NCBI GenBank assembly: GCA_001898165.1 | Contig: MKTD01000050.1 | Coordinates: forward strand, 1-64,000 | DNA from: Bacteroidia bacterium 43-41 | GTDB taxonomy: Bacteria > Bacteroidota > Bacteroidia > Bacteroidales > Dysgonomonadaceae | DNA length: 64,000 nt | Reading direction: 5' to 3' | Part shown: positions 1 through 64,000 of the stretch, piece by piece | Layout of the letters: each line of letters starts with the position of its first letter | Numbering within the stretch: the first letter of the stretch is position 1 | The notes under the pieces: generated by a model | Told to the model about the DNA's origin: nothing | What the model saw: the letters and a program-made list of their open reading frames with translations, nothing else | Database searches by the model: none | Position numbers and translations under genes: made by a program

Positions 1-94
1 TTAGTATATTTATTAGGCTAAAGTAATGTAAACTAACTCTAAAAGGGTTTATTCATACCGAAAAAAAGGATTTATAGAGGAAATATAGATAATT

Positions 95-180
95 TGTATC
101 ATTGTAGGGGTATATTTTATCGTTTTCTGTATCATTGCAGAGGTAAAATACGATAAATAATGTATCATTGCAGGGTTATA
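95..180. repeat. Three imperfect direct repeats TGTATCATTGCAGGG with exact 33-bp spacing (starts 95, 128, 161)
   Basis: TGTATCATTGTAGGGG at 95, TGTATCATTGCAGAGG at 128, TGTATCATTGCAGGGT at 161; a degenerate fourth GTTGCAGGGG near 201. Confidence 0.8.
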
Positions 181-363
181 TTCTTGAAGCAGGTAAAAGA
201 GTTGCAGGGGAAACGATGTGTATAAACTGGCGCGGGAAATATACGGCAACAAATAGCGTTCAGTTCAATAGGGGGATATCTTATCGAACGATAGAGGTCG
301 GGAAAGAACATTTTACCGGTAGAACTGTTGAATTATCGGTAAGCATCTATCAAAACCAACTTT

Positions 364-1038
364 ATGAAAAAAATACTTCTTCTATTATTGATCGCATTTC
401 CGATACTCGCATCGGCTCAGGTAATCACTTACGATACCATCCGTGTTTCGCCGGATGATGAACGGAATATTTATCGGACACAACGTCAACAGCAAACCAC
501 TCAAACGCAGCAGGCCGATCAGAACCGTATAGCCCAGCGCCCGATACTCTTAGAGCGGGAACCGGCATCAGGTCTTGTACTCGATAAGAGTAAACTTCTT
601 TACGGGGTCAATATCGGATTGTCTTTCAGCCGGAATTATTCTTCATTTAATTTGGGGCCGCAGGTCGGATATCAGTTCAGCAACCGGTTTATGGCAGGTG
701 CAGGGATAAAATATTACTACAATAAAGTGCGTGCTTTTCAATACAACGAGGAGTACCTCTATAAGAATAACCTGCTTGGCACTAACCTGTTCGGCTATTT
801 TTACCCGATGAGGTTCCTCACTGTTTTTGCCCAACCCGAAATAAACCATTTGTGGTTGAGCCTGACCAACGAAGATACGGGCGAAGTCACAAAAAGCAGT
901 GGCTTTGTACCGTCGTTCTTGGTGGGTGGAGGACTACGGATGGGGCGCTCTCACCTTACATTGAACTACGATTTGGCGCAGCACACCAATTCTCCTTATC
1001 CGAGAGGCTGGTTCCTGGGATTTTCCGCGTTTTTCTAA
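364..1038 (+). CDS. Outer membrane beta-barrel protein, signal peptide, unknown function
   Basis: 224 aa; MKKILLLLLIAFPILASAQ signal; alternating beta pattern; C-terminal aromatic (FSAFF). Confidence 0.75.
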   Translation: MKKILLLLLIAFPILASAQVITYDTIRVSPDDERNIYRTQRQQQTTQTQQADQNRIAQRPILLEREPASGLVLDKSKLLYGVNIGLSFSRNYSSFNLGPQVGYQFSNRFMAGAGIKYYYNKVRAFQYNEEYLYKNNLLGTNLFGYFYPMRFLTVFAQPEINHLWLSLTNEDTGEVTKSSGFVPSFLVGGGLRMGRSHLTLNYDLAQHTNSPYPRGWFLGFSAFF

Positions 1039-1093
1039 CAAACGGGTATCAAAAGCTTTTACAGAGCTTGAGTTCTCGGCCATTTTGTTCCAT

Positions 1094-1130
1094 CAAGGAA
1101 TAATTTCCATTGTTTGTATTCCTTGTTTTT
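1094..1130 (+). terminator. Intrinsic terminator after beta-barrel gene
   Basis: CAAGGAATA (1094-1102) pairs with TATTCCTTG (1117-1125) followed by TTTTT. Confidence 0.65.
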
Positions 1131-1154
1131 ATGGCACGGGTGAGTTGAATATGG

Positions 1155-1394
1155 TCATACGTTTTTGACGACCGTGCCGTTGGAATCTTCCATAACAATA
1201 ATATAGCTCTTCTTCGTCAAAAATTTAAGTGTGTAATAATATTGGCTGTCAGTAAATCCATCGGGCAAAAGCGCCGTTTTCATGTCAACTTTGCCTTTCC
1301 ATGTGGTTCCGGTAAAAGTATCGGGCAGGTCATCTTTTTTGCAGGATACGCCAACCAGGAGCAGGGCTGCAAACATCAATAGTTTTGTTTTCAT
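1155..1394 (-). CDS. Small putative lipoprotein (79 aa), possibly C-terminally truncated
   Basis: Lipobox-like LLLVGVSCKKDD; CAAAGTTA (reverse of TAACTTTG) upstream near 1427. Confidence 0.55.
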   Translation of the reverse strand: MKTKLLMFAALLLVGVSCKKDDLPDTFTGTTWKGKVDMKTALLPDGFTDSQYYYTLKFLTKKSYIIVMEDSNGTVVKNV

Positions 1395-1490
1395 AATGAA
1401 TGTGGTTTTTTAATTTTTTTCAGGTACAAAGTTACGGCAAAAAACGATATGACGGCGTTTTTCAGCATACGGATTTCCGTTTTTAAAGAG

Positions 1491-1784
1491 TTAACGAAAA
1501 ACGATCTCTTTCACGATCTCCATTCCGGCGTGCTCGTTTAGTTTATCAATCAGGCTTTGTTTATTCATAATCAGCTCGGCCCGCAAAACCGATGAAGTCA
1601 GCTGAACGTGCAGGACGTTTCGTTGAAAATAAATATTTTTGGTGTAATGCGAAACACCTTCCCCCAATAGCTCCCGCCACGCCGAAACGGCACGGTGTTC
1701 GGCCACGGCGATTTTTAATCCGGGATTCTCATTGAGGAATTCCGAAAGAACAGTCGCAATGGGTTGAGCGTTTTTTTTAAGCAT
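1491..1784 (-). CDS. DUF721 / DciA-like family protein
   Basis: 97 aa next to and overlapping recF; pattern of the DUF721 family. Confidence 0.7.
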   Translation of the reverse strand: MLKKNAQPIATVLSEFLNENPGLKIAVAEHRAVSAWRELLGEGVSHYTKNIYFQRNVLHVQLTSSVLRAELIMNKQSLIDKLNEHAGMEIVKEIVFR

Positions 1785-2883
1785 AAACTGTTATCTCTCC
1801 GTCTTTTACCGAATAGATGTGATGGCTGTTGTTAATTCGTTCCAGTATTTTGTCGAACGACTCCCGGTTGGTATCCGAGATGAAAATCTGGCCAAACTCA
1901 TCGCTCGAAACTAATTTTACGATCTCTTCCACCCGGTTGGCATCCAGCCTGTCGAAAATATCATCCAGCAGCAAAATGGGCGTCCGCTTCCCGGTTTTGA
2001 GCAGGTAATGAAACTGTGCCAGCTTCAGGGATACAAAGTAGGTTTTGTTTTGCCCCTGCGAACCCACTTTTTTAATGGGAAACCCGTCGAGCAACATTTC
2101 CAGTTCATCGCGGTGAATACCGGTGGTGGTGTGCCCCATCGCGATATCACGGCGACGGGTTTGCCGCAGTGTGTCCCTGAAATTGTTTTCGTGAAGCTGT
2201 GAAACGTAATCGAATGTCGCCTGTTCGTTGGAAAGGCTTATTCTCTTGTAAAACTCATCAAAAACAGGGGTGAACTCTTTTACAAACGCTTGCCGTTTTT
2301 TAAAAATAAGCTCTCCGTCTCCCGCCATTTGATCTTCCCAAAGCTCCAACAGGGTGGAGTCGATTTCGTTATCGCCCGGTTTCAATGTCGCGTTGCGCTG
2401 TTGCAAGGCATTGTTGTAGCGGATCAAAGCGAGCATATACTCTTTGTCGAACTGCGAAATGGCCATATCCATGAACTTCCGCCGCTCTTCGCTACCCCCC
2501 TGGATTATCCCGATATCGGCCGGGGAAATCATCACTAACGGAATAAATCCGATGTGGTCGGAAAGTTTTTCGTACTCTTTTTTGTTCCTTTTGAATTGTT
2601 TTTTCTGTCGCCGGCGCAATCCGCAATAAATCTCTTCCTCTCCTCCTGTCTCTTCAAGCCCGTATCTCCCCTGAAGCATGCAAACATCGGCATCGTGTTT
2701 GATGATCTGGCTATCGATAGGGTTGGTGTAACTTCTGCAGAACGAAAGATAATAAACGGCATCCAGCAAGTTGGTTTTACCCATGCCGTTGTTTCCCACA
2801 AAACAGTTTATTTTGGGCGATAACTCCAGTTCAACCTGAGCCAGATTTTTATAATTAATGATGGATAATTGTTTTAATATCAT
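1777..2883 (-). CDS. recF: DNA replication and repair protein RecF
   Basis: Walker A GNNGMGKTNLLDA; GSQGQNKTYFVSLKLAQ; LLLDDIFDRLD. Confidence 0.97.
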   Translation of the reverse strand: MILKQLSIINYKNLAQVELELSPKINCFVGNNGMGKTNLLDAVYYLSFCRSYTNPIDSQIIKHDADVCMLQGRYGLEETGGEEEIYCGLRRRQKKQFKRNKKEYEKLSDHIGFIPLVMISPADIGIIQGGSEERRKFMDMAISQFDKEYMLALIRYNNALQQRNATLKPGDNEIDSTLLELWEDQMAGDGELIFKKRQAFVKEFTPVFDEFYKRISLSNEQATFDYVSQLHENNFRDTLRQTRRRDIAMGHTTTGIHRDELEMLLDGFPIKKVGSQGQNKTYFVSLKLAQFHYLLKTGKRTPILLLDDIFDRLDANRVEEIVKLVSSDEFGQIFISDTNRESFDKILERINNSHHIYSVKDGEITVYA

Positions 2884-2888
2884 AGTAA

Positions 2889-3650
2889 TTATTCCGCCAG
2901 GATTAACTGTTGCAGCTCTTCGGGATTAACGTTAATTTTCAACCTGCCTTCCTCGGCGAATGTTATTTTTCCGGTTTCTTCCGAAACAACAATCACTTTG
3001 GCGTCGGTTTCCTGCGTGATCCCTAACCCGGCACGATGCCGCAACCCCATGTGCTTGGGTATATTCGGATTTTGCGATATGGGAAGAATACAACCTGCGG
3101 CTTTTATTTTTTTACCCACGATAATCATTGCCCCATCGTGTAACGGACTGTTCTTAAAGAAAATATTTTCAATCAGCCGCGACGAAATGTCGGCGTTGAT
3201 GATCTCACCCGTCTGTTCGTACAAGTTGAGTTGTAAATCGCCCTGGATGACGATAAGCGCGCCAATCCTGGCTTTCGACATATTCATGCAGGCCAGTACG
3301 ATAGAAGTAATGTGCGACGTGTCCTGTTGTTGTTTATCGACCGGGATAAAGAGTTTCGATATAAACTTCCATCCTTTTTTCGAACCCAAAGACATCAGGA
3401 ACCTTCGGATTTCGTCCTGAAAAAGAATGACCAACAATATCAGGCCGATATTCACGAACTGATCGAGAATAGAGCCCAGCAGGACCATATCGAACACCTG
3501 CGATACCAGCACCCAGATAATCATGAATATGACAATCCCGATAAAAAGCGGGCGCATTCCCGATATTTTCACCATCTTAAACAGGTAGTACAAAAGTGCG
3601 GCTACCAGAAAGATGTCAATAAAGTCTTTTATTCCAAAGTGTTCAAGCAT
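2889..3650 (-). CDS. cdaA: Diadenylate cyclase (CdaA/DacA, DisA_N domain)
   Basis: N-terminal TM segments; SPLHDGAMII and MGLRHRAGLGITQETDA motifs. Confidence 0.95.
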   Translation of the reverse strand: MLEHFGIKDFIDIFLVAALLYYLFKMVKISGMRPLFIGIVIFMIIWVLVSQVFDMVLLGSILDQFVNIGLILLVILFQDEIRRFLMSLGSKKGWKFISKLFIPVDKQQQDTSHITSIVLACMNMSKARIGALIVIQGDLQLNLYEQTGEIINADISSRLIENIFFKNSPLHDGAMIIVGKKIKAAGCILPISQNPNIPKHMGLRHRAGLGITQETDAKVIVVSEETGKITFAEEGRLKINVNPEELQQLILAE

Positions 3651-4489
3651 AAAAGGTCATTGCTTATTTTTTCTACAATTTTCACACATTCCATTGCCTC
3701 CTTCACGTCGTGGACGCGTAAAATGCTCGCTCCCGACAGTAATGCAACCGTATTTAAAACCGATGTTCCGTTCAGACTTTCTTGCGGCGTGCATCCCAGC
3801 AATTTGTAAATCATCGATTTTCTGGAAATTCCTGCTAAAATCGGTGCATCAAAGATATCAAAATATTTTAAATAAGCCATCAACCGGTAGTTTTGATCGG
3901 TTGTTTTACTGAATCCGAACCCCGGATCGATAATGATATCGTTTACGCCCAGAAGGTTTAATTTTGATATCTTCTCGGAAAAATAGTAGAGGATGTCCTG
4001 GATAAAATTGTCGTAACGGGTGAATTGCTGCATGGTCTGCGGTGTGCCGCGCATATGCATCAGGATATAGGGAACGTTGAGCCGGGCAACTGTTTCGAAC
4101 ATGTTATCATCGATTTGTCCGCCCGAAATATCGTTAATGATATTTACCCCGTACTCCTCTACGGCATGCTTTGCTACCTCGGAGTAAAAGGTATCGATGG
4201 AAAGAATGACATCGGGATATTCTTTGCGGATGAGTTGAAGCGCCGGTTCCACCCGGTTGAACTCCTCTCCGGCGGAAAGGAGGGGTGCTGAAGGTGAGGT
4301 GGATTGTCCACCGATATCGATAATTTTTCCACCTTCATCCAGAATTTGTTGTACGCGCCCGACAATCTCTTCTCCGGATTGTTTGCGGCTTCCCGAATAA
4401 AACGAATCGGGCGTGACGTTTAAAATTCCCATTACCAGTGGGGTGGAAAGGGGAAGCAATTCGCCGTTTATGTTGATGGAGTTTGTCAT
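3629..4489 (-). CDS. folP: Dihydropteroate synthase
   Basis: MGILNVTPDSFYSGS; IDIGGQSTSP; IIDPGFGFSKT. Confidence 0.96.
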   Translation of the reverse strand: MTNSININGELLPLSTPLVMGILNVTPDSFYSGSRKQSGEEIVGRVQQILDEGGKIIDIGGQSTSPSAPLLSAGEEFNRVEPALQLIRKEYPDVILSIDTFYSEVAKHAVEEYGVNIINDISGGQIDDNMFETVARLNVPYILMHMRGTPQTMQQFTRYDNFIQDILYYFSEKISKLNLLGVNDIIIDPGFGFSKTTDQNYRLMAYLKYFDIFDAPILAGISRKSMIYKLLGCTPQESLNGTSVLNTVALLSGASILRVHDVKEAMECVKIVEKISNDLLCLNTLE

Positions 4490-4491
4490 TT

Positions 4492-6114
4492 CTACAATAC
4501 AGAATTCGGGTCTTTGTACGGATAATCAATGGTATAGTGCAGCCCGCGGCTTTCTTTACGTGCCGTAGCCTGCTTAATGACCATATAACCTACCTTTATG
4601 ATGTTTCGCAGCTCACAGATTTCACGTGAAACGACCGACCGCTGAAAAAGGTTTTCGGTTTCACGAAAAAGAATGTTCAGCCTGTCCATTGCGCGCTGCA
4701 AGCGGATATCGGAACGAACAATCCCCACGTAGGACGACATAATTTGCCCCACTTCCTTATAGCTCTGCGTGATAAGCACCATCTCTTCGGTGGAGGCGGT
4801 GCCTGTTGCATTCCAATCGGGGATATCTTCCTGAAAAGAATAATTCCTGAAGAGAGGGAGAGTGTGTTTGGCTGCCGAATCGGCAAAAACCACCGCTTCG
4901 ATGAGCGAGTTCGATGCCAGACGATTGGCGCCGTGCAAGCCGGTACAGGCACACTCGCCGTTGGCGTAAAGCCGGTTTATGCTTGTTTCGCCGTCTATGC
5001 TGACAAAAATTCCGCCGCATAAATAATGGGCAGCCGGAGCCACCGGAATCATATCTTTGGTAATATCGATACCGTAGGTCAGGCATTTCTCGTAGATGGT
5101 GGGGAAATGTTTTTTTGTCTCCTCAGCATCCTTGTGCGTGACGTCTAAACAGACGTGGTCATCACCTCTGTTTTTCATTTCCGTATCAATGGCACGGGCA
5201 ACGATATCGCGCGGCGCGAGCGAAAGCCGCTCATCATATTTCTGCATAAACTCCTTGCCGTCTATTGTTTTCAAAATACCGCCGTACCCACGCATGGCTT
5301 CGGTAATGAGGAACGATGGCCGGACACCGGGATGATACAACGCCGTGGGATGAAATTGCACGAACTCCATGCCTTTTATCTCGCCTTTGGCGCGCGCCAC
5401 CATCGCAATGCCGTCGCCAGTTGCCACAAGCGGGTTGGTGGTTGTTTGATAGATACACCCGATACCGCCGGTTGCCATCATGGTCACACGCGAAAGGAAC
5501 GTCTGCACTTCATGGGTCTGCAGATCCAAAATATAGGCGCCGTAGCACTCGATGCCGGGTGTGTGCCGCGTTACAATTTGCCCCAAATGATGTTGAGTAA
5601 GGATTTCTATTGTGAAATGATTGTCGTAAACATCAATATTGGGATGGTTCCGGATGGTTTCTATCAAGCTTGTCTGTATTTCGGCGCCGGTGCTGTCTTT
5701 GTAGTGCAAAATCCGAAATTCGGAATGGCCGCCTTCCCGGTGCAGGTCAAAATTTCCTTTTTCGTCTTTATCGAAATTTACACCCCAGCTGATCAACTCC
5801 TTGATTTGCGCAGGAGCTTCTTTCACCACGCGCTCCACCACGCGGGCATCACACAATCCCGCCCCCGCATCGAGGGTGTCGGCAATGTGTTTTTCGAAAT
5901 TGTCCCACGGATTTGTTACCGATGCAATACCGCCTTGTGCATAGTAGGTGTTGGCATCTTCGAGCGTTGTTTTGGCTATTATGGCCACCTTGCCGTATTT
6001 TGCCACTTTCAGGGCGTAACTCATCCCCGCAATGCCCGACCCAATGATTAGAAAATCGTATTTATAGGCCATTCTTTTTCCGAAATTATTCTTTTTCATT
6101 GCAAATTTAGGCAT
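4492..6114 (-). CDS. nadB: L-aspartate oxidase
   Basis: FAD motif FLIIGSGIAGMSYAL; YAQGGIAS; MEFVQFHPTALY; GLHGANRLASNSLIEAVVF. The true start may be an internal Met (MAYKYDFLIIG). Confidence 0.95.
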   Translation of the reverse strand: MPKFAMKKNNFGKRMAYKYDFLIIGSGIAGMSYALKVAKYGKVAIIAKTTLEDANTYYAQGGIASVTNPWDNFEKHIADTLDAGAGLCDARVVERVVKEAPAQIKELISWGVNFDKDEKGNFDLHREGGHSEFRILHYKDSTGAEIQTSLIETIRNHPNIDVYDNHFTIEILTQHHLGQIVTRHTPGIECYGAYILDLQTHEVQTFLSRVTMMATGGIGCIYQTTTNPLVATGDGIAMVARAKGEIKGMEFVQFHPTALYHPGVRPSFLITEAMRGYGGILKTIDGKEFMQKYDERLSLAPRDIVARAIDTEMKNRGDDHVCLDVTHKDAEETKKHFPTIYEKCLTYGIDITKDMIPVAPAAHYLCGGIFVSIDGETSINRLYANGECACTGLHGANRLASNSLIEAVVFADSAAKHTLPLFRNYSFQEDIPDWNATGTASTEEMVLITQSYKEVGQIMSSYVGIVRSDIRLQRAMDRLNILFRETENLFQRSVVSREICELRNIIKVGYMVIKQATARKESRGLHYTIDYPYKDPNSVL

Positions 6115-6332
6115 TAAAGTTAAGAAACTGTTTCATCTTTTAATTTAAATGGAAAAAAGAAGCCACTTCGAAAAGCGAGAGCAAGGAGCAGATGATTCAG
6201 GCGGGCGTAACAAATAAAATAATTGTATAATAGTTAAAAGTCTGTGGTTTAGTTTGATTGTTTAAGTAAAAACATTTACTTTGTGTAGCGTAAGGAACCA
6301 GATGAATAAACAATTTAAAACTTTCTAAATCA

Positions 6333-7604
6333 ATGAAAAATTATAGGGTTATTAGCTTATTGCTGTTGTTGCTCTGTAGTTTCCCGCTCTTTAGTGATGG
6401 AGATGATGTTTTGCAGGCACAATTGTTTACTTTGCACGGCAGGGTATTGGCAAGCGACACCCGCGACCCGCTTCCCAATGCAAGTGTAACCGTAGGGAAC
6501 CTGAATGTATCGAGTGTGACCAACCAGGATGGATACTTTACGCTCAGGGTACCTGCATCGGCAAGAAATTCCAGGCTGATTATCCGGTACTTGGGATATG
6601 AGAATATGGAAATACCGGTGGTTACGCTGATTGACAAACCCAATAACCACATTGTGTTAACACCTTCTCCTATTGAACTGGGACCGCTTGAGGTTGTTTC
6701 GGGAGACGGAAGCGAACTGATGCGCGAGGCGTTGAACCGTATCCCGCAAAACTACTCTACCGATCCCAATATGATGGTGGCGTTTTACCGGGAATCGATA
6801 AAGAAAAATGCAAATTATATCTCTTTGGTAGAAACCGTATTGGATGTCTATAAATCTTCGTACCGCTCGTACGAGAACGATCAGGCAAAAATCTACATAG
6901 GCCGGAAAGCAACCGATATCACGCCGCGCGATACTATTTTAATGAAATTCCAAGGCGGGATCAGCACGGCGCTTATGCTTGATGTGGCGAAGAATCCCGA
7001 AATTGTTTTTGGAGAGAGGGGTGATGAATACAGTTTCAATATCGAAAGGATGATAAACATCAACAATAAGCCGCACTATGAGATTAACTTTCAGCCAAAA
7101 AACGGTATAAAAGATATTTTATTTCGAGGAAAGGTTTATTTGGATGCCGGATCGCTGGCCATCGTCAGAATAGAGTTTAATATGAATGTGGAAGGCCGGA
7201 AAGATGCTTCCAATATCTTTATCCGACGGAAACCTGCCAAGATGAGGGTTGATGTGGAAGAAGCCCGTTATATAGCCGACTTTATTGAAAACAACGGTAA
7301 GTGGTTTTTCAATTACAGCAGTACTGAAGTAAGGTTCCGGGTAAGGTGGACTAACCGCTTCTTCGGGCTTTTCGCCACGAACTACACCATCGGCTCAGAA
7401 ATGGCCATTACGGACAGGTATCAGGAGAGTGTCAATAAATTCCCGAGGGACGAGCGTATCCGCTCTACCGATGTGATTGCGGAAAAAGTGGAGCACTTTC
7501 AAGATCCTGATTTTTGGGGCGAGTACAACGTGATTGAGCCCGGCATCGAAATCACTAACGCCATAAAAAGATTGAGCGGGAAATTAATGCGCCGTGCGGA
7601 ATAA
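6333..7604 (+). CDS. Carboxypeptidase-like regulatory-domain protein, putative outer membrane associated
   Basis: Signal peptide then LHGRVLASDTRDPLPNASVTVGNLNVSSVTNQDGYFTLRVP (CarboxypepD_reg-like). Confidence 0.75.
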   Translation: MKNYRVISLLLLLLCSFPLFSDGDDVLQAQLFTLHGRVLASDTRDPLPNASVTVGNLNVSSVTNQDGYFTLRVPASARNSRLIIRYLGYENMEIPVVTLIDKPNNHIVLTPSPIELGPLEVVSGDGSELMREALNRIPQNYSTDPNMMVAFYRESIKKNANYISLVETVLDVYKSSYRSYENDQAKIYIGRKATDITPRDTILMKFQGGISTALMLDVAKNPEIVFGERGDEYSFNIERMININNKPHYEINFQPKNGIKDILFRGKVYLDAGSLAIVRIEFNMNVEGRKDASNIFIRRKPAKMRVDVEEARYIADFIENNGKWFFNYSSTEVRFRVRWTNRFFGLFATNYTIGSEMAITDRYQESVNKFPRDERIRSTDVIAEKVEHFQDPDFWGEYNVIEPGIEITNAIKRLSGKLMRRAE

Positions 7605-7629
7605 TGCGGAATAAATAGTTGTAAAACTG

Positions 7630-7660
7630 TTTGTAATCTGAAAATTTAACTGTATCTTTG
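7630..7660 (+). promoter_or_regulatory. Bacteroidetes-type promoter for rpsO
   Basis: TTTG (7630-7633), 19 nt, TATCTTTG (7653-7660), matching TTTG/TAnnTTTG consensus. Confidence 0.7.
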
Positions 7661-7702
7661 CAACCCGAAAAACTTTTAAATTAATTTTTACAAACAAGTT
7701 TT

Positions 7703-7972
7703 ATGTATTTAGATTCTGAAAAAAAGAAAGAAATCTTTGCAAAGCACGGAAAGTCTAACACTGATACTGGCTCACCTGAGGCGCAGATAGCATTGTTTTC
7801 ATACCGTATTTCGCATTTGACTGAACACCTGAAGTCAAACAAAAAAGATTATAACACGGAACGTTCATTGAAAATTTTAGTGGGTAAACGTCGTCGCTTA
7901 CTCGATTACCTGATTGAAAAAGATATCGAAAGATACCGGACAATCGTCAAAGAATTAGGCCTGAGAAAGTAA
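7703..7972 (+). CDS. rpsO: 30S ribosomal protein S15
   Basis: [40 protein letters not shown]. Confidence 0.97.
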
Positions 7973-7998
7973 AATTTTCTAAAGAAAAAATGAAAAAG

Positions 7999-8046
7999 AG
8001 AGAGTAAACGACATTCAACGATACTCTCTTTTTTTATGTGAATTCG
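7999..8046 (+). terminator. rpsO intrinsic terminator
   Basis: AGAGAGTA (7999-8006) pairs with TACTCTCT (8032-8039) then a T-run. Confidence 0.75.
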
Positions 8047-8128
8047 TCCCGATTAAAGCAGCAGAGAGCCCTCAGTCTCTAAAAAGATTACAAAAGTGAA
8101 AAATATGTTATAAAACATATATATTTAT

Positions 8129-8160
8129 TTTGCGGGTTTGAAAAAAGAGGCCTATCTTTG
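8129..8160 (+). promoter_or_regulatory. Promoter-like element with no ORF downstream
   Basis: TTTG (8129-8132), 20 nt, TATCTTTG (8153-8160). Confidence 0.6.
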
Positions 8161-8165
8161 TATCG

Positions 8166-8256
8166 ATAACCTAAAACAATCTTTTTTACCTTATTGAAGA
8201 TAACAAGTTAAACCGCAGACAAAAGAGGTCATCTCGATCGAGGTGACCTTTTTTTA
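8166..8256 (+). ncRNA. Candidate small RNA, orphan transcription unit
   Basis: Starts just after the TATCTTTG box and ends in hairpin AGGTCATCTCGATCGAGGTGACCT (8226-8249) plus a T-run; no credible ORF. Confidence 0.45.
8226..8256 (+). terminator. Strong intrinsic terminator, possibly bidirectional
   Basis: AGGTCATCTCGATCGAGGTGACCT near-perfect hairpin followed by TTTTTTT. Confidence 0.8.
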
Positions 8257-9080
8257 TTCAAATATCATTTCGAATTGGTCATAACTATCTGTTCTCCAAG
8301 CTCTATTTTTTGTTTTTGGAGAATATCCGAAAAGAGGTGAATATGTTCGCACTTTAATCGTTTTGCCGTCCGGTAAGAATTCTAAAATACGTAGCCATCC
8401 ATCCCCTCCGTTTCCTTGCCATCCCCCACCATCGGTTTGTGCATTAAACATCATTTGATGCACGGTTTTATTCGCATGATTTTTATCCAACTCAGAACTT
8501 CATCGCGCGGTGCAAACTCTGTTGTAATAACAAGTATTTTCCTCCAGTTAGGCAGTTTAAACTCAAATGCGGCGTTCTCCAACGTGGGGTTACCCGAACT
8601 GTCGTTGAAAACATCTACTAATGAGTTTCTCCATTTATTGTTCCTTTCCGGAAAAAAATAGGTTGAGAAACAGGTTTGCCTCGTTTCAGCTCTTTTATAG
8701 CCGTAATCGTGATTACCTGTTGCAATCGCATAAGGGAGGACGTTGTCTAGCCGTTCGAATGCTTTTGATGCGGCGTTCCATTGTTCTCTACTCGTTTGAT
8801 TGCCATTTACTCCATCGGGAATCAGTAAATTGTTTTGCTCAACCAAATCTCCCGTACATAGAACTGCTTCTATATTTAGTGTGTTTTTTTGTGCTGCACA
8901 CCAAGCCGTCATCAATTCAAACATAGGTTGATTTGTGTCGAACTTTATGTAGTTTTGGGGATCAGGTAATAATATCATCGAAAAGGATTTATTATTTTCC
9001 AGATGTGGGTCTTCAGTATTCTGGCCTAGTAAAATCCAAGGTAGAGAAAAGAACAGTACTGGCAATATTCTTTTTAGCAT
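8254..9080 (-). pseudogene. Calcineurin-like metallophosphoesterase, disrupted by internal deletion and frameshift
   Basis: The N-terminal ORF (8451-9080) has DPQNYIKF, CTGDLVEQN and ATGNHDYG. The C-terminal ORF (8254-8490) has [46 protein letters not shown]. The expected middle section is absent. Confidence 0.8.
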
Positions 9081-9141
9081 ACGTTTTTTTTTAATGGATA
9101 AGGTGAATGCGATGCTATTACCGCATTCACCCTCCTGATAA

Positions 9142-10758
9142 TCAATTACCCCAAGCCGTGTCTTGTGTGATTTGCTTGTTCGCGTTTATCTCACTCGATG
9201 GAATAGGCAGGTTGTAAAATTTATCATTCCACTGAAAACCGCCCACCCTTGGCCATTCTTCCTTCAAAGTGCCCCATCTTTTTAGATCGAAATAACGATA
9301 GCAATCTTCCGTGAAAAACTCAACGCGTGACTCGTAATTTATCGCTTCCATTGCCTCCTGTTTTGACGTTACTTTGAAAGCAGGAAGTATTTCATTATCT
9401 GTTATATTTGCGGGTAAATATTTATCTGGATTCGATTTTGCAAAATTTCGTGCCCGAGCACGTGTTCTCTCCAGATACTGATTACATCTAGCAAAATCGG
9501 GATTTGACTTTAACGCGTAGGCTTCGGCCAATAACAGATAAACTCTCGGCAAACGAATCAAAGTATTATCGACTCTCTGATTCCAAGTGTCTTCTCCATA
9601 CCAAACGCCACGTTTCTGAATGTCGTACCCTGTGACATTATTAACTAACCAATTTTTATTCCATTTCAACTGAATGCCTTTTGTTGTAACAACATCATCC
9701 ATAATGGTGAAAAATGTTGCATCGAAACGGGGGTCTCTATATTTCCATTCTTCAGCCGGATTATAATAAGGCGAATTTCCGGATATTTTTTTCCCGTCAA
9801 TAGTCTGGAAAAAATCAACAAATTCTTTGGAAGGATAAAAGTAATCTCCCGAATAAGTATCGCCTCGCATAATACGCCCTTGATCACCCAACACTTCTAT
9901 CGTTCCATAGTAATATTCCCTATACGTTTCTACACCGGGACCATATCCAATTGAAAAAATGATTTCAGAATTACCTTCAAAATCAACACGTAAAACATTT
10001 CCGGGATTATCCAAGAGTTGGTATCCAAGTTTTTCCACCTCTTCTCCTGCTGCAATTGCCTTGTCGTACTCTTTGGTGTATACATACAATTCACAAAGCG
10101 TTGAATAGGCCGCGCCTTTTGTAGCGCGATTGTAAAACTTGCTGTCCCATTTTGCAGGGAGATTTAATGTTGCAAATTCCAGATCGGGTATAATAATGTT
10201 TTTGATAATTTCATTCTGCGGAGTTTTGGGTAATTGGACCTCGCTTTCGTCATTAGGGTTTTTAACCGATGCTGCCCTTAGCGGAATATCACCATAAAAA
10301 CGGATGAGCCTGAAATACCAGAATGCCCTGATAAAGTGCATTTCGGCAAGAAATTTATTTCTATCATTATCACTGATAATTTCATTCTTCATCTGCTCTA
10401 CACCGCGTATGTTATTGTTACATATTGCAATAGCAGAATAACCCCTTTCCCAAATACCATTAACAATATTTGCTTCGTTGGGATTGAACGAGGCAGTATA
10501 AAAAGCTTGGGCATCTTTTAATCCCGATGACGAAAAATCACCGGTCATTCCTAATTCAAGTTGTGCGTCTGCCCAATGTCTGTTAAGGTTTTGAAGTGTT
10601 GAATAACAGGCCGTCGCTGCTAAATCGGCATGTTCTGCTTTCGTAAAAAAGGTGCTTTCATTCAAGGAGCCATAAGGGTTCCTATCCAAAAAACTATCCA
10701 TGCAGCTTACACAAAAGAGTGCAAATAATCCGGTAATAAAGTATATATATTTTTTCAT
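9142..10758 (-). CDS. SusD/RagB family nutrient-binding outer membrane lipoprotein
   Basis: Lipobox FCVSCMDSFLD; RAFWYFRLIRFYGDIPL; RVYLLLAEAYA; C-terminal LPIPSSEINANKQITQ. Confidence 0.95.
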   Translation of the reverse strand: MKKYIYFITGLFALFCVSCMDSFLDRNPYGSLNESTFFTKAEHADLAATACYSTLQNLNRHWADAQLELGMTGDFSSSGLKDAQAFYTASFNPNEANIVNGIWERGYSAIAICNNNIRGVEQMKNEIISDNDRNKFLAEMHFIRAFWYFRLIRFYGDIPLRAASVKNPNDESEVQLPKTPQNEIIKNIIIPDLEFATLNLPAKWDSKFYNRATKGAAYSTLCELYVYTKEYDKAIAAGEEVEKLGYQLLDNPGNVLRVDFEGNSEIIFSIGYGPGVETYREYYYGTIEVLGDQGRIMRGDTYSGDYFYPSKEFVDFFQTIDGKKISGNSPYYNPAEEWKYRDPRFDATFFTIMDDVVTTKGIQLKWNKNWLVNNVTGYDIQKRGVWYGEDTWNQRVDNTLIRLPRVYLLLAEAYALKSNPDFARCNQYLERTRARARNFAKSNPDKYLPANITDNEILPAFKVTSKQEAMEAINYESRVEFFTEDCYRYFDLKRWGTLKEEWPRVGGFQWNDKFYNLPIPSSEINANKQITQDTAWGN

Positions 10759-10783
10759 CTGTTTGTTTTTTTGATTTTACCTT

Positions 10784-13700
10784 TTAAAATGACAAACTTA
10801 AACCCACTAATAAAATTCTTGCAGTTGGATAATCTCCGCCCCAATTTGTATAGTGTCCGACAGCATTACCGTTTTCAGGATCAAACCCGTCAAATTCTTT
10901 TGTTGTAAAAGTAAGGAGATTTTCTCCCGACAAAAAGATACGTGCAGCCACAGCTTCGAACTGATGTCTATAACCCAATGTCAAAGATTTTAATTTTACA
11001 AAAGATGTGTTCGACGTCATTAAATCGGTCATTTCTTCGTATGATTCAGCCTGAATCATCGCTGGATATTTCCCTGCCGGATCAGTCCCCGATGTCCACC
11101 TGTTATCGTACCATTTGCGGCTTGCATTTCTGTTGGGGAATCTGTTTTGAAAAGACATGGGAGAATGTTGTCTTCTACCGAAAACGCCTGAAAAAACCGA
11201 GTTGAAATCAATGTTTTTCCATTCTGCTGAAAGAGTTAAACCTGTTTGTACTTTCGGTATATAACTTCCCAGAAACACCCTGTCGGCGCCTGTTATTTTA
11301 CCGTCGTTATTGGTATCAATGTACTGAAGGCGTCCAATCTTGGCATTACCTTGTCCCATTTTCTTTAGTTTATCGGCTTCCTCTTTGGATGTAATCACAT
11401 CTCCGGTCTTATAACCATACAACGAAGCTACAGGCCAGCCAACCTTGTTAATAGATGCACCTCCATATGGAAGAGTCGTTATTTCTTCATCAACTCCGGA
11501 ACTGAGTTTCAGTATTTTGTTATTGAGGAATGAAATATTCCCTGAAATGCCGTACTTGAAATCATTCACATTTCCGTTATAATTGACTTCTAAATCGATT
11601 CCTTTATTTTGAACTTTCGCGTAGTTAACATTCGGGGCTCCCATTCCAACAGAAGGAGGCAATACCATCGACCTTAAAATGCCATCTGTGTTTTTCAAAA
11701 AAGCATCGGCGGTTATGGCCAGACGGCCACTGAAGAGGCCTATATCAATACCCACATTCGTGACGGTGGTTGTTTCCCATTTCAGATTTTTATTGGATAA
11801 ACTCGATTGCGAATAGCCCGAATAGAGAGCCTGAGTAATTTCCTTCGTTCCAAAAATTACATTTTTCTTCGAAACAGAGGCGATAGTAGGGTACCACGAC
11901 CCAATGGACTGATTTCCTAATTGTCCCCAGGATGCTCTCAACTTCAAGTTCGAAATAATGTTGGATTTAAAAAATTGCTCTTCCGATATTCTCCAGGCTC
12001 CTGAAAAAGATGGAAAAACGCCCCATTGATTGCTGCCTTTAAAACGAGAAGATCCATCGGCTCTTATATTAAATCCAAACAGATACCTTCCTTGATAGTC
12101 ATAATTGATACGTCCGAAATAGGATCCCAGGGCCAGTTCATTTTTACCTCCGGTAATGGTTTTATCCGTAGAGTTTGTCCCCCCGTTTAATACCTGCATG
12201 TTTGATACTTCCGATACAAAATCCTTTACTTTTCCATACATATTATCGGTTGTATAGAGCTGTTGCGAAACGCCTCCCATCGCATTAATTGTATGCCCTC
12301 CGGTAAAATTCTTGTCGAAGTAGAGTAAATAATCGGTTACCCACATAAGGTCTTTTGCGCGTTCCTCCGTATAACTGTTTGTGTTATTAGTCTGACCGCC
12401 GTCATTATAGATTGGGGAGAAAAGTTTATATTCGTTAAAGCCAATATCGACACCTCCATTAAAGCGAAATTTTAAAAATTCGGTGAATTTGAATTCTACA
12501 AACATATTGTCCAGTAATCTATAATTGTTGTTGGTTGGATACTGCCACCCTGCTTCTGCAATGGCATTTTTAGAACTCGTGAATCTTGAGTCCGGTTCAC
12601 CGTAAGAGCCGTCTTGGTCGAAAGCAGGTGTCACAGGGGCATTGAATATGACGTCGGATAATCGGTTGTCCTTGTCTCCCTGAGTGTAACGGTAGGCCAG
12701 CTGAGTGTTATTACCTACGGTTAAAAATTTTCCGAAATTTCCTTCAACATTTGCTCTGAATGACGCTTTCTGAAATGAGGTGTTTAACCCAATCCCGTCC
12801 TGATTTAAATACTCTCCCGATAAATAGTACCTTGACGTTTTGCTCCCGCCCGAAATGCTTGCGTTCAGATTATATGTCGGGGCAGTTTTGTAGATATAAT
12901 CACTCCAGCGTGTCCCGCTCCCGAAAGATGCCGGATCAAGCCCGTCGTATTTAGTCGTGGGATCACCCCCGTCGATAGCCTTTTTGTTGTCCCGCATTTC
13001 TAAAATCGCTGATACAAATTCAGTAGCATCAAGTATTTCCATAATATGAGAAGGCTGCTGTATCCCATATGTAGTGTTGACCATTAGTTTAGATTTACCC
13101 TCTTTCCCCATTTTGGTTGTAATCAAAATAACGCCGTTTGCTGCTCGCGAACCGTAAATTGCGGCAGAGGACGCATCTTTTAATACATTGACACTTTCAA
13201 TGTCACCCGGATTTAAAGATTCCAGGCCGGAACTTACAGGAGAACCGTCAATGATAATAAGAGGCTTGTTATCCCCGCTGCCAAAAGTTCCTATGCCCCT
13301 GATACTTACAGATGTTTCTGTGCCGGGAAAACCACTGTTGCTTAAAATTGATATCCCCGACATCTTACCTTGGAAGGCTTCACCCACGGATATGTTTGAG
13401 TTAATCGTCAGGTTGTCCCCGCTTAACGTTGATGTGGCACCCATTAAGTCACTCTTCTTCATAGTGCCATACCCTACTACAACAAGCTCGTCCAGTGTTT
13501 TAGTGTCTTCTTTTAATGTGATATTGAGATTTTTTCCCGCAACAGTTGTCACATCTTGCGGCAGATAACCGATATAGGATATTTGTAATGTGGCATTGGC
13601 AGGGATCTCAATCGAAAAATTGCCATCCACATCCGTCACCGTACCGTTGTTTGGCGTTCCTTTCTCAATAACATTGGCACCAATAACAGGTTCGCCTTTC

Positions 13701-14122
13701 TCATCAATAATTTTTCCGGTAACAGTTTTTGTGGTAACAATTCTGTCCGTTTCCTGCTGTTTTTGTGCTGCAGGTGGCGTTTTGCTGACCGAAATAGTGT
13801 TATCTGTTTTATGGAACTGGAGGCCGGTTTGTGCTGCTATCTGATCCAGTAAAGACTGAATGGTGGTATTCTTAGCGTTAATGGATACGTGTGGGGCCCT
13901 GTCTATTGTTTCCTGGTCGTAAAAAAATTTGTAGTTTGTCAACGTGCTGATTTTATTCAACACGATAATCAGCGATTCGTTTTGCGTTTTTAACGTAATA
14001 TTTTTGTCTTTAATGGTTTGAGCTGCTACAGGGAGTATGGTAAAAAAACATATCAACCATAAAAAAACAAAAAAAAGGGGTTGTTTTCCGTGTTTTTGTT
14101 TTTCAAAATTAATTATATTCAT
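10784..14122 (-). CDS. SusC/RagA family TonB-linked outer membrane receptor with N-terminal STN domain
   Basis: STN-like region (ITLKTQNESLIIVLNKISTLTNYKFFYDQ); carboxypeptidase-D-like GKIIDEKGEPVIGANV; plug SVNVLKDASSAAIYGSRAANGVILITTK. Confidence 0.96.
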   Translation of the reverse strand: MNIINFEKQKHGKQPLFFVFLWLICFFTILPVAAQTIKDKNITLKTQNESLIIVLNKISTLTNYKFFYDQETIDRAPHVSINAKNTTIQSLLDQIAAQTGLQFHKTDNTISVSKTPPAAQKQQETDRIVTTKTVTGKIIDEKGEPVIGANVIEKGTPNNGTVTDVDGNFSIEIPANATLQISYIGYLPQDVTTVAGKNLNITLKEDTKTLDELVVVGYGTMKKSDLMGATSTLSGDNLTINSNISVGEAFQGKMSGISILSNSGFPGTETSVSIRGIGTFGSGDNKPLIIIDGSPVSSGLESLNPGDIESVNVLKDASSAAIYGSRAANGVILITTKMGKEGKSKLMVNTTYGIQQPSHIMEILDATEFVSAILEMRDNKKAIDGGDPTTKYDGLDPASFGSGTRWSDYIYKTAPTYNLNASISGGSKTSRYYLSGEYLNQDGIGLNTSFQKASFRANVEGNFGKFLTVGNNTQLAYRYTQGDKDNRLSDVIFNAPVTPAFDQDGSYGEPDSRFTSSKNAIAEAGWQYPTNNNYRLLDNMFVEFKFTEFLKFRFNGGVDIGFNEYKLFSPIYNDGGQTNNTNSYTEERAKDLMWVTDYLLYFDKNFTGGHTINAMGGVSQQLYTTDNMYGKVKDFVSEVSNMQVLNGGTNSTDKTITGGKNELALGSYFGRINYDYQGRYLFGFNIRADGSSRFKGSNQWGVFPSFSGAWRISEEQFFKSNIISNLKLRASWGQLGNQSIGSWYPTIASVSKKNVIFGTKEITQALYSGYSQSSLSNKNLKWETTTVTNVGIDIGLFSGRLAITADAFLKNTDGILRSMVLPPSVGMGAPNVNYAKVQNKGIDLEVNYNGNVNDFKYGISGNISFLNNKILKLSSGVDEEITTLPYGGASINKVGWPVASLYGYKTGDVITSKEEADKLKKMGQGNAKIGRLQYIDTNNDGKITGADRVFLGSYIPKVQTGLTLSAEWKNIDFNSVFSGVFGRRQHSPMSFQNRFPNRNASRKWYDNRWTSGTDPAGKYPAMIQAESYEEMTDLMTSNTSFVKLKSLTLGYRHQFEAVAARIFLSGENLLTFTTKEFDGFDPENGNAVGHYTNWGGDYPTARILLVGLSLSF

Positions 14123-14129
14123 AACTTTG
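14122..14129 (+). promoter_or_regulatory. Promoter -7-like box antisense to the susC start
   Basis: TAACTTTG on + strand overlapping the susC start codon; TTTG at 14095-14098 (23-nt spacing, slightly long). Confidence 0.45.
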
Positions 14130-14134
14130 TGATG

Positions 14135-14254
14135 TTTAACGATTTTATTAGAATTTTTAAACGGGTAATTACAACTTGCCGCGCATTATTGAACGTAGTG
14201 TTGGCGTAATAATTACCGATAGAGCGACTACCCTCCCGTAGTTGCTCTTTTTTG
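14135..14254 (+). ncRNA. Candidate cis-antisense sRNA opposite the susC 5'UTR (DonS-like arrangement)
   Basis: Downstream of TAACTTTG; contains GGTAATTA...TAATTACC pairing; ends in terminator hairpin plus T-run. Confidence 0.5.
14221..14254 (+). terminator. Intrinsic terminator oriented against the sigma/fecR/susCD genes
   Basis: AGAGCGACTAC pairs with GTAGTTGCTCT (one G-T), loop CCTCCC, then TTTTTT on the + strand only. Confidence 0.8.
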
Positions 14255-14303
14255 TAATGCCGGGGTTCGATGTTTCTATGTCATAGGCAAGAAAATTAAA
14301 AGA

Positions 14304-15290
14304 TTACTGTTTCTTATAAAGCACTATCTGGTTATTTTCTTTCTTAAATGTTATCTCACTGGCAAACTCAAGAGACTGTAAGACAGACTCAAGAGATTGG
14401 TTGTCGTGCTCACCGGAAATAAGGTTGTTAAATTCCTGCCCTTCACTGAAGATGATGCGGCAATTGTAAACCCGCTCCAATTCCCGAACAACATCCCGAA
14501 TGGGAGTGTGGTTAAATCTCAGCCAGCCCTTCCTCCAGACCGCTGCTTCGCTATAATTTTTTTGCTTGTTGAAATCTCCCGATAACGTGTTTACGGTCAT
14601 TTGTTCTTTTGCGGTAAGCTGTACGCTGGCGCCCTGCATTTCAACCTTCACTTTTCCCCGCTCCACATCTACGGCGACAAGATCGTCTGTTTCATACGAT
14701 TTTACATTAAATGCCGTTCCCAAAACACGAACATCAAAATACCCGGTAGCTACAATAAATGGTTTGGCGGCGTCTTTTGCCACATCAAAATACGCTTCAC
14801 CTTGAAGCTTCACCTTGCGTTGCCGGCAATTGACGAATTTAACGGGGTAGCTTAGTTGAGAGCAAGAGTTTAATACAACGGTGGAGCCGTCGGGCAACAA
14901 GAATTGCTTCTTTTCTCCAAAACCGGTATGAATTTCTGTGTATGCTGTGACGGCATTGTTTTTTCCATTAAAAAGATAGGAGAAGGTGAGGATTATTGCG
15001 ATAACTGCGGCTACCGACCCTGCAACCAGTAATACCCGTTTCACGTGGGGAGCGTTTCTTTTTTTGATGCGTTTCAACAGTAAACGCGCTTCTTGTTTGT
15101 ACCTCTCTTTTTCGATGTGTGTACAAGAAGGCTGAATGGTAGTTTCCTCCCATATTTCGACTGTCATGTTTTCCACCGTTTGTCTGTTGGCGGAGTCTTT
15201 TATATCAGAAAAGAAACTTTCAGCTTCATCGCAGCTGTAAACTCCATTCAAAAAATGTCTGAAAGTTATTCTTTTGTTATTTTTTTGCAT
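14304..15290 (-). CDS. FecR-family anti-sigma factor
   Basis: Single TM; FGEKKQFLLPDGSTVVLNSCSQLSYP; VDVERGKVKVEM; C-terminal YNCRIIFSEG. Confidence 0.94.
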   Translation of the reverse strand: MQKNNKRITFRHFLNGVYSCDEAESFFSDIKDSANRQTVENMTVEIWEETTIQPSCTHIEKERYKQEARLLLKRIKKRNAPHVKRVLLVAGSVAAVIAIILTFSYLFNGKNNAVTAYTEIHTGFGEKKQFLLPDGSTVVLNSCSQLSYPVKFVNCRQRKVKLQGEAYFDVAKDAAKPFIVATGYFDVRVLGTAFNVKSYETDDLVAVDVERGKVKVEMQGASVQLTAKEQMTVNTLSGDFNKQKNYSEAAVWRKGWLRFNHTPIRDVVRELERVYNCRIIFSEGQEFNNLISGEHDNQSLESVLQSLEFASEITFKKENNQIVLYKKQ

Positions 15291-15373
15291 ATTGTCAACT
15301 CAAAGGAAAAATATATTCCTTTATTAAGTAATACACTTGGAAGAATAAATACTGGGGTGTTATTAATTTTATT

Positions 15374-15985
15374 TCACATATTTAAGCAAATCAGAATCAA
15401 GAAGAGATCGATTAATTGTTCAGGATATTTGGATAAAAATGTTTTGATGCTTTTTAAGGATAAGGAAATGTGTTCCTGGACAGTATAAACAGATAAGTTC
15501 AGTTTCTCAGCGATTTCCTTGTGTGACATTTCCTCCTCACGACTCATTTTGAAAATTTCGCGTTGACGGGGTGTTAGTGACTCCAGGGATTTATTAATAA
15601 TCAAATTTAGGTCATCGAAAAGAACTTTTCTGCCGGTTTCTTCATCGTAGTCAATGGACTGTGACAGGATGTGGTTTCTTAACTTCTCTTCTTGCTGGAT
15701 ATTGCGGATTAAATTCAACATCCGGTTGCGGATAATGGTATAGAGATAGGATGAAAATGATTGTTCGGGATCAATTACCCGCCTGCTTTGCCAAACAGCA
15801 GCAAAAACATCTTGAAAGATGTCTTCGGCAAATTCATACGATTTCACAAATTTCATTGCAAAATAAATCAACCGGTTTTTATAATTGGCATACAGTTCGC
15901 AAAATGCCTCTTCGTCACCGTTAATCAGACGGATAACAAGTTCTTTTTCATGCATGTCCGGTTGAATAATATTCATAAATTTCAC
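15374..15985 (-). CDS. ECF RNA polymerase sigma-70 factor, Bacteroidetes type
   Basis: Region 2 FAMKFVKSYEFAEDIFQDVFAAVW; region 4 LTPRQREIFKMSREEEMSHKEIAEKLNLSVYTVQEHI. Confidence 0.95.
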   Translation of the reverse strand: MKFMNIIQPDMHEKELVIRLINGDEEAFCELYANYKNRLIYFAMKFVKSYEFAEDIFQDVFAAVWQSRRVIDPEQSFSSYLYTIIRNRMLNLIRNIQQEEKLRNHILSQSIDYDEETGRKVLFDDLNLIINKSLESLTPRQREIFKMSREEEMSHKEIAEKLNLSVYTVQEHISLSLKSIKTFLSKYPEQLIDLFLILICLNM

Positions 15986-15995
15986 CTTGATTTTG

Positions 15996-16003
15996 CAAAG
16001 TTA
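15996..16003 (-). promoter_or_regulatory. Promoter -7 box for ECF sigma gene
   Basis: CAAAGTTA on + strand = TAACTTTG on - strand, just upstream of the start. Confidence 0.5.
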
Positions 16004-16039
16004 CAATTATAAAATAAAAATAATGTTAAAGGGGCATTT

Positions 16040-16921
16040 TTATTCCATCATAAAGCCTATGAGTGGCTGTTTTTCAGGAAAAATATGACTGTAATCTATT
16101 GTAAATGTGGATGTTTTATACCCAAGAAGCAATTGGACCAACGCATCTGTTTCCAGGTTGTAGCGCACAACCTTTTCGGGGTTGCTTCTGGCGACTTTCC
16201 CTTTTTCTATCACAAAAACGGCATTATTTTTCCTGATGAGCGGATCAGAAATTTTTACAGAAATTTGTGTTTCAGGATACTTTTTTGCAAAAACTGCCAA
16301 CAGCTTTTCTGCATCTATAACGCGCGACATACCCATCAGGCTTCTTTTTACCGGAAAATCAAACAATGCGGCTTCTTCCACAATTGCCTGAAAATCTTCG
16401 GGTGACTTTTGTACTGTCATATCGCGGCGGCGAAAAAAAGAATCGAATGTTTCGTAAGCGGCTTTAAGATTGTCCGATTCGGAAATAATTTCCCGTAAAT
16501 CGGGAAGGGGCGCTCCTGCGTCAAAAGTTTGAATAAAACCAAACTGCCTGTAAAACTTCATTACCGATTCTTCCTGCGGAACCAGAATCGCCAGCGGGAC
16601 TCCGTTTTTATCCATTTCATTGAAAGATTTTTCGATCAAAGCGCCCATAAATCCCTTTCGCCTGGCTTCCGGCAATGTGCATAACCCGGAAAAATAGGCA
16701 ATGGGGATTTCCCCGCCGTGAAACGAAAAATTGAACGGAAGCATTTGCAGGGAAGAGACCGCTTTTTCTTTGTCTTTTTCTTCGTCGAAATAGATCAAGG
16801 TGTTTTCGTTTCGGTATTTCTCCCGGAAATAAATCTCCATATATTCGTCGGAATCGCCGAAAACGGTTTTCCACATATTGTAAACCTGCTGTTTGGTTGT
16901 ATCGTCGGCGAATCGTATCAT
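16040..16921 (-). CDS. GNAT family N-acetyltransferase (Eis-like)
   Basis: YFSGLCTLPEARRKGFMGALIEKSF acetyl-CoA binding region; 293 aa. Confidence 0.8.
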   Translation of the reverse strand: MIRFADDTTKQQVYNMWKTVFGDSDEYMEIYFREKYRNENTLIYFDEEKDKEKAVSSLQMLPFNFSFHGGEIPIAYFSGLCTLPEARRKGFMGALIEKSFNEMDKNGVPLAILVPQEESVMKFYRQFGFIQTFDAGAPLPDLREIISESDNLKAAYETFDSFFRRRDMTVQKSPEDFQAIVEEAALFDFPVKRSLMGMSRVIDAEKLLAVFAKKYPETQISVKISDPLIRKNNAVFVIEKGKVARSNPEKVVRYNLETDALVQLLLGYKTSTFTIDYSHIFPEKQPLIGFMME

Positions 16922-16926
16922 AGCGG

Positions 16927-17874
16927 TTAGTTTTTGAGCCGGGCGTTGTATTTCTCAAGCAGAATATCGGGTTGGTATGAAAGCTTGGCATGGCGCAGAT
17001 TTTCAATCCCCATATCTTCTTCACGATTCACATAGGTGAACCCGGCTGTTTCGTTCTCGATAAATTGCTGATTGATGATGGTGTAGGCACCGTGAATGGT
17101 GGTGAATGCCTTTTCCACATGAACAATAAAAGTATCTCTTGTAAGCGGCTCACCGATGGTGAATGCGGCAATTTCGCTGTTCACGCATATTAACCCGCCT
17201 TTAAGTCCTAAGTATTCAAAATTTTCAAGCATCAGCGTGGTGGCAAAATCGTCGTAAACCAACGATGGCTCTTTCTCATCTATATTGATCTGCATCCATT
17301 TGTCGAGCATCTCTTTACATTCTTTTACCAACATCGGGTTCCCGGTCAGCGACTTGTATTTCCATTCGTTTTCGCGCTTAAACCTGTTGATGTGATTCCT
17401 TTTGCTTTGTAGTTTTTTCCCGGTAAGGTTTATCAGTTTCTCCGTTGTGTAAATATAGTCCGACACGCTGCGGTTGAGTTTATAATCGAAAATACCGGGC
17501 ATTGCCGCTTCAATCTCATCCATCATCTCCCCGGTCAACCCCCTGATTTGAAAAACCGTATCAAATTGTTTGTGATCGTCCATGATGATCTCTATGGCTT
17601 CCTTTATCTTGTCACCGCCAATAGGTTTCAGGTAGGAATTCCGGTTGTTGTTGTCCCTGAACCGGATAAAAAGCCATTCGTCGGCGGTCGCGTATTCAGT
17701 GTTGAACTTCTTTCCCCAGCTGTACAGGTTGGTAAAACAGAGATCCGAGGCTCTGTAATTCTGTTGGCAGAGACGCGAATTGATAATGTCTTTGTCTTTT
17801 AGTTCTATGGTTTTAAATGCTAGCATAAAATCGGCTGCTTTCGTTATGATTATTGAGTGAGAACAATTTTTCAT
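16927..17874 (-). CDS. DUF2156 (LPG synthetase C-terminal-like) protein
   Basis: CFTNLYSWGKKFNTEYA; GKKLQSKRNHINRFKRE; FTYVNREEDMGIENLRHAKLSYQP. Confidence 0.85.
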   Translation of the reverse strand: MKNCSHSIIITKAADFMLAFKTIELKDKDIINSRLCQQNYRASDLCFTNLYSWGKKFNTEYATADEWLFIRFRDNNNRNSYLKPIGGDKIKEAIEIIMDDHKQFDTVFQIRGLTGEMMDEIEAAMPGIFDYKLNRSVSDYIYTTEKLINLTGKKLQSKRNHINRFKRENEWKYKSLTGNPMLVKECKEMLDKWMQINIDEKEPSLVYDDFATTLMLENFEYLGLKGGLICVNSEIAAFTIGEPLTRDTFIVHVEKAFTTIHGAYTIINQQFIENETAGFTYVNREEDMGIENLRHAKLSYQPDILLEKYNARLKN

Positions 17875-17939
17875 GCGAAAAGTTTAACAAAAAACGGAAT
17901 GATGCTCTCATTCCGTCTGAAACCAGGGGGTCTTGTGTT

Positions 17940-18959
17940 TTAAAACTTTTTGAACCCTACAATTTTCCGGACTGCGGTAATTGTTTTCGATGCGCTTTCG
18001 CGTGCTTTTTCGGCCCCTTCTTTGGTGACTTTCCGCAGATAGGCATCGTCTTTCTCAATTTCCAGAATTCGCTCACGGATTGGCGAAGTAACTTTGATAA
18101 TGTCTCCGGCCAGTTGTTTTTTCATATCTCCGTAACGAATTTCGCAACTGTTCCATTTGTTTTCGTAATGTTGAACCACATCGGGAGTTGAAACTGCACG
18201 CATGATGGTAAACAGGTTCTCTATGTAATCCGGCTTGACGGAATTCGGCTCGGTTGGCCCGGAATCGGTAAGAGCGCGCTTTACTTTCTTTTCGATCTCC
18301 TTGGGTGAATCTGCCAGGTAAATGGCATTGCCTTCCGATTTCCCCATTTTCCCGCTTCCATCCAGCCCGGGAATTTTTATCAGCTCTTCCCCGAAATTGT
18401 ATGCAACAGGTTCTTTAAAATATTCCACGCCGTAAAAATTGTTGAACCGGCGGGCAAATTTGCGGGTCATCTCCAGATGCTGCTCCTGGTCTTTTCCCAC
18501 AGGCACCTTGTCGGCGTTATGAATAAGGATATCGGCAGCCATCAACGTGGGATAGGTGAGTAATCCCGCATTCACGTTTTCGGGTTGTTTCCTCGCTTTT
18601 TCCTTGAACGATGTGGTTTTTGCAAGTTCACCCAAGTAAGCGTGCATGTTCAGGTAGAGATATAACTCGATGGTTTCCGGCACGTCGCTTTGAATGTAAA
18701 TGACAGACCTTTCGGGATCGATGCCTGCAGCCAAGTAGTCCACCAATACATTTTTGACGTTTTCGTGTAAATATTTTGGATTGGGGTGTGTGGTGAGTGA
18801 GTGGATATCGGCAATAAAAAAGAAACACCTGTTTTCGTCCTGCATCCGGATGAAATTGCGCAGCGCACCGAAATAATTTCCTAAATGTAAATTTCCCGTT
18901 GACCGGATTCCACTGAGTACTGTATCCATATTGAAATTGATTGTTTTTTCGAAATGCAA
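17940..18959 (-). CDS. trpS: Tryptophan--tRNA ligase
   Basis: SGIRSTGNLHLGNYFGAL (HIGH); GSGKMGKSEGNAIYL (KMSKS). Confidence 0.96.
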   Translation of the reverse strand: MHFEKTINFNMDTVLSGIRSTGNLHLGNYFGALRNFIRMQDENRCFFFIADIHSLTTHPNPKYLHENVKNVLVDYLAAGIDPERSVIYIQSDVPETIELYLYLNMHAYLGELAKTTSFKEKARKQPENVNAGLLTYPTLMAADILIHNADKVPVGKDQEQHLEMTRKFARRFNNFYGVEYFKEPVAYNFGEELIKIPGLDGSGKMGKSEGNAIYLADSPKEIEKKVKRALTDSGPTEPNSVKPDYIENLFTIMRAVSTPDVVQHYENKWNSCEIRYGDMKKQLAGDIIKVTSPIRERILEIEKDDAYLRKVTKEGAEKARESASKTITAVRKIVGFKKF

Positions 18960-19014
18960 AGATAATAAATATTTACGAGTTGTGATTTGATGGGGATGAA
19001 TGAAACAATTTTCT

Positions 19015-19199
19015 TAGAATGTGTTTTGAATTTTTTTATGTGCTGTTTTATAGTCATTTTTTGATGGATTTGGTTTTTCGTTTCGCACCGTATAGCGGGC
19101 TATACGGAAGGAAGGAAAGTTCAAAGACGCGAAGAAGGACACAAAACAGCATAAAAGAGAGAAGTGCAACTATAATTCGTGAAATTCAAAACACTTTCT
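19015..19199. repeat. Palindromic intergenic element, long form (copy A)
   Basis: Arms AGAATGTGTTTTGAATTT / AAATTCAAAACACTTTCT (1 mismatch); internal CCGTATAGC-GG-GCTATACGG; core shared with 34186-34286 (inverted) and 47005-47071. Confidence 0.7.
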
Positions 19200-19247
19200 T
19201 AAATTTGCAGACCACAAATCACTCAAACAATTAATTTAACAATAAAA

Positions 19248-21152
19248 ATGAAGAAATTTATTCTACTCTTTGCTATGTCATTTTTCGGATTACTGGCTTT
19301 TGGCCAGCAGGTTGAGCGAAGTATTTCCATTATTCCGGAACCGGTTTCGGTGGTGAAAAAAGGAGGATACTATGTGCTTCCCAACGATATTGTCATCTCT
19401 GCCCCTTCCGGGAAAGAGATGAAGTTTATTAACGATCTCCTGGCGAAAAAACTTTCTACCGCCCCCGGTAAAAAAGTACAGGTAAGGAACGATGCTGCCA
19501 ATGCCGATATAGTACTGGCGTTAAATACCAAAACCGATTCCAAAATTGGTGACGAAGGCTATAGTTTGTCGGTAACTCCGGGTAAGGTGAACATCAACGC
19601 CAATAAGCCAGCCGGCTTGCTGTATGGTGTCCAAACGTTTTTACAACTCCTGCCGCCTCAGATCGAAAGCGATAAACGCGAAGAGAACGTTTCGTGGCAG
19701 CTTCCGCAAGTTGAGATTACGGATTACCCCCGGGTGAACTGGCGCGGGCTGATGCTGGATGTGTCCCGCCATTTTTTCACTGTTGATGAAGTGAAGCAAT
19801 ACCTGGATAACATGGTGAAGTATAAATACAATATCTTCCATTGGCACCTGACCGATGATGAAGGCTGGCGCATCGAGATAAAAGGGTTGCCCAGGCTTAC
19901 CGAGATAGGGGCCTGGCGCCAGGAGCAAATCGGATGGTTCGGCAGTTTCTCGCAACCCGATCCCCGTGCTCCGAAAAATTACGGCGGATTTTATACGCAG
20001 GAGCAGGTGAAGGAGATCGTTCAGTACGCCAAAGAACGGAACATACAAGTGATGCCGGAAATTGATGTGCCCGGACACAGTTCGGCCATTCTTGCCGCCT
20101 ATCCCGAACTGGCTTGTTTCCCCGAAAGCGGAGACCATGCCGTACGTACCGGCGCCCCATTTCTGGATTGGAATACGGGAGGGCGTCCGGCGGCAATTTT
20201 CGAAAATACGCTTTGCCCGTCCAATGAAAAAGTGTATGAGTTTATGGATAAGATGATGGGCGAAATAGCTGCACTTTTTCCGTTTGAATACATTCACACC
20301 GGCGGTGATGAAGCGCCATATACCTTTTGGGAAAAAAGCCCTGCCGTGAAACAACTTATGCAGCGTGAAGGGATTAAAGATATGGCAGGAGTACAATCTT
20401 ATTTTGGTAAGCGATTGGAACAGATTGTCTTATCAAAAGGAAAGAAGATGATGGGTTGGGATGAGATCCTCGAAGGCGGTATCACACCAACGACCGGATT
20501 AATGAGCTGGCGCGGTATCAATTACGGGATTGAAGCATCCAAATCGGGGCATTATGTGGTAATGAGCCCGACTAATTACGTCTATATCGATTATATGCAG
20601 GGCGACGTCTCCACCGAACCGCGGGTATATAGTACGCTGCGCCTGAATCAGGCCTATAAGTTCGATCCTGTTCCCGAAGGCGCTGATGCCCGGTATATTC
20701 TGGGCGGACAAGCCAACCTGTGGACAGAGCAAATTTATAATATCCGCCAGGTTGAATACATGACATGGCCTCGTGCTTTTGCTGTGGCGGAATCGGTTTG
20801 GTCGCCAAAAGAGAAAAAAGAGTGGGACAGGTTCGTATCGAAAACCGAAGATCACTTCGTTCGTTTCGATTACGCCAAAACAAAATATTCTCCCGCCATA
20901 TACGACCCTGTCGTTTCGGTTAAGAGAGACGGAGAAAATTATTATGTAACGCTCACCCCCGAGATTAAAGGATTGGACATCTACACCAGTTTTGACAGTT
21001 CAACGCCCGATAATTTTTATCCAAAATACAAAGAGGCGCAACTGATCCCGAAGGATGCCGTTGTAATGCGTATTATTACCTATCGCGGCAATAAGCCGAT
21101 GGGGCGGTTGATGACCATTCCGGTAGAAGATTTGAAGAAAAGAATCCGGTGA
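19248..21152 (+). CDS. Beta-N-acetylhexosaminidase, GH20
   Basis: HWHLTDDEGWRIEI; MPEIDVPGHSSA; EYIHTGGDEAPYTFW (catalytic D-E). Confidence 0.95.
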   Translation: MKKFILLFAMSFFGLLAFGQQVERSISIIPEPVSVVKKGGYYVLPNDIVISAPSGKEMKFINDLLAKKLSTAPGKKVQVRNDAANADIVLALNTKTDSKIGDEGYSLSVTPGKVNINANKPAGLLYGVQTFLQLLPPQIESDKREENVSWQLPQVEITDYPRVNWRGLMLDVSRHFFTVDEVKQYLDNMVKYKYNIFHWHLTDDEGWRIEIKGLPRLTEIGAWRQEQIGWFGSFSQPDPRAPKNYGGFYTQEQVKEIVQYAKERNIQVMPEIDVPGHSSAILAAYPELACFPESGDHAVRTGAPFLDWNTGGRPAAIFENTLCPSNEKVYEFMDKMMGEIAALFPFEYIHTGGDEAPYTFWEKSPAVKQLMQREGIKDMAGVQSYFGKRLEQIVLSKGKKMMGWDEILEGGITPTTGLMSWRGINYGIEASKSGHYVVMSPTNYVYIDYMQGDVSTEPRVYSTLRLNQAYKFDPVPEGADARYILGGQANLWTEQIYNIRQVEYMTWPRAFAVAESVWSPKEKKEWDRFVSKTEDHFVRFDYAKTKYSPAIYDPVVSVKRDGENYYVTLTPEIKGLDIYTSFDSSTPDNFYPKYKEAQLIPKDAVVMRIITYRGNKPMGRLMTIPVEDLKKRIR

Positions 21153-21272
21153 AAGTTTGCATAATAAAAAGATAATCACTAATTTTGCGCCGCTTTTGGA
21201 AGCTCCCTCGTGTGATGGGAAATAAAGAAGCAAAACAGGCTTTATTTTGAGTAACACAAACAAAAATTAAAA

Positions 21273-21851
21273 ATGAAAACGTACGAATTAAAAGGCGAAA
21301 TCAGAGAAGATTTCGGAAAAAAAGCAGCGAGAAGTTATCGCGGCGAAGGGCTTATTCCTTGTGTGGTATACGGCGGAAGCAACGAAAAAAACATCAATTT
21401 TGTTGTTAAAAAAGGAGATGTCCGTAACCTTATTTATACACCCGAAGTATATCTGATAAATCTTGTTTTGGATGGAAAGCCCATGAGGGCTATTCTGAAA
21501 GAAATACAGTTCCATCCAGTAAAAGACAATATTCTTCATATCGATTTCTTGCACGTATTCCCCAATGTCCCGGTTGTAATTGAACTTCCGATCCGTTTGG
21601 AAGGATTGGCTGCAGGTGTTAAATCGGGGGGTAAATTGTCGCTCGACATGCGCAAACTGAAAGTGAAAGCGTTGGCAGATAAAATACCGCAGGAGTTGGT
21701 TGTCAACGTAGAAGCACTTGAATTGGGAAAATCCATTCAGGTGGGTGAGTTGAATTTTGAAGGGCTTGAGCTGCTGACACCGAAAAATGCAGTGGTTTGT
21801 CGCGTTTCGCTGACACGTGCCGCAAGAGGTGCCGCTGCCAAAGCACAATAA
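21273..21851 (+). CDS. rplY: 50S ribosomal protein L25/general stress protein Ctc
   Basis: KKAARSYRGEGLIPCVVYGG; LKEIQFHPVKDNILHIDFLHV. Confidence 0.94.
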   Translation: MKTYELKGEIREDFGKKAARSYRGEGLIPCVVYGGSNEKNINFVVKKGDVRNLIYTPEVYLINLVLDGKPMRAILKEIQFHPVKDNILHIDFLHVFPNVPVVIELPIRLEGLAAGVKSGGKLSLDMRKLKVKALADKIPQELVVNVEALELGKSIQVGELNFEGLELLTPKNAVVCRVSLTRAARGAAAKAQ

Positions 21852-21872
21852 TGGTAAAGAGAAAACTTTGAA

Positions 21873-22436
21873 ATGAAGTACTTAATTGTGGGCTTGGGGA
21901 ATGTCGGGCCGGATTACGAGAATACCCGCCACAACGTAGGATTTATGGTATTGGACGCTTTTGCAAAAGCGTCCAATATTGTTTTTCAGGATAAGCGATA
22001 CGGCTTTGTTGCCGAGACCCGGTTGAAAAACAAGTCGCTTGTGTTGTTAAAGCCTTCTACGTTCATGAACCTGAGCGGGAATGCCGTCCGGTATTGGTTG
22101 CAAAAAGAAAAAATTGAAGACGAAAATCTCCTCGTTGTTGTGGATGATCTGGCTCTGCCTTTTGGTACGCTACGGTTGAAATCCAAAGGTAGCGATGCCG
22201 GACACAACGGGTTGAAACATATTCAACAAACGATTGGTACCCAGCAATATGCAAGGTTAAGGTTCGGGATCGGAAATGATTTTGCACGTGGAGCGCAGGT
22301 GGATTATGTATTGGATGAATTTTCGGATGAAGAAAAAGAGGTCCTTCCCGAACGGTTGAAGACGGCAGTGGATATTGTCCGGAGTTTCTGTCTGGCCGGA
22401 GTAGATGTGACGATGAATCAATACAATAATAGATAG
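21873..22436 (+). CDS. pth: Peptidyl-tRNA hydrolase
   Basis: [49 protein letters not shown]. Confidence 0.97.
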
Positions 22437-22553
22437 AGCAAGGAGTAAAGAACAAAGAGCAAAGACAAAAGAATGAAAAGTGAAGAACTAAAAACTAAAA
22501 ACTAAAAGATTTTCACTATTCACTTTTCATTTTGGACGTTGAACGTTGAATTA
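22437..22553. repeat. Heptamer-periodic intergenic tract
   Basis: agcaagg agtaaag aacaaag agcaaag acaaaag aatgaaa agtgaag aactaaa aactaaa aactaaa, a 5-nt phase shift, then ttcacta ttcactt ttcattt tggacgt tgaacgt tgaatta. Confidence 0.8.
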
Positions 22554-22563
22554 ATAGCAAAAC

Positions 22564-22956
22564 ATGGACGAAGTTCGGATAGATAAATGGCTGTGGGCTG
22601 TACGGGTCTTTAAAACCCGCACTGTTGCGTCGGATGCGTGCAAAAAGGGGCGTGTGCTGATCGATAATGTTTCGGTGAAGCCGTCGAGGATGATTCGTGC
22701 GGGCGATATTGTCCAGGTACGTAAGCCGCCCATTACCTTTTCGTTTAAAGTGTTGGATTTATCCGATAAGCGGATGGGGGCGAAACTTGTTCCGCAATTT
22801 ATGGAAAACGTTACGCCGCCCGAGCAATATGAAATACTGGAATTGAATAAGATAAGCGGATTCGTGGACAGGCAGCGCGGAACCGGGCGTCCGACCAAAA
22901 AAGAACGCCGGGATTTGGACCAGTTTGCCGATATGTTCGATTTTGATGAGCCTTGA
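22564..22956 (+). CDS. RNA-binding S4 domain protein (Hsp15/HslR-like)
   Basis: MDEVRIDKWLWAVRVFKTRTVASDACKKGRVLIDN; GRPTKKERRDLDQF. Confidence 0.92.
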   Translation: MDEVRIDKWLWAVRVFKTRTVASDACKKGRVLIDNVSVKPSRMIRAGDIVQVRKPPITFSFKVLDLSDKRMGAKLVPQFMENVTPPEQYEILELNKISGFVDRQRGTGRPTKKERRDLDQFADMFDFDEP

Positions 22957-22960
22957 CGGG

Positions 22961-23683
22961 CTACCGTGATACTCTCAGTTTTTTAATGTCCCTATCGTAA
23001 TACGGCACCACCGAAACCGTATTCTGCCGGAGGCAATAGGCCGCATCCCTTTCCACACCGTTGGCGATGAGGCGGCGGTAATGGTCGCTGTTTTTTATAT
23101 AATCCAAGGGGCTGTCTTTTGCCGATTCCCATAATCCCAACGCTATCCGCACTGCATCCGATTCAAGGGCCACTTCCGCTTTTTCCGACAGCTTTTCCAC
23201 GAACGCACCGCCAAACAGTGTATCTTCGATATTTACTTTGTTGTTCCAGCCGGCGCATAAAATAATGATTCTTTCTCCCCACTGCAAACATTTATCAGTC
23301 AACATATCTATGTTGGAAAATGCGCCGATAAGCAACTGCCCGCAATCTTTTGCCGCATCTATGGCTCTTGTGCCGTTGGTTGTGGTGAAAACAATTTCAC
23401 GTTCCGATACTTTTTCCTGTGAATATTCAAACGGTGAGTTGCCGAAGTCGGCGAACTCCACGCGGCGGGTCTTCCTTTCGGCGCCTACCAGAAATCCCTC
23501 GGATTTGTATTTCCTGGCCAGTTCGATATCGGCAATGGGTATTATGGCTGCGGCTCCGTTGTTGAAAGCGGCGCACATGGTGGTGGTTGCCCGGAATATA
23601 TCGACTACCACAACCACATCATTCTCTTTTTGATAAAAAGGATAGAGGGCGGGGGAGAGGCAAATGTCAACAGCAATTTTCAT
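22961..23683 (-). CDS. 2-phosphosulfolactate phosphatase family (ComB)
   Basis: VVDIFRATTTMCAAFNNGA; GAERKTRRVEFADFGNSPFEYS; FTTTNGTRAI. Confidence 0.9.
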   Translation of the reverse strand: MKIAVDICLSPALYPFYQKENDVVVVVDIFRATTTMCAAFNNGAAAIIPIADIELARKYKSEGFLVGAERKTRRVEFADFGNSPFEYSQEKVSEREIVFTTTNGTRAIDAAKDCGQLLIGAFSNIDMLTDKCLQWGERIIILCAGWNNKVNIEDTLFGGAFVEKLSEKAEVALESDAVRIALGLWESAKDSPLDYIKNSDHYRRLIANGVERDAAYCLRQNTVSVVPYYDRDIKKLRVSR

Positions 23684-23778
23684 GGCGTAAAGATAAGAAA
23701 AAACTTAACTTAAATTATTACCTTTGTCGTGAAATTTTTGCTGATAATGATGCTCATGTCAGGGAACAAAATATAAAA

Positions 23779-24369
23779 ATGAATAATTATCACCTTATCC
23801 TCGCCTCCAACTCTCCCCGGCGAAAAGAACTGCTCTCCGGTATCGACATCGAGTATGAAATAAGAACGCTGCCCGATATTGAAGAGGAGTACACAAATGA
23901 CATCCCTCTGGAAAATGTGGCGGAATTCCTTGCCGGGAAAAAGGCAGCCGCCTATTTGTCGCTGTTAAAAGAGGACGAACTTCTGATTACAGCCGATACC
24001 GTTGTCCTGCTTAACGATAAGATTTACGGGAAGCCTGTTGATAATGCCGATGCCAGACAAATGCTCCGTGACCTTTCGGGACGGACACACCGGGTAATCA
24101 CGGGTGTCTGTCTCACAACCACTAAAAAACAAGTAGCCTTTTCCGACACTGCCCGGGTTACTTTTGCCGAATTAACGGATGAAGAGATCGGGTACTATGT
24201 TGAGAAATACCGCCCGTTGGATAAAGCCGGCGCTTACGGCGTACAGGAATGGATAGGCTATGTGGCGGTAAAACATATAGAGGGATCGTATTTTAACGTG
24301 ATGGGGTTACCGATTCACCGTGTGTATAAAGAATTAAAATCGAGTTTCGGATTACAGATTACGGGTTAA
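23779..24369 (+). CDS. maf: Maf-like nucleotide pyrophosphatase
   Basis: LILASNSPRRKELLSG; ITADTVVLLNDKIYGKP; GAYGVQEWIGYVAVKHIEGSYFNVMGLP. The ORF track starts 64 codons too early. Confidence 0.95.
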   Translation: MNNYHLILASNSPRRKELLSGIDIEYEIRTLPDIEEEYTNDIPLENVAEFLAGKKAAAYLSLLKEDELLITADTVVLLNDKIYGKPVDNADARQMLRDLSGRTHRVITGVCLTTTKKQVAFSDTARVTFAELTDEEIGYYVEKYRPLDKAGAYGVQEWIGYVAVKHIEGSYFNVMGLPIHRVYKELKSSFGLQITG

Positions 24370-24449
24370 AAAATATTTTTATCTTTGCATCTCCAATAAA
24401 TCATAAAACTTGTCCGCCCCGTGGCGGATCTAAAATCGTAGATCGAGCA

Positions 24450-25832
24450 ATGCTTACAGTAGAAAAGATCGGCGGAACATCCATGTCGCAGTTTCAGGAT
24501 GTGCTGCAAAACATTATAAGAGGCAACCGCAAAGGCGATGAATTTTACAACCGCATATTTGTAGTTTCGGCATATAATAATGTGACTAATTGGTTGTTAG
24601 AACATAAGAAAACAGGCGAGCCCGGAATTTACAACAAGTTTTTAAACGGGGAAGATTACAGCAGTGCATTGGATTCGTTTTGCCAGCGGCTGTTGCTGAT
24701 AAACGACGGATTTGCCGATATCGGCCTGGATTTGAAAGAGGCGCGTGACTTTATCCGCTTCCGTGTAGATCAGGCAAAAACACTGCTCTACAGCCTGGGA
24801 AAAGTTCTTGCTTCGGGATACGTAAACATGACCGATATCCATTTGGCAGCAAGAGAAATACTGGCTTCCCTCGGTGAAGCTCATTCGGGATGGAATTCGG
24901 TAAACATATTGAATAATAACGGTATAAACGCACGGTTTATTGACCTTTGCGGTTTCAACGACAATGAACCGCTGACCATCGACCAGCGTATCCATCGTGA
25001 ATTTGCAGGAGTTGATTTTAGCAACATCGTTTGTGTCGCAACAGGCTACACCAAAGGAACAGAAGGCATTATGCGGGCATTCGACCGCGGATATTCAGAG
25101 GTGACTTTCAGTAAGATTGCGGTTGAGGTGAAAGCCGATGAAGCTGTTATTCATAAAGAATACCATCTTTCCAGCGCCGATCCCAAAATTGTTGGAGTGG
25201 AGAACAGTGTCCCCGTTGGACATACCAATTATATTATTGCCGACCAGATAGCGGATATCGGTATGGAGGCTATACATCCGAAAGCGGCGAAACCACTGGA
25301 GCTGGCCGGAATCAATATCCGCATAAAAAATACGTTCCAACCGGAGCATCCGGGGACATTGATTTCGCGCGATTATGTTTCTCCCGAACCACGTGTTGAG
25401 ATTGTTTCGGGTTCACGCAAAGTAATCGCTTTAGAGATCCACGACCCGATGATGGTGGGTGAAGTAGGTTACGATGCGCGTATTATGCAGTATTTCCAGA
25501 AATACAACGTCAGCTACATTTTAAAATCTACCAATGCCAACTCGATAACCATGGTGGTTTGGGATGAAGAGAAAGCAGATGAACTTATAACGAAGCTCAA
25601 AGAGGTCTTTTATCAGGTGACGGTCCGGCCGGCTGCCATTGTTTGCGCTATGGGGACGAACATTGCTATGCCGGGATTCCTTTACCGGGCTGCAAAAGCC
25701 CTATATGAACAGGGAATAAACGTGGAAAGCTTTGCCCAGTCGCTTATGCAGGTGAACATGCAGTTTGTAATTTCCCGCGAGCAATACGAAGAGGCGGTGA
25801 TTGCTTTGAACGAAGCCTTGTGCAAAAGATAA
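24450..25832 (+). CDS. Aspartate kinase, resembling the ectoine-cluster (Ask_Ect) subgroup
   Basis: MLTVEKIGGTSMSQF; LLEHKKTGEPGIY; GYTKGTEGIMRAFDRGYSEVTFS; tandem C-terminal ACT-like region. Confidence 0.88.
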   Translation: MLTVEKIGGTSMSQFQDVLQNIIRGNRKGDEFYNRIFVVSAYNNVTNWLLEHKKTGEPGIYNKFLNGEDYSSALDSFCQRLLLINDGFADIGLDLKEARDFIRFRVDQAKTLLYSLGKVLASGYVNMTDIHLAAREILASLGEAHSGWNSVNILNNNGINARFIDLCGFNDNEPLTIDQRIHREFAGVDFSNIVCVATGYTKGTEGIMRAFDRGYSEVTFSKIAVEVKADEAVIHKEYHLSSADPKIVGVENSVPVGHTNYIIADQIADIGMEAIHPKAAKPLELAGINIRIKNTFQPEHPGTLISRDYVSPEPRVEIVSGSRKVIALEIHDPMMVGEVGYDARIMQYFQKYNVSYILKSTNANSITMVVWDEEKADELITKLKEVFYQVTVRPAAIVCAMGTNIAMPGFLYRAAKALYEQGINVESFAQSLMQVNMQFVISREQYEEAVIALNEALCKR

Positions 25833-25849
25833 CCTGAAACAACGAGTAT

Positions 25850-27274
25850 ATGGAAACAAACAAAGAACAACAACCTGAACCATTATTACCGGCGCCTGCC
25901 GAAAAACGGAATCTTGTCGAACGGTATTCCACGACAATTAAAGCCGTTGCTGTAGGCATACTTACGCTTATGCTGCTTATTCCGTTGGCGATGGTCCAGT
26001 CGCTGATCCGTGAACGACAGAACACCCGACAAGGGGCTGTACAGGATATTACATCGAAATGGGGCGGAGAGCAGACTGTGACGGGGCCTTGCCTGGTTAT
26101 TCCTTACGAAGAAACCACGATTGAAGACAAAAAAGAGATTGTGGTAAAAAGAAATTTACTGGTATTGCCCGAAACGTTGGATACGAAAATAACGACCCGT
26201 GTAGAAAAAAGGAGAAGAGGCATATACGACGCGTCGGTTTACAGTTCAGACCTGTCTCTTTCGGGACAATTTGACCTGTCGGTGATAAGCAGGCAAAATG
26301 TGCAGCCTTCACAAGTAAGATGGAACGATGCGGAGCTTATCATTGGGCTTTCCGACCTGAAAGGCATAAAGGAGAACGTTTCCTTACAAAGCAATGGACA
26401 GACGATAAGCTTCGAACCGGGAATTCCTGTGGAAAATCTGGAAGCAGGAAGTGGGATTGCGGCTGTGAGCGTATCGGATAAATTTGCTGTTCCCTATGGA
26501 CTTTTTACTGTGGGATTGAACGCAAAAATAGATTCCTTGATAAAACCCGGCTCCGATTCACAGGAAGCGCTTCCCTTTGCTATCTCTTTAAAAATGAACG
26601 GGTCGGAGGGAATTTATATTGTTCCTGTCGGGAAAACAACCACTGCCGACATAAAATCGGATTGGGCAACACCCAGCTTCGACGGAGAATTTCTTCCCCA
26701 AACGCGGGAAATAGACAAAACGGGTTTTTCCGCCCAATGGAAAGTACTCGATCTGAATCGCAGCTTCGGACAGGTTATACGTGCCGATAACAGTAACGCC
26801 ATCAATCAAATGGCTTCATCGCGGTTCGGGGTGCGGTTTATTCAGGCAGTTGACCAATATCAGCAAAATATGCGCAGTGTAAAGTATGCCATCCTCATTA
26901 TCCTGCTTACGTTTGTGGCGGTATTTTTCATCGAATTGCTGCAAAAGAAATCGGTGAATCCGTTTCAGTACATCCTCGTCGGGCTGGCTTTGGTACTGTT
27001 TTATACGCTGTTGCTGTCCATCTCCGAAATGATCGGGTTTAATCTTGCCTATCTTGTAGCGGCAACAATGACCACCCTCTTAATCATGGCCCACATGGGT
27101 AGTATCCTGAAAAGCCGCAAGCAGGGGCTTTTAATAGGTGCCTTATTGGCTTTCCTCTACCTGTTTATCTTTATCCTTATCCAGATGGAAAGCTATGCCC
27201 TGCTCGTCGGCAGTTTAGGATTGTTTGCCTTTCTGGCCGTGATCATGTATTATTCGAAGAAAGTGAAGTTGTAA
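25850..27274 (+). CDS. creD: CreD family inner membrane protein
   Basis: Multi-TM C-terminus; RRRGIYDASVYSSDLSLSGQFDL; FVAVFFIELLQKKSVNPFQYILVGLALVLFYTLLLSISE. Confidence 0.93.
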   Translation: METNKEQQPEPLLPAPAEKRNLVERYSTTIKAVAVGILTLMLLIPLAMVQSLIRERQNTRQGAVQDITSKWGGEQTVTGPCLVIPYEETTIEDKKEIVVKRNLLVLPETLDTKITTRVEKRRRGIYDASVYSSDLSLSGQFDLSVISRQNVQPSQVRWNDAELIIGLSDLKGIKENVSLQSNGQTISFEPGIPVENLEAGSGIAAVSVSDKFAVPYGLFTVGLNAKIDSLIKPGSDSQEALPFAISLKMNGSEGIYIVPVGKTTTADIKSDWATPSFDGEFLPQTREIDKTGFSAQWKVLDLNRSFGQVIRADNSNAINQMASSRFGVRFIQAVDQYQQNMRSVKYAILIILLTFVAVFFIELLQKKSVNPFQYILVGLALVLFYTLLLSISEMIGFNLAYLVAATMTTLLIMAHMGSILKSRKQGLLIGALLAFLYLFIFILIQMESYALLVGSLGLFAFLAVIMYYSKKVKL

Positions 27275-27290
27275 GAACTGTTTTACAACT
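27267..27290. terminator. Shared palindrome at convergent creD/tnaA stops
   Basis: AGTTGTAA-GAACTGTT-TTACAACT; includes both stop codons. Confidence 0.4.
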
Positions 27291-28686
27291 CTACAGCTTC
27301 TTTTCTTGTTTCTGCCGGTTCCAGCTCAACCGTGAAATGCCGCATTATAGGCTCTTCGTACGCAATGGAATAACCTTTTGTAATGCTGTCACGCCGGTCG
27401 TACACGTTTTTCAACGCCACCGCAATCACGTCCATATGGTTGTTGGTATATGTGCGGCGGGGAATGGCCAGACGGAGAAGTTCCAGATCGGGGTAGCGGT
27501 TTTCGCGGGTAACCGGATCGCGGTCGGCCAGTAAAGCTCCGATTTCCACTGCCCTGATCCCTGCTTCCAGATAGAGTTCTATCCCTAATGTCTGGGCGAT
27601 AAACTGCTCCTTGGGAACGTGCCTGAGTACACGTCTGGCATCCACAAAAATGGCGTGTCCGCCTGCGGGACGTTGATACGGAATACCGTATTCATCGAGT
27701 TTCATGCCTAAGTATTCCACTTGCCTGATGCGCGTTTCCAGGTAATCGAATTCAGTGCCCTCGTCCAGTCCCACTGCCAGTGCATTCATATCCCGGCCGC
27801 TCATTCCGCCGTAAGTGATGAACCCTTCGTTCATGATGCAGAACTTCTGGCACGACTTCCACAACTCCTGCGATTTGAATGCCACAAAACCGCCTATATT
27901 TACAATGGCGTCTTTTTTTGACGACATCGTCATTATATCGGCATACGAAAACATCTCCCTTACAATCTCCTTGATGCTTTTATCAGCGTAACCCGCTTCG
28001 CGCGTTTTTATAAAATATGCGTTTTCGGCAAAACGGGCAGAATCCATCAGCAGTAAAACACCGTATTTTTTGCACAAGGCAGCTACCGCTTTTATATTTT
28101 CCATCGAGACGGGCTGCCCGCCTGCTGTATTGTTGGTGACGGTGAGCACAACGGCAGGGATTTGTTCCCGGGGATATTGCCACAGCACTTTCTCGAGTTT
28201 CGCTGTGTCCACGTTTCCCTTGAAGGGGATTTCGAGCTGTGTGTTCTTGGCTTCATCAATAGTACAATCTATTGCTACAGCCTGCCTGAACTCGATATGC
28301 CCTTTTGTAGTATCGAAATGTGAGTTCCCGGGCAAAACATCTCCTTTCCGGATGATGGTCGAAAACAGAACATTTTCCGCCGCACGGCCCTGATGGGCAG
28401 GAAGAAAATAATCGAATCCGAGAATCTCTTTTATGGCATTCTTCATGTTGTAATACGAGCGGGCGCCGGCGTAACTTTCATCGCCCAGCATCATGGCCGA
28501 CCATTGTCGGTCGCTCATCGCTCCGGTGCCGGAGTCGGTCAGTAAATCGATAAAAACGTAATCGCTTTTTAATGCGAAAAGGTTGTAGTTGGCTTCTTTT
28601 ATCCACTGTTCGCGTTCCTGGCGCGTACTTCTTTTTATTGTTTCTACCATTTTAATGCGGTAGGATTCAGCAAAAGGTAATTCCAT
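27283..28686 (-). CDS. tnaA: Tryptophanase (beta-eliminating lyase, PLP)
   Basis: FIDLLTDSGTGAMSDRQW; NNTAGGQPVSMENIKAV; MDSARFAENAYFIKTRE (tryptophanase-like rather than TPL DATRCVENAYFIK); TMSSKKDAIVNIGGF. Confidence 0.92.
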   Translation of the reverse strand: MELPFAESYRIKMVETIKRSTRQEREQWIKEANYNLFALKSDYVFIDLLTDSGTGAMSDRQWSAMMLGDESYAGARSYYNMKNAIKEILGFDYFLPAHQGRAAENVLFSTIIRKGDVLPGNSHFDTTKGHIEFRQAVAIDCTIDEAKNTQLEIPFKGNVDTAKLEKVLWQYPREQIPAVVLTVTNNTAGGQPVSMENIKAVAALCKKYGVLLLMDSARFAENAYFIKTREAGYADKSIKEIVREMFSYADIMTMSSKKDAIVNIGGFVAFKSQELWKSCQKFCIMNEGFITYGGMSGRDMNALAVGLDEGTEFDYLETRIRQVEYLGMKLDEYGIPYQRPAGGHAIFVDARRVLRHVPKEQFIAQTLGIELYLEAGIRAVEIGALLADRDPVTRENRYPDLELLRLAIPRRTYTNNHMDVIAVALKNVYDRRDSITKGYSIAYEEPIMRHFTVELEPAETRKEAVEL

Positions 28687-28704
28687 GATAAGTATGAGTT
28701 TTTT

Positions 28705-28753
28705 AGTTATGAATTATGAATTCTTAATTATGCATTATGAATTATTCATTCAT
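28705..28753. repeat. Heptamer-periodic intergenic tract
   Basis: agttatg aattatg aattctt aattatg cattatg aattatt cattcat, seven uninterrupted 7-mers. Confidence 0.75.
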
Positions 28754-28865
28754 CATACCTGTCACGGCGTTTGATGTGGATGTATTGTAGTTTTCTGGGC
28801 ATAAAACCGGGTTGTTAGTATAATAGTATTGTACAATGACGATGCAAATATAGTGAATATTTTGT

Positions 28866-30104
28866 TTATTCAGTTTCTTCAGTTTCTTCCTCGTAGTTCT
28901 GATACAGAAAATCGTTATACGGAAATCGTTGTATATGGATTTCTTTGGCTTTTTCGTACAGGAGTGATTTTAGTTCCTCGATATTGGTCTTTTCTTTTGC
29001 CGAAATAAAGATGGCGTTCTCTTTGAGTTTGCTCATCCACGATTGTTTCAGCTCTTCGAGCGATGTGTTTTGCCGTGTTTTCGGTGTCAGGTCGTCTTTC
29101 TCTTTCTCGACATACGAAAAAGCATCTATCTTGTTGAAAACCAAAATAGTTGGTTTTTCTGTTTTATCAATCTCGTAAAGCGTTTTTTCTACCACATCTA
29201 TTTGTTCTTCAAACGCAGGGTGTGAAATATCCACCACGTGGAGAAGAATATCGGCTTCGCGCACTTCATCGAGGGTAGATTTGAACGATTCGATAAGGTT
29301 GGTGGGCAACTTCCGGATAAACCCTACCGTGTCTGTCAGCAGGAATGGCAGGTTCTCAATGGTTACTTTCCGCACGGTAGTGTCGAGCGTGGCGAACAGT
29401 TTGTTTTCGGCAAACACTTCCGATTTACTCAGTAAATTCATCAGCGTGGATTTGCCCACGTTGGTATAGCCTACCAGTGCTATGCGCACGAGCTTTCCCC
29501 TGTTCTTCCGCTGAACGGTCTTTTGTTTATCAATATCTTTCAGCTCGTTTTTAAGCCGTGCAATTCTATCGAGAATAATACGCCGGTCGGTTTCCAGCTG
29601 AGTCTCTCCGGGGCCGCGCATGATGACTCCGCCACCACCGCGCTGACGCTCCAGGTGAGTCCACATTCTCGTTAACCGGGGGAGCAGGTACTGGTATTGG
29701 GCCAGCTCTACCTGTGCTTTCGCATGCGATGTCTGCGCGCGCATGGCGAAGATGTCGAGGATAAGGCTTGTTCTGTCGAGAATCCTGAGTTTCAGTTCCT
29801 TCTCAATGTTCCGGATTTGTTTCGCAGATAGCTCGTCGTCAAAAATAACCACGCCCACCTGGTTGTCTTCGTCCAGGACATATTCCGCTATTTCCTGCAA
29901 CTTTCCCGTTCCTACAAATGTAACCGGGTTAGGCATGTCCAGTCGCTGAACGTAGCGTTTGCCGGGAACGAGCCTTGCCGTTTCGGCCAGAAAGGCCAAT
30001 TCGTCAAGAAACTCATTGACTTTCTCTTCGCTCTGTTCGGGCGTGATAAGCCCCACTAAAACAGCATTTTCGTTTTTTATCTCACTCGTTATAAAATCTT
30101 TCAT
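28866..30104 (-). CDS. hflX: GTPase HflX
   Basis: RGGGGVIMRGPGETQLETDRR; GYTNVGKSTLMN; LTDTVGFIRKLP. Confidence 0.97.
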   Translation of the reverse strand: MKDFITSEIKNENAVLVGLITPEQSEEKVNEFLDELAFLAETARLVPGKRYVQRLDMPNPVTFVGTGKLQEIAEYVLDEDNQVGVVIFDDELSAKQIRNIEKELKLRILDRTSLILDIFAMRAQTSHAKAQVELAQYQYLLPRLTRMWTHLERQRGGGGVIMRGPGETQLETDRRIILDRIARLKNELKDIDKQKTVQRKNRGKLVRIALVGYTNVGKSTLMNLLSKSEVFAENKLFATLDTTVRKVTIENLPFLLTDTVGFIRKLPTNLIESFKSTLDEVREADILLHVVDISHPAFEEQIDVVEKTLYEIDKTEKPTILVFNKIDAFSYVEKEKDDLTPKTRQNTSLEELKQSWMSKLKENAIFISAKEKTNIEELKSLLYEKAKEIHIQRFPYNDFLYQNYEEETEETE

Positions 30105-30120
30105 TCTGTAAAGTTACTAT

Positions 30121-30624
30121 TTATATCCAAAATCCGATTCCTGCCATAAAGGATGATTGCGAAAAATCTTTGATAAACTGGTATTTATATTCGATGCTGA
30201 TCCTCGTCTTGTATCCAAAGTCATACTGAATTCCCGCTCCTAAGTTGGCGCCGATACGGTGCGTCGTCCGGTCTTGCAGCCCGACGCCGCTTGCTTTTGA
30301 TGTGACGTGCCGGTTAGAATAATTCAAACCCGCAACCGGGTAAAAAGAGAATAACCACGATACGGGAACCATGTAGTGTGCATCGGCATCTATCTCCCAC
30401 ATCTTGCTTCCTTTTTTCGGTAAATAATAGGTGAAAGAAGGGGCAAACCGCAATTGATTGGTGTAATAATAATGCAGATGTGCGCCCACCCCCATACTTT
30501 TTATCTCATTGCCGTAGCCGGCATGGGCCCCCAACCCCACAGTTCCTTCGTATTGTGCGAAAGCTCTTGGTGAAAACAGGACTAACAACAGGACAGATAA
30601 GCAGGCAAGTTTTTTCATAACCAA
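30121..30624 (-). CDS. Outer membrane beta-barrel protein
   Basis: Signal peptide; 167 aa porin-like pattern; C-terminal GIGFWI. Confidence 0.7.
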   Translation of the reverse strand: MVMKKLACLSVLLLVLFSPRAFAQYEGTVGLGAHAGYGNEIKSMGVGAHLHYYYTNQLRFAPSFTYYLPKKGSKMWEIDADAHYMVPVSWLFSFYPVAGLNYSNRHVTSKASGVGLQDRTTHRIGANLGAGIQYDFGYKTRISIEYKYQFIKDFSQSSFMAGIGFWI

Positions 30625-30625
30625 A

Positions 30626-31261
30626 CTATAATTTGTTTTTTTCTCCTTTTAAGATCGGCAGATGCCAATGGAATTTTACAGCCAATATTCGGGTCACTAT
30701 CACGATGGATGCCGTAGCAACTTCGTTGACTACCATGTTTAGATCGAGAGCGTAACCAACAGTGAAAAAAATGGCTCCAATCACACACGCTAAAGCGTAA
30801 ATTTCTTTTCTGAAGATAAGCGGAATCTGTGTGATCAGAATATCGCGAAGCATTCCTCCGAAAGAACCGGTAATCGTACCCATAATAACCGCAGCCCAGG
30901 GTGCAAAGCCCATTGCCAGCGTTTTTTCGGTTCCTACAACCACAAACAGTCCCAAGCCAATACTGTCGAAAAGGAAGAAAGTGTATTGCAGCCTGACCAC
31001 TTTGTTTTTGAACAACATCACAAACAGCAGGGCCAGCAACGTTGCCCAGAGATAAACCGGATTCAGCATCCAGAAAGGGGTCACGCCAATAAATAAATCG
31101 CGGAGTGTACCACCGCCAATGGCCGTGACAAACCCGATGGCGAATGCGCCGAACAGATCGAATTTCTTCGTGGAGGCCATCCGTACCCCGCTGATGGCGA
31201 AGGCGAATGTTCCGAGAAATTCGATGATGTTTACAAACTGTATGTTTTGCAGAAAATCCAC
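30626..31261 (-). CDS. Trimeric intracellular cation channel-like (YicG/UPF0126) membrane protein
   Basis: GTFAFAISGVRMASTKKFDLFGAFAIGFVTAIGGGTLRDLFIG, repeated GTITGSFGGMLRDIL. Confidence 0.92.
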   Translation of the reverse strand: MDFLQNIQFVNIIEFLGTFAFAISGVRMASTKKFDLFGAFAIGFVTAIGGGTLRDLFIGVTPFWMLNPVYLWATLLALLFVMLFKNKVVRLQYTFFLFDSIGLGLFVVVGTEKTLAMGFAPWAAVIMGTITGSFGGMLRDILITQIPLIFRKEIYALACVIGAIFFTVGYALDLNMVVNEVATASIVIVTRILAVKFHWHLPILKGEKNKL

Positions 31262-31268
31262 TTATTAA

Positions 31269-31303
31269 AAGAATCAAGAGCCAAGAACCAAGAGCCAAGA
31301 ACT
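31269..31303. repeat. Heptamer-periodic intergenic tract
   Basis: aagaatc aagagcc aagaacc aagagcc aagaact. Confidence 0.8.
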
Positions 31304-31305
31304 TT

Positions 31306-32370
31306 TCACACAATCATTCCGCTTCCTATGCATAAATGACTTTCCGTATCGTACACCACTCCAAATTGGCCGGCAGCGATGCCTTGAATGGGCAGATCGG
31401 AAGAGATGCGATACAAATCACCGGTTTTTGAAATTCGCCCTTTAGTAAACTCCGGGGTGTGGCGGATTTTAAACGTGATTTCTTTCTCGTCGTCAAAATC
31501 GCCCCAAATATCTTTGGTTATGAACGAGAATCCCTGAAGGTTAACCACCTTCCCGTATTGATACTTGGTGTCGTATCCTTTCGAAACGTAAACGATATTC
31601 CGGTTCACGTCTTTTTTTATCACAAACCACGGCCCTCCGCTTAAACCTAAGCCTTTTCTCTGTCCGATGGTATGAAACCAAAATCCCTGATGCCTGCCGA
31701 TGATGTTTCCCGTTTCCAGTTCAACTATCAGGCCTTCCTTTTTGCCGAGATAGCGTTCGATAAAGTTGTTGTAGTTGACTTTGCCGAGGAAGCAGATCCC
31801 CTGGCTATCTTTTCGTTGGGCCGAGGGGAGATTGTTCTCCGCAGCAATTTGTCTGACTTCCGATTTCAGCAGATTCCCGATAGGGAACATCAGTTTCGAA
31901 ACTTGTACGTAACTTACCTGCCCTAAAAAATAGGTCTGGTCCTTTACGTGATCTTTAGCCGTGGAAAGCCACGTCAGACCATCTGATTCGGTCGTTGTGG
32001 CATAATGTCCGGTAGCGATTTTATCGAAAAGGTGCCCCCATTTTTGTTCAAAGGTACCGAACTTGATGAGTTTGTTGCACATCATATCGGGGTTGGGGGT
32101 CAGGCCTCGTTTCACCGAATCGATGGTATATCGGACCACACTGTCCCAATACTCTTCGTGCAACGAAACAATTTCGAACCGACAGCCGTACTTTTTTGCG
32201 ATAAATGTTACAATTTCAATATCTTCTTCCGATGGACAATCGATATAGCCGTGTTCATCCTCCATCCCTATCTTGATATAGAAGATGGTCGGATCGTAGC
32301 CCATCTCTTTCAACTGATGGACCACAACGGAACTGTCCACACCTCCCGATACCAATGCTGCAATTTCCAT
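31306..32370 (-). CDS. mnmA: tRNA-specific 2-thiouridylase MnmA
   Basis: [60 protein letters not shown]. Confidence 0.95.
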
Positions 32371-32469
32371 TATCTTACTCTTTTCGGATGCAAAGTTACG
32401 AAATAGATGGTAGTTGAGCGTTAAGTTTCGGCTAAAAGTTATAATTTTGGAACTTCAAAAAAGAACGAT

Positions 32470-34008
32470 ATGCCAGTTGCACCCCAATCTCACCCAAAAG
32501 GGTTGTACTTTATTTTCGTTACCGGAATGTCGGAACGATTCAGTTACTACGGAATGCGTGCTATTTTCACGCTGTACCTCATCAATGCGCTAATGCTCGA
32601 TAAGGAGTTTGCCTCTGCCATTTACGGGAACTATACCGGTTTGGTCTATCTCACTCCGCTTATTGGCGGATATGTTGCCGACAGATACATCGGAATGCGC
32701 CGCTCCATTTTTTGGGGAGCACTTTTGATGGTGCTGGGGCAGTTCCTGATGTTTTTCAGCGCCCTCAATTTCGAAAACGTTGAGTTGGCCAAGTGGTTGA
32801 TGTATGGTGGATTGGGGAGCCTGATTTTCGGGAATGGATTTTTTAAACCCAACCTGTCGTCAATTGTCGGCAGGCTTTATGAACCCGGCGATAAAAGGCT
32901 CGATTCTGCTTACACGATTTTCTATATGGGGGTGAATTTTGGCGCATTTATGGCGCCTTTGCTGTGCGGGTATCTGGGTGACACCGGAAATCCGGCCGAT
33001 TTTAAGTGGGGCTTTCTGGCTGCTGCAATAACCATGGTGCTGAGCCTGGTGTTCTACGCAGCTAAGAATGACCGGTATCTGGTTGCTCCAAACGGAGAAG
33101 CTATCGGAATCATTCCTGCCCAAAAGGCGGAGAGCAGGAACGCGGAAGGCACGGGTGACAAGCCTAAGCAAAAACTGAATGTGTGGCAGCTGGCTTTATG
33201 GATTGCCGGCGGTGTTGTTCTGTTTTTTCTTTTCTTGAAAGGGTTTGGTGGAGACGTTATCGGCGCTGTTATCTATTCGGCGTGCATCGTTGTTCCCGGC
33301 TTTGTAATTTCTGATCCGTCACTTACAAAAATAGAACGGCACCGGATTTTGGTTATTTATATCATCGCATTTTTCGTTATTTTCTTTTGGGCGGCTTTTG
33401 AACAGGCGGGCATTTCTTTAACCTATTTTGCGGAAGAACAAACCAACCGGAATGTTCTTGGATGGACAATGCCTGCCAGTTGGTTTCAATCGTTCAACGC
33501 GGTTTTTGTGGTGCTGCTGGCGCCTCTGTTTTCCACGCTCTGGATTAAGTTAGGGCAAAAAAACAGGGATCCTGCTTCTCCCACCAAGCAAGCGATCGGA
33601 TTATTTTTGCTCTCGCTGGGATATTTGCTTATCGCTATCGGTGTGAAGAATGTGGCTCCGGGTGTGAAAGTGAGTATGCTTTGGCTCACCGGATTGTATT
33701 TTATCCACACTATGGGCGAGTTAACACTCTCTCCAATCGGGTTGTCGATGGTCAATAAATTATCCCCCGTACGTTTTGCCTCGTTGCTGATGGGCGTTTG
33801 GTATTTATCTATGGCGACAGCCAACAAGTTTGCCGGCACGTTAAGCTCCCTCTACCCCGAAGCGGGAAAGACAAAAATGTTTCTCGGTTTTGAGATTTCC
33901 ACGCTATTCGACTTTTTTATGATTTTTGTAGTTATGTCTGTCTTTGCCTCGGTAGTTCTATTTGTTTTATCCAAAACGTTACAAAAGCTGATGCACGGAA
34001 TCCGGTAA
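32470..34008 (+). CDS. POT/PTR2 family proton-dependent oligopeptide transporter
   Basis: FVTGMSERFSYYGMRAIFTLYL; GGYVADRYIGMRRSIFWG; FYMGVNFGAFMAPLLCGYLGD. Confidence 0.95.
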   Translation: MPVAPQSHPKGLYFIFVTGMSERFSYYGMRAIFTLYLINALMLDKEFASAIYGNYTGLVYLTPLIGGYVADRYIGMRRSIFWGALLMVLGQFLMFFSALNFENVELAKWLMYGGLGSLIFGNGFFKPNLSSIVGRLYEPGDKRLDSAYTIFYMGVNFGAFMAPLLCGYLGDTGNPADFKWGFLAAAITMVLSLVFYAAKNDRYLVAPNGEAIGIIPAQKAESRNAEGTGDKPKQKLNVWQLALWIAGGVVLFFLFLKGFGGDVIGAVIYSACIVVPGFVISDPSLTKIERHRILVIYIIAFFVIFFWAAFEQAGISLTYFAEEQTNRNVLGWTMPASWFQSFNAVFVVLLAPLFSTLWIKLGQKNRDPASPTKQAIGLFLLSLGYLLIAIGVKNVAPGVKVSMLWLTGLYFIHTMGELTLSPIGLSMVNKLSPVRFASLLMGVWYLSMATANKFAGTLSSLYPEAGKTKMFLGFEISTLFDFFMIFVVMSVFASVVLFVLSKTLQKLMHGIR

Positions 34009-34028
34009 GGTATTTTCAAAATTATATC

Positions 34029-34127
34029 AGAAACTGTTTAAATTTGTTTCGTTATTCAAAAAGAATTATTTTTCAGAAGGCGAAGATCTTTTATTTACGC
34101 CTTTCGTAAGAAATTTAAACAGTTTCT
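34029..34127. repeat. Palindromic intergenic element (copy P1)
   Basis: Perfect 17-bp arms AGAAACTGTTTAAATTT / AAATTTAAACAGTTTCT. Confidence 0.8.
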
Positions 34128-34185
34128 CAATATTTCAAAAGTTTTTTTCTAACTTTACAAACTGATATTTTGCGGTAATTGTAAA

Positions 34186-34286
34186 AAGCTGTTTTGAACT
34201 TTCCTTTCTTTCGTGTAGCCCGCTATACGATGCGAAACGAAAATCCAAATTCATCAAAAAATTATTAAGAAATTTAAACAGTTTCT
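34186..34286. repeat. Palindromic intergenic element (copy C), inverted relative to copy A
   Basis: Reverse complement GAAACTGTTTAAATTTCTTAATAATTTTTTGATGAATTTGGATTTTCGTTTCGCATCGTATAGCGGGCTACACGAAAGAAAGGAAAGTTCAAAACAGC closely matches 19050-19130. Confidence 0.75.
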
Positions 34287-34390
34287 AAATATATACAATT
34301 TCGCGCGGCAACAAAGTTTCAAGAGTGAATGGATTGTTGCCTTTCACCGGATTTATTCCGGTTTCCGAGAGAAAGAAAAAAACTATATAA

Positions 34391-36106
34391 ATGACCTACA
34401 AATGGAATTATCTTACCCTGACAACCAGCCAAAAAAATAAAAAGAATGAACTGACGAAAGAAATACAAATTGATCCCGTACTGACAGAGTTGTTGCTGAA
34501 ACGAGGCATTTCAAGCGTGGAAGAAGCAAAGAAGTTTTTGTATCCGAGCCTCGATGATTTGCATGATCCTTTCTTGCTTCCCGACATGGAACAGGCAATA
34601 AGGCGTATTGAACAGGCAATCGGCAACAAAGAGCGAATCCTTATTTACGGAGATTACGATGTAGATGGCACTACAGCTGTTTCGTTGGTTTATAAGTTTT
34701 TACGGAAAATAACCAATAACATTGATTATTATATTCCGGACAGGTACGACGAAGGGTATGGCATCTCGATTCAAGGGATCGACTATGCTGTTGAAACAGG
34801 CGTTAAACTTATTATATCTCTCGATTGCGGCATAAAAGCAGTTAAAAAAGTGGCTTACGCCAAAGAGCGAGGAATCGATTTTATTATTTGTGACCACCAT
34901 ATGCCCGATGAAGAACTGCCTGACGCCGTGGCGGTTGTAGATGCAAAACGAGCAGACTCCACCTATCCGTATGACGAGCTTTCCGGCTGCGGAGTCGGTT
35001 TTAAGCTTATTCATGCTTTCTCTATTCGCAACGATTTGTCATTTTCAGATATTGAGCCGTTGCTCGATTTGGTAGCTGTAAGCATTGCTGCCGATATTGT
35101 GCCCATTACAGGCGAAAACCGGGTGATGATGCATTTTGGGTTGAAGCGGCTAAATGCCAATCCCAGCTTTGGATTGCGGGGGATTATCGAAATTTGCGGA
35201 TTAAATAAAAAGCCCATTACGGTTAATGACATTGCGTTTAAAATCGGCCCGAGGATTAATGCTTCGGGAAGGATGATGAACGGCAAGGAGGCTGTTGACC
35301 TGATGCTTGCCGGCGACATGTCTCAAGCCAGGGAAAAGGCCATCAATATAGATAAATACAACGAAGACCGCCGCGAACTGGATAAGAAGATCACCGACGA
35401 AGCCATCGATTTTGTGGATAACCATTTTAATATTGCTGAACATAAGAGTATCGTTTTGTACAATGAGACATGGCATAAAGGTATTATCGGGATTGTTGCA
35501 TCGAGGCTGACGGAGAAATATTATCGTCCGACGGTAGTTCTTACCAAGTCGGGAGGAATGATATCCGGCTCGGTACGCTCTGTCAATAATTTTGATGTTT
35601 ACAAAGCCATCGAGGCCTGCAAAGATATCCTTGAGAACTTCGGAGGACATACCTATGCCGCCGGCCTGACCCTGAAAGAAGAAAATCTTCCGGAGTTCAA
35701 GCGTCGTTTCGATGTGATTTCCTTCGAAGAGATTGAAAGCAAGATGATGCAGCCGCAAATAACGGTGGATGCGGAAATTTCCTTGAGCGACATTACCCCT
35801 GAGTTTGTTCAGGAATTATCGTTGTTCAACCCGTTTGGGCCGGAAAACGAGAATCCGGTTTTTGTCACCCGGGGAGTGTTGGATGCCGGAGGCAGTAAGC
35901 TGGTTGGCCGGGGATTTCATCACATCAAGCTTGAGCTTGTGGATAAGACAGTTTCCGAGCCGGTGCAAGCCATCGCGTTTAGCGCCGATGCGCATTTCAA
36001 TAAAATAAAGGAAAGACAGCCCGTCGATATTTGTTATACTATTGAAGAGAATCGCCACGGCGGAAGCACATATACCCAGCTGTTAATAAAAGATATTAAG
36101 GGGTAG
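34391..36106 (+). CDS. recJ: Single-stranded-DNA-specific exonuclease RecJ
   Basis: IYGDYDVDGTTAVSLVY; ICDHHMPDEELPDAVAVVDAKR; GPRINASGRM. Confidence 0.97.
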   Translation: MTYKWNYLTLTTSQKNKKNELTKEIQIDPVLTELLLKRGISSVEEAKKFLYPSLDDLHDPFLLPDMEQAIRRIEQAIGNKERILIYGDYDVDGTTAVSLVYKFLRKITNNIDYYIPDRYDEGYGISIQGIDYAVETGVKLIISLDCGIKAVKKVAYAKERGIDFIICDHHMPDEELPDAVAVVDAKRADSTYPYDELSGCGVGFKLIHAFSIRNDLSFSDIEPLLDLVAVSIAADIVPITGENRVMMHFGLKRLNANPSFGLRGIIEICGLNKKPITVNDIAFKIGPRINASGRMMNGKEAVDLMLAGDMSQAREKAINIDKYNEDRRELDKKITDEAIDFVDNHFNIAEHKSIVLYNETWHKGIIGIVASRLTEKYYRPTVVLTKSGGMISGSVRSVNNFDVYKAIEACKDILENFGGHTYAAGLTLKEENLPEFKRRFDVISFEEIESKMMQPQITVDAEISLSDITPEFVQELSLFNPFGPENENPVFVTRGVLDAGGSKLVGRGFHHIKLELVDKTVSEPVQAIAFSADAHFNKIKERQPVDICYTIEENRHGGSTYTQLLIKDIKG

Positions 36107-36112
36107 TGAAAA

Positions 36113-38035
36113 ATGGATTCGGCATTGTTTCACGATATTCTGAAGGAATACTGGGGGTACGATTCGTTTCGTCCGCTTCAGGAAGAGATTATAGAGTCGG
36201 TTTGGAAACGGAAAGATACGCTTGGGCTGATGCCCACGGGCGGTGGAAAGTCGCTCACTTTCCAGGTTCCCGTGATGGCAATGGATGGCCTCTGTTTGGT
36301 GGTTACGCCGTTGATCGCCTTAATGAAAGACCAGGTTGATAATCTTCGTGAGAAAGGCATTAAAGCAACGGCCGTCTATTCGGGGATGTCTCGCGAAGAG
36401 ATTCTTACCGCTCTGGAGAACTGTATCTTCGGCGATTATAAATTCCTGTATGTTTCTCCCGAAAGGCTATCTTCCGATATTTTTCTGACGAAACTACGGG
36501 CAATGAAGATCTGCCTGCTCGTTGTGGATGAATCACACTGCATATCGCAGTGGGGGTATGACTTCCGTCCTTCGTACCTGAAGATCGCGGCTATCCGGGA
36601 CAGTCTGCCCAACGTTCCCGTGCTGGCAATTACGGCAACAGCCACACGCGAAGTAGCGGATGATATACAGGAGAAGCTGCATTTCGGGGAAAAAAATGTT
36701 TTCAGGATAGGCTTTGAGCGTGAAAACCTCTCGTATGTTGTGCGTACGGCCGAAAACAAAATTGCAGAACTGATCCATATCTTAAAATCGGTAAAGGGAA
36801 CAGCAATTGTTTATGTCCGTAGCCGGCAGGAAACGAAAGAGATTGCGGCCGCTCTGCAAAAATCAAAAATATCGGCCGATTTTTTCCACGCGGGATTGTC
36901 GCACGAAGAAAAAGTTTATAGGCAAAATGCCTGGAAAACGGATGAATGCCGTGTAATTGTTTCAACAAATGCTTTCGGAATGGGTATAGATAAGCCCGAT
37001 GTGAGGCTGGTTATCCACATGGATTTACCCAATTCGTTGGAAGAGTATTATCAGGAGGCGGGACGTGCCGGGCGTGATGGCGAACGTTCATATGCCATTG
37101 TTTTGTACACGAAGGCCGACAGTGTCAAACTTAAAAAACGGATTTCCGATTCCTTCCCCGCAAAGGAGTTTATTGTAAGGGTATATGAGGCGTTGGGAAA
37201 CTTTTTTCAGATTGCGGTGGGGTCGGGGATCAATAATGTTTACGATTTCAATTTATACGAATTTTGTCACGTTTTTAAGTTTTCTTACCTTCAGACTTAT
37301 CATGCGCTTAAAATTCTTGAACTGGCAGGATACATTGAGTACACCGAAGAGGTTGACTCACGTTCGCGATTAAGGTTCCTGATTTTTCGCGATGAGCTTT
37401 ATTCGTTGAATTTATCAAAAGACAATGACGAGTTGATCCATACCATTCTCAGGAACTATACCGGTGTCTTTTCAGACGATGTTTACATCGACGAGTCTAT
37501 GCTGGCTATCCGTCTGGGAAAATCGCGCGAAGAGGTTTACCAGATGCTCGTCCACCTGGCCAAACTTCGTTACATCCATTATGTACCGCAAAAGAAAACA
37601 CCTTTTATTATCTATACCACCTCGCGCGACGACACGCAGTTTGTCTCCATACCTGGACCGGTTTACGAAGAGCGTAGGAAGCGATTCAAAAAGAGAATTG
37701 TCTCAATGACCGGTTATGTTGAAAACGACCGGATTTGCCGCAGCAGGATGCTGTTAATTTATTTTGATGAGAAAGATCCGAAAGATTGTGGCCATTGCGA
37801 TGTCTGTTTGCAAAAAACGGAAACAGGGTTAACAAACTATGAGTTCAACCGGATTGAGGCCCTGCTTGCCGAATCCTTGAACGCAACTTCTCCGCAGCGA
37901 TTAAATGATTTGCTGAAATCAGTTCCGGATTTCAATGCTGAGAAAGTGATAACCGTAATTCGGTTTTTGGCGGACGGGGGAAGGTTGTCTTTGAAAGATG
38001 ATGAGATATCGCTATTTATCCACCGCCCAGGTTAA
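36113..38035 (+). CDS. recQ: ATP-dependent DNA helicase RecQ
   Basis: LMPTGGGKSLTFQVP; VVDESHCISQWGYDFRPSYL; QEAGRAGRDGERS; CGHCDVCL zinc site. Confidence 0.96.
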   Translation: MDSALFHDILKEYWGYDSFRPLQEEIIESVWKRKDTLGLMPTGGGKSLTFQVPVMAMDGLCLVVTPLIALMKDQVDNLREKGIKATAVYSGMSREEILTALENCIFGDYKFLYVSPERLSSDIFLTKLRAMKICLLVVDESHCISQWGYDFRPSYLKIAAIRDSLPNVPVLAITATATREVADDIQEKLHFGEKNVFRIGFERENLSYVVRTAENKIAELIHILKSVKGTAIVYVRSRQETKEIAAALQKSKISADFFHAGLSHEEKVYRQNAWKTDECRVIVSTNAFGMGIDKPDVRLVIHMDLPNSLEEYYQEAGRAGRDGERSYAIVLYTKADSVKLKKRISDSFPAKEFIVRVYEALGNFFQIAVGSGINNVYDFNLYEFCHVFKFSYLQTYHALKILELAGYIEYTEEVDSRSRLRFLIFRDELYSLNLSKDNDELIHTILRNYTGVFSDDVYIDESMLAIRLGKSREEVYQMLVHLAKLRYIHYVPQKKTPFIIYTTSRDDTQFVSIPGPVYEERRKRFKKRIVSMTGYVENDRICRSRMLLIYFDEKDPKDCGHCDVCLQKTETGLTNYEFNRIEALLAESLNATSPQRLNDLLKSVPDFNAEKVITVIRFLADGGRLSLKDDEISLFIHRPG

Positions 38036-38653
38036 TACCACATCGGACAGAATCTCATAATGGATTTGAAATGTTTTTTGTTGGCGGGTTTTTGATTCGT
38101 TGGCTTGAAAAACACCCTTCTTCGCAGGATGAAAAGGATGAATATGAAGGTGTTCCTTAAAATCGATTTCGCCTTCCTCCATCATTTTAAATATCGTCTC
38201 TTTCGCTGACCAATGCAAGAGTTGATGGATAACTTTTTGCGAAGGGTCAACGTACTCGTTCTCCGAAATAAACTTACCCGCCAACCTGCTCACCCGTTCC
38301 GAAATGGTCTCTACGTCAATTCCTACGGAATAGTGTTTGTGTAACAAAACGGCAGCATAATCTTTAGTGTGGGAGATGCTTATTTTGTAAGAGTCATCAA
38401 CTAAGAATGGCCTTCCGTCGAGGCGGTTGTCGATGATTTTTTCTTCACCCAGAAGCTCAAACAGCAGAACCCGGGTGGTGAGCCACTCGATAATCCTTCT
38501 TCCCGAACGCATTTTCGAAACATGCTCCGCTGCCGCTTCCTGTTGGGCCTGAGGCAATGAACGGAGTAAAGTCTTGTGATCATCGGTTATTCTTCCTATG
38601 CCGATAAGACCATCCCCGTCAATATGTTCCTTGCGAAAAAGCATTACTTTCAT
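38012..38653 (-). CDS. 4'-phosphopantetheinyl transferase superfamily protein
   Basis: ISHTKDYAAVLLHKHYSVGIDVETISERV; LLHWSAKETIFKMM. Confidence 0.93.
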   Translation of the reverse strand: MKVMLFRKEHIDGDGLIGIGRITDDHKTLLRSLPQAQQEAAAEHVSKMRSGRRIIEWLTTRVLLFELLGEEKIIDNRLDGRPFLVDDSYKISISHTKDYAAVLLHKHYSVGIDVETISERVSRLAGKFISENEYVDPSQKVIHQLLHWSAKETIFKMMEEGEIDFKEHLHIHPFHPAKKGVFQANESKTRQQKTFQIHYEILSDVVLTWAVDK

Positions 38654-39978
38654 TCGCTATCCCCTTTCGGAGGAATAAACCGGACTTTCATAATCCGGCG
38701 TTTACTCATTTCTTCCGCTTGAAATCCGTATCTCTTGTATTTCACCAGTTCCTTACGTTTTGGGAAATCACCTTTTAATTCCAACATTAATCCCGCAATG
38801 GTATCGACATCTTCCTGCAGTTTTTCGAAATCTCTTTCCGGGACGCCGGTGACTTCAATGAAATCCTCGAGCGATGTTTTTCCTTCAAAAATATACGACC
38901 CGTCCGGGGCGATAGTGTAGAAAGGTTTTACTTCTTCGTCGTACTCATCGCTGATATCACCAACTATTTCTTCCAGGATGTCTTCCATCGTGACAATACC
39001 GGTTGTGCCGCCGTACTCGTCCACCACAATGGCCATGTGGTTTTTATTGGCGCGGAATTCTTCCAGCAGGTCGTCTATCCGTTTTGTTCCCGGCACAAAG
39101 TAAGCCGGACGGATCAGCGATTGCCAGCGGAAATTATCCGTTTTGATAAGGTGTGGCAACAGATCCTTTACATACAAAATACCTTTAATGTTATCGGGGT
39201 TCTCCTCAAAAACGGGAATGCGCGAAAATCCGGCTTCCACAATGAAACGGATGACCTCCCTGAAAGGAGTGGCTATGTCGATCGCTACCATATCGGAACG
39301 TGATACCAGGATGTGGTCCACCGTTTTGTCCCTGAACCGGATAATGCCTTCGAGCATATCCTTTTCCTGCTCCTGCTTGATTTCGCCCGACGTAATTTCG
39401 AGAGCCTTGGACAAGTCGTCCATCGAGATTTCGTATCTTTTCTGAATAACGCTTTTGCTGAAGATATTGCTTGTTCTTACCAATAACGAAGAGAAAGGAG
39501 CCATCAGCTTGTTCAGGATTTGAATGAATCGGGAATTGTTGCGGGCAAAAGTAAGTGATCTTTGCGAAGCATATGTTTTTGGAATAAATTCCACGAAAAG
39601 GAGTATAAAAGCGATGATGATCAGTAGCTTGAGTATGACTTTATTGTCGCTGCCCGAAAAGTAGGGGGTAAGGTTCAGCAGATAGAAAAGCAGGGTGACT
39701 ATTGTTATATTCAGGGAGTTGTAAGAGATAACAATAGCGCTCAGCAATTTCTCCGGCTCCCGGAGCAATTTAGAAACACGCACCGAGCCCGGACGTGTAT
39801 CGGTGTTGAGCTCTTCGGTTTCTTCCTGACTGAGGGAGAAAAATGCGATTTCCGAGCCGGAAATAATAGCATTAATGTATGTAAGTACGAGGGTGAGTAC
39901 AATTAAAATATAGTCAGCAACCGACAAGGCGGCTGCCTGTACTTCGGAAGATATAAACGGAAGAGGATCAGGATCCAA
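38650..39978 (-). CDS. gldE: GldE-like CBS/DUF21 (CorC/HlyC-type) membrane protein
   Basis: SGSEIAFFSLSQEE; CBS pair; VVDEYGGTTGIVTMEDILEEIVGDISDE; adjacency to ssb and mutY. Confidence 0.9.
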   Translation of the reverse strand: MDPDPLPFISSEVQAAALSVADYILIVLTLVLTYINAIISGSEIAFFSLSQEETEELNTDTRPGSVRVSKLLREPEKLLSAIVISYNSLNITIVTLLFYLLNLTPYFSGSDNKVILKLLIIIAFILLFVEFIPKTYASQRSLTFARNNSRFIQILNKLMAPFSSLLVRTSNIFSKSVIQKRYEISMDDLSKALEITSGEIKQEQEKDMLEGIIRFRDKTVDHILVSRSDMVAIDIATPFREVIRFIVEAGFSRIPVFEENPDNIKGILYVKDLLPHLIKTDNFRWQSLIRPAYFVPGTKRIDDLLEEFRANKNHMAIVVDEYGGTTGIVTMEDILEEIVGDISDEYDEEVKPFYTIAPDGSYIFEGKTSLEDFIEVTGVPERDFEKLQEDVDTIAGLMLELKGDFPKRKELVKYKRYGFQAEEMSKRRIMKVRFIPPKGDSE

Positions 39979-40057
39979 TTGTGGAAAATTTAGTGAAACA
40001 AAAGAGAATGTTCCAATCCGAAAATTAAAACATTCTCTGCAAAATTACGATGTTTTT

Positions 40058-40498
40058 TTAAAACGGCAAATCATCTGCTTCAGAATTATCACTCAAATCT
40101 ACCGGTTCGTTGTAAGGAGTATCGTGTTTATCGTTCTGAAAACCTGTACCTTCTCCCGAACCGGCCCTGCGACTGAGCATTTCTACGTTATCGGCATAGA
40201 TCTCGGTTATATATCTTTTTACACCGTTTTGATCGTCATATGAACGTGAACGGATTTTTCCCTCGATATACAATTGTGTACCTTTTTTTACGAATTTTTC
40301 TACAATCTGTGCCAATCCTCTCCAACAAACAATATTGTGCCATTCCGTACGTTCGGGGACCTGTGTCCCGTTTGCTGCCGTGTACCCTCTCTCACTGGTT
40401 GCCAAAGGGAAATTTGCTTTTACATTGTCATTGTCAAAATACTTGATCTCCGGGTCTTTCCCTACATTTCCTACTAAAATAACTTTGTTTACCGACAT
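40058..40498 (-). CDS. ssb: Single-stranded DNA-binding protein
   Basis: MSVNKVILVGNVGKDPEIKY; TEWHNIVCWRGLAQIVEKFVKKGTQLYIEGKIRSRSYDD; acidic tail EADDLPF. Confidence 0.97.
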   Translation of the reverse strand: MSVNKVILVGNVGKDPEIKYFDNDNVKANFPLATSERGYTAANGTQVPERTEWHNIVCWRGLAQIVEKFVKKGTQLYIEGKIRSRSYDDQNGVKRYITEIYADNVEMLSRRAGSGEGTGFQNDKHDTPYNEPVDLSDNSEADDLPF

Positions 40499-40577
40499 AG
40501 CTTAAAAAAATTTGGTTTAATAAATCAATTCAAAGCAAAATTAGTGATTATTTTGGATTTGGCAAGTTTTGCCGTTA

Positions 40578-40642
40578 AGAAACTGTTTAAATAGCGAAGA
40601 TATCTTTACTATCCTCTTTTGTAAGAACTTTAAACAGTTTCT
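40578..40642. repeat. Palindromic intergenic element (copy P5)
   Basis: Perfect 14-bp arms AGAAACTGTTTAAA / TTTAAACAGTTTCT; interior GCGAAGAT...GTAAGAA shared with P1. Confidence 0.8.
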
Positions 40643-41711
40643 AAATTGTTTCGAGGTATTTATGAATAAGCCGCGATACAGGATATTCAGATATGGATGC
40701 GGACTTTATTTTAATGAATTCCTTTTCCAAATCGGTGTTTTGTTGCCCGTTGAGTTCAACCCGATAAAAGTCGGCGTGAATGATCCGGTGCGACAACACA
40801 TGCCTGAGTCGAAGTTTGTGCTCAATATAAACTTCTCCGGCCGATTGAAACAGGCTGGAAAATCCGGAATTTGCCTGTAACTTCAACAGGTCGCTTGGTG
40901 CCTCGGTTTCGATTAGCGGGAACTCATATAAATTTTTCCAGATATCTGAATTATTCCGTTTTCTTATATAGGTATATCCGTTTTGTTCGATGTGGAAATA
41001 GCTGAAGTAGCGTTCTTTTTGGATTGTTTTTCCTTTTTTTACGGGAAAACCTGTTACGTTTTTTTCTTCGAAAGCCAGGCAAACGGCCTGTAAAGGACAT
41101 TCCGGGCATTTGGGGAGTCTGGGAGTGCAAATAAGTGCGCCCAATTCCATAATAGCCTGGTTATGAGTCCCGGGATTTTGTTTGTCGAGAATAGATTTTG
41201 CCGTTTCGGTAAAGAGTTTTCTCCCGCTTGCGGAATCTATCGGTACTCCAATGGCAAACAGCCGCGATAACACCCGAAAAACATTCCCGTCAACAACGGG
41301 ACAGGGTAAATCATAAACTATGGAAGCGACGGCTGCTGCCGTATATTCGCCAACACCCTTGAGCAAAAGGATATCGCTGTGGGATGCGGGAAAAACTCCA
41401 TTGAACTTTTCCATAATCTGTTTGGCCGCCGTATGCAGATTTCTTGCGCGCGAGTAGTAACCCAATCCCTGCCAGATCTTCAATACATCATCTTCAGGTG
41501 CCAGGGCAAGCGATTTTATATCGGGGAATCTCTCTATAAACCGCAGAAAGTAATCGTGTCCCTGATCCACCCGGGTTTGTTGCAAGATAATCTCGGAAAC
41601 CCAGACAACGTACGGATCCTTGGTAGCTCTCCAGGGCAAGTTTCGTTTATGTTGTGCGTACCAGCTTTGTAACAGGCTGCCGATCAGGTTGTCGTTCTCT
41701 TTTTCACTCAT
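40641..41711 (-). CDS. mutY: A/G-specific adenine glycosylase
   Basis: RNLPWRATKDPYVVWVSEIILQQTRVDQ; LLKGVGEYTAAAVAS; CPECPLQAVC Fe-S cluster. Confidence 0.96.
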   Translation of the reverse strand: MSEKENDNLIGSLLQSWYAQHKRNLPWRATKDPYVVWVSEIILQQTRVDQGHDYFLRFIERFPDIKSLALAPEDDVLKIWQGLGYYSRARNLHTAAKQIMEKFNGVFPASHSDILLLKGVGEYTAAAVASIVYDLPCPVVDGNVFRVLSRLFAIGVPIDSASGRKLFTETAKSILDKQNPGTHNQAIMELGALICTPRLPKCPECPLQAVCLAFEEKNVTGFPVKKGKTIQKERYFSYFHIEQNGYTYIRKRNNSDIWKNLYEFPLIETEAPSDLLKLQANSGFSSLFQSAGEVYIEHKLRLRHVLSHRIIHADFYRVELNGQQNTDLEKEFIKIKSASISEYPVSRLIHKYLETI

Positions 41712-41822
41712 TGTTTTTACAAAATCTGATACAAAACTACGTTAAAAACACGCTTAAGCAAGAAAATAAGAGAAAAAAATAAAATTAAATCGTATTTATT
41801 TTTTGGGATGAAAAAAAAGCTA

Positions 41823-41830
41823 TATATTTG
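41823..41830 (+). promoter_or_regulatory. Promoter -7 box for HU gene
   Basis: TATATTTG; TTTG at 41802-41805. Confidence 0.5.
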
Positions 41831-41887
41831 CAGTCCAAAATTTTAAGAATTAACTATATTATCACTAACATTAAAAAAAGTAATAAA

Positions 41888-42175
41888 ATGACTAAGGCAG
41901 ACATTGTAAACGAAATTGCAAAGAATACGGGTGTGGATAAGGCATCTGTTTTGGCAACAGTAGAATCTTTCATGGAAGTTGTAAAAGATTCGTTAGCAAA
42001 TAAAGAAAACGTTTATTTAAGAGGTTTCGGTAGTTTTATCGTGAAAAAAAGGGCCGAAAAAACTGCTCGCAATATTTCTAAAAATACGACCATAATTATC
42101 CCCGCACACAATATACCTGCTTTCAAACCGGCAAAAACATTTGTTGCTCAGGTTAAGGATAATACAAATAAATAA
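41888..42175 (+). CDS. HU/IHF family DNA-binding protein
   Basis: MTKADIVNEIAKNTGVDKASVLATVESFMEVVKDSL; LRGFGSFIVKKRAEKTARNISKNTTIIIPAHNIPAFKPAK; start internal to the tracked ORF. Confidence 0.95.
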   Translation: MTKADIVNEIAKNTGVDKASVLATVESFMEVVKDSLANKENVYLRGFGSFIVKKRAEKTARNISKNTTIIIPAHNIPAFKPAKTFVAQVKDNTNK

Positions 42176-42207
42176 CAGGATTACGTAATTTTTAAAAACT
42201 AAAGAAA

Positions 42208-42300
42208 ATGCCAAGCGGAAAAAAAAGAAAAAGGCATAAAATGGCTGTTCACAAACGGAAGAAAAGACTGAGGAAAAATAGGCATAAAAAGAAGAAATAG
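42208..42300 (+). CDS. 30-aa highly basic AURKAIP1/COX24 (mS38)-like ribosomal micro-protein
   Basis: ATG...TAG translates as MPSGKKRKRHKMAVHKRKKRLRKNRHKKK; not in the supplied ORF track. Confidence 0.8.
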   Translation: MPSGKKRKRHKMAVHKRKKRLRKNRHKKKK

Positions 42301-42336
42301 TCTTTTCTAAAGTTTTTCAAGCACAATTATATACGG

Positions 42337-42438
42337 GAACAAACTTAAAAGATTATATCGGAAAAGTTTGTTCTTTGTATATAAACAGTCCAAATGTGTT
42401 CGTGAGAACACTGCTTTCTGGTCAGAGGAGCAGAAAGC
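42337..42438 (+). promoter_or_regulatory. Structured 5' leader of rng with three consecutive hairpins
   Basis: GAACAAACTT/AAGTTTGTTC (42337-42346/42364-42373); GTGTTC-GTGA-GAACAC (42396-42411); GCTTTCTG/CAGAAAGC (42413-42420/42431-42438). Confidence 0.6.
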
Positions 42439-42473
42439 CTGATTAATTAAACATTTAAAAACAAAAAAAAATT

Positions 42474-44042
42474 GTGGCAAGCGAACTTGTAGTGGATGTC
42501 CAGCCTAGGGAGATTACGCTGGCGGTTCTCGATAATAAAAAACTCGTAGAGTTACAGCAAGAGAGCCAGAGCGAATCTTATGCGGTTGGAAACATCTATT
42601 TAGGCAGGGTCAAAAAGTTGATGCCTGCTCTAAATGCTGCATTTGTTGATGTAGGACACAAAAAGGACGCTTTTCTTCACTATTTGGATTTAGGGGTAGA
42701 ATTTAACTCTGTTACGGGTTTTCTGAAAGCGGTTGAAGATAAGAAAAAAAATTTACAGGTTCAGAAAATGAAACTGCAGCCCGAAATCGAAAAAGACGGC
42801 TCTATTTCGGACAAGCTGAAAGTGGGACAGGAGATATTGGTACAGGTTGCCAAAGAACCTATTTCGACAAAAGGCCCGAGATTGACAGCCGAAATTTCAT
42901 TTGCCGGAAGATTTATGGTATTGATCCCGTTCATCGACCGCGTTTCGGTTTCACAAAAAATTAAATCGCGCGAAGAACGCGCACGTCTTCGACAACTGGT
43001 TCAGAGCATCAAGCCCAAAAACTTTGGCGTAATTATTCGTACTAACGCCGAGGAAAAGAGAGTGGCAGAACTTGATGCAGAGTTAAAGGTATTGCTTAAA
43101 CGCTGGGAGGATACCGCCGAAAAGCTGCCTAAGGCAAAAGCACCGTCGTTGGTTTTCGAAGAGACGGGGCGCACGGTCGGATTACTTCGCGATATTTTCA
43201 GCCCATCGTTTGAACAGATCCACATCAATGATCCGGATGTGGCAAAACAGATTGCCGAGTATGTCGGTTTAATTGCTCCCGACCGGAAAAATGTAGTAAA
43301 ACTTTACAACGGGGCATCGCCAATCTTAGACAACTTCGGCATCACAAAACAGGTTAAATCGCTCTTTGGCAAAACCGTTACATTTAAGAACGGCGCTTAT
43401 CTTATTATCGAACACACCGAGGCATTGCACGTTATTGACGTGAACAGCGGAAACCGCAACAAACAATCGCTCGGACAGGAAGACAGCGCCTTTGAAGTAA
43501 ATGTTGCCGCCGCCGAGGAAATTGCCCGCCAACTGCGCTTGCGCGATATGGGCGGCATTATTGTGGTAGATTTCATCGATATGAGTTCGGGCGATCATCG
43601 CAACAAACTGTTCAACAAAATGAACGAGTTTCTGGCATCGGACAGAGCGAAACACAAAATTCTTCCATTGAGTAAATTCGGGTTAATGCAGATCACGCGT
43701 CAGCGGGTGCGCCCCGAAATGGAAGTCGCCACAAGCGAGATGTGCCCCACTTGCTTTGGAAAAGGGAAGATTAAATCATCGATTTTATTTACCGACACGT
43801 TGGAAGGGAAAATCGATTACTTGGCTAATAAGCTGAGAGTGAAGAAATTCAGTCTGCATATACATCCATATGTTGCAGCATATCTTCAACAGGGTTTGTT
43901 TTCGTTGAAATACAAATGGAAAAAGAAATACAATATTGCTATGAAAGTAATACCCAATCAAAGTTTGGGATTCCTGCAATATGTGTTTTACGATAAAGAG
44001 AACAACGAAATAGACCTGAAAGAAGAGATTGAAATGAAATAA
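42474..44042 (+). CDS. rng: Ribonuclease E/G family, GTG start
   Basis: SELVVDVQPREITLAVLDNKKLVELQQE; GNIYLGRVKKLMPALNAAFVDVGHKKDAFLH; VIDVNSGNRN; CPTCFGKGKI. Confidence 0.95.
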   Translation: MASELVVDVQPREITLAVLDNKKLVELQQESQSESYAVGNIYLGRVKKLMPALNAAFVDVGHKKDAFLHYLDLGVEFNSVTGFLKAVEDKKKNLQVQKMKLQPEIEKDGSISDKLKVGQEILVQVAKEPISTKGPRLTAEISFAGRFMVLIPFIDRVSVSQKIKSREERARLRQLVQSIKPKNFGVIIRTNAEEKRVAELDAELKVLLKRWEDTAEKLPKAKAPSLVFEETGRTVGLLRDIFSPSFEQIHINDPDVAKQIAEYVGLIAPDRKNVVKLYNGASPILDNFGITKQVKSLFGKTVTFKNGAYLIIEHTEALHVIDVNSGNRNKQSLGQEDSAFEVNVAAAEEIARQLRLRDMGGIIVVDFIDMSSGDHRNKLFNKMNEFLASDRAKHKILPLSKFGLMQITRQRVRPEMEVATSEMCPTCFGKGKIKSSILFTDTLEGKIDYLANKLRVKKFSLHIHPYVAAYLQQGLFSLKYKWKKKYNIAMKVIPNQSLGFLQYVFYDKENNEIDLKEEIEMK

Positions 44043-44048
44043 CAACGT

Positions 44049-44081
44049 AAAAACCGGGCTGCCCCGCAGTTCGGTTTTTTT
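44049..44081 (+). terminator. rng intrinsic terminator
   Basis: AAACCG...CGGTTT hairpin with T-run. Confidence 0.7.
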
Positions 44082-44087
44082 AATAAG

Positions 44088-46325
44088 TCATCCCGTCACA
44101 TCCACGTCATAATGGAGGACGATATACCTGAAGTCTATATTCTCCCTGAAACGGGCTTCGACGGATTGAATAAACTGCCGGATTTTAGCCGGGGACAGAT
44201 TATTGTCGAGTTTCAACAAAATATCGCGGATATGATACTGTTGAATGCGGCTTATGAGTGGTTTGTTGGGACCCAGCACCATCTCTCCGAGCGATTGTTT
44301 AAGTAGGCGGGCAAAAAAATCCGCTCCCGATTCCACCTTGTCTTCATCTTTGTGTTTGAAAACAATCAATATCAATCGTTTAAAAGGCGGATAGTTGAAT
44401 AGTTTCCGTTCTGCGAGCTGAGAACGGAAGAAACCTTCGTAGTCGTTTGCCTGTAAATACCGATAAACAGGTTGCCCCGGATCGGCGGTTTGAATGACAA
44501 CTTCGCCTTGCCGGTTCTTCCTTCCGGCACGCCCGGCGGCCTGTAGCATCAGTTGAAAGCCCCGTTCGTGCGAGCGGAAATCGGGGTGATTGAGTAGCCC
44601 ATCTGCTGAAATAATACCCGCCACACTCACATTATCAAAGTCCAACCCTTTCGATAGCATTTGAGTACCAATTAAAATCTGCACTTTTTTGTTCTGGAAA
44701 TCGGAGATTATCTTCTCATAACTCTCTTTTCCGCGTGTAGTATCGGTATCCATCCGCGCAATAGAGGCATCGGGGAAGAGTTTCGCCACTTCTTCTTCCA
44801 GCTTCTCGGTACCCATCCCGATAAGCTCTACGCTTTCTTCGTGACAAACAGGGCATTCACGGACCGGTTTATATGTCTTGTTGCAGTAATGGCATTTCAA
44901 CTCCTGGCGATTTTTGTGATAGGTAAGCGATACGTCACAACGACTGCATTTCGGTGTCCAACCGCAAAGCTTGCACTCCAGCATCGGGGCAAACCCGCGC
45001 CGGTTGCGAAACAGAATCACCTGTTCCCCGGACTCTAATGCCTTGTTTATCTTTTCGATAAGAGCGGGAGCGAGCACCGTTTTCATTTTTTTTGTCCGGC
45101 GGAGCTCTTGGGTGTTCTCGAATGTGATTTTGGGAAGCTCAATATTGTCGAATCGTTGTTCGAGGGTTACCCATCCGTATTTTCCGGTTTTGGCGTTATA
45201 AAACGTTTCGATGGCCGGCGTAGCCGAACCCAGTAATGTTTTCGCTTCAAAAGTTTGTGCCAGTACTATTGCCGTATCACGCGCGTGATACCGGGGTGCC
45301 GGTTCCTGTTGCTTGTAGCTGGTCTCGTGCTCCTCATCCACGATGACCAGACCCAGTTGCCTGAAGGGCAGGAAAAGCGATGAACGTACGCCGATAACGA
45401 TTTCATAAGGGGATTCCGACAGCATTTTTTGCCAGATCTCCGTACGTTCGCTGTCGTTTATTTTGGAGTGATAAATTCCGAGCTTATCTCCAAAGACAGC
45501 TTGAAGCCTTGAAGTCAATTGCGTGGTGAGTGCGATTTCGGGAACCAGGTAAAGCGTCTGTTGTTTCAGTTTCAGGCGCTCTTCGATAAGGTGGATATAG
45601 ATTTCGGTTTTCCCGCTCGACGTGACACCGTGCAAAAGACAGACATTCTTTTCTTCGAAGCAGCGGTTTATCTCTTCAAATGCTTTTTGCTGCTGCACAT
45701 TTAATTTAAACGGTTTACGCGATGCTGCCACTTGCTTGTCGAGCCGGCTTACCTCTTCGGCATACTGGATCACTATTTTTTTTTCAATCAGGCCCTTTAA
45801 AACGCTGTCGCTGCATCCGGTTTTAGCCACAATCTCTTTTTTAGGGATCTGTTTCCCGCTCTCTTCCGAAAACAATTTTTTCAACGCCTGATAAAGCTCT
45901 GCTTGCTTTTTGGCTCTCCCGATGAGTTGTTTAATATCGTTGATGCCGGTGTTTAAACGAATAAATGTTTCTGTTTTGGATTTAAATTTTTCCTCCAAAT
46001 CTTGCGGCTTCATCAACGATGGCACGGCTGCTTTATAAACATCGCCAAGCGAAGCCATATAATAAAAAGAGATCCATTCCCACAATCGAACCTGATGCTC
46101 GTTCACCATCGGACGTGAATCTATGAGGGAATGAATCTCTTTTACTTCAACTCCTTTTGGAGGGTTGTTGTGCAGCCGGAGAATGATTGCTGTGTAGAAT
46201 TTCCGTTTTCCAAAAGGGACTATCGCCCTGAACCCGATACCTATCTTTCTTTGCATTTCTGCAGGGACAGCGTAGGTAAAAGATCCGGCCAAGGGAAGCG
46301 GGAGGACTACATCAACAAAATACAT
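44088..46325 (-). CDS. priA: Primosomal protein N' (PriA helicase)
   Basis: LLHGVTSSGKTEIYIHLIEE; DEEHETSYKQ; CKLCGWTPKCSRCDVSL zinc motifs; IGTQMLSKGLDFDNV. Confidence 0.97.
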   Translation of the reverse strand: MYFVDVVLPLPLAGSFTYAVPAEMQRKIGIGFRAIVPFGKRKFYTAIILRLHNNPPKGVEVKEIHSLIDSRPMVNEHQVRLWEWISFYYMASLGDVYKAAVPSLMKPQDLEEKFKSKTETFIRLNTGINDIKQLIGRAKKQAELYQALKKLFSEESGKQIPKKEIVAKTGCSDSVLKGLIEKKIVIQYAEEVSRLDKQVAASRKPFKLNVQQQKAFEEINRCFEEKNVCLLHGVTSSGKTEIYIHLIEERLKLKQQTLYLVPEIALTTQLTSRLQAVFGDKLGIYHSKINDSERTEIWQKMLSESPYEIVIGVRSSLFLPFRQLGLVIVDEEHETSYKQQEPAPRYHARDTAIVLAQTFEAKTLLGSATPAIETFYNAKTGKYGWVTLEQRFDNIELPKITFENTQELRRTKKMKTVLAPALIEKINKALESGEQVILFRNRRGFAPMLECKLCGWTPKCSRCDVSLTYHKNRQELKCHYCNKTYKPVRECPVCHEESVELIGMGTEKLEEEVAKLFPDASIARMDTDTTRGKESYEKIISDFQNKKVQILIGTQMLSKGLDFDNVSVAGIISADGLLNHPDFRSHERGFQLMLQAAGRAGRKNRQGEVVIQTADPGQPVYRYLQANDYEGFFRSQLAERKLFNYPPFKRLILIVFKHKDEDKVESGADFFARLLKQSLGEMVLGPNKPLISRIQQYHIRDILLKLDNNLSPAKIRQFIQSVEARFRENIDFRYIVLHYDVDVTG

Positions 46326-46327
46326 TC

Positions 46328-46954
46328 TTAGAAATAGAGGGCTGCGGTAACGGACCAGAATCCGGCCTTTTGATTAAAGACATCTTTAAAATCCGGTTCA
46401 TCTACAGAGTAATCGTCTGTTAATTTCATTCTGTAATTAAACCCTACGGCCACACGTCTGATTACTTCCAGACCGGCTCCCAGATTAATGCCTGCTTCAA
46501 ATTTCTTTGCCTCAACATTGTCTTTGAAATCTGCATACTTAAAATCATCTCCCGACAGCCAAAAATTGGCGTAAGGGCCGGCAGCTAAAAACACTTTTAC
46601 CGGAGAGATAAGCCCGATTTTGTATTTTAAGTTTACCGGAATGTCAATGGAATGGCTGGAAATATCTTCTACGGTAGTTTTGATTCCCCCCTCACTTACT
46701 TTTTTTACATTCATTTTCTTGTTGCTGTATAAAACCGATCCCTCTATTCCAAAATCTACAACAGGGAGCATAAATTCTATCGTTGGCCCCACCTTGAAAT
46801 CATTCATATTCTCCACCGAGTACAAATTCTTGGTGAAAGAAGGTTTGTTGATCCCTACTTCTCCTCTTAATCCAAACCGTAATTGCGCACTTACCGTACT
46901 TCCCATCATAAGAAAGACAAAAAGGCCGGTTACAAATAATTTTCCTGATTTCAT
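46328..46954 (-). CDS. Outer membrane beta-barrel (porin-like) protein
   Basis: Signal peptide then RFGLRGEVGINKPSF; C-terminal VTAALYF. Confidence 0.8.
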   Translation of the reverse strand: MKSGKLFVTGLFVFLMMGSTVSAQLRFGLRGEVGINKPSFTKNLYSVENMNDFKVGPTIEFMLPVVDFGIEGSVLYSNKKMNVKKVSEGGIKTTVEDISSHSIDIPVNLKYKIGLISPVKVFLAAGPYANFWLSGDDFKYADFKDNVEAKKFEAGINLGAGLEVIRRVAVGFNYRMKLTDDYSVDEPDFKDVFNQKAGFWSVTAALYF

Positions 46955-47004
46955 AATTGATCTGTTTTTTAAAATTAATCAAACCCTTTGCAAATGCAAA
47001 TCTA

Positions 47005-47071
47005 AGAAATTGTTTTGAATTCTTTATGCACTGTTTCTTAGTCATTTTTTGATGGATTCAAAACAATTTCT
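47005..47071. repeat. Palindromic intergenic element (copy P3)
   Basis: Perfect 16-bp arms AGAAATTGTTTTGAAT / ATTCAAAACAATTTCT; interior shared with copy A (CTGTTT-TTAGTCATTTTTTGATGGATT). Confidence 0.8.
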
Positions 47072-47205
47072 AACTGTTTAGACAGTTGAAACGGCAAAAA
47101 GTTAAATCAAAAATGTTAATTAATCATATTTTAGGCTGGGTATCAAAAGAAAAGCGTTCTGCCCCGCGCAGGAGCAAAACGCCTTGTCTGTTGATATATA
47201 ATTGG

Positions 47206-47961
47206 TTAGTCCTTGAATTTTGCTTTCAGGAATTCGCGGTTCAATCGGGCAATATGGCTGATGGAAATATTTTTGGGACATTCCTGTTCGCAAGCGCCTG
47301 TATTGGTACAGTTCCCGAACCCGAGTTCGTCCATTTTAGCAACCATCGCTTTGGCACGTTTAGCGCGTTCTGCTTTTCCTTGCGGGAGCAAAGCCAGTTG
47401 GCTTACCTTTGCCGAAACAAAGAGCATTGCCGATCCGTTTTTACAGGTTGCCACACAAGCCCCGCAACCGATACAGGCGGCAGCATCCATGGCTTCATCG
47501 GCAGCGTATTTGGGAATTGGAATAGCATTTCCATCGGGAACGCCGCCGGTATTTACCGAAACATAGCCTCCTGCCTGGATAATTTTATCGAAAGCCGTCC
47601 GGTCAACCATCAGGTCGCGGATTATGGGGAATCCTGCTGAGCGCCACGGTTCTACCGTGATGGTGTCCCCGTCGTTGAATTTGCGCATATGCAGCTGGCA
47701 GGTGGTAACATCTTCATCCGGCCCGTGAGGGAATCCGTTGATATACAAACTGCACATTCCACAGATGCCTTCGCGGCAATCGTGATCGAAAACAACCGGG
47801 TCTTTTCCTTCGTTGATGAGTTGTTCGTTCAGGATATCCATCATTTCAAGGAAGGAACTGCCTTGCGAGATATCTTTCAATTCGTAGGTTTCAAAATTTC
47901 CTTTTACTTTCGGGCCTTTTTGACGCCATACTCGTACTTTGATATTTATATTTTTGTCCAT
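47206..47961 (-). CDS. sdhB: Succinate dehydrogenase/fumarate reductase iron-sulfur subunit
   Basis: [46 protein letters not shown]. Confidence 0.96.
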
Positions 47962-47981
47962 AGGATGATACGATTTTTAAA

Positions 47982-49985
47982 TTACGACTTATAATTACGT
48001 TGTTGTCTCACGATAAATTCATAGTCGAGAGGCTCTTTGTACATAACCGGAGCTTTGTCTTCGCCCTGATATTCCCAACAGGAAACATAAGAGAACTTGT
48101 CGTCGTGACGTAAGGCTTCCCCTTCTTCGGTTTGATGTTCCAGACGGAAGTGACCGCCGCAGGATTCTTCCCTGTCTAGCGCATCGTGGGCCATAAGTTC
48201 GCCTATCTCGATAAAATCGGCCAGACGAAGCGCTTTGTCCAACTCAACGTTCAACGAGCTCTTTTCTCCCGGGATCCGTACATTTGCCCAGAACTCCTTC
48301 TTCAGTACCTTCAACTCTTCGATGGCTTTCTTCAAGCCTTCGGCTTCACGACCCATCCCCACTAAATCCCACATGATGTGTCCGAGTTTCTTATGGAAGT
48401 GGTCCACCGAGTGTTTGCCTTTTATGTTCATAAGCCTTTCCATGCGTGCATCGATATCTTTTTCTGCTTTTGCAAACTCAGGACTGTCGGTGCTGAACCT
48501 TGGCACGGTGATCTGGTCGGCAAGATAACTTTGGATGGTGTACGGCAAAACAAAATATCCGTCGGCCAATCCCTGCATCAATGCCGAAGCACCCAGGCGG
48601 TTTGCGCCGTGATCGGAGAAGTTGGCCTCGCCGATGGCGAAAAGGCCGGGTATGGAAGTCATCAGTTCATAATCTACCCAAATACCTCCCATGGTATAGT
48701 GGATGGCGGGATAGATCATCATCGGTGTTTCGTACGGGTTATCGTCAACGATTTTTTCATACATCTGGAAAAGGTTCCCGTAGCGGGCCTCCACCACATC
48801 TTTCCCGAGGCGTTTGATGGCATCGGCAAAATCGAGATAAACGGCCAACCCGGTCGTCCCGACTCCATAACCTGCATCGCAGCGTTCTTTGGCTGCGCGT
48901 GATGCCACGTCGCGGGGAACAAGGTTGCCGAAAGCGGGATAGCGGCGTTCCAGGTAGTAATCGCGATCTTCTTCTTTTATCTCTGTCGGCCTCAGTTTCC
49001 CTTCACGGATTGCCCGGGCATCCTCAATTTTCTTAGGAACCCATATCCTGCCGTCGTTGCGCAACGATTCCGACATCAACGTCAGTTTCGATTGGAATTC
49101 ACCGTGAACGGGAATACAGGTCGGGTGAATTTGTGCCATACAGGGGTTGGCAAAGTAAGCCCCTTTCTTGTAGCATTGCCAGGCAGCTGATCCGTTGGAT
49201 GTCATTGCATTGGTGGAGAGGAAAAACGTGTTCCCGTATCCGCCGGAGGCAATAACGACGGCGTGAGCCGCAAATCTCTCTAATTTCCCGGTTACGAGGT
49301 TGCGGGCAATAATCCCGCGGGCGCGCCCGTCGATTATCACGAGGTCAACCATCTCGTACCGTGTATATAATTTCACCTGTTTTTTATTTATAGCACGGCT
49401 CAATGCACTGTAAGCGCCAAGAAGCAATTGCTGTCCGGTCTGCCCGCGTGCATAAAAAGTACGCGATACCTGTGCGCCCCCGAAAGAGCGGTTATCGAGC
49501 AAACCACCGTATTCGCGTGCAAAGGGAACGCCCTGGGCTACGCACTGATCGATGATGTTGTTGGAGACTTCGGCAAGGCGGTAAACGTTCGCTTCGCGTG
49601 CGCGGTAGTCGCCACCCTTTATGGTGTCGTAGAACAGGCGATAGACGGAGTCACCGTCGTTTTGATAGTTTTTTGCAGCATTGATACCCCCTTGTGCGGC
49701 AATGGAGTGTGCGCGCCGGGGTGAATCCTGAATGCAGAAATTCAACACGTTGAATCCCAATTCGCCTAACGATGCCGCAGCCGATGCTCCGGCAAGCCCC
49801 GTTCCAACGACGATAATATCGAGACGGCGTTTATTGGCAGGGTTCACCAATTTTTGATGTGCCTTGTAGGATGACCATTTCTCGGCCAACGGCCCTTTTG
49901 GAATTTTTGAGTCCAATTTTATTTTATTGTCTGTTACAGTAGTTTTGTTTTCTACTTTTGCAGTTTCGTCTTCTTTGTTTATCAT
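47982..49985 (-). CDS. sdhA: Succinate dehydrogenase/fumarate reductase flavoprotein subunit
   Basis: [79 protein letters not shown]. Confidence 0.97.
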
Positions 49986-50012
49986 AATGTTTTTAAATTT
50001 TAGTAAGTAAAA

Positions 50013-50699
50013 TTACGCGCCAAAGCCGAGCAGATAATAAACCGGAACAGAAATGAACAACAAACAGATAATCGTTGCAACAACGTAAGATAATGTTTTC
50101 AGGCGGGGCAGCCAAATCCGGTTGTTCCATCCCAATGTCTGCATTGCGCTCCAGAAACCGTGTGTAAGGTGAAACCATATCGCAACAAGCCACACAATAT
50201 ATATAATGCTGTAGAGCGGTTGAGTGAAGAGTTCACGGATAAAATAGGCGCCATCCGTCGGATCGTGGAAGCCTGCAGCAGCGTAGTTGTGCCCGTGCAT
50301 CAGCTCTACCAATTGCATTTTAGACCAGAAATTGATCAAGTGCAACACCAGGAAGCCGAAGATTATCGTACCCAGGATGAACATGTTTTTCGATGCCCAG
50401 GTGACGGTCTTTTGCGACTTAGCAACAGCGTACTTGTTTGACCCTCGTGCTTTCTGATTTTGAAGCGTTAAGACGGAGGCATAAATAATATGGATGATGA
50501 AACCCAAAGCGAGAATTCCGGTTCCGATAAGGGCATACCAGTTAGCGCCCAGTGCGGCTGCGATGGCGTTGTATGCATCGGCCGAAATGATAACTACGAA
50601 ATTCATCAAACTGTGGAACATCAAAAATAGGACGAGAAACAAACCAGAGATACTCATAATCAGCTTCCGTCCGATAGAAGAATTAATTAGCCAGCTCAT
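50013..50699 (-). CDS. sdhC: Succinate dehydrogenase/fumarate reductase cytochrome b subunit
   Basis: Five TM helices; SIGRKLIMSISGLFLVLFLMFHSLMN; HLTHGFWSAMQTLGWNN. Confidence 0.94.
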   Translation of the reverse strand: MSWLINSSIGRKLIMSISGLFLVLFLMFHSLMNFVVIISADAYNAIAAALGANWYALIGTGILALGFIIHIIYASVLTLQNQKARGSNKYAVAKSQKTVTWASKNMFILGTIIFGFLVLHLINFWSKMQLVELMHGHNYAAAGFHDPTDGAYFIRELFTQPLYSIIYIVWLVAIWFHLTHGFWSAMQTLGWNNRIWLPRLKTLSYVVATIICLLFISVPVYYLLGFGA

Positions 50700-51034
50700 A
50701 AAGTTGTTGTTTAAAAATTTATTTAGTAATTATATTGATTTTCAGTTATGGTGATAAAAAAAACAGTTTCTAGCTCTAAAGGAATGTGGAAATTCAATTC
50801 AGAGCACAAAAATAGCATTTTAAAATATCAAAAAAGAATAATTTCCGGAATAATTTATCGGGCTCTCTTATTTAGAATCATTCTTTTTAGTTGTTTTCAT
50901 GTCCGGAATATCCGATTTTTATTTTCGTAATTATGTTTATTAAGTGTAATTTTGGAGAATTGAATAATTCAATATTTGCATGCATTCCGTCGGTGTACTT
51001 GTAAAAGTTCAGTAAATAATTAAAATAGTTCCGA

Positions 51035-51886
51035 ATGAAAAAAATAGTACTCTCCTTTCTGCTGTTTTTCAGCTTGATTTTAATGGGCTGTTCACAAGCC
51101 GCAAAAGATTTCACTATGAATATCGCCACATATAATATCCGTATGGATACTGAGGCAGATAGCCTTGATGCCTGGCAGCATCGTAAAGAGATGGTGAAAG
51201 GGTTGGTCCGTTTTCACGATTTCGATATTTTTGGTACGCAGGAGGCGTTTAAACATCAGTTGGCCGATATCCTCGAACTAGAGAATTATGCTTACGTTGG
51301 GGTGGGGCGCGATGACGGGAAAGATGCTGGCGAGCATTCTGCCATTGTTTACAGGAAGGACAGGTTTGATGTGTTGAAAAACGGCGATTTCTGGTTCGCG
51401 GAAAACCCGGATGTGCCGGGTAAGGGCTGGGATGCTGTCTGCTGCAACAGAATCTGTTCATGGGCAAAGTTTAAAGATAAAAAAACAGGTAAGGAGTTTT
51501 TTGTTTTCAACTCACACTTCGATCATCAGGGGCAGGAAGCGCGAAAGAATTCATCGCTTCTGCTTCTGAAAAAGATAGAAGAGATTGCTGGAAAGGGTGT
51601 CGTTTTCTGCACAGGGGATTTCAACGCCACTCCCGATGACGAACCCATACAAATCCTGATGAATGACGGGAGGTTGAAAGATTCCTTCCGGGTTTCGGCA
51701 TGTCCGCCTTACGGGACGGAAGGAACCTTTAATTCATTCAGGCTGGATTTCCCGATGAGAGACCGTATTGATTATATCTGGGTTTCGGAAGGTGTGAAAG
51801 TGAATAAATACGGCGTCTTAAATGATGTACAATACGGTCATTTCCCGTCCGACCATTTTCCGGTGATGGTCAATGTGACGTTCTGA
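51035..51886 (+). CDS. Endonuclease/exonuclease/phosphatase family lipoprotein
   Basis: Lipobox LILMGCSQ; IATYNIRMDT; FGTQEAF; FCTGDFNATPDDEP; PSDHFPVMV. Confidence 0.92.
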   Translation: MKKIVLSFLLFFSLILMGCSQAAKDFTMNIATYNIRMDTEADSLDAWQHRKEMVKGLVRFHDFDIFGTQEAFKHQLADILELENYAYVGVGRDDGKDAGEHSAIVYRKDRFDVLKNGDFWFAENPDVPGKGWDAVCCNRICSWAKFKDKKTGKEFFVFNSHFDHQGQEARKNSSLLLLKKIEEIAGKGVVFCTGDFNATPDDEPIQILMNDGRLKDSFRVSACPPYGTEGTFNSFRLDFPMRDRIDYIWVSEGVKVNKYGVLNDVQYGHFPSDHFPVMVNVTF

Positions 51887-53105
51887 GTTTTTCCAATGCA
51901 CCCTTCACCCTGGAAATGGCTTTTTCTATGTTTTCGTCCGATGTGGCATAAGAGAACCGGATGTGACCCGGTGCGCCAAACGCGTCGCCGCCCACACAGG
52001 CAACATGCCCCTGTTCCAAAAGATACATGGCCAGGTCGGTAGCTGTCTCTATTCTCCCTTTTCCCAGGTAACTGCCGCATTCAACAAAAATATAAAATGC
52101 GCCCTCGGGATCATTTACTTTTAATCCCGGTATTTCTCTCAGGAGTTTTGTGATCAGGTTTTTTCTTCTTTCAAACGCAACGCGCATCTCTTCTACGCAA
52201 TCCTGACTCCCGGTATAAGCGGCTTCGGCTGCTTTTTGTGAAATCGACGATGCCCCCGATGTGTATTGTCCTTGTAGCAATCCACAGGCGGAAGCAATCC
52301 ATTTTGGCGCGGCAATCCATCCGATGCGCCAGCCCGTCATGGCATAGCCTTTGGAAACTCCGTTCACAACGATTACCCGCTCGCGGATTTCCTGGAATTG
52401 AGCAATGCTTTCGTGCTTCCCTACGTAATTTATGTGCTCGTAGATCTCGTCGGAAATAACGTAGATATCAGGATATTTTGCTAAAACCAAAGCCAGCGAT
52501 TTCAATTCTTCACGCGTGTAAACACTTCCGGTCGGATTGGAGGGAGAGCACAAAATCAGCGCCCTTGTTTTTGGCGTAATGGCTTCTTCCAATTGCTTTG
52601 CCGTGATTTTAAAATTCTGCCCGATGCCGGCATACACAAAAACAGGCTTCCCTTCGGCAATTTTTACCATCTCGGGATAGCTCACCCAATAAGGGGCGGG
52701 AATGATTACTTCTTCGCCTTTATCTACAATAGACAGGATGACGTTGCAAAGCGACTGTTTGGCTCCGCTTGAAACCACTATTTGTGCCGGATCAAAATCA
52801 AGGTTATTCTCATTTTTCAGTTTCGTACAAATGGCTTTTCTCAGCTCTGGAAATCCCGGAACAGGAGAGTAGAAAGAAAAATTATTGTCGATTGCCTTTT
52901 TGGCAGCTTCTTTTATATGGGCGGGTGTGGAGAAATCGGGCTCGCCAACACTCATGTTAATTACATCAATTCCTTGAGCTTTTAGCTCGTTGCTTTTTTG
53001 CGCCATCGCGAAAGTTTCGGATGGGGAGAGCGATTGCAGTCGTGAGGATAAAGGATTCATATCAATTTTATCTTTTTTATCTTTTCTCTGTGAAAAACTG
53101 TGCAA
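51870..53105 (-). CDS. Pyridoxal phosphate-dependent aminotransferase (aspartate aminotransferase type)
   Basis: VINMSVGEPDFSTPAHIKEAA; LCSPSNPTGSVYTREEL; VNGVSKGYAMTGWRIGWIAAP; start probably internal (MNPLSSRLQSL). Confidence 0.93.
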   Translation of the reverse strand: MHSFSQRKDKKDKIDMNPLSSRLQSLSPSETFAMAQKSNELKAQGIDVINMSVGEPDFSTPAHIKEAAKKAIDNNFSFYSPVPGFPELRKAICTKLKNENNLDFDPAQIVVSSGAKQSLCNVILSIVDKGEEVIIPAPYWVSYPEMVKIAEGKPVFVYAGIGQNFKITAKQLEEAITPKTRALILCSPSNPTGSVYTREELKSLALVLAKYPDIYVISDEIYEHINYVGKHESIAQFQEIRERVIVVNGVSKGYAMTGWRIGWIAAPKWIASACGLLQGQYTSGASSISQKAAEAAYTGSQDCVEEMRVAFERRKNLITKLLREIPGLKVNDPEGAFYIFVECGSYLGKGRIETATDLAMYLLEQGHVACVGGDAFGAPGHIRFSYATSDENIEKAISRVKGALEKLRTSH

Positions 53106-53173
53106 ATATAGTCAAAAGTAACAACTATCCGGATCATTTTTTGCAAAATAACGGTAAAATACTTACAAAAATA

Positions 53174-53211
53174 AAAAAGCATCGTTCTGTTGAAACAGGA
53201 ACAATGCTTTT
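53174..53211 (-). terminator. Intrinsic terminator after peroxiredoxin gene
   Basis: AAAAGCATcGTTCTGTT-gaa-AACAGGAACaATGCTTTT with T-run on the - strand. Confidence 0.75.
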
Positions 53212-53233
53212 CGCAATAATGAGGTGTAAAAAG

Positions 53234-53866
53234 TTACTTTTCGGAAAGATAGGAAGCGATACCTTCCTGGGTTGCGATAAGGCCTTTATCCCCTTTGTGC
53301 CAGTCGGCAGGGCAAACCTCACCGTGCTCCTCGGTAAACTGGAGTGCGTCGATCACTCTTAATATTTCGTCAACGCTTCTTCCCAGCGGCATATCGTTCA
53401 CCACCTGATGACGGACAATACCCTTCTTGTCTATCAGGAACAATCCCCTGTATGCTTCGGGGGAGCCTACAAAAATAGGGTTATCCGAAGAATCCGCATC
53501 ATATTCGCCGGCTAATACATCGTATGCCATGGAGATTGTCAACGCGTGATCTGCTACAATGGGATAAGTTACCCCCTGAATCCCTCCGTCCGATTTAGGT
53601 GTTTGCAGCCATTTCCAGTGTGAAACCGCAGAGTCGGTAGAACAGGCTACCACTGCTGTGCTGCGATCTTCAAACTCTTTTATTTTTTCTTGGAATGCGT
53701 GCAATTCAGTTGGGCAGACGAAAGTAAAATCCGCCGGATAAAAGAAGAAAACTACATATTTCTTTCCTAAATAATTATCTAATGAGAAATTATCTTCGAT
53801 AATATTCCCATCAAGAACTACGGGAGCCTGAAATACCGGCGCCCTTTTTCCTACTAATACTGACAT
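53234..53866 (-). CDS. Peroxiredoxin, AhpC/typical 2-Cys type
   Basis: FFFYPADFTFVCPTELHAFQ; GEVCPADW; start at MSVLVGKRAPVFQ. Confidence 0.95.
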   Translation of the reverse strand: MSVLVGKRAPVFQAPVVLDGNIIEDNFSLDNYLGKKYVVFFFYPADFTFVCPTELHAFQEKIKEFEDRSTAVVACSTDSAVSHWKWLQTPKSDGGIQGVTYPIVADHALTISMAYDVLAGEYDADSSDNPIFVGSPEAYRGLFLIDKKGIVRHQVVNDMPLGRSVDEILRVIDALQFTEEHGEVCPADWHKGDKGLIATQEGIASYLSEK

Positions 53867-54113
53867 GTTCTTAAAATTTTTATTAATTTTTGAATGATTA
53901 CCCAAAGGTACAAAAAAATAAACAGTTAACCGGGATTTTTATTCACTTATCAGCTATTGAATGTTTCTATAATGGTGTTGAATGTTTCGTATATATCAAG
54001 TTACATGATTGCGACTAAAGCGGAGGTCTTTTAGCTATTTTACGGGGGACCCATAGCTCGCGATAAACGTAAAAAAAATGCATTAAAATCGCTGCGTTTC
54101 AATAAAAAAGAGT

Positions 54114-54121
54114 TACTTTTG
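54114..54121 (+). promoter_or_regulatory. Promoter -7 box for guaB
   Basis: TACTTTTG 29 nt upstream of ATG. Confidence 0.5.
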
Positions 54122-54131
54122 CATGCAATAA

Positions 54132-55628
<1,497 letters not shown>

Positions 55629-55644
55629 GTTTAAAAAAATCACT

Positions 55645-55652
55645 ACCTTTGC
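55645..55652 (+). promoter_or_regulatory. Promoter -7 box for ileS
   Basis: TACCTTTG 36 nt upstream of ATG. Confidence 0.5.
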
Positions 55653-55687
55653 AGACAATTTTTTCAAGTGGTATAAAAACGTTGACA

Positions 55688-58600
55688 ATGAGTAAAAAAT
55701 TTACCGAATATAGTCAGTTAAATTTGTCGGAGATCAATAAGGAGATATTGCGTCAATGGGATGAGCGGGACGTGTTTCATAAAAGCCTGGAGATACGCGA
55801 AGGCCATCCGGAGTTTGTGTTTTATGAAGGTCCGCCCTCGGCAAACGGAATGCCGGGCATTCACCACGTAATTGCGCGTTCCATAAAAGATATTTTCTGC
55901 CGTTATAAAACGATGAAGGGCTTTTTGGTAAACCGGAAAGCCGGTTGGGATACACACGGGCTTCCTGTGGAGTTGAGCGTGGAAAAATCGCTTGGCATAA
56001 CCAAGGAGGATATCGGTAAAACCATTTCCGTAGAAGAATACAACAATGCTTGCCGCACCGAGGTGATGAGATACACCAAGGAGTGGGAAGACCTCACCCG
56101 GAAAATGGGCTATTGGGTGGATATGAACGATCCGTACATCACCTACGATAATCGCTATATAGAGACGTTGTGGTATCTGCTTAAGGAAATTTACAAAAAA
56201 GGATACCTCTATAAAGGCTATACCATTCAACCTTACTCGCCGGCGGCAGGAACCGGGTTGAGTACGCACGAACTGAATCAGCCCGGCTGTTACCGCGACG
56301 TAAAAGACACGACCTGCACGGCGCAATTTAAAATAATAGATCCGCTTCCGGAATGGACACGGTTTGGCGAAGCGTTTTTTCTGGCCTGGACAACCACACC
56401 CTGGACATTGCCATCGAATATGTTGCTGGCAATGGGCCCGAATATTGAATATGCCGCCGTTCAGACTTTCAATCAATATACGGGGAAACCGATGACCGTG
56501 GTACTGGCTAAAAGCCTTCTCGGGTCTTATTTCTCCGTGAAGAACAGTCAGCTGAAGCTTGAAGATTATAAGGAAGGCGATAAAAATATTCCTTTCCGCG
56601 TGTTGGAAAAGACATGGACCGGCTCGGAGCTGGCCGGTATGGGATACGAACAGCTTTTCCCGTGGGTAAAGGTTACGGAAAAAGCTTTTAAAGTAGTCTG
56701 CGGCGATTTTGTAACTACCGAAGACGGGACAGGAATTGTACATATCGCACCTACTTTTGGAGCCGACGACGCAAGAATAGGCAAAGAGAACGATGTGCCC
56801 GGGCTAACGCTTGTCGATAAAGACGGGAACACACGTCCGATGGTGGATTTAACGGGGAAATTCTTCCGCATTGAAGATATGGATGCCGATTTTGTGAAAA
56901 ACAACGTGAATGTCGATTTGTACAAGGAGTTTGCCGGAAGGTATGTAAAAAATGAGTACGATGAGGCGTTGTCGGAAGATGAAGCAACCTTGGACATCGA
57001 CCTCTCTGTTTCCCTCAAACTTCGGAATCGCGCTTTTCGCATCGAAAAGTTTGTCCACAGCTACCCGCATTGCTGGCGTACCGATAAGCCTGTGTTGTAT
57101 TATCCGCTCGACAGCTGGTTTATCCGCTCGACGGCCTGCCGCGAAAAGATGATGGAGCTCAATGATACCATCAACTGGAAGCCGCAATCTACCGGAACGG
57201 GGCGTTTTGGAAAATGGCTCGAGAACCTGCAAGACTGGAACCTGAGCCGGAGCCGCTATTGGGGAACGCCACTTCCAATCTGGCGTACAGAAGACGGCAG
57301 GGAAGAAAAATGCATCGGCTCGGTAAAAGAGCTGTGTCGTGAAATGCAAAAAGCGCTTGATGCCGGTGTGATGACCGAGTTACCCTGGAAGGAGTTTGAA
57401 CTGAAGGATTATGCCGATTTGGAATACGGAAAAATAGACCTCCACCGCCCCTATGTGGATAATATCGTGTTGGTTTCCGAAAGCGGAAAACCGATGCATC
57501 GCGAACTCGATCTGATAGATGTCTGGTTCGATAGCGGCGCCATGCCTTTTGCCCAGTTCTTCTATCCACATATACCGGAAGAAGAGTTTGCGAAAGTTTA
57601 CCCTGCCGACTTTATTGCCGAGGGGGTTGACCAGACCCGGGGATGGTTTTTCACCCTTCATGCCATCAGTGCGATGGTGAAAGGCAGCGTCGCCTTTAAG
57701 AATGTGATCTCAAACGGATTGGTTCTCGACAAGAACGGCAATAAAATGTCGAAACGGCTGGGAAATGCTGTTGACCCGTTTGAAACAATTGAAAAATTCG
57801 GCTCCGACCCGCTGCGCTGGTACATGGTTACCAATGCCGCACCGTGGGATAACCTGAAGTTCGATATTGACGGCGTGGAAGAAGCCCGCCGCAAGTTTTT
57901 CGGAACGTTGTACAATACCTATTCTTTCTTTGCCCTTTATGCGAACGTGGATGATTTCCACAACCAATATCCACAGATTGAATGGGCAAAGCGCCCCGAA
58001 ATAGACAGGTGGATCTTGTCGCTCCTCAACTCGCTGATAAAAGAAGTGGACGGAGATTATGCCCACTACGAGCCTACCAAGGCGGGAAGAGCGATTAATG
58101 ATTTCGTGAACGACAACCTCAGTAACTGGTTCGTGCGCCTGAATCGTAAACGTTTTTGGGGTGGCGGGATGACGGAAGATAAGATGTCGGCGTATCAAAC
58201 CCTCTATCAGTGTTTGGTTACGGTGGCGAAACTGATGGCTCCCATTGCTCCGTTTTATGCCGACAGGCTCTATCTGGATCTGGTGAAAGTTACCGGCAGC
58301 GAAAGTTTTGAATCAGTGCACCTGGCTGATTTCCCTGCCGTTGATGAGTCGGCAGTTGATACTGTCCTCGAAGAGCAGATGTATCTGGCGCAAACAGCAT
58401 CTTCCATTGTGTTGGCGTTGCGCCGTAAAGTGAATCTAAAAGTCCGCCAGCCGTTGACAAAAATCATGATTCCCGTTATAGACGATGAACAGCGGAGAAA
58501 TATCGAGGCGGTGCAGGCACTTATTCTCAGTGAGGTAAACGTGAAAGAGCTTGAACTTGTGGATTCGGCAAACGATATGCTTGTGAAACGGGTGAAGCCC

Positions 58601-59101
58601 GATTTCAAGAAGCTCGGGCCTAAATACGGAAAGATAATGAAGCAACTCGCTGCACGCATTCAGGAGATGTTGCAGGATGAGATAAGCGAGTTGGAGAAAA
58701 ACGGCCGTTTTGTATTCCTGATAGACGGGCAGGAAGCTGTGATTGATCTGGCCGACGTGGAAATTATTTCGGAAGATATCCCGGGATGGCTTGTAGCCAA
58801 CGAAGGCCGGTTGACCGTTGCTTTGGATATCACCGTGACCGGCGAGCTCCGCAAAGAGGGTATTGCCCGCGAACTGGTAAACCGTATCCAGAATTTACGC
58901 AAGTCGAAAGATTTTGATATTACCGACCGCATCGCTGTCCGGCTTTCGTCGAACTCCTTGTTTGATGCTGCTGTTAAAGAATTTAGCGACTACATTAAGA
59001 CGCAGGTGCTTGCCGATTCAATAGAAATAGAGGCACAGGATTTTGAAGATGAAATAGAAATTGATGACGAGAAATTAACTGTCGATATCCGTAAACAATA
59101 G
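55688..59101 (+). CDS. ileS: Isoleucine--tRNA ligase
   Basis: EGPPSANGMPGIHHVIARSIKDIFCRY; GWDTHGLPVE; DKNGNKMSKRLGN; start at MSKKFTEYSQLN. Confidence 0.97.
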   Translation: MSKKFTEYSQLNLSEINKEILRQWDERDVFHKSLEIREGHPEFVFYEGPPSANGMPGIHHVIARSIKDIFCRYKTMKGFLVNRKAGWDTHGLPVELSVEKSLGITKEDIGKTISVEEYNNACRTEVMRYTKEWEDLTRKMGYWVDMNDPYITYDNRYIETLWYLLKEIYKKGYLYKGYTIQPYSPAAGTGLSTHELNQPGCYRDVKDTTCTAQFKIIDPLPEWTRFGEAFFLAWTTTPWTLPSNMLLAMGPNIEYAAVQTFNQYTGKPMTVVLAKSLLGSYFSVKNSQLKLEDYKEGDKNIPFRVLEKTWTGSELAGMGYEQLFPWVKVTEKAFKVVCGDFVTTEDGTGIVHIAPTFGADDARIGKENDVPGLTLVDKDGNTRPMVDLTGKFFRIEDMDADFVKNNVNVDLYKEFAGRYVKNEYDEALSEDEATLDIDLSVSLKLRNRAFRIEKFVHSYPHCWRTDKPVLYYPLDSWFIRSTACREKMMELNDTINWKPQSTGTGRFGKWLENLQDWNLSRSRYWGTPLPIWRTEDGREEKCIGSVKELCREMQKALDAGVMTELPWKEFELKDYADLEYGKIDLHRPYVDNIVLVSESGKPMHRELDLIDVWFDSGAMPFAQFFYPHIPEEEFAKVYPADFIAEGVDQTRGWFFTLHAISAMVKGSVAFKNVISNGLVLDKNGNKMSKRLGNAVDPFETIEKFGSDPLRWYMVTNAAPWDNLKFDIDGVEEARRKFFGTLYNTYSFFALYANVDDFHNQYPQIEWAKRPEIDRWILSLLNSLIKEVDGDYAHYEPTKAGRAINDFVNDNLSNWFVRLNRKRFWGGGMTEDKMSAYQTLYQCLVTVAKLMAPIAPFYADRLYLDLVKVTGSESFESVHLADFPAVDESAVDTVLEEQMYLAQTASSIVLALRRKVNLKVRQPLTKIMIPVIDDEQRRNIEAVQALILSEVNVKELELVDSANDMLVKRVKPDFKKLGPKYGKIMKQLAARIQEMLQDEISELEKNGRFVFLIDGQEAVIDLADVEIISEDIPGWLVANEGRLTVALDITVTGELRKEGIARELVNRIQNLRKSKDFDITDRIAVRLSSNSLFDAAVKEFSDYIKTQVLADSIEIEAQDFEDEIEIDDEKLTVDIRKQ

Positions 59102-59148
59102 TAGCCCTATTTGTGTTTATGATTGATAAATCGGTAACGAAATTTTGT

Positions 59149-59156
59149 TATCTTTG
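59149..59156 (+). promoter_or_regulatory. Promoter -7 box for DksA-like gene
   Basis: TATCTTTG. Confidence 0.5.
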
Positions 59157-59283
59157 CGAACACAACTACAAATAAAATTATTTTGACAGGAACAATTATC
59201 GACACTTCCTTTGCCGATAATTTATGGATTGGTATTAAGAGTTAGGAAAAACAATTGATAAAAATTATAAAACATTTACTGTT

Positions 59284-59664
59284 ATGAGTGAGAAGACGAG
59301 ATACTCTGATGAGGAATTGGAAGAATTCCGAACGATCATTAACGAAAAACTGGAGGTTGCCAAGCAGGAATACGAAAACTATCGGGCGGCGGTAACCAAT
59401 GCAGATGGCAATGATACGGTGGACACATCACCAACTTATAAGGTGTTGGAAGAAGGCGCGTCAACGTTATCGAAAGAGGAGGCAGGACGTTTGGCACAAC
59501 GTCAGATGAAGTTCATTCAAAACTTACAGGCAGCATTAGTACGTATTGAAAACAAGACCTATGGTGTTTGTCGCGAAACCGGCAAACTTATTCCTAAAGA
59601 GCGTCTTCGTGCCGTGCCGCACGCGACATTAAGCATCGAAGCAAAACAAGGGAAAAGAAAATAA
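59284..59664 (+). CDS. TraR/DksA-family protein with degenerate zinc finger
   Basis: 126 aa; YGVCRETGKLIPKERLRAVPHATLSIEAKQ. Confidence 0.9.
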   Translation: MSEKTRYSDEELEEFRTIINEKLEVAKQEYENYRAAVTNADGNDTVDTSPTYKVLEEGASTLSKEEAGRLAQRQMKFIQNLQAALVRIENKTYGVCRETGKLIPKERLRAVPHATLSIEAKQGKRK

Positions 59665-59748
59665 TCGTTAGCGAATGATTTCAACGACAACACGAATGAT
59701 CAGAGAACAGGAGATTTGTATTTCTGTTCCGGGCCGGATTGTGTATAA

Positions 59749-60411
59749 ATGGCTACCCGAATGAATAGTACCACAAAAAAAGGAATTATTGCCGTTTTAG
59801 TTATCATCTTGGTTTTACTCGTCGACCAAGTTAGTAAGATTTGGGTGAAAACCCATATGGCTCTTTACGATATGATTCATATAACCGATTGGTTTAAAAT
59901 CTATTTTGTAGAGAATAACGGCATGGCGTTCGGTATAGAAGCCATAGGGAAATTATTTCTTTCCCTTTTCAGAATAATAGCCGTGGGAGCTATTATTGTA
60001 TATTTAATCCGGATTGTTAAAGAGAATTACAAAATCGGATTTATTGCCTGTATCGCATTGGTGTTGGCAGGCGCGTCGGGAAATATTATCGACAGCGTTT
60101 TCTACGGTGTGTTTTTCCAGGCAAGCTATCCCGGACATGTTGCTTCCGTAGTGCCTTTCGGCGAAGGATACGCTTCCTTTCTCCACGGGAAGGTGGTGGA
60201 TATGTTTTACTTCCCGATTATCGAAGGAACATATCCCAATTGGTTTCCGGTTCTGGGAGGGAAAGAGTTTTTGTTTTTTCGCTTCATCTTTAATATTGCC
60301 GATTCTGCCATATCCGTAGGGGTGGTATTATTATTGATCTTTTATCGAAAAACGCTTTCATATTCACTTCTATCGAAAAAAGACAAAGAGAAGTTAGACC
60401 GTGAAAGGTAG
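59749..60411 (+). CDS. lspA: Lipoprotein signal peptidase
   Basis: LVDQVSKIWVKTHM; VENNGMAFGIE; GASGNIIDSVFYG; FNIADSAISVGVVLLL. Confidence 0.95.
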   Translation: MATRMNSTTKKGIIAVLVIILVLLVDQVSKIWVKTHMALYDMIHITDWFKIYFVENNGMAFGIEAIGKLFLSLFRIIAVGAIIVYLIRIVKENYKIGFIACIALVLAGASGNIIDSVFYGVFFQASYPGHVASVVPFGEGYASFLHGKVVDMFYFPIIEGTYPNWFPVLGGKEFLFFRFIFNIADSAISVGVVLLLIFYRKTLSYSLLSKKDKEKLDRER

Positions 60412-60430
60412 GAACAATTAGAAAAAAAAG

Positions 60431-61294
60431 TTGTCCGTGAATCGTAAAGTTGTTGCATATCTCCTGACTTCGGTACTGCTGGGCATCCTGTTCTCTTTTT
60501 GCAACAGGCCAAAGGAAGTGCTGAACCGGAAAGATATGGAAAAACTGATGTACGATGTTTACATTGCCGAAGCAATGATCGAAAACGATTATCAGAACTT
60601 CGACACACCGGAAAAAAAAGAGGCGCTTATCAGTGAAGTTTTTAGAAAACACAAAACAACGCAGGCGCAATGGGATACCTCCCTTTCGTGGTATTCGGAT
60701 AAGATTGAGATCTACTTGAAAATGAACGATTCGGTTAAGGCCCGCCTGCAACGCCGGCAGAAAGAGAGCGAACAGATAATGAACCGTCAGGTCCAACAGG
60801 AGCAATCGTTTGCAGTCCGGTCTCATTCGCCTTCTTATATCCCGGACAACTACTCGTTTGACGAACTGAATCCGAAAAACGGGTTCCGATTCCAATTAGA
60901 CACAACTGAGATTACCAAGAAAATAACCAATGCCGATTTCGGTTTCGGCTTTGATGTTGTCGGGGTCCCCGCAAATTCGAATCCGAATTTACGAGTGATG
61001 TTGATGCTCGAATATAAAGACACGGTCATTTACCGCTCCGAAAGGATTACTGAGAACAGGAACTACTTGCTGCACGGGCAAAAATATATCCTGAACGATA
61101 CGATTCGGGGAATCACAGGGTTTGTGAGGTTGCAAGATACCATCGGCATATATCGGAATATCCGGTTTAAGAATATCTTTTTGGATAACCCTAACGACTC
61201 TGTCCGGAAAACTCCTGGCAACGCATTGACACCCAAGGAAAGAGCACTTACCGATGAGAGGCCGCGACCGCAGGCGGCAACTACTCATATATAA
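60431..61294 (+). CDS. DUF4296-type lipoprotein
   Basis: Lipobox LFSFCNRP; LNRKDMEKLMYDVYIAEAMIEN; FRKHKTTQAQWDTSLSWYSD. Confidence 0.8.
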   Translation: MSVNRKVVAYLLTSVLLGILFSFCNRPKEVLNRKDMEKLMYDVYIAEAMIENDYQNFDTPEKKEALISEVFRKHKTTQAQWDTSLSWYSDKIEIYLKMNDSVKARLQRRQKESEQIMNRQVQQEQSFAVRSHSPSYIPDNYSFDELNPKNGFRFQLDTTEITKKITNADFGFGFDVVGVPANSNPNLRVMLMLEYKDTVIYRSERITENRNYLLHGQKYILNDTIRGITGFVRLQDTIGIYRNIRFKNIFLDNPNDSVRKTPGNALTPKERALTDERPRPQAATTHI

Positions 61295-61306
61295 CAATAT
61301 TTTTAC

Positions 61307-61314
61307 TAAATTTG
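61307..61314 (+). promoter_or_regulatory. Promoter -7 box for ppdK
   Basis: TAAATTTG. Confidence 0.45.
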
Positions 61315-61368
61315 CAGAGAATTACAGCACTTAATCTAAATTAATCAATAAATAAATTTTTCAAAAAG

Positions 61369-64000
61369 ATGGAAAAAAAGAGAGTTTACACCTTTGGCAA
61401 CGGACTGGCCGAGGGCCGTGCGGATATGAAGAATCTGCTGGGTGGAAAAGGCGCTAATCTTGCTGAGATGAACCTGATTGGTGTTCCCGTCCCTCCGGGA
61501 TTTACCATTACAACCGAAGTGTGTACCGAATACAACCAGCTTGGCAGGGATTATGTGGTAGATGTGTTGAAGCCAGATGTGGAAAAAGCTATCGAGAACA
61601 TCGAAAAACTGATGGGATCTAAGTTCGGTGACAGGGAAAACCCTTGTTTGGTTTCTGTGCGTTCCGGCGCCCGCGTTTCCATGCCCGGTATGATGGATAC
61701 GGTTTTGAATCTCGGCTTGAATGACGATGCCGTTGAAGGGATTGCCAGGAAATCAGGCAACGAACGTTTTGCGTGGGACTCTTATCGTCGTTTTATACAG
61801 ATGTATGGCGATGTGGTGTTGGGAATGAAACCGCAAAGCAAGGAGGACATCGACCCGTTCGAAGAGATCATGGAAGAGGTGAAACACGCCAAAAGGGTGG
61901 AGCTCGATAATGATTTAACGGTTGAAGACCTGAAAGAGTTGGTGAAACGCTTTAAGGCTGCCGTGAAAGAACGTACCGGAAGTGATTTTCCCGAAAGCGC
62001 GTGGGAGCAACTATGGGGAGCGGTTTGCGCCGTTTTTGACAGCTGGATGAACGAGCGCGCTATCCTTTACAGGAAAATGAATAATTTCCCCGAAGAGTGG
62101 GGAACCGCCGTTAATGTTCAGGCCATGGTTTACGGGAACATGGGCAAAACATCCGGGACAGGGGTGGCTTTCACCCGCGATGCCGCTACCGGCGAAGATA
62201 TTTTTAACGGGGAGTACCTGATTGACGCACAGGGAGAAGATGTGGTGGCAGGCGTACGTACACCGCAGGAAATAACCCTCGAAGGTTCACGCCGTTGGGC
62301 AAAACTGCAAGGAGTATCGGAAGAGGAACGTGCCGCTAAATTCCCTTCACTCGAAGAGGCCATGCCCGACTGTGCCAAAGAGCTTATCGAAACGCAACAA
62401 AAACTTGAAGACTACTTCAAAGATATGCAAGACCTTGAATTTACCATACAAAACGGTAAGTTATGGTTGTTGCAGACCCGCAGCGGCAAGCGTACCGGGG
62501 CAGCTATGATCAAAATTGCCATCGATATGCTTCATCAGGGGTATATCGACGAAAAAACAGCATTGAAACGCTGTGATCCCGAAAAATTAGATGAACTGCT
62601 ACACCCTGTTTTCGATAAAAAAGCATTGGCTGCAGCTAAACCTGTGACCCACGGGCTTCCCGCATCGCCGGGGGCTGCCGCGGGACAAATTGTCTTCCAT
62701 GCCGACGAAGCCGAAGAGTGGGCAAAAGACGGAAAGAAAGTGATCCTCTGCCGCATTGAGACTTCTCCCGAAGACTTACGCGGTATGGCAACCGCACAGG
62801 GAATCTTAACTGCCCGCGGGGGGATGACCTCACACGCAGCCGTTGTGGCCCGCGGTATGGGGAAATGTTGCGTGTCGGCTGCGAACGGTGTAGTCATCAA
62901 CTACAAGGAAAGAAAAATGACCGTAAACGGAAAAGTGTTCAACGAAGGGGATTGGATTTCATTGGACGGAACAACCGGAAATGTTTACGAAGGCAAGATC
63001 CAGACTCAGGATGCAGAGCTGGGCTCCAATTTTATCGAGTTGATGAAGATCGCCGATAAATATACCCGTATGAACGTAAGGACCAATGCCGACACACCGC
63101 ATGACGCAAAAGTGGCGCGTAATTTCGGAGCCACCGGGATCGGTTTATGCCGTACCGAGCACATGTTCTTCGAGGAAGATAAGATCATACCCATGCGGGA
63201 AATGATTCTGGCCAAAAACGAAGAAGGCCGCCGCAAAGCATTGGAAAAACTGCTGCCGTTACAAAAAAAGGATTTTAAGGGAATTTTTGCGGCAATGGAC
63301 GGATATCCCGTGACCGTTCGTTTGCTGGATCCTCCTTTGCACGAATTTGTTCCTCACGATGAAAAAGGACAAATGGAAATGGCGAGAGTAATGGACATTT
63401 CGTACAGTGATATTCACGAACGTGTGGAGAGCCTGATGGAATCGAATCCGATGCTCGGGCTGCGCGGTTGCCGCCTCGGGAACCTCTATCCCGAAATTAC
63501 TGAAATGCAAACCCGTGCCATCATGGAAGCCGCGCTTGAGTTGAAGAGAGAAGGTATCAAGGCTGTTCCCGAAATTATGGTCCCGCTGACGGGTATCGTG
63601 TATGAGTTCCAGGCTCAGAAAGAGATTATCGAAAGAACCATTCAGCAGGTCTTCAGCGAAAACAGCGATTCTATCGAATACAAGATCGGGACAATGATCG
63701 AAATTCCCCGTGCTGCCCTCACGGCTCACAAGATCGCCAGGGAAGCCGATTTCTTCTCGTTCGGTACAAACGATTTGACGCAGATGACGTTCGGTTACAG
63801 CCGGGATGACGTTGCTAAGTTCTTGCCGTTGTATATCGATAAAGGTATCCTGAAACAAGATCCGTTTGCGGTACTCGATCAGAACGGAGTCGGACAATTG
63901 GTAAGCATGGCCGTACAAAACGGACGTGCCGTGAAACCGACGCTCAAATGTGGTATCTGCGGCGAACACGGCGGTGAACCTTCATCGGTGAAATTCTGTC
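61369..64000 (+). CDS. ppdK: Pyruvate, phosphate dikinase (truncated by window edge)
   Basis: Open frame from ATG 61369 to the window end, absent from the ORF track. Manual translation gives MEKKRVYTFGNGLAEGRADMKNLLGGKGANLAEMN and LTARGGMTSHAAVVARGMGKCCVSA. Confidence 0.96.
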   Translation, partial: MEKKRVYTFGNGLAEGRADMKNLLGGKGANLAEMNLIGVPVPPGFTITTEVCTEYNQLGRDYVVDVLKPDVEKAIENIEKLMGSKFGDRENPCLVSVRSGARVSMPGMMDTVLNLGLNDDAVEGIARKSGNERFAWDSYRRFIQMYGDVVLGMKPQSKEDIDPFEEIMEEVKHAKRVELDNDLTVEDLKELVKRFKAAVKERTGSDFPESAWEQLWGAVCAVFDSWMNERAILYRKMNNFPEEWGTAVNVQAMVYGNMGKTSGTGVAFTRDAATGEDIFNGEYLIDAQGEDVVAGVRTPQEITLEGSRRWAKLQGVSEEERAAKFPSLEEAMPDCAKELIETQQKLEDYFKDMQDLEFTIQNGKLWLLQTRSGKRTGAAMIKIAIDMLHQGYIDEKTALKRCDPEKLDELLHPVFDKKALAAAKPVTHGLPASPGAAAGQIVFHADEAEEWAKDGKKVILCRIETSPEDLRGMATAQGILTARGGMTSHAAVVARGMGKCCVSAANGVVINYKERKMTVNGKVFNEGDWISLDGTTGNVYEGKIQTQDAELGSNFIELMKIADKYTRMNVRTNADTPHDAKVARNFGATGIGLCRTEHMFFEEDKIIPMREMILAKNEEGRRKALEKLLPLQKKDFKGIFAAMDGYPVTVRLLDPPLHEFVPHDEKGQMEMARVMDISYSDIHERVESLMESNPMLGLRGCRLGNLYPEITEMQTRAIMEAALELKREGIKAVPEIMVPLTGIVYEFQAQKEIIERTIQQVFSENSDSIEYKIGTMIEIPRAALTAHKIAREADFFSFGTNDLTQMTFGYSRDDVAKFLPLYIDKGILKQDPFAVLDQNGVGQLVSMAVQNGRAVKPTLKCGICGEHGGEPSSVKFC

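Follow-up and report, generated by a model that had tools for sequence, protein, structure and literature searches.

The STRRs of Cyanobacteria are runs of near-identical heptanucleotide units located in intergenic spacers. Intergenic TAACTGA heptamers and mixtures of heptamers have been described in the Beggiatoaceae, the Cyanobacteria and some Bacteroidetes, together with 7-nt indels and with Bacteroidetes spacers containing repeats that are absent in relatives (MacGregor 2015, PMC4679880). In Xanthomonas and Nostoc, G-rich heptamers (GGGAATC and GGGGA(C/T)T) have been reported to keep a conserved place while varying in length (Rehm 2015, PMC4692102), in a study that also cites a Calothrix STRR example. 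A 2007 survey, as cited in both of these papers, found heptamers to dominate the long simple sequence repeats (SSRs) of bacteria and suggested polymerase slippage.

The heptamer tract analyzed here lies in a 64,000-nt stretch of DNA (the window) that forms part of a contig (C50) in a 3.6 Mb genome of the Dysgonomonadaceae (Bacteroidota). The nearest named relatives of its peptidyl-tRNA hydrolase (Petrimonas and Proteiniphilum) place the host in Petrimonas or very near it. The Pth protein of Petrimonas sp. IBARAKI (genome label G008) is 89% identical to that of the host, and the pth neighborhood is the same in both genomes. The TAG stop codon of pth (22434-22436) and the start of the hslR-type gene (22564) delimit a spacer of 127 nt, the first 117 nt of which constitute the heptad tract. 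The features of the locus are as follows:

21873-22436, plus strand: pth, peptidyl-tRNA hydrolase, upstream flank (PF01195, E 1.1e-65)
22437-22471, plus strand: head of the tract, five AAGANNN-class heptads, AGCAAGG AGTAAAG AACAAAG AGCAAAG ACAAAAG in the frame of the preliminary description (sequence reading, family profile and alignment)
22472-22485, plus strand: heptads AATGAAA AGTGAAG, AGTGAAA class (sequence reading)
22486-22506, plus strand: three perfect copies of AACTAAA, ACTAAAA class (Tandem Repeats Finder, sequence reading)
22507-22511, plus strand: AGATT, register shift between the two heptad frames (sequence reading)
22512-22532, plus strand: heptads TTCACTA TTCACTT TTCATTT, TTTCACT class (sequence reading)
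22533-22553, plus strand: tail of the tract, heptads TGGACGT TGAACGT TGAATTA, TTGAACN class (sequence reading)
22554-22563, plus strand: leftover non-heptad leader ahead of the hslR start codon (sequence reading)
22472-22484, plus strand: left arm of a 13-bp inverted repeat, AATGAAAAGTGAA, occurring once in the window
22519-22531, plus strand: right arm of the 13-bp inverted repeat, TTCACTTTTCATT, occurring once in the window
22564-22956, plus strand: S4-domain RNA-binding protein of HslR type, downstream flank (PF01479, E 4.4e-10)

This layout matches exactly that of the preliminary description, which had read ten in-phase heptamers from 22437, one shift and six more heptamers (22437-22506 and 22512-22553), and its 13-bp inverted repeat was located at the positions given above. 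The tract was also found to begin, as described, directly 3' of the pth stop codon; its head abuts this codon and contains a AAAGACAAAAGA junction. The strict 7-nt periodicity claimed for the tract is well founded, with the caveat that the heptads are mostly related rather than identical. Lag-7 identity reaches 0.673 over 117 nt (mean 0.314 and sd 0.042 in dinucleotide shuffles), none of 5000 dinucleotide shuffles attained the identity of the tract, whether lag 7 or all lags between 3 and 14 were considered, and either half of the tract alone surpassed all of 3000 shuffles. The only perfect copies are the three AACTAAA units, Tandem Repeats Finder reported short pieces only, and the view that heptamers of several sequences are strung in register was borne out.

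Searches with blastn returned 27 matches to the tract in the host genome, itself included. Periodicity was surveyed in 1.18 Mb (33%) of this genome, made up of stretches of contigs with a match, in which densities may be somewhat high, and genes were called with our own script based on open reading frames and codon usage. Plain autocorrelation of all intergenic DNA was above shuffles at most short lags, an excess that probably stems from compositional heterogeneity, and the count of tracts is therefore a better test of period 7. Noncoding windows with at least 75% identity numbered 40 at lag 7, 19 at lag 14 and 11 at lag 21, with 0-3 such windows at each of the other lags from 4 to 20, and the 40 noncoding lag-7 tracts compare with only 3 coding ones. 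Tracts were present in 35 of the 801 sampled spacers, and without these 35 lag-7 identity was 0.2867 instead of 0.2934, on a par with lags 6 and 8. In this stricter form, the comparison of spacers with shuffled sequence put forward in the preliminary description thus reveals an excess that is confined to tract-bearing spacers and disappears with them. No clear bias was observed with respect to gene arrangement, tracts being found in 29 of 614 co-directional, 2 of 83 convergent and 4 of 104 divergent spacers. The window itself contains two further heptad tracts, the first of which belongs to the same family:

31269-31302, plus strand: short AAGANNN array, AAGAATC AAGAGCC AAGAACC AAGAGCC AAGAAC, filling a 44-nt spacer whose flanking genes have IBARAKI orthologs in contact (-1 nt)
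28703-28750, no strand assigned: separate heptad tract with a TTATGAA motif, 7- and 14-periodic, flanked by two genes on the minus strand (lag scan, Tandem Repeats Finder)

An iterated profile of the family yielded 32 matches at 26 places in the host genome. Read in the orientation that places AAGANNN first, the segments follow the order [AAGANNN]n - GACAAAAGACAG or variant - [ACTAAAA/AGTGAAA]n - [TTTCACT]n - [TTGAACN or TTAAACN]n. The AAGANNN class was located 5' of the linker in 14 of 14 cases, of the TTCACT class in 7 of 7 and of the tail in 14 of 14. Between the two A-rich classes in the middle (ACTAAAA and AGTGAAA) there was no set order (4:3). The linker GACAAAAGACAG is common to the members in a 15-member alignment, and heads and tails differ among copies. 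With leave-one-out profiles, 21 of the 22 elements scored above all 100 heptad-order shuffles and the remaining one above 99 of 100; the pth-hslR copy obtained 57.0 bits, against a mean of 9.4 for shuffles of its own heptads. Segment order beyond heptad content is hence real.

Strict AAGANNN arrays in the sampled part of the host genome were noncoding in 30 cases and coding in 2. In 26 of the 30 noncoding arrays the 5' end of the AAGANNN segment was nearer to a gene boundary than its 3' end; of the four exceptions, two adjoin tRNA genes left out of the gene mask. The boundary nearest to the AAGANNN end was a stop codon in 15 cases and a start codon in 12, and the polarity therefore belongs to the spacer-filling element and not to the genes. 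Elements occur in either orientation relative to the genes, with the spacer mostly filled. The polarity was weaker in other genomes (25:13, with crude gene calls), and several other Bacteroidia presented two arrays facing each other. As a separate observation, heptad elements immediately adjoin genes resembling tRNAs, twice in a duplicated unit (C3:54144-54428 and C50:93726-93765 of the host genome).

Three consecutive units of the form AAGARYM were detected in 26 of 101 genomes of the family and in 22 of 297 genomes of the phylum. A composite model based on sequence only matched 43 of 93 Dysgonomonadaceae genomes and 39 of 149 Bacteroidia genomes (30 of 100 genera); this model is A-rich and its weak matches hence need care, but most of those whose sequence was read are plainly AAGANNN-type heptad arrays. 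In the whole host genome, with stricter filters, it identified 36 places, and it identified 0 or 1 in the complete genomes G001, G008 and G009. A pattern scan of millions of viral contigs gave mostly single matches among the matches listed, and a plasmid search returned no match to the element. In Dysgonomonas sp. ZJ279 (L062, 4241-4327), an AACAGTA array is followed by a TAACTGA-type array, so that the heptamer of MacGregor occurs there too.

Twelve tract-bearing spacers had an ortholog in the sampled part of IBARAKI. The host spacer was longer by 15 to 186 nt in 10 of these 12, by 435 nt in one and much shorter in another, with gene calls differing between the genomes in the last two cases; the median difference for 189 other spacers was -2 nt. 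Host and IBARAKI lengths were 127 and 20 nt for pth-hslR, and 214 and 28, 175 and 3, 44 and -1, 115 and 42, and 80 and 24 nt for other pairs. The IBARAKI orthologs of tract spacers are thus mostly shorter and often devoid of heptads, and the pth-hslR spacer is short and heptad-free in most of the 42 relatives listed, and likewise within the genus. Around C28:10-19 kb, the corresponding gene boundaries in members of the genus lack a spacer altogether or carry a heptad string of another sequence, as in one case with AAGACAT AAGACAC AAGATAC AAGACGC AAGAACC in G002 and AAGAGCA AGGAACA AAGAACA AGGAACA AAGAC in the host. At the orthologous locus of an array on C26, about 20 units in the host contrast with about 4 in G005, and length at the same gene pair varies between close relatives. 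Empty sites are hence present, but the spacers are too diverged for the exact element ends to be placed in a comparison of target-site duplications. Adjacent AAGANNN units were identical with a frequency of 0.46, versus 0.29 in within-array shuffles (0 of 2000 as high), and changed units come in runs (ACA x7, ATA x3, TAC x4). Such likeness of neighboring units and runs of changed units are the product expected of repeated slippage duplication in 7-nt steps.

Several other sequences were observed in spacers of these genomes. At the pth-hslR position of a Petrimonas metagenome bin (L011), TAGAGCAAAGAGCAAAGAC is followed by different, 8-nt periodic text. Strings of this periodicity replace heptads at L011 1020-1110, at L031 4677-4777 and in the IBARAKI spacer orthologous to C3:86466-86505 of the host (AGACTTTT AGATAAAT AGACTTAT AGACAAAT; AAATCATC AAATCGGT), and other lineages may, judging from these strings, favor period 8. 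The pth-hslR spacer of L010 (3563-3586, corresponding to G006) contains a perfect palindrome, AGAGACGCACGGCCGTGCGTCTCT, of which L012 has an imperfect form; this is an unrelated insert at the same place. A dispersed spacer sequence, GCGACTAAA ... TTTAGTCGCAT, was found at C3:21201-21429 and C3:53445-53646 of the host and is absent or shorter in IBARAKI. Finally, a MITE-like family with AGAAACTGTTTAAA terminal inverted repeats is represented by two short elements in the window (34029-34127, with 34273-34286, and 40578-40642) and by copies on contig C3, in spacers longer than those of IBARAKI.

We consider it reasonably probable that the pth-hslR tract represents one of the copies of a composite heptamer-repeat element that is dispersed in Petrimonas and other Bacteroidia and has grown by slippage. 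The preliminary description was to this extent incomplete: its heptamers stand as read, but the tract belongs to a dispersed family whose segment order is conserved, and is not an independent short tandem repeat. Neither a target-site duplication nor a terminal signature nor a mobilising enzyme was identified for the heptad family, and in the origin that we propose it is accordingly from segment order alone that we infer the seeding of spacers with a composite sequence copied from elsewhere in the genome. Slippage-type duplication in 7-nt steps would then have multiplied heptads, deleted them and introduced mutations, as suggested by local homogenisation and the contrasts in copy number. The element would be tolerated where the coding sequence and the last 10-20 nt before the start codon stay undisturbed, and a positive function would not be needed for what is seen. 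At some loci, heads lie in the same place and orientation across several species with different unit subtypes, a pattern that could also fit old vertical inheritance with rapid unit turnover. The mutS1 gene is intact in the host and in the complete genomes of the genus, which rules out that the arrays expanded because mismatch repair had been lost. Heptanucleotide loops exceed the size that MutS handles well, and are expected to escape its repair.

Independent microsatellites, each heptad tract arising in place by polymerase slippage and resembling the others through a shared mutational preference, as in the STRR picture, would account for the homogenisation of adjacent units and for the related AAGANNN arrays of many Bacteroidia. 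They would also agree with the 2007 survey which, as cited in PMC4679880 and PMC4692102, placed heptamers first in abundance among the long SSRs of many bacteria and proposed slippage linked to the polymerase footprint. The five-class order over 22 loci, which beats heptad-order shuffles, is nevertheless unlike their prediction, as is the recurrence of linkers such as GACAAAAGACAG, and we deem this explanation unlikely. A different possibility, to which we assign a distinctly low probability, is that an RNA-binding protein (cold-shock or S1, as proposed by MacGregor) or a DNA-binding protein reads the invariant AAGA and thereby regulates the neighboring genes. AAGA is largely kept and NNN varies, even between species at the same locus (G002), and CspB binding to heptamer direct repeats, as quoted in PMC4679880, is in keeping with such a role. 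However, the arrays face either transcript strand about equally (15 stop and 12 start boundaries), the Bacteroidetes -33/-7 promoter consensus is not enriched in tract spacers (3 of 35, against 45 of 510 others), and the orthologous spacers of housekeeping genes manage without the array. No sigma-70 promoter was found at the pth-hslR locus.

It is very doubtful that the tract operates instead as a structured RNA, folding into a hairpin 3' of pth that would act as a terminator or as a processing or stability signal between pth and hslR. The inverted repeat is compatible with this role, as are the z scores of the pth-hslR copy (-2.1 on the plus and -2.6 on the minus strand), which denote modest stability, and the very strong heptad-armed hairpins of a few relatives elsewhere (z of -9.4 in L390, -6.4 in L238, -5.5 in L245 and -5.2 in L227). 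Yet most of the 26 host loci fold no better than shuffles, z falls below -2 in 24% of 37 loci from other genomes and in 20% of ordinary host spacers, and the element is found in both orientations. Furthermore, no intrinsic terminator (a GC-containing stem with a T run) was found at the pth-hslR locus, and the best Rfam score was 18.6 bits against the 50 of the gathering score, with no structured-RNA match. The inverted repeat is consequently not a family-wide trait, most copies folding near shuffle level, and a hairpin was rejected as the function of the family, strong structure being limited to a minority of the 26 host and 37 other loci. We grant an even smaller probability to a dedicated process, such as a template-using polymerase or a recombination system, that would write ordered heptad strings inward from gene boundaries in many Bacteroidia. 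Its template or its recognition step would in that case explain why segment order is fixed and why AAGA is invariant next to a limited choice of NNN, and a process of this kind would also have produced the heptamer tracts found in Cyanobacteria, Beggiatoaceae and xanthomonads. As regards its role, we regard the tract most likely as near-neutral spacer DNA that lengthens through slippage in 7-nt steps, and a weak function is possible.

Because its units are degenerate and differ in type between species, while their order is fixed and orthologous sites can be empty, the family makes gain, growth step and unit conversion readable across strains. Heptamers are the most frequent of the long simple repeats in many bacteria for reasons that, to our knowledge, nobody has demonstrated, and this family provides a concrete system for testing the slippage explanation of that preference. 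Spacers in Bacteroidia can differ by about 100 nt in length, and also in content, from one sister species to the next with no apparent function.

Like MITE and REP elements, the heptad elements are non-coding, about 100 bp long, dispersed in both orientations and matched by empty sites in relatives, but their interior consists of heptad arrays, and a terminal inverted repeat or palindromic core is not present in all copies. The comparison with cyanobacterial STRRs made in the preliminary description holds in that a heptanucleotide repeat phenomenon of like sort, with tandem units in spacers, is involved. It fails in that the host belongs to the Dysgonomonadaceae and near-identical runs are limited to the three perfect AACTAAA copies within a chain of changing units. 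Wider features of intergenic heptanucleotide repeats are present, with period 7 exceeding both chance and other periods, a mainly intergenic location and variation in length. The elements resemble the heptamers described by MacGregor in being intergenic 7-nt units, mixed in one spacer and near start or stop codons, with shorter, repeat-free spacers in relatives. Length differs between relatives in both systems, through 7-nt indels in the earlier work and as species-level contrasts in copy number here. That search employed one perfect heptamer as its term, whereas the host family comprises degenerate units of several classes in a fixed order that recurs at many loci. As in Xanthomonas and Nostoc, the repeats are intergenic, occupy the same gene pairs and vary in length and sequence among close species. 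The repeats of those genera often form two convergent arrays, comparable to the facing arrays of Bacteroidia, show no general link to mobile elements and have units able to form G-quadruplexes, whereas the units of the host family are A-rich and without G runs. The literature searched, outside which most subscription journals lie, yielded no account of composite elements that string heptads in a set order, nor of the AAGANNN class. The pth-hslR element is an ordered multi-motif heptamer element, new relative to the known intergenic heptamer repeats.
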